A DNA stretch of 20,099 nucleotides from a virus: the IMG/VR virus record IMGVR_UViG_3300037338_000004, positions 1 to 20,099 of that record. One strand, written 5' to 3'. Positions within the stretch are counted from its first letter, which is position 1. Every line of letters begins with the position of its first letter. The notes beneath the pieces were generated by a model. That model had not been told where the DNA came from. It ran no database searches and was given only the letters and a program-made list of their open reading frames with translations. A program made the translations under genes and the position numbers. Below are positions 1 to 20,099 of this stretch, piece after piece.

Positions 1-1
1 A

Positions 2-820
2 AGTAAGGAAAAAGCCTTACTTATCTGCCCTGCTGATTTTCAAGTGGGCAAGGCAGACGGCAGCCGAGGAGGAACACCTGAGCTGATAGAACGAGTGTTT
101 GCAACGTATGACAAGATAGAAGCTCAAGTCAAGGCTGGCAAATACGAGCACCTCTATATTCTCGATATGGGTGACATTATTGAGAGCGTATCGAGCAAGG
201 CGAACATACAGCAAATCGCCTCAAATGATTTATCGGTGATGCAGCAAACCGACGTTGCGACATCATTGATGTTTGATTTGATCAAGCGCATGAGTAAGTA
301 TGCACCCATTACCTACGGCTCGATAGCGTCAAACCATTGCCAGAACCGGGTGTTAGGTCAAGCAATAGGCAGACCAGGGTTAGACGATTGGGGAATCGTA
401 ATTCTTCAGCAACTTAGAAGGCTAACCACCGAGATTGGACTCAACGTTACCTATCTAATCCCTCAACCATTAGATGAAGGTTTTGCTTTTGTCTATGGCG
501 TAAACACCATTGGCGTAATACATGGTCATCAGGCAAAAAGACCAGCAGGGGTCAAGAAGTGGTGGAGCGACAGCACCTTCGGGAATCAGTGGGTCGCAGC
601 AGTAGATGTCCTAATCAGCGCCCATTTTCATCACCTTGCGACAGAGGAATTATCGCAACGCCATGACAAATTAGGCTCTAAGTTTTGGGTACAGTGCCCG
701 ACTATTGACGCTGGCTCAGATTGGTACAGACGGCAAGCTGGACTCGATAGCACAAGCGGCATACTTACTATTGAGCTAGACAAGCACATACCATTCAGCG
801 GACAAGTGACCAAGCACTGA
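2..820 (+). CDS. Calcineurin-like metallophosphoesterase, 5' end cut by window edge
   Basis: The frame is open from base 2 with no start needed inside the window, and the GTG at 44 falls inside the first metal-binding motif, so the true start lies to the left. The visible 272 residues carry the metallophosphoesterase motif series in order: ADFQVGK (D12, Q14, where the family usually has DxH), MGDIIE (D58), SNHCQNR (N111, H112), GVIHGHQ (H174) and SAHFHH (H208, H210). The family uses two metal ions to hydrolyse phosphomono- or diesters, often in nucleic acid. It ends one base into the next gene (TGATG), so the two are co-translated. It closes the region before the packaging genes. The substrate cannot be told from sequence; a nuclease or nucleotide phosphatase role in phage DNA metabolism is the likeliest. 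Fold assignment is fairly sure. Confidence 0.82.
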   Translation, partial: SKEKALLICPADFQVGKADGSRGGTPELIERVFATYDKIEAQVKAGKYEHLYILDMGDIIESVSSKANIQQIASNDLSVMQQTDVATSLMFDLIKRMSKYAPITYGSIASNHCQNRVLGQAIGRPGLDDWGIVILQQLRRLTTEIGLNVTYLIPQPLDEGFAFVYGVNTIGVIHGHQAKRPAGVKKWWSDSTFGNQWVAAVDVLISAHFHHLATEELSQRHDKLGSKFWVQCPTIDAGSDWYRRQAGLDSTSGILTIELDKHIPFSGQVTKH

Positions 821-996
821 TGCCTACCTTTGACTACACCTGCGAGCTAGGCCATGAGCTAGAGATGACTCACTCAGTCCACCGGATGCCCACCATACCC
901 TGCCCTATCTGCGCGAAAGAAATGAAAAGAAAAATAACTACCCCTGCCGTAGTGTTTAGAGGTAAGGGCTTCTATACCACCGATAAGGGAAGCTGA
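820..996 (+). CDS. FmdB-type small zinc-ribbon protein
   Basis: This 58-residue frame starts at the ATG overlapping the upstream stop (TGATG). It opens MPTFDYTCELGHELE, carries PCPIC at residues 27-31 and ends with VVFRGKGFYTTDKGS. That is the outline of the FmdB family: an MPTYDY-like start, metal-binding cysteines, and a FkGxGFYxTD tail. The first cysteine pair is reduced to one cysteine (C8) followed by GH (H12), so zinc would be held as C8/H12/C28/C31 if it is held at all. The family is annotated as putative regulatory protein, and small versions are common in phages beside packaging genes with no proven role. There is no clear Shine-Dalgarno, so translation probably depends on coupling to the phosphoesterase gene. 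The family match is good; the function is unknown. Confidence 0.8.
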   Translation: MPTFDYTCELGHELEMTHSVHRMPTIPCPICAKEMKRKITTPAVVFRGKGFYTTDKGS

Positions 997-1004
997 GCTG
1001 AGCT

Positions 1005-1322
1005 ATGTTCCCTAAGCCATGCATGGATTGTAAAAAGCTATACAGGGGTAGAGGGGAACGCTGCGAAGATTGCAGGCTCAAGGTATCGAGGGCCAGGGAG
1101 GCAGACCCCAATCGCCGAGCATACAAAGCAAACCTATACAACGCGGAATACAAAGCAAAAGCAAAAGCCATAAAGACCTTCAGCACTCACTGTCACATCT
1201 GCAAGGAAGCGTTTACAGATAGAGGACAGATAAGCGCCGACCACCTAAGACCAGGAGACCCCACTAGCCCTCTAGCTCCAGCTCATTTAATCTGCAACGC
1301 ACGTAGAGGCAACCGGTGGTAG
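1005..1322 (+). CDS. HNH endonuclease
   Basis: This 105-residue protein has an N-terminal zinc-ribbon pattern (C6xxC9 and C20xxC23), a basic middle, and a C-terminal HNH module: C63xxC66, then ADHLRPGDP with D79 and H80, then PAHLICNARRGNR with H94 and N98. HNH modules cut DNA with a single metal ion through a beta-beta-alpha-metal fold. An HNH gene immediately before the small terminase is a standard arrangement in HK97-like phages with cohesive ends, where the protein takes part in terminase cutting at cos during packaging. That role fits the position here; a homing endonuclease is less likely because the gene is compact and in the normal place. The ATG at 1005 follows the upstream stop by 8 bases and has only a weak ribosome site. 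Confidence 0.85.
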   Translation: MFPKPCMDCKKLYRGRGERCEDCRLKVSRAREADPNRRAYKANLYNAEYKAKAKAIKTFSTHCHICKEAFTDRGQISADHLRPGDPTSPLAPAHLICNARRGNRW

Positions 1323-1549
1323 TAACACGCTCGCTAATAACGCTGACATGTATACACTAGGCAAGGAAACTACCTACCGAGGGGCGCATACCCCTACCGC
1401 TATATCCCGGGGCGGGGCAATTCTCTGCAATCCCTATCTACAAGATACCCCGAGGCTACTGGCAGGCAGCCATTCGCGGTTCAAAAGCTGAGTTTGATAC
1501 ACTAGACGTAGTGCCAAACAACCTAACCCGCACTAGATGTAGAGATGAC
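1323..1549 (+). other. Non-coding region between HNH and small terminase; possible cos or promoter region
   Basis: No convincing gene is seen in these 227 bases. The stretch holds a small hairpin (AGGGG and CCCCT around a 6-base loop, near 1379-1395), a G/C block CCCGGGGCGGGGC near 1407-1419, and two copies of ATACACTAG (1352-1360 and 1497-1505) that look like actinobacterial -10 elements. In phages with the HNH-TerS-TerL order, cos usually lies close by, often just upstream of the small terminase, with a short GC-rich single-stranded end. The G/C block is the best candidate here. This is inference from position and composition only. Confidence 0.3.
1498..1503 (+). promoter_or_regulatory. -10-like element before small terminase
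   Basis: TACACT, part of TACACTAG, lies 7 bases before an in-frame GTG at 1511 and 46 bases before the preferred ATG at 1550. The same 8-mer is present at 1353-1360. No good -35 box is seen 16-18 bases upstream. It could start the packaging-gene message, either leaderless from GTG or with a leader of about 40 bases. Confidence 0.3.
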
Positions 1550-1990
1550 ATGCCAAACCCTGCAAAGCCAATTGAGCAAAAAAGACTTATCGGCAATCCT
1601 GGCAAGAGACCGCTACCTGTTCAGGCTGAGATGATTATGCTGCCAGCAGGGAAGGTCTCACCGCTTAGACCGCTAGAGTATGCCGGCCTACAGCTTTGGA
1701 ATTCTGTGTTTCAAGCAGGGGATCTCTGGATTAGTAACCGGACAGACGTGCATTTATTGCAGATGACAGCCGAGCAACTAGACCGCAGGGAGTCACTTAG
1801 GGCCGCGCTAGTTGACAACCCTACGGAGAACACAGTGCTAATGAGGCTGGCCGAGCTAGAGAAGTCCATCTCTGGCAATTTAGGACTGCTTGGCTTTACG
1901 CCTTCAGACCGAGCCAGACTCGGATTGGCTGAGGTCAAGAAGGAATCCAAGATAGATGAGCTGAGATCGCGCAAAGCAAGTCGCGCGTAA
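1550..1990 (+). CDS. terS: Terminase small subunit, P27 family
   Basis: This 146-residue protein opens with MPNPAKPIEQKRLIGNPGKR, the hallmark N-terminus of P27-type (Terminase_4) small terminases. A helical middle follows, and the family's closing motif is at LGLLGFTPSDRARLGLAE (about residues 111-128). The small subunit recognises phage DNA at the packaging start site and hands it to the large subunit. The ATG at 1550 was chosen because family members begin at this point. An in-frame GTG at 1511 would add 13 residues (MPNNLTRTRCRDD) of no family likeness, but it has a -10-like motif 7 bases ahead, so a leaderless longer form cannot be dismissed. The stop overlaps the next ATG by one base (TAATG), which couples it to the large subunit. 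Confidence 0.86.
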   Translation: MPNPAKPIEQKRLIGNPGKRPLPVQAEMIMLPAGKVSPLRPLEYAGLQLWNSVFQAGDLWISNRTDVHLLQMTAEQLDRRESLRAALVDNPTENTVLMRLAELEKSISGNLGLLGFTPSDRARLGLAEVKKESKIDELRSRKASRA

Positions 1991-3498
1991 TGCAGTCATG
2001 GCCACCTCGCTACCTAACCCCAGTGAGTAAAACTGAAATGTCCAAAGGCGAAGGCAAGCTAGTCATTGACTTTGCAGAGACTTTCGCAATCATTACTAAA
2101 GACTCGGTCGCGGGCAAGGCAGGCACACCGCTAATACTTAGACCCTGGCAGAAGGAGCTAATCCGTCATGTCTTCGCCGGTGATGCAAACGGATACCGTA
2201 ACCGTATAAGTCTCATAGGCCAGCCGAGGAAGAACGGCAAGTCAGCTCTAGGGTCACTGTTCGGTGTCTACAGTTTGATACTCGGTGCAAAAGGTGCTGA
2301 GGTCTACAGCGTGGCAGCCGAAAAGGAACAGGCACGAATTGTATTCGCTGACGCTAAGCGCCTGATTGAAGCCAGCCCTGAGCTAACCGCCATTACAAAG
2401 CTTTACCGAGACGCTATCGAACTCCCAGGTGAGGGCAGCGTCTACCGAGTCCTATCTGCTGAGGCTTACTCAAAGGAAGGGCTAAACCCATCTGCCACAA
2501 TCTTTGATGAGCTGCACGCTCAACCTTCGCGAGAACTGTTTGATGTTATGTCATTGGCTATGGGAGCTAGAGGCAGGCAAGGCACGCTGATTAGTATCAC
2601 AACCGCAGGGGTCAAGTCAGACTCTACTGGTCAAGACTCAATCGCCTATAGCCTTTACAACTACGGCAAGCGCGTAGCCTCAGGCGAAGTGCAAGACGAC
2701 ACTTTTTTTATGGCATGGTGGGAAGCTCAAGATGATGCAGATCACAGACTGCCTGCAACCTGGGAAGATGCAAACCCTGGATTCGGTGACATCTGTGATG
2801 CTCAGGATTTTGTCTCAGCAGTTAGGCGAACACCTGAAGCCGAGTTTAGGACTAAGCGATGCAACCAGTGGGTGTCATCTCAGATTAGCTGGCTACCAAC
2901 AGGGGCATGGGATGCTTGCTCAGGGGAAACTACAGTCACAGGCAAGGATTACATAATGGGGCTAGACGGTTCATTCTCAGGCGATGCTACGGTTGTCACC
3001 TACACCACCATTGAAGAAATCCCGCAGGTTGGGATTGTTGGAGCATGGGAGAAAGACCCCAACATTCATGATGACACTTGGCGGGTAGATGTCCTAGAGG
3101 TCGAGGAAACGATTCGACAGTTCGTCAAAGAAAACCCAAACATCAAAGAAATCGCATGCGATCCATACCGCTGGCAGCGCACTATGCAGGTGCTAATGGA
3201 AGAAGGTTATCCGATAGTTGAATACCCATCAACCAACGCTAGGCGCATGGTGCCGGCGTGCGCTAAGTTCTATGACGCGGTAGTTGACGGCAAGCTGATA
3301 CACGATGGTAACCCTTTGCTCGCTCGACACCTAAGCAACTCAGTCGTAAAGGTTGACAACCTCGGGCCAAGAATCGTGAAAGAAAACAGAGCCTCGAACA
3401 GACGCATTGACGCAGCAGTAGCGGCGGTGCTTTCATTCGACAGGGCTACAGCTAGTAGACTAGAGGATGAGCCTTTAGTTCCTCAATTCTTTATGTAA
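1990..3498 (+). CDS. terL: Terminase large subunit (packaging ATPase and nuclease)
   Basis: This 502-residue protein is full length for a Terminase_1-type large subunit. The N-terminal ATPase shows Walker A at 77-85 (GQPRKNGKS), Walker B at 170-174 (TIFDE, with D173 and catalytic E174) and a coupling motif SITTAG at 202-207. The C-terminal RNase H-like nuclease shows its expected acidic residues: D326 in GLDGSFSGDAT, D391 in IACDPYRW and D474 in RRIDAAVAA. It pumps DNA into the prohead through the portal and makes the cuts at the genome ends. The ATG overlaps the small-subunit stop by one base and lacks its own Shine-Dalgarno, so it relies on translational coupling. The portal gene follows after 7 bases. 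All catalytic landmarks are intact. Confidence 0.96.
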   Translation: MQSWPPRYLTPVSKTEMSKGEGKLVIDFAETFAIITKDSVAGKAGTPLILRPWQKELIRHVFAGDANGYRNRISLIGQPRKNGKSALGSLFGVYSLILGAKGAEVYSVAAEKEQARIVFADAKRLIEASPELTAITKLYRDAIELPGEGSVYRVLSAEAYSKEGLNPSATIFDELHAQPSRELFDVMSLAMGARGRQGTLISITTAGVKSDSTGQDSIAYSLYNYGKRVASGEVQDDTFFMAWWEAQDDADHRLPATWEDANPGFGDICDAQDFVSAVRRTPEAEFRTKRCNQWVSSQISWLPTGAWDACSGETTVTGKDYIMGLDGSFSGDATVVTYTTIEEIPQVGIVGAWEKDPNIHDDTWRVDVLEVEETIRQFVKENPNIKEIACDPYRWQRTMQVLMEEGYPIVEYPSTNARRMVPACAKFYDAVVDGKLIHDGNPLLARHLSNSVVKVDNLGPRIVKENRASNRRIDAAVAAVLSFDRATASRLEDEPLVPQFFM

Positions 3499-3505
3499 GG
3501 TCGTT

Positions 3506-4864
3506 ATGGCAAGCTTTATAGACAGACTGCTAAACAGGCGGTCAATTAGTTTTCAAACCCTTTGGGGCAGCGGTGACGATGTTATCCTCGGCAACCAGTC
3601 CGGCACTTACGTAACCAACGATTCAGTATTTAGAATCAATGCGGTATTTTCCGCTGTCTCTCTAATCGCCGACACCATCTCTACACTGCCGCTAGATGCC
3701 TATGTCAACATAGACAATGCGCGTGAACCCTTTAGACCGAGGCCAACATGGGTGAGCAATCCAGACGTTGATCTAATCAGCAAAGAACCTTTTTATAACG
3801 CAGTCATAACCTCTCTGCTTCTAGACGGCAACGCGTTCGTAAGGGTTTACCGCGATGCGCTAGGTCGCGTCTTGAACCTTGTCGTCTTGAATCCAATTGA
3901 CGTGACAGTCAAGCGGAATTCCATTGGGCGCATAATGTACACCGTTGGTGACATGGATGAGTCCTTTACCAGCGAGCAAGTCCTACATGTTATAGATGTT
4001 CTAAAGCCTGGACACATAAGAGGCGTGAGCAGAGTTGACGCACTAAAGGAAAGCTTTGGTCTGGCACTAGCCCTAGAGTCTTTCGCTGCTCGCTTCTTTG
4101 GCCAGGGCGTATCTATGGCAGGACACATTGAGTTCCCTGGCAACCTGACACCTGAGCAAGCCAAGGATCTAGCCGATGGTTTCTCATCTCGGCATGGCGG
4201 GTTTAGGAAGTCCAACAAAGTGGGCGTGCTATCCGGCGGCGCAGTGTTCAACTCAACTCAGATGCAGAATGACGCAAGCCAATTCATAGAGTCAAGACGC
4301 ATGGCCGTCGAGGATGTAGCCCGAGCCTTCAACATTCCACCTCACCTTCTCGGTCTGCCTGGCACTAACACCTTCTCAAGCGTGGAGCAAAACAACATAG
4401 CGTTTGTGACTCACACTCTTAGGCCAATACTCCAAAAGATTGAATCGGCATTCTCTACGCTGCTAACCACTGAGGTTGGCGGGGAGTTTGCTTACATCAA
4501 GTTCACCATTGACGGACTGTTACGCGGTGACGCTAACTCTCGCTTCTCTGCTTACTCAAGCGGATTGTCAGCAGGCTGGTTGACATTGAACGATGTTCGC
4601 AGACTTGAGGACTTGCCACCGATAGACGGCGGTGAGGTTGCCCGAGTCCCATTAGCTAACATCAACCTAGATGATGCCTCGGTAATTGGCGAAGCTCAAA
4701 AGAGCATGATTGTCCAGCGACTAATCAACGCAGGGTTTGACCCAGCCGAAGTATTAGCTGCTGTCGGCATGCCAGAGATAGCTCACACCGGACTACCTCC
4801 TGTAATGTTGCAGGGTGTCGCTCAGGTCAACCCAGACAATCCAGAAGCCGTATACGAGGTTTAG
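3506..4864 (+). CDS. Portal protein, HK97 family
   Basis: This 452-residue protein is of the usual length. The N-terminal VFRINAVFSAVSLIADTISTLP-type helix (about residues 41-62) and the later block with MAVEDVARAFNIPPHLLG followed by a TFSSVEQNN segment are typical of HK97-type portals. It forms the dodecameric ring at one vertex that nucleates prohead assembly, docks the terminase and later binds the connector. It sits between the large terminase and the protease, as expected. A TAAGG sequence 6 bases ahead of the ATG serves as ribosome site. The last codons run directly into the protease gene with no gap, and their GAGGT also serves as that gene's ribosome site. Confidence 0.94.
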   Translation: MASFIDRLLNRRSISFQTLWGSGDDVILGNQSGTYVTNDSVFRINAVFSAVSLIADTISTLPLDAYVNIDNAREPFRPRPTWVSNPDVDLISKEPFYNAVITSLLLDGNAFVRVYRDALGRVLNLVVLNPIDVTVKRNSIGRIMYTVGDMDESFTSEQVLHVIDVLKPGHIRGVSRVDALKESFGLALALESFAARFFGQGVSMAGHIEFPGNLTPEQAKDLADGFSSRHGGFRKSNKVGVLSGGAVFNSTQMQNDASQFIESRRMAVEDVARAFNIPPHLLGLPGTNTFSSVEQNNIAFVTHTLRPILQKIESAFSTLLTTEVGGEFAYIKFTIDGLLRGDANSRFSAYSSGLSAGWLTLNDVRRLEDLPPIDGGEVARVPLANINLDDASVIGEAQKSMIVQRLINAGFDPAEVLAAVGMPEIAHTGLPPVMLQGVAQVNPDNPEAVYEV

Positions 4865-5635
4865 ATGTCGCAAGATAGTAAACTAGAACCAGCAGAGCTG
4901 AAAGGCGCTAATTTGTCAACGATAGAGCAACGCACTAACTCGATTGAGTTTGAGGTGCGCGAAGATAGTGACGGCATGACCTTCAGCGGTTACGCCGCTT
5001 TGTTTGATTCCCCTAGCGAGCCGCTTCCATTCATCGAGACTATTCAGCGTGGAGCGTTTCGCGGCTCTCTACGCTCTCGTCAAGACATCAAGTTTCTATG
5101 GAATCACGATGCCGGCGAAATACTAGGCAGCACTAGGGCCAAGACCCTCACTCTTATCGAAGATGAGCGCGGGCTAAAGGTAGAGGGCAGTTTGCCTAAC
5201 ACCTCACGCGGGCGCGATGTCGCTGAGCTTCTAAGGCGCGGAGACGTAGACGCTATGTCATTTGGCTTTAGTGTTCCATCAGGCGGAGACAAGTGGTCAA
5301 CTGACGGCAGCCAACGCACTCTCAAGAGTGTAAGACTCCACGAGGTCTCGCTAGTCTCTTGGCCCGCATACACCGCTACTGCTGGGACTGTATCGGTTCG
5401 CAAATACGAGAAGCTCGCAGAGCGTTCTAATGTAGACCCTGGAACTCTAGCCGAGGCTCTTACTAAGATTGAAGATGGACTTGACATCACGACTGATGAG
5501 AAGGAAATGCTCTCACGTGTAATCGGATCACTAGCTCCACAGCCCGAAGCTGTTTCAGAAGTCTTGCCGGTTTACGACTTGACCATGCTGGCACTAAAGA
5601 AAGCTAAGCTAGATTTACTAACGAAAGGCTACTAA
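4865..5635 (+). CDS. HK97-type prohead protease (peptidase U35)
   Basis: This 256-residue protein has the prohead serine protease core at about residues 27-175: GYAALFDS at 42-49, WNHDAGEILGS with the catalytic histidine H81, DAMSFGFSV with the catalytic serine S132, and LHEVSLVSWPAY with E160, likely the third active-site residue. In HK97-like phages the protease is incorporated into the prohead, then removes the N-terminal delta domain of the capsid protein and itself. The remaining C-terminal tail (about 176-256) is acidic and helical and could act as a scaffold-like or targeting segment. The gene starts at the base after the portal stop, with GAGG in the portal's last codons, and overlaps the next gene by one base (TAATG). 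Confidence 0.94.
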   Translation: MSQDSKLEPAELKGANLSTIEQRTNSIEFEVREDSDGMTFSGYAALFDSPSEPLPFIETIQRGAFRGSLRSRQDIKFLWNHDAGEILGSTRAKTLTLIEDERGLKVEGSLPNTSRGRDVAELLRRGDVDAMSFGFSVPSGGDKWSTDGSQRTLKSVRLHEVSLVSWPAYTATAGTVSVRKYEKLAERSNVDPGTLAEALTKIEDGLDITTDEKEMLSRVIGSLAPQPEAVSEVLPVYDLTMLALKKAKLDLLTKGY

Positions 5636-5817
5636 TGGCAACCAGAGACGAAATCAAAAACGCAATCCTAAAGGTCGCAGGTGACCCAGTATCGGGTGCA
5701 ATCAAAGACCTCGCAGAATCTATGGCTGATGCAGTTCATGCCATTGACAATCCACCTTCTTCGCAGAGGGTCGAAATAAAAGAGAACCGAGTAACCAAGC
5801 CGGCTGAAACTAGGTAA
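5635..5817 (+). CDS. Small protein of unknown function between protease and capsid genes
   Basis: This 60-residue frame opens MATRDEIKNAILKVAGDPVSG and is predicted helical and acidic in its first 38 residues (IKDLAESMADAVHAI), followed by a charged, proline-containing tail. The start overlaps the protease stop by one base and has AAAGG 8 bases upstream, so it is almost certainly translated with the protease. No domain is recognised. The position, immediately before the capsid gene, is where scaffolding or decoration genes are often found, so a minor assembly role is possible but unproved. The last 12 codons also form the left side of the nested RNA foldback described separately, a constraint that may act on codon choice here. 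Confidence 0.75.
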   Translation: MATRDEIKNAILKVAGDPVSGAIKDLAESMADAVHAIDNPPSSQRVEIKENRVTKPAETR

Positions 5818-5852
5818 CCCCTTTTACCTGAGCCGCCAAGCTTCGGTTCTCT
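5781..5852 (+). other. Nested three-stem RNA foldback at the end of the small gene
   Basis: Three inverted repeats are nested inside one another. AGAGAACCGA (5781-5790) pairs perfectly with TCGGTTCTCT (5843-5852), plus one G.U pair. GCCGGCT (5799-5805) pairs with AGCCGCC (5831-5837) at six of seven positions. AGGTAA (5812-5817), which contains the stop codon, pairs with TTACCT (5824-5829) around a 6-base loop. The outer stem ends at the base before the terminator stem. As RNA this would give a long interrupted hairpin stacked on the terminator. A role in 3' end protection, termination or RNA processing is inference. Confidence 0.5.
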
Positions 5853-5894
5853 CCCCGCTGGATCTTCCCCTTTCTGCCAGCGGGGTTTCTCTTT
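5853..5894 (+). terminator. Intrinsic terminator before the capsid gene
   Basis: CCCCGCTGG (5853-5861) and CCAGCGGGG (5877-5885) make a perfect 9-base-pair GC-rich stem with a 15-base loop, followed by TTTCTCTTT (5886-5894). It would end the packaging/portal/protease message, so the capsid gene needs its own promoter or read-through. Confidence 0.8.
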
Positions 5895-5915
5895 GCCTAA
5901 ATTAGTTATGTACAC

Positions 5916-5937
5916 ATTGTTATAGAATTGTTATAAC
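5916..5937 (+). promoter_or_regulatory. AT-rich tandem repeat, promoter-like, upstream of capsid gene
   Basis: ATTGTTATA occurs twice, at 5916-5924 and 5927-5935, spaced 11 bases (about one helical turn), with a third partial copy, ATTGTGA, at 5941. Each full copy gives a -10-like hexamer (TATAGA at 5921, TATAAC at 5932). The -35 boxes are not clear. It lies between a terminator and the major capsid gene in an otherwise GC-richer setting, where a strong late promoter is expected, and could be a promoter, an operator or both. Confidence 0.4.
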
Positions 5938-6001
5938 GGAATTGTGAGTGTCCTCTGCCGTTGTTCGGGGTTGCGTGTTCCACCACCCAAATCTAATTCA
6001 A

Positions 6002-6016
6002 CTAACTAATAGGAGA
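6002..6016 (+). promoter_or_regulatory. Ribosome binding site of the capsid gene, shared with the tail-tube gene
   Basis: CTAACTAATAGGAGA ends 4 bases before the capsid ATG. The same 15 bases occur at 10511-10525, also 4 bases before the tail-tube ATG. AGGAG matches the 16S rRNA tail at good spacing; the identical upstream part goes beyond what the ribosome site alone requires. Confidence 0.75.
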
Positions 6017-6020
6017 CTAA

Positions 6021-7187
6021 ATGTCTGAGTTCATCATTGCTCAGTCTGAAGCCCGCAACAACCTCATCATGCAGGTTCGAGATGTTATCGAAACAGCAGA
6101 GACTGAGTCACGCGGGCTAGACCAGGCTGACACAAACAAAATCACCGCTATGGAAGCCGACATCGCAAAGCTAGACGAGTCAATCGCCTTTGCCAAGCGT
6201 AGCGAAGAGCGCAAGGTTGAGGCATCCGCTGCAGCTAAGGGATTTATCCCATCGGTATCAGCAGAGCGTTCAGCAACTGAGATCCTGCGGAACATTGCAG
6301 AAACACGCGGAGCACACACCTTTGAGCGCCGCACACTTGTCAGCACTGACAACACTGTCCCAAAGAGCTTCTACGATGAGGTATACGCAATCGCGCGTCT
6401 ATCTGGCCCGCTTCTAGAAACCTCTGAGGTTATCAACACAACCGAAGGCAACCAGCTCACCATCCCAACGTTGACCGCTTACAGCGTCGCAACCATCAAG
6501 GGTCAAGGCGCTGCGATAGATGCAAGTGACCCAACCTTTAGCTCAATCACTTTGGGTGCTTTCAAGTACTCATTCTTGATTCAGGCAGCCAACGAGCTAG
6601 TAACCGATGCCGGATTCGACCTAGGTTCTTACCTTGCAAACCAAGCTGGTCAGGCTATGGGCTTTGGGGTCAACGCTGGACTAACAACTGGAACTGGGAC
6701 TGTCGAGCCAACTGGTATCGTAACTGCTTCAGGTTCTGGAGTAACTGGTGGCACTGGCGTAGCTGGACTATTCACTACCGATCAGCTCATTGACCTTGCT
6801 TACTCAGTAGACGGCGCTGTCCGTAGACTGCCAGGCGCGGCTTACATGGCTAACAGCTCAACCGTAGGCAAAATCCGCAAGTTGAAAGACGGCGATGGAA
6901 CTTACCTGTACCAGATTGGTCAGACCGGCGCAGCAGGCGGAGACACATTCGCAGGCTTCAACGTGGTCGAGAACCCTCACATGGCAGACGTAGGCACTAA
7001 CGCTAAGTCGGTTTTGTTCGGTGACTTGAACAGCTACAAGGTAAGAATGGCTGGTGGCCTAGATGTTGCCTCGAGCCAGGAGTTCGCCTTTGGCAACGAC
7101 CTCACCACCTGGAGATTCCTGATGCGCGTCGACGGCAACTTGACACACGCCGCACACGTAAAGAGTTTCAAGGGCGCTGCTTCCTAG
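6021..7187 (+). CDS. Major capsid protein, HK97 fold
   Basis: This 388-residue protein is of normal length for the HK97 family. Residues 1 to about 70 are charged and helical (coiled-coil-like), as in a delta domain removed by the prohead protease; the cut probably falls between about 70 and 115. The rest matches the family: an N-arm and E-loop region around 113-175, the spine-helix region around 190-220 with AANELVTDAGFDLGSYLANQ, then GTVEPTGIV at 227-234 and the A-domain segment GDLNSYKVRMAGGLDV at 334-349. It forms the icosahedral shell. The gene stands alone between two terminators with an AT-rich promoter-like region and a strong ribosome site, consistent with very high expression. Confidence 0.95.
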   Translation: MSEFIIAQSEARNNLIMQVRDVIETAETESRGLDQADTNKITAMEADIAKLDESIAFAKRSEERKVEASAAAKGFIPSVSAERSATEILRNIAETRGAHTFERRTLVSTDNTVPKSFYDEVYAIARLSGPLLETSEVINTTEGNQLTIPTLTAYSVATIKGQGAAIDASDPTFSSITLGAFKYSFLIQAANELVTDAGFDLGSYLANQAGQAMGFGVNAGLTTGTGTVEPTGIVTASGSGVTGGTGVAGLFTTDQLIDLAYSVDGAVRRLPGAAYMANSSTVGKIRKLKDGDGTYLYQIGQTGAAGGDTFAGFNVVENPHMADVGTNAKSVLFGDLNSYKVRMAGGLDVASSQEFAFGNDLTTWRFLMRVDGNLTHAAHVKSFKGAAS

Positions 7188-7207
7188 CCTCTTGATCTAG
7201 ACCGAGG

Positions 7208-7240
7208 CCCTCAGTAGTTTTAGGTTGCTACTGGGGGTTT
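7208..7240 (+). terminator. Intrinsic terminator after the capsid gene
   Basis: CCCTCAGTAG (7208-7217) pairs with CTACTGGGGG (7228-7237) over 10 positions with one G.U pair, around a 10-base loop, followed by TTT. The T tract is short, so termination may be partial, giving lower expression downstream than for the capsid gene. Confidence 0.7.
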
Positions 7241-7255
7241 CGCTATGTTCTGAGT

Positions 7256-7261
7256 TATGCT
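7256..7261 (+). promoter_or_regulatory. -10-like element of a probable leaderless promoter for the sugar cassette
   Basis: TATGCT lies exactly 6 bases before the ATG at 7268, and no Shine-Dalgarno is present before that ATG. In actinobacteria a -10 box of type TAnnnT at this distance places transcription start on or next to the start codon. No good -35 box is seen. It follows the capsid terminator directly. Confidence 0.4.
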
Positions 7262-7267
7262 TTCCCT

Positions 7268-8446
7268 ATGACCCATAACCTAAAGGGCGTAATCTCCCTA
7301 GCATCGAATACCCCAGGCATGCCAACAGGCTACGGCGTACAGGGCCGGCTGCTAATAGACAAGATGACCGAGGCAGGCTTATCAGTAGCCGCGCTATCCA
7401 ACTACGGCTTAGAGGGCGCTATGTCCTCTATCAAGACTAGACACGCAATCGTGCCTCACTACCCACGCGGAAACACTCTCTACTCAGGCGATGTCATAAA
7501 GCCATTTCACGAGCATCACCTGGCGGGGCGTGAGCTTCCTAACTTTGTCTTGACCCTCTACGATGTATGGGTTTATCTAGGCATGCCACTAGATGAAATT
7601 CAGATGGTATCTTGGACACCGCTAGACCATGAGACTATGCCGCCGAAGGTAGAGCAGTGGTCTCGGCAAAAGAATGTCACGCCTCTAGCCATGTCACCCT
7701 TTGGTCAAAAATCCTTTGAGGATAAAGGAATAGAAAGCTTTTACATTCCTCACGCTTTTAATAGCTCCTACAAGCCAACCCAGCTAATAGCTCAAACCCC
7801 AGTACGCGAATACATGGGGCTAAAGAATTCAGACTTCTTAGTTGGCATGGTGAGCGCAAACAAAGCAAACGGACAACTACACCGCAAGGCTTACGCCGAG
7901 AACCTTTTAGCCTTTGCAATGTTTCGAGCCAAGCACCCTGACGCTTATCTATACATTCACGCAGACCCGACAAAGATGTTTGGCGGCTTTGACCTTATAA
8001 ACCTGATGAAGCGGATGGGGATACCAGAAGACAGCGTGCTATTTCCCGAGCGTGATAAAATGCGCTTTGGGTATTCAGATCAAGAGATGGCTGCCCTTTA
8101 CACCGGCATGGATGTCTTACTGCACGTGAGCTACGGTGAGGGCTTTGGAGTCCCAGCAATTGAGGCGCAGGCTTGCGGCACTAGAGTAATCGGTTCATCC
8201 TGGGCAGCAACCCCTGATTTGCTATCAGATGATTCTTGGCTGGTTGAGGGCCAACCCTTTTGGGATGAAGCTCAGAACGCTTTTTTTAGAATCCCGCTAA
8301 TACCTTCAATCCTAAACTCGCTAGAGCTGTCCTATAAAGCAGACAGGGGAACAAGCTCAGCGTCAATTGAGTTTGCTAAGGAATTCCACATTGACAAGGT
8401 TTGGAATAACTACTGGTTGCCATTCCTAAAGGAGAAGCTTAAATGA
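7268..8446 (+). CDS. GT-B fold glycosyltransferase (GT4-like)
   Basis: This 392-residue protein resembles retaining GT-B glycosyltransferases. The N-terminal domain carries a loop GMPTGYGVQG (residues 17-26) and SWTPLDHE (115-122). The C-terminal donor domain carries VGMVSANKANGQLHRK (192-207), an alternating core, and the signature EGFGVPAIEA at 291-300 with the E-x7-E pair E291/E299, then CGTRVIGSS. The family transfers sugars from nucleotide donors to sugars, lipids or proteins. No signal peptide or membrane helix is seen, so it would act in the cytoplasm. It overlaps the next gene by four bases (ATGA). Placed between capsid and connector genes with a second transferase and a cytidylyltransferase, it may glycosylate virion proteins or a host glycan; which is not known. 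Confidence 0.88.
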   Translation: MTHNLKGVISLASNTPGMPTGYGVQGRLLIDKMTEAGLSVAALSNYGLEGAMSSIKTRHAIVPHYPRGNTLYSGDVIKPFHEHHLAGRELPNFVLTLYDVWVYLGMPLDEIQMVSWTPLDHETMPPKVEQWSRQKNVTPLAMSPFGQKSFEDKGIESFYIPHAFNSSYKPTQLIAQTPVREYMGLKNSDFLVGMVSANKANGQLHRKAYAENLLAFAMFRAKHPDAYLYIHADPTKMFGGFDLINLMKRMGIPEDSVLFPERDKMRFGYSDQEMAALYTGMDVLLHVSYGEGFGVPAIEAQACGTRVIGSSWAATPDLLSDDSWLVEGQPFWDEAQNAFFRIPLIPSILNSLELSYKADRGTSSASIEFAKEFHIDKVWNNYWLPFLKEKLK

Positions 8447-9090
8447 TTCCAGTGCTAGGGTTCGCCACACTATCCCGCTTTGATCTAGCGCAGAGACTGC
8501 TCGACTCGATAGATTACCCAGTCGAGCATCTAGTCATCGTAGACAATTCGGGGATTGACAAGTTCAGACCCCACATTCCTAGAACTGTGAAGAACATTTG
8601 GCTGCTTAGGATGCCTTTTGGTCTTGGGGCGAACGGTGCTTGGAATCTAATCATCAAGTCCACACCTCACGCGCCTTACTGGGTAATTCCAAATGATGAT
8701 GCTTATTTTGCACCTGGCGCTCTAAAAGCAATCGCTGAAGGCGTTCAGACGGACAAGTTCAACTTCGTTGATGTGATTCCCTCATGGTCGTGTGTAATCC
8801 CCACACAGGGCAGCGTAGGGCGTGCTGGGCTATGGGATGAATCTTTCCACCCAATTTACTTTGATGATGACGATTATCATTGGCGTATGAAAGAGCTAGG
8901 GGTTGAGTTTCATACTATTGACGCAAAGGTTTACCATGACAACTCATCAACTATCAAGAACGGTTATGAGCAAAGCAATGCTAGGACTTATCAAACCAAC
9001 GCTAAATTATTCCAGCACAAGCAGAACTTGAACATACTAAAAGAGCTTGGCTGGTCACTACAAGTAAGAAGGGAAAACAAATGGGACTGA
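8443..9090 (+). CDS. GT-A fold glycosyltransferase (GT2-like)
   Basis: This 215-residue protein has a compact GT-A core. The N-terminal nucleotide-binding strand-helix holds ATLSRFDLAQRLL and VIVDNSG (residues 31-37), NDDAYF at 84-89 supplies the DxD-like metal/donor site, and WDESFHPIYFDDDDYHWR at 131-148 has the family's acidic pair before a YxxR-type helix. H165 in KVYHDNSST is placed like the metal-binding histidine of related enzymes. It is predicted soluble. GGAG lies 10 bases before the ATG, inside the preceding gene, and the two genes overlap by four bases; the next gene starts 10 bases before its end. The tight overlaps show these three genes work as one unit. The donor and acceptor are unknown. 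Confidence 0.85.
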   Translation: MIPVLGFATLSRFDLAQRLLDSIDYPVEHLVIVDNSGIDKFRPHIPRTVKNIWLLRMPFGLGANGAWNLIIKSTPHAPYWVIPNDDAYFAPGALKAIAEGVQTDKFNFVDVIPSWSCVIPTQGSVGRAGLWDESFHPIYFDDDDYHWRMKELGVEFHTIDAKVYHDNSSTIKNGYEQSNARTYQTNAKLFQHKQNLNILKELGWSLQVRRENKWD

Positions 9091-9500
9091 TTTACACCGG
9101 AGGCACTTTTGATTTGTTCCACGCTAACCATGTCCGATTCCTCGCACGCTGCGCAGAGCTAGGGGATGTTGTCATATCGCTCAACACTGATGAGTTTATA
9201 ACAAAATACAAAGGCAAGCCGCCAATCATGACCTATGAGGAACGCAGGGTTGTCTTGAAAGCTTGTAAGTATGTCTCGGCTGTTGTTGAGAACTACGGCG
9301 GCGCGGATAGCAAGCTTGCAATTGAAGCGGTTTGGCCTGACATTATTGCTATCGGCTCAGACTGGGCGCGTAGGGATTATCACAAGCAGATGGGCTTTGA
9401 CCAAGACTGGCTAGATAACATGGACATCTCACTGATTTACATTCCTTACGGTGAGGGCGCAAGCTCCACAGAGATAAAGCGCAGGGTAAAGGTAGACTAG
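9081..9500 (+). CDS. TagD-like cytidylyltransferase
   Basis: This 139-residue protein has the length and motifs of glycerol-3-phosphate cytidylyltransferase-like enzymes: GGTFDLFHANH at 7-17 (nucleotide-binding GTFDxxHxGH, here with N16 instead of glycine), SLNTDEFITKYKGKPP at 33-48, YEERRVVLKACKYV at 52-65, IGSDWARRDY at 91-100 and GEGASSTEIKRR at 124-135 (the ISTTxI motif). Such enzymes join CTP to a phosphorylated alcohol, for example giving CDP-glycerol, the building block of teichoic-acid-type polymers. Other members activate different substrates, including nucleoside-diphosphate sugar precursors. Overlap with the upstream transferase suggests it makes an activated group for that pair or modifies the acceptor. 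Family sure, substrate unsure. Confidence 0.85.
   Translation: MGLIYTGGTFDLFHANHVRFLARCAELGDVVISLNTDEFITKYKGKPPIMTYEERRVVLKACKYVSAVVENYGGADSKLAIEAVWPDIIAIGSDWARRDYHKQMGFDQDWLDNMDISLIYIPYGEGASSTEIKRRVKVD
9493..9498 (+). promoter_or_regulatory. -10-like element before connector gene
   Basis: TAGACT (in TAGACTAG) lies exactly 6 bases before the ATG at 9505, the same spacing as at 7256 and 19157. It overlaps the stop of the cytidylyltransferase gene. AGGGGC directly before the ATG is too close to work well as a ribosome site. It could restart transcription of head-tail genes after the sugar cassette. Part of the motif is coding, so it may be chance. Confidence 0.3.
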
Positions 9501-9504
9501 GGGC

Positions 9505-10107
9505 ATGGCCATAACCAACGGATATTGCACGCTTGCTCAAGTCAAAGCGGCGCTTAGAATAACTGACGCGGTAGATGACGGACTTCTAGAAATGGCAGTC
9601 GAGTCTGCAAGCCGAGCAATTGACAACTACACCAACCGAAACTTCTATAAGACCGCAACCGCTGTCTCCCGAATCTTTGCAGCTCGCGATGCCTTCACTT
9701 GTGAAATGGATGACTTGGTTTCCTTGACCTCGCTCAAGACAAGCTCAGCAGACGCTCAATCGGTTTATGACATCACCTGGTCAACCACCGACTATCAGCT
9801 AGAACCACTCAACGGAATCGTAGATGGCAGGTCAACACCCTTTACAAGGATTAGGGCAACCGATGACTACACCTTCCAGACCCTTGACGGCGAAGCAACG
9901 GTTCAGGTTACCGGCGTATTTGGATTTGATTCCATCCCAATTGACATCACACAGGCAACAGTCATTCAGTCCAGCCGAATCTTCAAGCGCCTAGATTCCC
10001 CACTCGGTATTATCTCAAACGACTTAGGATCTATGAGGGTCGGCTCACGCCTTGATCCAGACGTTGCTCAATTGGTTGATGGCTACCGCAGAATTAGGAT
10101 GGCCTAA
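9505..10107 (+). CDS. Head-tail connector protein (HK97 gp6-like)
   Basis: This 200-residue protein begins with the typical connector helix pattern YCTLAQVKAALRITDAVDDGLLEMAVESASRAIDNYTNRNF (residues 7-47, quoted in part: LEMAVESASRAIDNYTNR), with a first helix for DNA- or portal-facing contacts and a second that packs in the ring. The beta-rich middle and the C-terminal helix IPIDITQATVIQSSRIFKR follow. This family binds under the portal as a ring and starts the neck. It sits where the gene right after the capsid gene would normally be, but is displaced by the sugar cassette. It ends one base into the next gene (TAATG). Confidence 0.85.
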   Translation: MAITNGYCTLAQVKAALRITDAVDDGLLEMAVESASRAIDNYTNRNFYKTATAVSRIFAARDAFTCEMDDLVSLTSLKTSSADAQSVYDITWSTTDYQLEPLNGIVDGRSTPFTRIRATDDYTFQTLDGEATVQVTGVFGFDSIPIDITQATVIQSSRIFKRLDSPLGIISNDLGSMRVGSRLDPDVAQLVDGYRRIRMA

Positions 10108-10514
10108 TGGCAGACATACAATCGCTAAGAGCCGGACTCGCTGCCAACCTTGCGACTATCCCAGGGCTAAGGGTTGTCAAGGAAATCCCTGATCAACCCA
10201 ACCCACCTGTTGCAATAGTTCAGTTCTCACGCGTGGAGTATCACTTGACGAGTCAGAACGGCATGTCCGAATATACCTTTGCTATCCAAGTGTTAGTTGG
10301 CAGGGTTGACGAGCGAACAGGCCAAAGAAACTTAGACGCATACTGCTCAAGCGATTCCGCTAGTTCTGTCAGGCGTGCAGTAGAATCTAATAGGACACTA
10401 AGCGGTGTAGCTTTTGACTGCATAGTAACCGACATGTCAAGTTATGGCTCAATGGTCATGAATGACATAACCTATCTCGCGGCAGAGTTTTCTGTCCGAG
10501 TGCTTGCAAGCTAA
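10107..10514 (+). CDS. Probable tail terminator / tail completion protein
   Basis: This 135-residue protein has a helix at the start (SLRAGLAANLATIPGLRV), a PPVAIV strand, a TFAIQVLVGRVDERTGQRNLDAY strand-helix segment (about residues 57-79; quoted VGRVDERTGQRNLDAY) and a final beta strand TYLAAEFSVRVLAS. This alternation, size and position just before the tail-tube gene fit tail terminator proteins, which cap the growing tube and later join it to the neck. AGGA lies upstream of its ATG, which overlaps the connector stop by one base. Its stop codon falls inside the shared ribosome-site block of the tail-tube gene. The role is assigned from layout plus general likeness. Confidence 0.72.
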   Translation: MADIQSLRAGLAANLATIPGLRVVKEIPDQPNPPVAIVQFSRVEYHLTSQNGMSEYTFAIQVLVGRVDERTGQRNLDAYCSSDSASSVRRAVESNRTLSGVAFDCIVTDMSSYGSMVMNDITYLAAEFSVRVLAS

Positions 10515-10525
10515 CTAATAGGAGA
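10511..10525 (+). promoter_or_regulatory. Ribosome binding site of tail-tube gene, copy of the capsid one
   Basis: CTAACTAATAGGAGA, identical over 15 bases to 6002-6016, ends 4 bases before the ATG at 10530. The first bases overlap the stop codon of the preceding gene. The two genes it serves make the two most abundant virion proteins. Confidence 0.75.
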
Positions 10526-10529
10526 TCAA

Positions 10530-10943
10530 ATGGCCAAGCTAGTCCTCACGGATGTCAATGTCACCATCGGTGCTGTTGACTATTCCGCCAACATCAACCA
10601 GGTTGAGATTTCACTCTCAGCCGATTCAGTAGACACAACCGCCTTCGGCACTGCCGGTGGATGGAGAACCGAAACCGCAGGTCTAAAGTCTGGAACTTTC
10701 ACAGTTTCATTCCACACCGACTACGCAGCCGCAGGAATTGACAGCGCGCTCTACCCATTGTTTGGAACACAGGCAACTGTTGTAGTTCTTCCAAATGGAA
10801 CTGCTGTCAGCGCATCAAACCCTAGCTACACCTTCGTCACCAACGTAACCAACCTCACACCTGTGAGCGGTTCAATCGGGGACTTGGCAGTAGCGAACTT
10901 GACTTGGCCAATCACTGGCCCTGTAACTCGCGGCACAGTCTAA
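10530..10943 (+). CDS. Major tail protein (tail tube)
   Basis: This 137-residue, beta-rich protein carries the tail-tube N-terminal pattern VDYSANINQVEISLSADSVD (residues 17-36) followed by TTAFGTAGGWRTETAGLKSGT and GTFTVSFHTDY, which are typical of actinophage tube subunits. It polymerises into the tail tube around the tape measure. The protein is rich in threonine, serine and alanine and poor in lysine. It is followed by the frameshifted chaperone pair, the expected order. The strong ribosome site shared with the capsid gene fits its high copy number. Confidence 0.9.
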   Translation: MAKLVLTDVNVTIGAVDYSANINQVEISLSADSVDTTAFGTAGGWRTETAGLKSGTFTVSFHTDYAAAGIDSALYPLFGTQATVVVLPNGTAVSASNPSYTFVTNVTNLTPVSGSIGDLAVANLTWPITGPVTRGTV

Positions 10944-10967
10944 CCCCAAAAAGAAAGAAACCTAAAA

Positions 10968-11216
10968 ATGGAATTACCACTGGTAGTGCATTACCGCTCA
11001 GGCGAAAAAGAGGAAATCACCGGCTACGCCTCGGACATCATTATGTTTGAGGATAGGTTCAACATCTCATTCTCTAAAGCCGCTCAAGACTTAAGAGTGA
11101 CTTGGTTGATGTATCTTGGCTATGCTCCAACATTCGCCGCTAAGAAAACAGCGTTGAGTTTTGAAGATTGGTCGCTGACTGTCTCAGAAGTAAAAACGGC
11201 AACACCAAAAAAATAG
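10968..11216 (+). CDS. Tail assembly chaperone, short form
   Basis: This 82-residue protein ends at a TAG directly after CCA AAA AAA. It has a short beta-rich start (LPLVVHYRSGEKEEITGYASD) and a helix-containing middle, and it lies between tail tube and tape measure, where siphoviruses encode a pair of assembly chaperones expressed by frameshifting. The short form keeps the tape measure soluble and recruits tube subunits. The upstream ribosome site is weak (AAGAAAG). Sequence likeness alone is slight; the assignment rests on place, size and the slippery site at its end. Confidence 0.82.
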   Translation: MELPLVVHYRSGEKEEITGYASDIIMFEDRFNISFSKAAQDLRVTWLMYLGYAPTFAAKKTALSFEDWSLTVSEVKTATPKK

Positions 11217-11359
11217 TAGGGCTAGGCGATAGTTCTCAGCACTGGGAAATTGCCGCACTAGCTGTTGAAACTGGAATCGCTCCAAGTGTCCTGATGAAGG
11301 AAACTGAGAGGATGCGCTGGACAATGACTAGGTATCTGATTTACAGAGCGCAGCAGTAA
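10968..11359 (+). CDS. Tail assembly chaperone, long -1 frameshift fusion
   Basis: A -1 shift at A AAA AAA (11207-11213) lets ribosomes bypass the TAG at 11214 and continue in the other frame from 11213 to the TAA at 11357-11359. The fusion is 82 + 48 = 130 residues. The extension reads IVGLGDSSQHWEIAALAVET and then a helix ending MRWTMTRYLIYRAQQ, like the second chaperone of other actinophages (a WEIA-type start and a closing RW/TMxRYL helix), though it is short. The extension has no good start of its own: the frame's nearest upstream ATG lies inside the short-form gene without a ribosome site. Long and short forms are normally needed in a set ratio for tail assembly; neither is found in virions. 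Confidence 0.85.
11207..11262 (+). promoter_or_regulatory. Programmed -1 frameshift signal: slippery heptamer plus downstream stem
   Basis: The heptamer A AAA AAA is in the correct register for X XXY YYZ slippage, with a stop codon next in the zero frame. Seven bases later GCTAGGCG (11221-11228) can pair with CGC-A-CTAGC (11254-11262), eight pairs with one bulged A, and a small hairpin TTCTCA/TGGGAA (11233-11238, 11243-11248) can form in its loop. The spacer length is typical of stimulatory structures. Pairing was done by eye. Confidence 0.75.
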
Positions 11360-11364
11360 ATAGG

Positions 11365-11396
11365 AAGCCGTCTCTAATCGGGGCGGCTTTCCTTTT
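11365..11396 (+). terminator. Intrinsic terminator after tail chaperones
   Basis: AAGCCGTCTC (11365-11374) pairs with GGGGCGGCTT (11380-11389) over 10 positions with two G.U pairs around a 5-base loop, followed by TCCTTTT. It lies 6 bases after the long chaperone stop. It would lower expression of tape measure and tail-tip genes relative to the tube gene. Confidence 0.72.
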
Positions 11397-11398
11397 GG

Positions 11399-11404
11399 TA
11401 GACT
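11399..11404 (+). promoter_or_regulatory. -10-like element after the third terminator
   Basis: TAGACT lies 3 bases after the terminator and 16 bases before the ATG at 11421, leaving a short leader that contains AGAGGTGA (11410-11417), a strong ribosome site. No clear -35 box is seen. Confidence 0.3.
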
Positions 11405-11420
11405 TGGCGAGAGGTGACTA

Positions 11421-12062
11421 ATGGCTAAAGAGGCTTTCAAGATGGATGCTGACGACATCCGCAATCTACAGCGTGACCTTAGAGAGATTGAGCCTGGCCT
11501 TCTCAGGGAGTTTCGCCGCGAGCTGAAGGCAATTGCCAAGCCGGTCAATCAACAGATAAAAGCTAACATCCCCAAAGTCGAGCCGCTTAGCGGTATGGGC
11601 GCAATCGTTCAAAGCAAGTCTGGGGCTATAAGTTTCAACCAGGGTAGATTGAGGTGGGCCAGCCCAGGCGCTAGAGGATCTAGTGGCGGTAGAGTCAAAG
11701 CGGCAAGCACTAACAGTACGACAGTCTCAAGCTCGCTTAAGCGCGGTTCGCGCTCGCTAACTGCATCGTTGCTTTCAATCAGGATAAACAATCCATCGGT
11801 TGCAATGGCTGACATGGCAGGGCGAAGCGGTGGCGGTGGACAGCGCGGCAAGTCTAGGGAATACACCTACCGCAAGCGCAACGGACAAATTGTCCAGCGC
11901 AGACACTCAGTGACAACTCAGGGTCAGCACATGATTAGAAACCTCGGCAGCAGGGCATCTCGCTATGGCTGGGCAGCCCTTGAGCATAAGTTCGATCAGG
12001 TGCAACGCGAGGTCAATAAAGTAATTGACAAGTATTACAAAATAGCAAACAGAGGCAACTAA
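11421..12062 (+). CDS. HK97 gp10-like tail/neck component
   Basis: This 213-residue basic protein starts with a charged helical stretch (DADDIRNLQRDLREIEP and LLREFRRELKAIAKPVNQQI) of the kind seen at the start of HK97 gp10-family neck/tail proteins. It continues with a Ser/Gly/Arg-rich middle (about 80-150) and ends in another long helix. Family members usually lie between connector and tail-tube genes; here the gene comes after the chaperones and overlaps the tape-measure start by one base (TAATG). A strong ribosome site AGAGGTGA precedes it. A role in tail assembly is likely; the family name is offered with modest confidence. Confidence 0.58.
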   Translation: MAKEAFKMDADDIRNLQRDLREIEPGLLREFRRELKAIAKPVNQQIKANIPKVEPLSGMGAIVQSKSGAISFNQGRLRWASPGARGSSGGRVKAASTNSTTVSSSLKRGSRSLTASLLSIRINNPSVAMADMAGRSGGGGQRGKSREYTYRKRNGQIVQRRHSVTTQGQHMIRNLGSRASRYGWAALEHKFDQVQREVNKVIDKYYKIANRGN

Positions 12063-14884
12063 TGGCTGGTAGCGTCAAGGTCGTAATCAAGAGCGTCTTT
12101 GACGACAAGGAACTAAAGCGGGCAAGCCGCGACTTCGCAAACGCTACTAAGGGAATTAGAACACTTGGACTGGTTGCCGGTGCTGCTTTCATCGGTGCTG
12201 CTGCCGTCACTGTCAAGTTTGGCGCAAGTGCAATTAAGGCAGCTGAAGATGTAGCAACAGCTAACGCTCGGCTTGCTCAGATCAATACCTCAATGGGATT
12301 GTTTGGCGCGTCTACTCAGACCGTAACTAACAGGCTTATCAAGTATGCCGAGGCTAACGAGATAGCTACTGCCACAGATGCAGAATCCATCAAGGCAACG
12401 CAGGCCAAGCTTCTTACATTCAAGGAACTAGCACTTACCGCTGATGAGGCCGGCGGAGCTTTTGACCGAGCTACTATGGCCGCCATTGACCTAGCGGCAG
12501 CAGGGTTTGGTGAAGCGGAAACTAACGCAGTCCAACTTGGTAAAGCACTCAACGATCCCATCAAGGGAATCACAGCACTAGGCCGCGCTGGTATTACCTT
12601 CACCGAAACTGAAAAAGCAAAGATTAGAACGCTGGTTGAATCTAATCAGATGCTCGCCGCGCAGGAGCTAATTCTTGTTGCCCTAGAAACTCAAGTGGGC
12701 GGCACAGCAGTAGCAACTGCAAACGCCTCAGACAAAATCGCATTGGCTTTTGAGAACATCTCTGAGCAGGTTGGCGCTGCTTTACTTCCAGCGTTTGAGC
12801 AAGCAGCTGATGAGCTGATTGCATTTGCACCAGCAATCGCTGATGGTCTGATTCCTGTTGCCGAGAACTTGGCCGACATCTTCCAGACCAGGGTGCTACC
12901 AGCAATTCAAGACTTTACCAATTGGCTATCTTCTCCAGAAGGCACGCAAGCAATCACAGACTTTGCTGGCGTAATTGTTGACACTGCAGAAAACCTAGTT
13001 GACTTTGGGCAGTGGTTCGCAGATAACCTAGACACTATTGCAAGAATGGCTGTTGTCATAGGTCTTGTAACTGTCGCCGCAGGTGCGCTAGATGTTATTA
13101 TCAAGCTTGCTACTATTTCGCAATTACTATTCAATAAGGCAGTTCTCAAAAACCCTTACGTTATCGCAGCAGTTGCAATCGCAGGACTAGCTGGCGCGGT
13201 GTTTGTCCTGACTGGCAAAATGGATTCAGCAGACATTGCAACAGCTCAGTTGGCAGAAAACACTCGTAGCCTAAAAGCTCAGCAAATTGACCTCAACAAA
13301 AAGATTGAGCGCGGCGGTGTCAACGCGGATGCTTACAGATTTAAGCTAAGAAAGGTTGAGCAACAGCTCAACGATCTTGAGAACGCGACTAAAGAATCTA
13401 AGAACGAGCTAATTAGATTTAGCAGAATTCAAGCAGGCATCAGAAGGCCGGCGCAGACTGGCAGTTTTGCCGAGCGCATGTGGGAGTATGAGCAAGAGCA
13501 AAAAGCCCTAAAAGAATTAGCTGAACTTCCAACCCCAGGCGGCACACCAACTGGCGGAACACCTAAAGCAACTCCAGACGCTGACAAAGAAACTAGAGCC
13601 GAGCGCTTTGCTAGGGTTCAAAAGGTAATTCAAGACACCCAAAAGAAAATCCTAGAGGCTGAGAGTTCCTACGCTGGGGCGCGATTCCAAATACAACAAG
13701 ACTACGAAAATAGAGTTACTGAACTTCGCGAGAATGCAGCAGACAAACAGCTTGACATTGTTAGGGATTCAATTGGACGGCTAACCTCAGCTTTCAAGAG
13801 CGCAACCCAAATCAGCTTAGGTGAGCTGTTTGATACTCGGCAAGTGTCAGAAATCCAAACTACCGTCAGGAAGCTGACATCTAGTCTTACGCTTTCAATT
13901 ACTAAAGAGACAAGCAAGACCGTATCGGCCTCGGTAGATGACCTCATCGCCTCGCTAAGCGACAAGCTCAAAGCTTCTAAGCAACTACTAGCTAACTCTG
14001 GTGCACTAGCCTCAGCGGGCTTCTCACAGACCTTTATCGAGCAAGTGGTTGAAACTGGCACAGAGACAGGCAACGCACTTGCCTCAGCGATTCTAGGTGC
14101 GTCACCTGAAACTCAGCGACAACTTCAAAAGCTATTCGTTGACCTTGAGGATGTTTCCGGCTCGGGCATGGACAAACTTGCGCGTGAGATTTACGACAGC
14201 ATGGGCCTAGCAACTACTGCGCTCAAAACCCTTTACACTCAGGTAAGTGTTGATCTAAACACCGCCCTAGCAGATGAGCAGAAAAACCTAGTCACTAAAC
14301 TAGCCGAGGCCGCAAGTGCCTTTGCCGCTTCAGTAGCTGACATCAAGGCCGGCTTCCTCGCAGACCTTGCGCAATTCGATGGAGCTTTCGCTGGACTAGG
14401 CAACACGATTCAGCAATTGCTCGACAAGCTTGCGATGCTGCAAGGGACTGCCCTAACAAATACTCAAAGGGCTTTGACCGATAGCGCCTCGGGTAGCGTG
14501 CTGTCAGGTGCTACTGTCCAGAACAACGTTGGACTTGCAAACCTCGGTAATGCTCAAGGTATCGTCGTTGACTCGGCGGCAGATGTAGCAGGAACGGCAG
14601 CCTACTTAGAAGCCAGAATCAAAGCCGCGCAAACTTACATAAAATCATCATCCTCTAACGCAGTCCAAGAAGCCTCTGCGCTAAATACTCTCACAGGGTT
14701 CACTAACCAGCTTGCGAGTCTAAGAGGCTCGGCGGCCACCGGCAGTGCAGTCGGAACGGTTATCAACATCAACGTCAAAACCGACTCGACTCAAAGCGCC
14801 GCAATGGTTGGAAAGACTATTGGTAACGTAGTAAGCAAGTACACAACCACAGGCGGGTCTGTATTAGTTAGCGGTAAGAATTGA
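12062..14884 (+). CDS. Tail tape measure protein
   Basis: This 940-residue protein, the longest in the window, has the expected make-up: hydrophobic segments at about 35-54, 329-357 and 366-384, long alanine-rich helical stretches, a Gly/Pro/Thr hinge at about 490-507 and coiled-coil-like helices after it. The segment TALGRAGITFTETEKAKIRT with LVESNQMLAAQELILVALET (residues 171-210) matches a block common to tape measures of the siphovirus minor-tail family. It sets tail length and may pass into the host envelope during DNA entry. At about 0.15 nm per residue the tail would be near 140 nm. The stop TGA overlaps the TTG start of the next gene. No lysozyme or peptidase motif was seen inside it. 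Confidence 0.93.
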   Translation: MAGSVKVVIKSVFDDKELKRASRDFANATKGIRTLGLVAGAAFIGAAAVTVKFGASAIKAAEDVATANARLAQINTSMGLFGASTQTVTNRLIKYAEANEIATATDAESIKATQAKLLTFKELALTADEAGGAFDRATMAAIDLAAAGFGEAETNAVQLGKALNDPIKGITALGRAGITFTETEKAKIRTLVESNQMLAAQELILVALETQVGGTAVATANASDKIALAFENISEQVGAALLPAFEQAADELIAFAPAIADGLIPVAENLADIFQTRVLPAIQDFTNWLSSPEGTQAITDFAGVIVDTAENLVDFGQWFADNLDTIARMAVVIGLVTVAAGALDVIIKLATISQLLFNKAVLKNPYVIAAVAIAGLAGAVFVLTGKMDSADIATAQLAENTRSLKAQQIDLNKKIERGGVNADAYRFKLRKVEQQLNDLENATKESKNELIRFSRIQAGIRRPAQTGSFAERMWEYEQEQKALKELAELPTPGGTPTGGTPKATPDADKETRAERFARVQKVIQDTQKKILEAESSYAGARFQIQQDYENRVTELRENAADKQLDIVRDSIGRLTSAFKSATQISLGELFDTRQVSEIQTTVRKLTSSLTLSITKETSKTVSASVDDLIASLSDKLKASKQLLANSGALASAGFSQTFIEQVVETGTETGNALASAILGASPETQRQLQKLFVDLEDVSGSGMDKLAREIYDSMGLATTALKTLYTQVSVDLNTALADEQKNLVTKLAEAASAFAASVADIKAGFLADLAQFDGAFAGLGNTIQQLLDKLAMLQGTALTNTQRALTDSASGSVLSGATVQNNVGLANLGNAQGIVVDSAADVAGTAAYLEARIKAAQTYIKSSSSNAVQEASALNTLTGFTNQLASLRGSAATGSAVGTVININVKTDSTQSAAMVGKTIGNVVSKYTTTGGSVLVSGKN

Positions 14885-16107
14885 CAATCCCAATTGCCAA
14901 AGTAGAAATAGGCTTTGACCTAGACAACGCAACGGCTACCGTATTTACTCTTGATGATGATGTAAAGGGTCTACTAGACAATGACGTTTATCTACTCGGT
15001 GGGACAATTTTCTTTGACGTAACCAACAAGGTCAAGAGCGTATCGGTTCGCAGAGGTAAGAACAGGCAACTAGACGAGTTCGATGCGGGCCTTGCCAACA
15101 TAGTCTTTGATAACAATGACCGCACCTTTGATCCAACATTTGCAGGCTCGCCATACGCGGGGCAGATTATCCCTAAGCGCGCAGTCAGAATCAGCTCAGG
15201 CGGTCAGCGTATTTTCACCGGAGTCATAGATGACTGGAATCTAGAGTATGAGCCGAACGGTAACAGCGATGCCTCAGCCGCAGCCTCAGACGCTTTTACC
15301 CTGTTCAACACACAAACCATGCCAGGGGGAACTGCTACGGCGCAGACCACCTCAGAGCGATTGAACGCAGTCCTAGACTTCCCTGATGTTAGTTGGTCTC
15401 AGGTTGACCGAAACTTTCAGGTAGGGCAGACTGCATTAGGCACTGATGTATTCCCTGAAAACGGCAACGTTCTAAATTACATGAGACAAGTAGCCAACTC
15501 AGAGCCAGGCAACCTATACATGGGGAAGTCAGGTGCGCTAAATTTTACAAACAGAACGACAGCATCAGGCAGTCTTAGTGTCGTTTTTGCGGATGACGGC
15601 ACTGGCATTGGTTATACCGGCATGCGAGTTGTCTACGGATCAGAGCTTCTATTCAACGAGATAGTCTTGGGCTCACAAGCCGCTGGGACTGTAGTTGCGA
15701 CAGACGCAAACTCTATAAACGAGTATGGCGTTCTAAATCTGACTCAGAATGACCTGCTTTTATCAAACCCCGATTACCTAGCTAACCTTGCAATCTTTTA
15801 CGCTATCAAATTCTCAGAGCCTGAATACCGCTTTGAGTCGGTTGATGTCACTCTCAACGACTTAGGCGCTGAATCACAGGCAACCATGCTGGGCATAGAA
15901 ATCTCCGACTTCGTGACGGTGCGATTTACTCCTAACGGAATAGCACCAGCTATTGAGCGCATAGCCCAAGTGATTAGAATTGACCACGACATAACACCAT
16001 CGGGCCACATTATCTCTTTGGGATTCTCTACAGTAGACACTGGCTTCTTCACATTGTCAGACCCTATCTTTGGTAGACTGTCAACTGGGAACGTATTGGG
16101 ATTCTGA
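14881..16107 (+). CDS. Minor tail protein, tail-tip (distal tail / tail-associated type)
   Basis: This 408-residue protein starts at a TTG overlapping the tape-measure stop (TTGA). Residues 53-120 show the typical tip pattern: VSVRRGKNRQLDEFDAGLAN, VFDNNDRTFDPTFAGSPYAG, then an RISSGGQRIFTGVIDDWNLEY-like segment (part of 103-122). Actinophage tail-tip proteins share this RGxxRxLDxFxAG / LDNxDRxFDP pattern. The rest is beta-rich. In its usual place right after the tape measure, it would form part of the base of the tail and hold the fibres. A TTG start is unusual but is the only one consistent with the conserved early residues and the overlap. Confidence 0.83.
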   Translation: MTIPIAKVEIGFDLDNATATVFTLDDDVKGLLDNDVYLLGGTIFFDVTNKVKSVSVRRGKNRQLDEFDAGLANIVFDNNDRTFDPTFAGSPYAGQIIPKRAVRISSGGQRIFTGVIDDWNLEYEPNGNSDASAAASDAFTLFNTQTMPGGTATAQTTSERLNAVLDFPDVSWSQVDRNFQVGQTALGTDVFPENGNVLNYMRQVANSEPGNLYMGKSGALNFTNRTTASGSLSVVFADDGTGIGYTGMRVVYGSELLFNEIVLGSQAAGTVVATDANSINEYGVLNLTQNDLLLSNPDYLANLAIFYAIKFSEPEYRFESVDVTLNDLGAESQATMLGIEISDFVTVRFTPNGIAPAIERIAQVIRIDHDITPSGHIISLGFSTVDTGFFTLSDPIFGRLSTGNVLGF

Positions 16108-16115
16108 GGTTATAG

Positions 16116-16643
16116 ATGAGCGGGTCAGGAAGAAAGATTTGGGATGTTGGCGTAAAGCTTGCCAGCGCCGATCTAAACGCTTATGTTAGCGAACAGGTCA
16201 TTTACTATTACGAGGATGCCGCAGCCCGCACAGCGGCCATAGGGACACCTTCACAAGGGCTTATGAGCTACCGCGCCGATGTCAACATTGTTGAGGGATA
16301 CAACGGCACACGCTGGGTCAACATGAACGGCAAGCAGGAACTCAACACTCAAGCCGGCACTGCTTACGCAATCACAACCTCAGACATTAGCAGGCTAGTT
16401 AGGTTCACTTCAGGCAGCGCAGTCAACGTCACTCTCGGCACAGGGATAGCTAGTCCAGGTGAGCGCGTGGAAATCTTGCAAGACGGCGCAGGGACTGTCA
16501 CGTTATCGGCAGGGACTGGGGTTTCAATCTTTGGTGCAGGGACAGCCGGCACTGCCTACACGCTAGGGCTTTATGAAGCCGCTTCTATTTATTGCGTCAG
16601 CTCAAACAGCTATCGAGTTATCGGAAATGTGAGGGCCGTATAG
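16116..16643 (+). CDS. Tail fibre / minor tail protein, first of two paralogues
   Basis: This 175-residue protein has an N-terminal part with KIWDVGVKLASADLNAYVSE and YNGTRWVN (residues 62-69), and a C-terminal beta domain with FTSGSAVNVTLG, LQDGAGTVTLSAGTGVS (121-137) and NSYRVIGNV (164-172). The next gene has the same two parts, so the two are tandem paralogues. The DGAGTVTxxAGTGV type of domain is common in tail spikes and fibres, where repeated turns build a beta-solenoid-like or trimeric shaft. It is likely virion-borne and contacts the host or bridges the tip to the fibres. GAGG lies 7 bases before the ATG. Its stop overlaps the next GTG start (TAGTG). Confidence 0.72.
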   Translation: MSGSGRKIWDVGVKLASADLNAYVSEQVIYYYEDAAARTAAIGTPSQGLMSYRADVNIVEGYNGTRWVNMNGKQELNTQAGTAYAITTSDISRLVRFTSGSAVNVTLGTGIASPGERVEILQDGAGTVTLSAGTGVSIFGAGTAGTAYTLGLYEAASIYCVSSNSYRVIGNVRAV

Positions 16644-17410
16644 TGTCTTGGAAACAATGGGCAATCGCCGAGGAAGTCAAGTTTGACGAATTTCAAAATC
16701 TGATTCAAGATCAGGTCATTCAGGTTTACGCAAACTCAACCGCTAGAGGTTCAGCACTAGGCACAGCAGTTACCGCTGGAATGTTTGCACACTTGCTAGA
16801 CACTAGCTCTACCGAGTATTACAACGGTACAGTCTGGGTAAGCGTTAGCAACCCTGGAGACATCACAGACGTAACCGCAGGGACTGCGCTAACAGGCGGA
16901 GGATCTAGCGGTGCAGTGACCTTGAATGTCAACCTAGCGGCTGTCACAATTCCTACCGCTCAGATTAGCGACTTGACTTCTACAGCGGCAGAGCTAAACA
17001 TCCTTGACGGTGTAACGGCTACGGCTGCCGAATTGAACTTTACCGATGGCGTGACCTCAGCAATCCAGACTCAGCTAGACGGCAAGCAACCCTTTACTCA
17101 GCCGGTCTTTACAAAGACAGCCGCTTATACCGCAGTAGCAGGTGACGCTAATGACCTTCTGTATTTTACGAACTCAACGGCAGTGACACTAACCATTCCC
17201 GACCTGATTGCAATTGGTGACCGCATAGACATTATCCGAGACGGCGCGGGGACTGTGACTATCGCCGCAGGGACAGGCGTGACATCTTGGGCCGGTGCAG
17301 GGACAGCAGGAACAGCGGTCACTTTCAAAATGGATCAACAGCACAACGGCGCAACGGTTTACAAAGTAGCGGCTAACACTTACCGAGTAATTGGAAAGGT
17401 AATCCCATAA
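16643..17410 (+). CDS. Tail fibre protein, second paralogue with TAAELN repeats
   Basis: The GTG at 16643, overlapping the upstream stop, gives 255 residues starting MSWKQWAIAEEVKFDEFQNL, which aligns with the start of the preceding protein; an earlier ATG at 16592 lies inside that gene and adds unrelated residues. Residues 1-68 (YNGTVWVSV at 60-68) and 173-255 (FTNSTAVTLTIP, IRDGAGTVTIAAGTGV, NTYRVIGKV) are the shared parts. The insert between them holds a short tandem repeat, STAAELNILDGVT and ATAAELNFTDGVT (113-138), a motif widespread in fibre shafts of environmental phages. It is probably a trimeric fibre. It overlaps the adhesin gene start by one base (TAATG). Confidence 0.75.
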   Translation: MSWKQWAIAEEVKFDEFQNLIQDQVIQVYANSTARGSALGTAVTAGMFAHLLDTSSTEYYNGTVWVSVSNPGDITDVTAGTALTGGGSSGAVTLNVNLAAVTIPTAQISDLTSTAAELNILDGVTATAAELNFTDGVTSAIQTQLDGKQPFTQPVFTKTAAYTAVAGDANDLLYFTNSTAVTLTIPDLIAIGDRIDIIRDGAGTVTIAAGTGVTSWAGAGTAGTAVTFKMDQQHNGATVYKVAANTYRVIGKVIP

Positions 17411-18336
17411 TGCCAATCCCTCTAGGCATACTTGCGGCGGCTGGCTTTGCACCAGCGGCGCTAGGCGTTGCTGGTTACTTTGGCGGAGGTAATGCTACCA
17501 CTATAGATAAATTTGCTTTTCCTAGTGACTCAAGAAGTACTTTAGGCACAGGACTCTCGATTCAAGGTAGGCCTCAAGGCTTTTCTAATTCTGGTGTAGC
17601 AGGTTATTTCAGTATTGGGTTCAACGGTTCTACCCGAGTGTCAACTGTCAACAAAGTTACATTTCCTGGGGACTCTGTAACGACTCTTGGCACAGGGCTA
17701 TCTTCAAACAAAAATGACATGGGCGCTTTCGCTAACTCTGGTGTAGCTGGGTATTTCGGGGGCGGTGGATTTGGCATCACTGCAACAGTCGATAAGTTCG
17801 CTTTCCCAGGTGACTCGAGAAGCACTTTAGGCACAGGACTATCCCAAGCCAGAAGAGGACTTGGTGGGTTTTCTAATTTTGGGGTAGCCGGTTATTTTGC
17901 CGGAGGTCAGAATGACCCAACTCAGTATTCCACAGTAGATAAGTTTGCCTTCCCAGGTGACTCAAGAAGCACTTTAGGAACTGGGCTATCTGCCAGTACT
18001 TCCTTTTTAGCTGCTTTTGACAATCAGGCAGTAGCAGGTTACACACTTGGAGGTTTTTCGTCTGGAAGCCGAGTTGCAACAGTAAATAAATTCGCCTTTG
18101 CTAGTGACTCAAGAAGTACTTTAGGCACAGGGCTTTCTGCCACAACCGGCGACAACGCTGGAACATCTAATTATTTGGTCGCTGGGTATGTCGGCGGAGG
18201 TCGCATTGACGAATCTACAATTGTCTCTACAATAGACAAGTTTGCATTTCCTAGCGACTCAAGATCGACACTAGGCACAGGGCTTAGTTCAGCCAGACAT
18301 GAACTCGGCGCAATGTCGAATTGTGGAGTTCTTTAG
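17410..18336 (+). CDS. Six-repeat kelch-like beta-propeller adhesin
   Basis: After a short hydrophobic start (MPIPLGILAAAGFAPAALG), this 308-residue protein is almost wholly six repeats of 43-50 residues at 19-61, 62-110, 111-157, 158-206, 207-255 and 256-305. Each follows GVAGYFGGG, a variable loop, then STVDKFAFPSDSRSTLGT, GLS, a second variable loop and a closing FSNS-like turn. GGG followed by spaced aromatics and a GYF strand resembles kelch repeats, so a six-bladed beta-propeller is the likely fold. The last three residues (GVL) repeat the start of a blade and may close the ring. Repeats differ mainly in the two loops, which would face one side. As the last structural gene of the tail, it is a good candidate for host receptor binding. 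Confidence 0.75.
   Translation: MPIPLGILAAAGFAPAALGVAGYFGGGNATTIDKFAFPSDSRSTLGTGLSIQGRPQGFSNSGVAGYFSIGFNGSTRVSTVNKVTFPGDSVTTLGTGLSSNKNDMGAFANSGVAGYFGGGGFGITATVDKFAFPGDSRSTLGTGLSQARRGLGGFSNFGVAGYFAGGQNDPTQYSTVDKFAFPGDSRSTLGTGLSASTSFLAAFDNQAVAGYTLGGFSSGSRVATVNKFAFASDSRSTLGTGLSATTGDNAGTSNYLVAGYVGGGRIDESTIVSTIDKFAFPSDSRSTLGTGLSSARHELGAMSNCGVL
17464..18324 (+). repeat. Six in-frame DNA repeats of about 130-150 bases encoding propeller blades
   Basis: The repeats are evident in DNA as well as protein: the core GACTCAAGAAGTACTTTAGG is found exactly or with few changes in four of the blades (near 17527, 17815, 17958 and 18105), and a more diverged copy is near 18259; blade two (near 17670) is the most different. 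Repeats of this length can recombine, so copy number could vary between relatives. Confidence 0.8.
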
Positions 18337-18863
18337 TGCTAGATAATATTCAAGAGGCAATCGCCGAAGTGCAACAGCCCAGATCGCGGTTTCAATTAGA
18401 GCGCTTTGTTATGGGTCAGCACTCAACCCCAGAGATGCAGTATTACCAAACCTGCATAGAGCTTCAGGACATGATTTATAAATACAAGCTGGCTAAAATT
18501 AGTGTCAAAAAGGCAGAGTTAAAAATCTCAAAGCTTCGCTCAACTGGCGATTGCATGGACGAGCTAAAAGCCCAAGAGCGTGAGCTAGGGCTAGAACAAA
18601 CTCGAATTGCAATGGTTGGGGCTGAGAGAGAACTGGCGCACCTAGTCGAAATCTGGGAAAGCTTTGATCATAAGTTTACTAGGGCCGAAATAGAGACTGC
18701 TCAACCCGACTACTGGAAAGCTCGACTAACAGCAAACGCTAGGGCAATGCTAATGGGTGGCACTAGTGTCAACGCTGCACACATTGAGGCTATGGAACAG
18801 GCTGGCGTATTAGGTAACTTTATTGAGGAAGTATCACAATCAAAGAAAGAGCTAGGTCTATGA
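18336..18863 (+). CDS. Protein of unknown function with long coiled-coil helix
   Basis: The GTG at 18336 overlaps the adhesin stop (TAGTG) and has GGAG 8 bases upstream, giving 175 residues; an in-frame TTG at 18321 would start inside the adhesin gene. Residues about 36-106 are strongly helical and charged, with a heptad-like pattern (YKYKLAKISVKKAELKISKL and ERELGLEQTRIAMVGAEREL). A DYWKARLTANAR segment follows at 125-136. No enzyme motif or membrane helix is seen. Position directly after the adhesin suggests a fibre-associated chaperone or a structural linker, but that is inference from place alone; similar proteins occur in environmental phages without a known role. Confidence 0.7.
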   Translation: MLDNIQEAIAEVQQPRSRFQLERFVMGQHSTPEMQYYQTCIELQDMIYKYKLAKISVKKAELKISKLRSTGDCMDELKAQERELGLEQTRIAMVGAERELAHLVEIWESFDHKFTRAEIETAQPDYWKARLTANARAMLMGGTSVNAAHIEAMEQAGVLGNFIEEVSQSKKELGL

Positions 18864-19150
18864 AATACGCAACTTGGAAACTCAACTTTATAAACCCCGA
18901 ATACGGCACAGGCCCAGAGCCTGAGATAGTAGCCAATGGTGGGACTGCCGAAGGCGCTTGGGTTGATGGGGACATTACAGACGGCGGCACAGTCTTGGGT
19001 TACTTCACAGGCGATGCAGCTGATCTAGCGCCATGGGAATTTGCAGAAGTCAGTCAGGAACAAGCCCTAGAGTTTGCAAAGGCAATAGACCCAACTGCTT
19101 ACCTTCTTGAAGATGGTCGCATCGGCGCAGTCCGACAAGAGATTTACTAG
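18860..19150 (+). CDS. Small acidic protein of unknown function
   Basis: This 96-residue acidic protein begins MKYATWKLNFINPEYGTGPE and overlaps the upstream stop by four bases (ATGA), with AGG 5-7 bases upstream. It contains WVDGDITDGGTVLGYFTGDA (about residues 34-53), two tryptophans and a C-terminal helix with QEQALEFAKAI. No signal peptide, membrane helix or catalytic motif is visible. It sits between the fibre-associated genes and the lysis block. Comparable small proteins are seen in this place in other actinophages; function is unknown. Confidence 0.68.
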   Translation: MKYATWKLNFINPEYGTGPEPEIVANGGTAEGAWVDGDITDGGTVLGYFTGDAADLAPWEFAEVSQEQALEFAKAIDPTAYLLEDGRIGAVRQEIY

Positions 19151-19156
19151 GCGAAG

Positions 19157-19162
19157 TAAACT
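19157..19162 (+). promoter_or_regulatory. -10-like element of a probable leaderless promoter for the lysis block
   Basis: TAAACT (in TAAACTAG) lies exactly 6 bases before the ATG at 19169, which has no Shine-Dalgarno. CCGACA at 19132-19137 is a weak -35 candidate with a 19-base spacer. Position at the start of the lysis genes fits a separate promoter. Confidence 0.4.
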
Positions 19163-19168
19163 AGACAC

Positions 19169-19411
19169 ATGGCAGATGAAACTCAATCCTCTATTCGCAT
19201 TACAAACCTACAGGTTTATGAAAAGCTAATGGAGCTGAACAGCGTTCAGATTGAGATGCTTGTTGATCTGCGCAACATGAAGGCAATCCCTGAAAAGGTG
19301 TCTGCAATCGAGCGTGAGTTAGCCAGGCTTAAGGTAATTGCCGGAATGTCCTACGCTGTATTCGCCGCAGTCCTAACTGGGGTAACTGCCGCACTAATCA
19401 GGTTGTTATGA
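19169..19411 (+). CDS. Holin-like protein with one C-terminal membrane helix
   Basis: This 80-residue protein has a charged helical N-terminus with coiled-coil character (residues 10-57) and one hydrophobic segment at about 58-78 (AGMSYAVFAAVLTGVTAALI), ending in RLL. The layout resembles XhlA-type small phage membrane proteins that sit beside an endolysin gene. It overlaps the M23 gene by four bases (ATGA), and a second membrane protein follows the lysin, so either or both may time lysis. The holin role is inferred from topology and place; no residue motif proves it. Confidence 0.65.
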   Translation: MADETQSSIRITNLQVYEKLMELNSVQIEMLVDLRNMKAIPEKVSAIERELARLKVIAGMSYAVFAAVLTGVTAALIRLL

Positions 19412-19899
19412 GAACCGCAGATTGGCGGCTGGTCTACGATGAGAAGTACATCACCGCACACTATGGCGAGATGTCAGCATTCCGCAAAGCCAACAACATG
19501 CAACCGCACTCAGGTACAGACTGGGCCAGACCTTTAGGCACACGCATCCCAGCGATTGCCAAAGGAACTATCCGCCTAATCGAGTTCTCAAAAGTTTTAG
19601 GGTGGGTTGTGGAACAAACCGCTATGGATAAAGACGGCGTAATTTGGTATCTGGGTTATTCTCACATGGATAAGAAGCCAGGCTATTCGGTTGGCCAGAA
19701 GGTTACGAAGAGCCAGACCATCGGACTTCTTGGAGATAGTGGTCAAAGCTCAGGCCCTCATGTCCACGTCACAGCGTCTAAAACTCTTAGGGGCGTGTTC
19801 GGTGTGACCGCCGACAAGGTGGATGTCTACAAGCTGATTCTGGCTAACATTAAAGGCGCTGAGCCAGAGGTCTGCCCATGTTGCAAAAGGCCACTGTAA
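19408..19899 (+). CDS. M23 (LytM-type) endopeptidase, probable endolysin
   Basis: This 163-residue protein has the M23 zinc site: H34 and D38 in MQPHSGTDWA, H86 in YSHMD and H118/H120 in SGPHVHVT. The fold core runs from about 15 to 125, with the usual IPAIAKGTI, GYSVGQKVTKSQTIGLLGDSG-type strands. Such enzymes cut peptide cross-bridges of peptidoglycan. No signal peptide is present, so release would need a holin, as expected for a lysis gene next to membrane proteins. There is no recognisable separate cell-wall-binding domain; the C-terminus ends EVCPCCKRPL, an odd cysteine-rich tail. A tail-associated wall hydrolase is possible but the position in the lysis block favours an endolysin. Confidence 0.85.
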   Translation: MRTADWRLVYDEKYITAHYGEMSAFRKANNMQPHSGTDWARPLGTRIPAIAKGTIRLIEFSKVLGWVVEQTAMDKDGVIWYLGYSHMDKKPGYSVGQKVTKSQTIGLLGDSGQSSGPHVHVTASKTLRGVFGVTADKVDVYKLILANIKGAEPEVCPCCKRPL

Positions 19900-20099
19900 A
19901 AAAAGCGTGTCTCTCGGTCCTAGACGGAATGTTCTTTCTAGGCGCTCCACCTAAGTCAGAGCCTGATAACTGGAAGTTCAGACGAAGGCTTATCTACGGC
20001 TCGTACCGAATAGCGGTAGCAATGATTGTCTTTGGCGCGATTACCTTCTTCTTTGATACAGGCGTGAGCAATCAACTCGTAATCGGCGGGGTCGCTTTG
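19878..20099 (+). CDS. Membrane protein, 3' end cut by window edge
   Basis: The frame is open from the ATG at 19878 to the right edge (74 residues visible) and overlaps the lysin end by 22 bases. AGAGG lies 8 bases before this ATG, inside the lysin gene, which supports the start; an ATG at 19929 is an alternative. Residues 18-42 read MFFLGAPPKSEPDNWKFRRR and a basic stretch, then a hydrophobic helix (YRIAVAMIVFGAITFFF, about 44-60) and the start of a second (NQLVIGGVAL). The positive stretch before the helix places the N-terminus in the cytoplasm. A second lysis membrane protein (holin or antiholin) is likely but unproved. Confidence 0.75.
   Translation, partial: MLQKATVKKACLSVLDGMFFLGAPPKSEPDNWKFRRRLIYGSYRIAVAMIVFGAITFFFDTGVSNQLVIGGVAL

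Follow-up and report, generated by a model that had tools for sequence, protein, structure and literature searches.

A covarying RNA helix in a phage genome joins the last codons of a small gene to nucleotides immediately preceding a GC-rich hairpin, and the fold to which it belongs is an RNA structure kept by selection. The element lies at the 3' end of a 60-residue ORF, directly ahead of the capsid gene, in a virus record of 20,099 bases (IMG/VR record IMGVR_UViG_3300037338_000004, which was analyzed over its full length and is referred to here as the window). We consider it about an even prospect that the element acts on the packaging message as a composite terminator and also caps its 3' end. 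The element is dual-coding and a conserved structured RNA at a 3' end, and the available text of PMC2864571 describes the control of genes through structured 3'-UTR domains as highly unusual in bacteria. It appears to mark the border at which the packaging transcript gives way to the capsid transcript, a point where much more of one product than of the other is required, and it could show directly whether termination or message life changes when RNA is stacked under a terminator.

Results

A small ORF separates the prohead protease and capsid genes

The window contains terminase, portal, S78 prohead protease, 60-residue ORF, HK97-type capsid and tail genes. The prohead protease gene (4865-5635, on the + strand, as are all window features given coordinates in the description of the element and its neighbors) was assigned from its ORF call and family matches, and the small ORF (60 aa, 5635-5817) between it and the capsid gene from its ORF call, its relatives and a protein alignment. 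The HK97-type major capsid gene (6021-7187; ORF call and family matches) is preceded by the Shine-Dalgarno sequence AGGAGA (6011-6016). The small ORF had no match in Pfam or PHROG, and its AlphaFold2 model (pLDDT 74), which shows a pair of helices and a loose tail, had no informative fold match in the PDB.

Searches with the capsid and the small ORF returned 9 and 30 viral loci, respectively, and a capsid alignment search contributed 80 viral loci (80 kept of 575) and 80 genome loci (80 kept of 565). A relative of the small ORF is present in 109 of the 122 viral loci examined, a set that includes the window, its copy L001, phiPsal1 (L041) and a contig that is represented more than once (e.g., L002, L011 and L042). 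Only two of the 80 genome loci carry one, the first in a MAG of uncultured Microbacteriaceae and the second in a MAG from a pond, and phiPsal1 is the sole phage record in INPHARED found with such a relative. According to the available text of PMC6106888, phiPsal1 was sequenced together with Pontimonas salivibrio, a coastal marine member of the Microbacteriaceae. The MAG carriers and the origin of phiPsal1 suggest that the hosts of these phages are probably aquatic Microbacteriaceae or their kin. Phages carrying the element are known almost exclusively from metagenomes, and covariance models of the element and of the twin leader hairpins described below could help find more of them.

The end of the small ORF folds with the terminator region

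The 5' half of the RNA structure consists of the final 13 codons of the small ORF, to which both the 5' arm and the stop codon belong; this agrees with the first-pass annotation of the window, which had described a nested three-stem foldback that overlaps coding sequence and is stacked on a terminator. The outer stem is present with the 10 perfect pairs described there, and it joins a 5' arm at 5781-5790 (K-E-N-R codons), which covaries in relatives, to an untranslated 3' arm at 5843-5852 that adjoins the terminator. The middle stem, listed as 6 of 7 pairs, had to be revised: five pairs are predicted (5801-5805 with 5831-5835, pair probability 0.73-0.97), plus a weaker AAG/CTT alternative, and both arms of this inner helix are supported by covariation as well as by pairing prediction. 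The innermost stem does contain the stop codon, as claimed, and is predicted to have seven pairs rather than six (5811-5817 with 5824-5830), which gives a predicted hairpin at 5811-5830 with the UAA (5815-5817) in its 5' arm. The internal loop has a 5' strand, GUAACCAAGC (5791-5800, codons V-T-K-P), marked by invariant columns and synonymous constraint, and an untranslated 3' strand, GCCAAGC (5835-5841), also in invariant columns. Downstream, the terminator hairpin (5853-5885) has the nine perfect pairs initially reported (5853-5861 with 5877-5885), zero unpaired bases between it and the outer stem, and a 15-nt C/U-rich loop. This GC-rich hairpin, whose columns covary in relatives, and the U-rich tail UUUCUCUUU (5886-5894) have the sequence features of an intrinsic terminator. 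The tail could alternatively pair with 5779-5786, and the outer helix and terminator coexist in the predicted fold.

Folding energy sets the region apart from shuffled sequence. The stretch 5781-5894 was predicted to fold at -46.2 kcal/mol compared with -29.8 +/- 3.5 kcal/mol for shuffles (z -4.75; 0 of 200 shuffles as stable), and 5781-5852 alone gave a z of -4.55. Among 526 sliding 114-nt segments, 5777-5890 ranked first both by z (-6.81) and by energy. The initial assertion that such nesting is improbable by chance therefore holds for the whole fold, the best of those 526 segments, and fails for the outer stem taken alone, as perfect 10-bp inverted repeats with a spacer of at most 60 occur once in the window versus a mean of 1.15 in 20 shuffles. 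Because a lone 10-bp inverted repeat is unremarkable, relatives were needed as a test, and the case for the element rests on the whole fold and its covariation rather than on any single repeat.

The helices covary in relatives

In relatives, compensatory changes exceed controls in both the outer and the inner helices. Most of the 92 unique regions place the K-E-x-R codons opposite a stretch that runs up to the terminator, with outer-arm pairs such as GAAACCCG/CGGGTTTC, GAGACTCG/CGAGTCTC, GAAGTCCG/CGGACTTC, GAAACGC/GCGTTTC and GAATCT/AGATTC. Across 64 distinct regions, the outer helix formed from a region's own arms averaged -10.5 kcal/mol compared with -6.1 kcal/mol for swapped arms, and the own partner was better for 14 of the 17 outer arm types; two of the three exceptions come from the L049/L053 group and one from L039. 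The inner helix behaved similarly (-6.8 versus -4.4 kcal/mol; n = 37, regions with CCAAG ahead of the terminator), and its variants include CGACT/AGTCG, CAGAG/CTCTG, CAGCC/GGCTG, CAGTT/AACTG and CAGCG/CGCTG. Two other forms of the swap test were less useful. When the K-E-x-R arm was free to search 60 downstream bases, the result was weak (own 8.8 versus swapped 7.8, with 95% of swaps outdone in only 5 of 78) because the arms are mostly alike and short matches are abundant. An ungapped 8-mer version (at least 7 of 8 paired in 55% versus 15%) was spoilt by register shifts, and the energy version was adopted instead.

A MAFFT alignment of 35 regions was drawn from 44 distinct regions with CCAAG or CCAAA ahead of the terminator; those dropped were L068, L069, L076, L080, L083, L088, L097, L101 and L104, the last five of which (L083, L088, L097, L101 and L104) are rows of another alignment (A5). 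In the 35 regions, the nine outer and five inner pairs were 86.6% paired, compared with 71.5% in shuffles and at most 46.6% in slides, and double-changed cells numbered 82, compared with 26 in shuffles and at most 25 in slides. Two of the five covariation measures were not above shuffles (pairs with a double change, 123 of 500; further pair types, 107 of 500). RNAalifold, unaided, recovered the outer helix, the inner helix and the terminator, with double changes in 14 of 17 pairs. When pair types were traced on the capsid tree, 5 to 10 changes were counted at each of eight variable pairs. Columns 12-88 (at least 10 changes, 33 of 33 paired), 10-90 (at least 8, 29 of 34), 27-72 (at least 10, 34 of 35) and 28-71 (at least 8, 35 of 35) show this pattern, and columns 13-87 are paired in just 18 of 33. 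A second set of 33 loci, which shares no rows with the first alignment but includes L005 and L101, close to its rows L003 and L103, was 89.6% paired with double changes in 20 of 23 pairs in an alignment fitted to the structure. Taken together, the sliding-window folding, the alignment pair counts and the pair changes on the capsid tree rule out a chance origin of the fold. The first-pass annotation had named folding no better than shuffled controls, together with a lack of covariation, as grounds for refutation, and the structure came through on both counts.

A covariance model placed the element at the border of the small ORF and the capsid gene in 35 of 53 sources, window included, at E values of at most 2.2e-4; matches elsewhere had E values of 0.014 or worse. 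The model also matched four sites in the Microbacteriaceae MAG (2.3 Mb) and one in the pond MAG (0.8 Mb). We rejected the idea of a host element, since four of these five matches were fetched as loci and all have the small ORF and capsid; the fifth (G001:C7) matches the L122 site by its coordinates. A comparison of G-U with A-C cells was not decisive as a strand indicator: G-U was not the commoner across all 14 pairs (20 versus 29) and outnumbered A-C in the eight core pairs (columns 7-12, 27 and 28; 16 versus 6). The + strand was instead assigned from the U-tract and the gene direction.

The hairpins and loops inside the outer helix differ in how far they are conserved. The innermost hairpin is confined to relatives with a longer loop, and a hairpin with the stop codon in its arm is predicted in five of seven long-loop rows and likewise in the window. 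The internal loop is near-invariant on both strands across the 35 rows. On its coding strand, synonymous codons are frozen among 72 dereplicated genes (ACC for 38 of 45 Thr and AAG for 51 of 52 Lys), with a synonymous constraint ratio of 2.13 at the T codon and 1.87 at the K codon and near 1.0-1.5 at most others. A pure stability role leaves the constancy of this frozen GUAACCAAGC/GCCAAGC loop unexplained, which suggests a further contact. One candidate is recognition of the loop by a protein (the charged-tail small protein, the capsid or a host factor) or, in the manner of HK022 put, by RNA polymerase, such that binding would set termination or translation. The near-invariance of the loop and its frozen synonymous sites do exceed what helix formation needs; however, the loop sequence is replaced in other subgroups that keep the helices (e.g., the ITKA group and L007), and the small protein offers no informative fold match. 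As described in the available text of PMC9378689, put is a phage RNA of about 70 nt with two stem-loops, and thus comparable in size and form, but it lies in early transcripts and suppresses termination. The present element instead ends a run of head genes (after terminase, portal and protease) and carries a terminator, the opposite of put, and we judge a role as such a binding site decidedly unlikely.

The outer helix abuts a short terminator

In 67 of 78 regions, a gap of 0-1 nt separates the 3' arm of the outer helix from the terminator, and the distance from the stop codon to the terminator varies from 8 to 46 nt (8-29 nt in 65 of 78); these counts omit L021, L030 and L110 (terminator mis-set), L039, L049, L050, L051, L053, L054 and L055. 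Terminator stems at the element averaged 10.0 bp (n = 63) compared with 14.3 bp for post-capsid terminators of the same phages (n = 56), taking each terminator as independent and ignoring relatedness. Pairing upstream of the terminator had a mean z of -1.39 at 69 focal sites versus -0.17 at 98 other terminators. An extra upstream helix as a general terminator trait was rejected, as those other 98 terminators show none beyond chance. The element thus resembles an intrinsic (Rho-independent) terminator in that a gene cluster closes with a GC-rich hairpin and, after it, a U-rich tail. It differs from one in the second, half-coding covarying helix that adjoins the hairpin, which is absent from the other terminators of the same phages.

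Several lineages depart from this arrangement. L039 has lost the helix and has a terminator stem of 14 bp; L049/L053 and their relatives have also lost it, yet their stem is just 9 bp, which does not fit the idea that the helix extends a short stem. In the phiPsal1 lineage (L041, L105, L108 and L121), neither helix nor terminator was found directly after the small ORF. In L021 and L030, a tmRNA-like gene starts in place of the U-tract and the helix and hairpin are nevertheless retained, which suggests that the fold is useful for a processed 3' end too.

The tail can pair with the start of the 5' arm over at least 7 bp in 22 of 62 regions versus 8.7 by permutation (P 5e-4), and the energy of the tail with its own arm beats the mean swap in 40 of 62, a modest effect; both tests omit L021, L030 and L110. 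In the window, competition between the tail and the outer helix is confined to a short context; in a longer one, the tail pairs elsewhere. Terminators with A-tract/U-tract pairing, as covered in the available text of PMC4824070, similarly have an A-rich stretch that can pair with the tail; in the present element, that stretch is found not immediately ahead of the hairpin but about 70 nt upstream, where the outer helix begins. This pairing is also what a mechanism like that of lambda sib would require. The sib retroregulator is a terminator-linked phage RNA structure that acts on an upstream gene through RNase III, and the present structure, likewise linked to a terminator, could act on the gene upstream of it. 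Under such a mechanism, only read-through RNA would complete a longer duplex across the terminator, and RNase III would then cut the duplex and expose the upstream message to decay. The excess of tail pairing over permutation is in its favor, but the candidate duplex would be 7-9 bp, which is short for RNase III, and the pairing is missing in many relatives rather than universal, and so we regard retroregulation as very unlikely.

The first-pass annotation had also proposed a processed small RNA, an idea that found no support. In this case the C/U-rich terminator loop would pair in trans with other messages. The terminator loops of relatives, which correspond to 5862-5876 in the window, are often C/U-rich with CCCCUUUC, and such loops resemble the 16S rRNA 3' end or C-rich small-RNA motifs. 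A search of the window against Rfam 15 returned 0 matches above the gathering threshold; the best, to the Listeria LhrC family (RF00616), is a sub-threshold similarity of 23.7 bits where 110 are needed. In addition, a promoter scan (weak) lists no promoter-like site in front of the element, its 5' half is coding, and the terminator loop differs between subgroups. A trans-acting small RNA is therefore highly improbable.

A conserved leader precedes the capsid gene

Downstream of the terminator, aligned leaders identify a -10-like box, TAGAAT (5923-5928), which we presume to belong to a capsid promoter. Its form TANANT is invariant in 37 of 37 aligned leaders (37 of 42 leaders; L041, L056, L064, L098 and L113 were left out). 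At the presumed start of the capsid message, the leaders of relatives contain two small, widely conserved hairpins, mostly with UNAG loops and with covarying GNG/CNC stems, and an AGGAGA-like site ahead of the capsid start codon. The leader alignment places the corresponding window hairpins at 5937-5960 (CGG...GAG-UGUC-CUC-U-GCCG) and at about 5966-5988; both are degenerate, the first having a UGUC loop and the second being irregular. A dyad at 5919-5937 (GTTATA...TATAAC), nearly the same in L002, spans the -10-like box and could be an operator. In relatives with a gap of at least 350 nt, additional sequence that often contains ORFs separates the terminator from the -10-like box. Because inserts fall between them, the terminator half and the leader half behave as separate modules.

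Control of read-through into the capsid gene, another role put forward in the first-pass annotation, could work through ribosomes. A ribosome at the end of the small gene would melt the outer and inner helices and block the terminator so that the capsid gene is read, and lagging ribosomes would allow the fold to form and transcription to stop. The 5' arm and the stop codon lie within the fold, as this would demand, and the 65 of 78 stop-to-terminator distances of 8-29 nt can be set beside an E. coli system in which, in the available text of PMC4824070, ribosomes repress terminators within about 27 nt of the stop codon. However, that distance varies over the full 8-46 nt while it is the contact between fold and terminator that is kept, the helix shares no bases with the terminator arms and is therefore no classical antiterminator, and the capsid gene has a -10-like box ahead of it. 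We consider ribosome gating rather unlikely.

Discussion

Because the contact with the terminator is fixed, the terminator stem short and the capsid leader separate, we infer that the element ends and caps the packaging message. Stabilization of the 3' end of that message, one of the roles suggested at the outset, would accordingly be the best-supported reading, favored by the fixed contact and the short stem. RNA polymerase would terminate at the U-rich tail, the outer helix would both extend an unusually short terminator stem and remove competing upstream RNA, and two stacked helices at the message end would favor release and slow 3' exonucleases. In some relatives, the tail may also hide the 3' end by pairing with the A/G-rich bases at which the 5' arm begins. 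The site would then form the boundary of two transcripts, with the -10-like box and twin-hairpin leader giving the capsid gene its own transcription. Strong terminators raise upstream mRNA levels in the available text of PMC11696848.

A broader proposal is that the element represents a new class of phage RNA acting in cis. The last codons of a gene would also make up half of a recognized RNA domain, with its frozen internal loop set between two covarying helices and a terminator joined to it, and a bound protein or the state of the ribosome would switch between ending the packaging message and reading through into the capsid gene; we hold this to be improbable, although not negligibly so. In the literature searched, which covered part of the field, we found no description of the element. 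The L17 downstream element (RF01708) is, in the available text of PMC2864571, likewise conserved and structured and sits at a bacterial gene's 3' end, and the present element differs in lying in a phage, overlapping a coding region and being joined to a terminator. No match to RF01708 was found, and the upstream gene here is a small phage ORF after the prohead protease.

Other features of these genomes were observed in passing. A variable insert separates the terminator from the capsid leader in L005, L023, L039, L045, L047, L074, L075, L096 and L119, where the gap is 0.75-1.2 kb, and its ORFs are small and mostly without a Pfam match, one being a GNAT acetyltransferase (L005). Between the small ORF and the capsid, four loci carry RNAs of 82-83 nt that match tmRNA (RF00023, 54.6-65.1 bits, model ends 1-374): L021:1884-1966, L030:726-808, L041:2307-2388 (phiPsal1) and L105:915-996. 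Their acceptor stem contains, as judged by eye, a G3-U70 wobble, and a T arm and a short P2-like hairpin are also present. These RNAs leave no room for the mRNA-like and pseudoknot part and are possibly a phage decoy of trans-translation; ARAGORN found nothing in L021, L030 and L041. In the head gene cluster 3' of the window's capsid gene (7268-9500) are two ORFs that we take to be glycosyltransferase-like and one that we take to be nucleotidyltransferase-like, judging by the translations, and phiPsal1 too has a glycosyltransferase after its capsid gene. Among the presumed tail genes of the window, a 308-aa ORF (17410-18336) contains several near-identical repeats (VAGYFGGG...TVDKFAFPGDSRSTLGTGLS).
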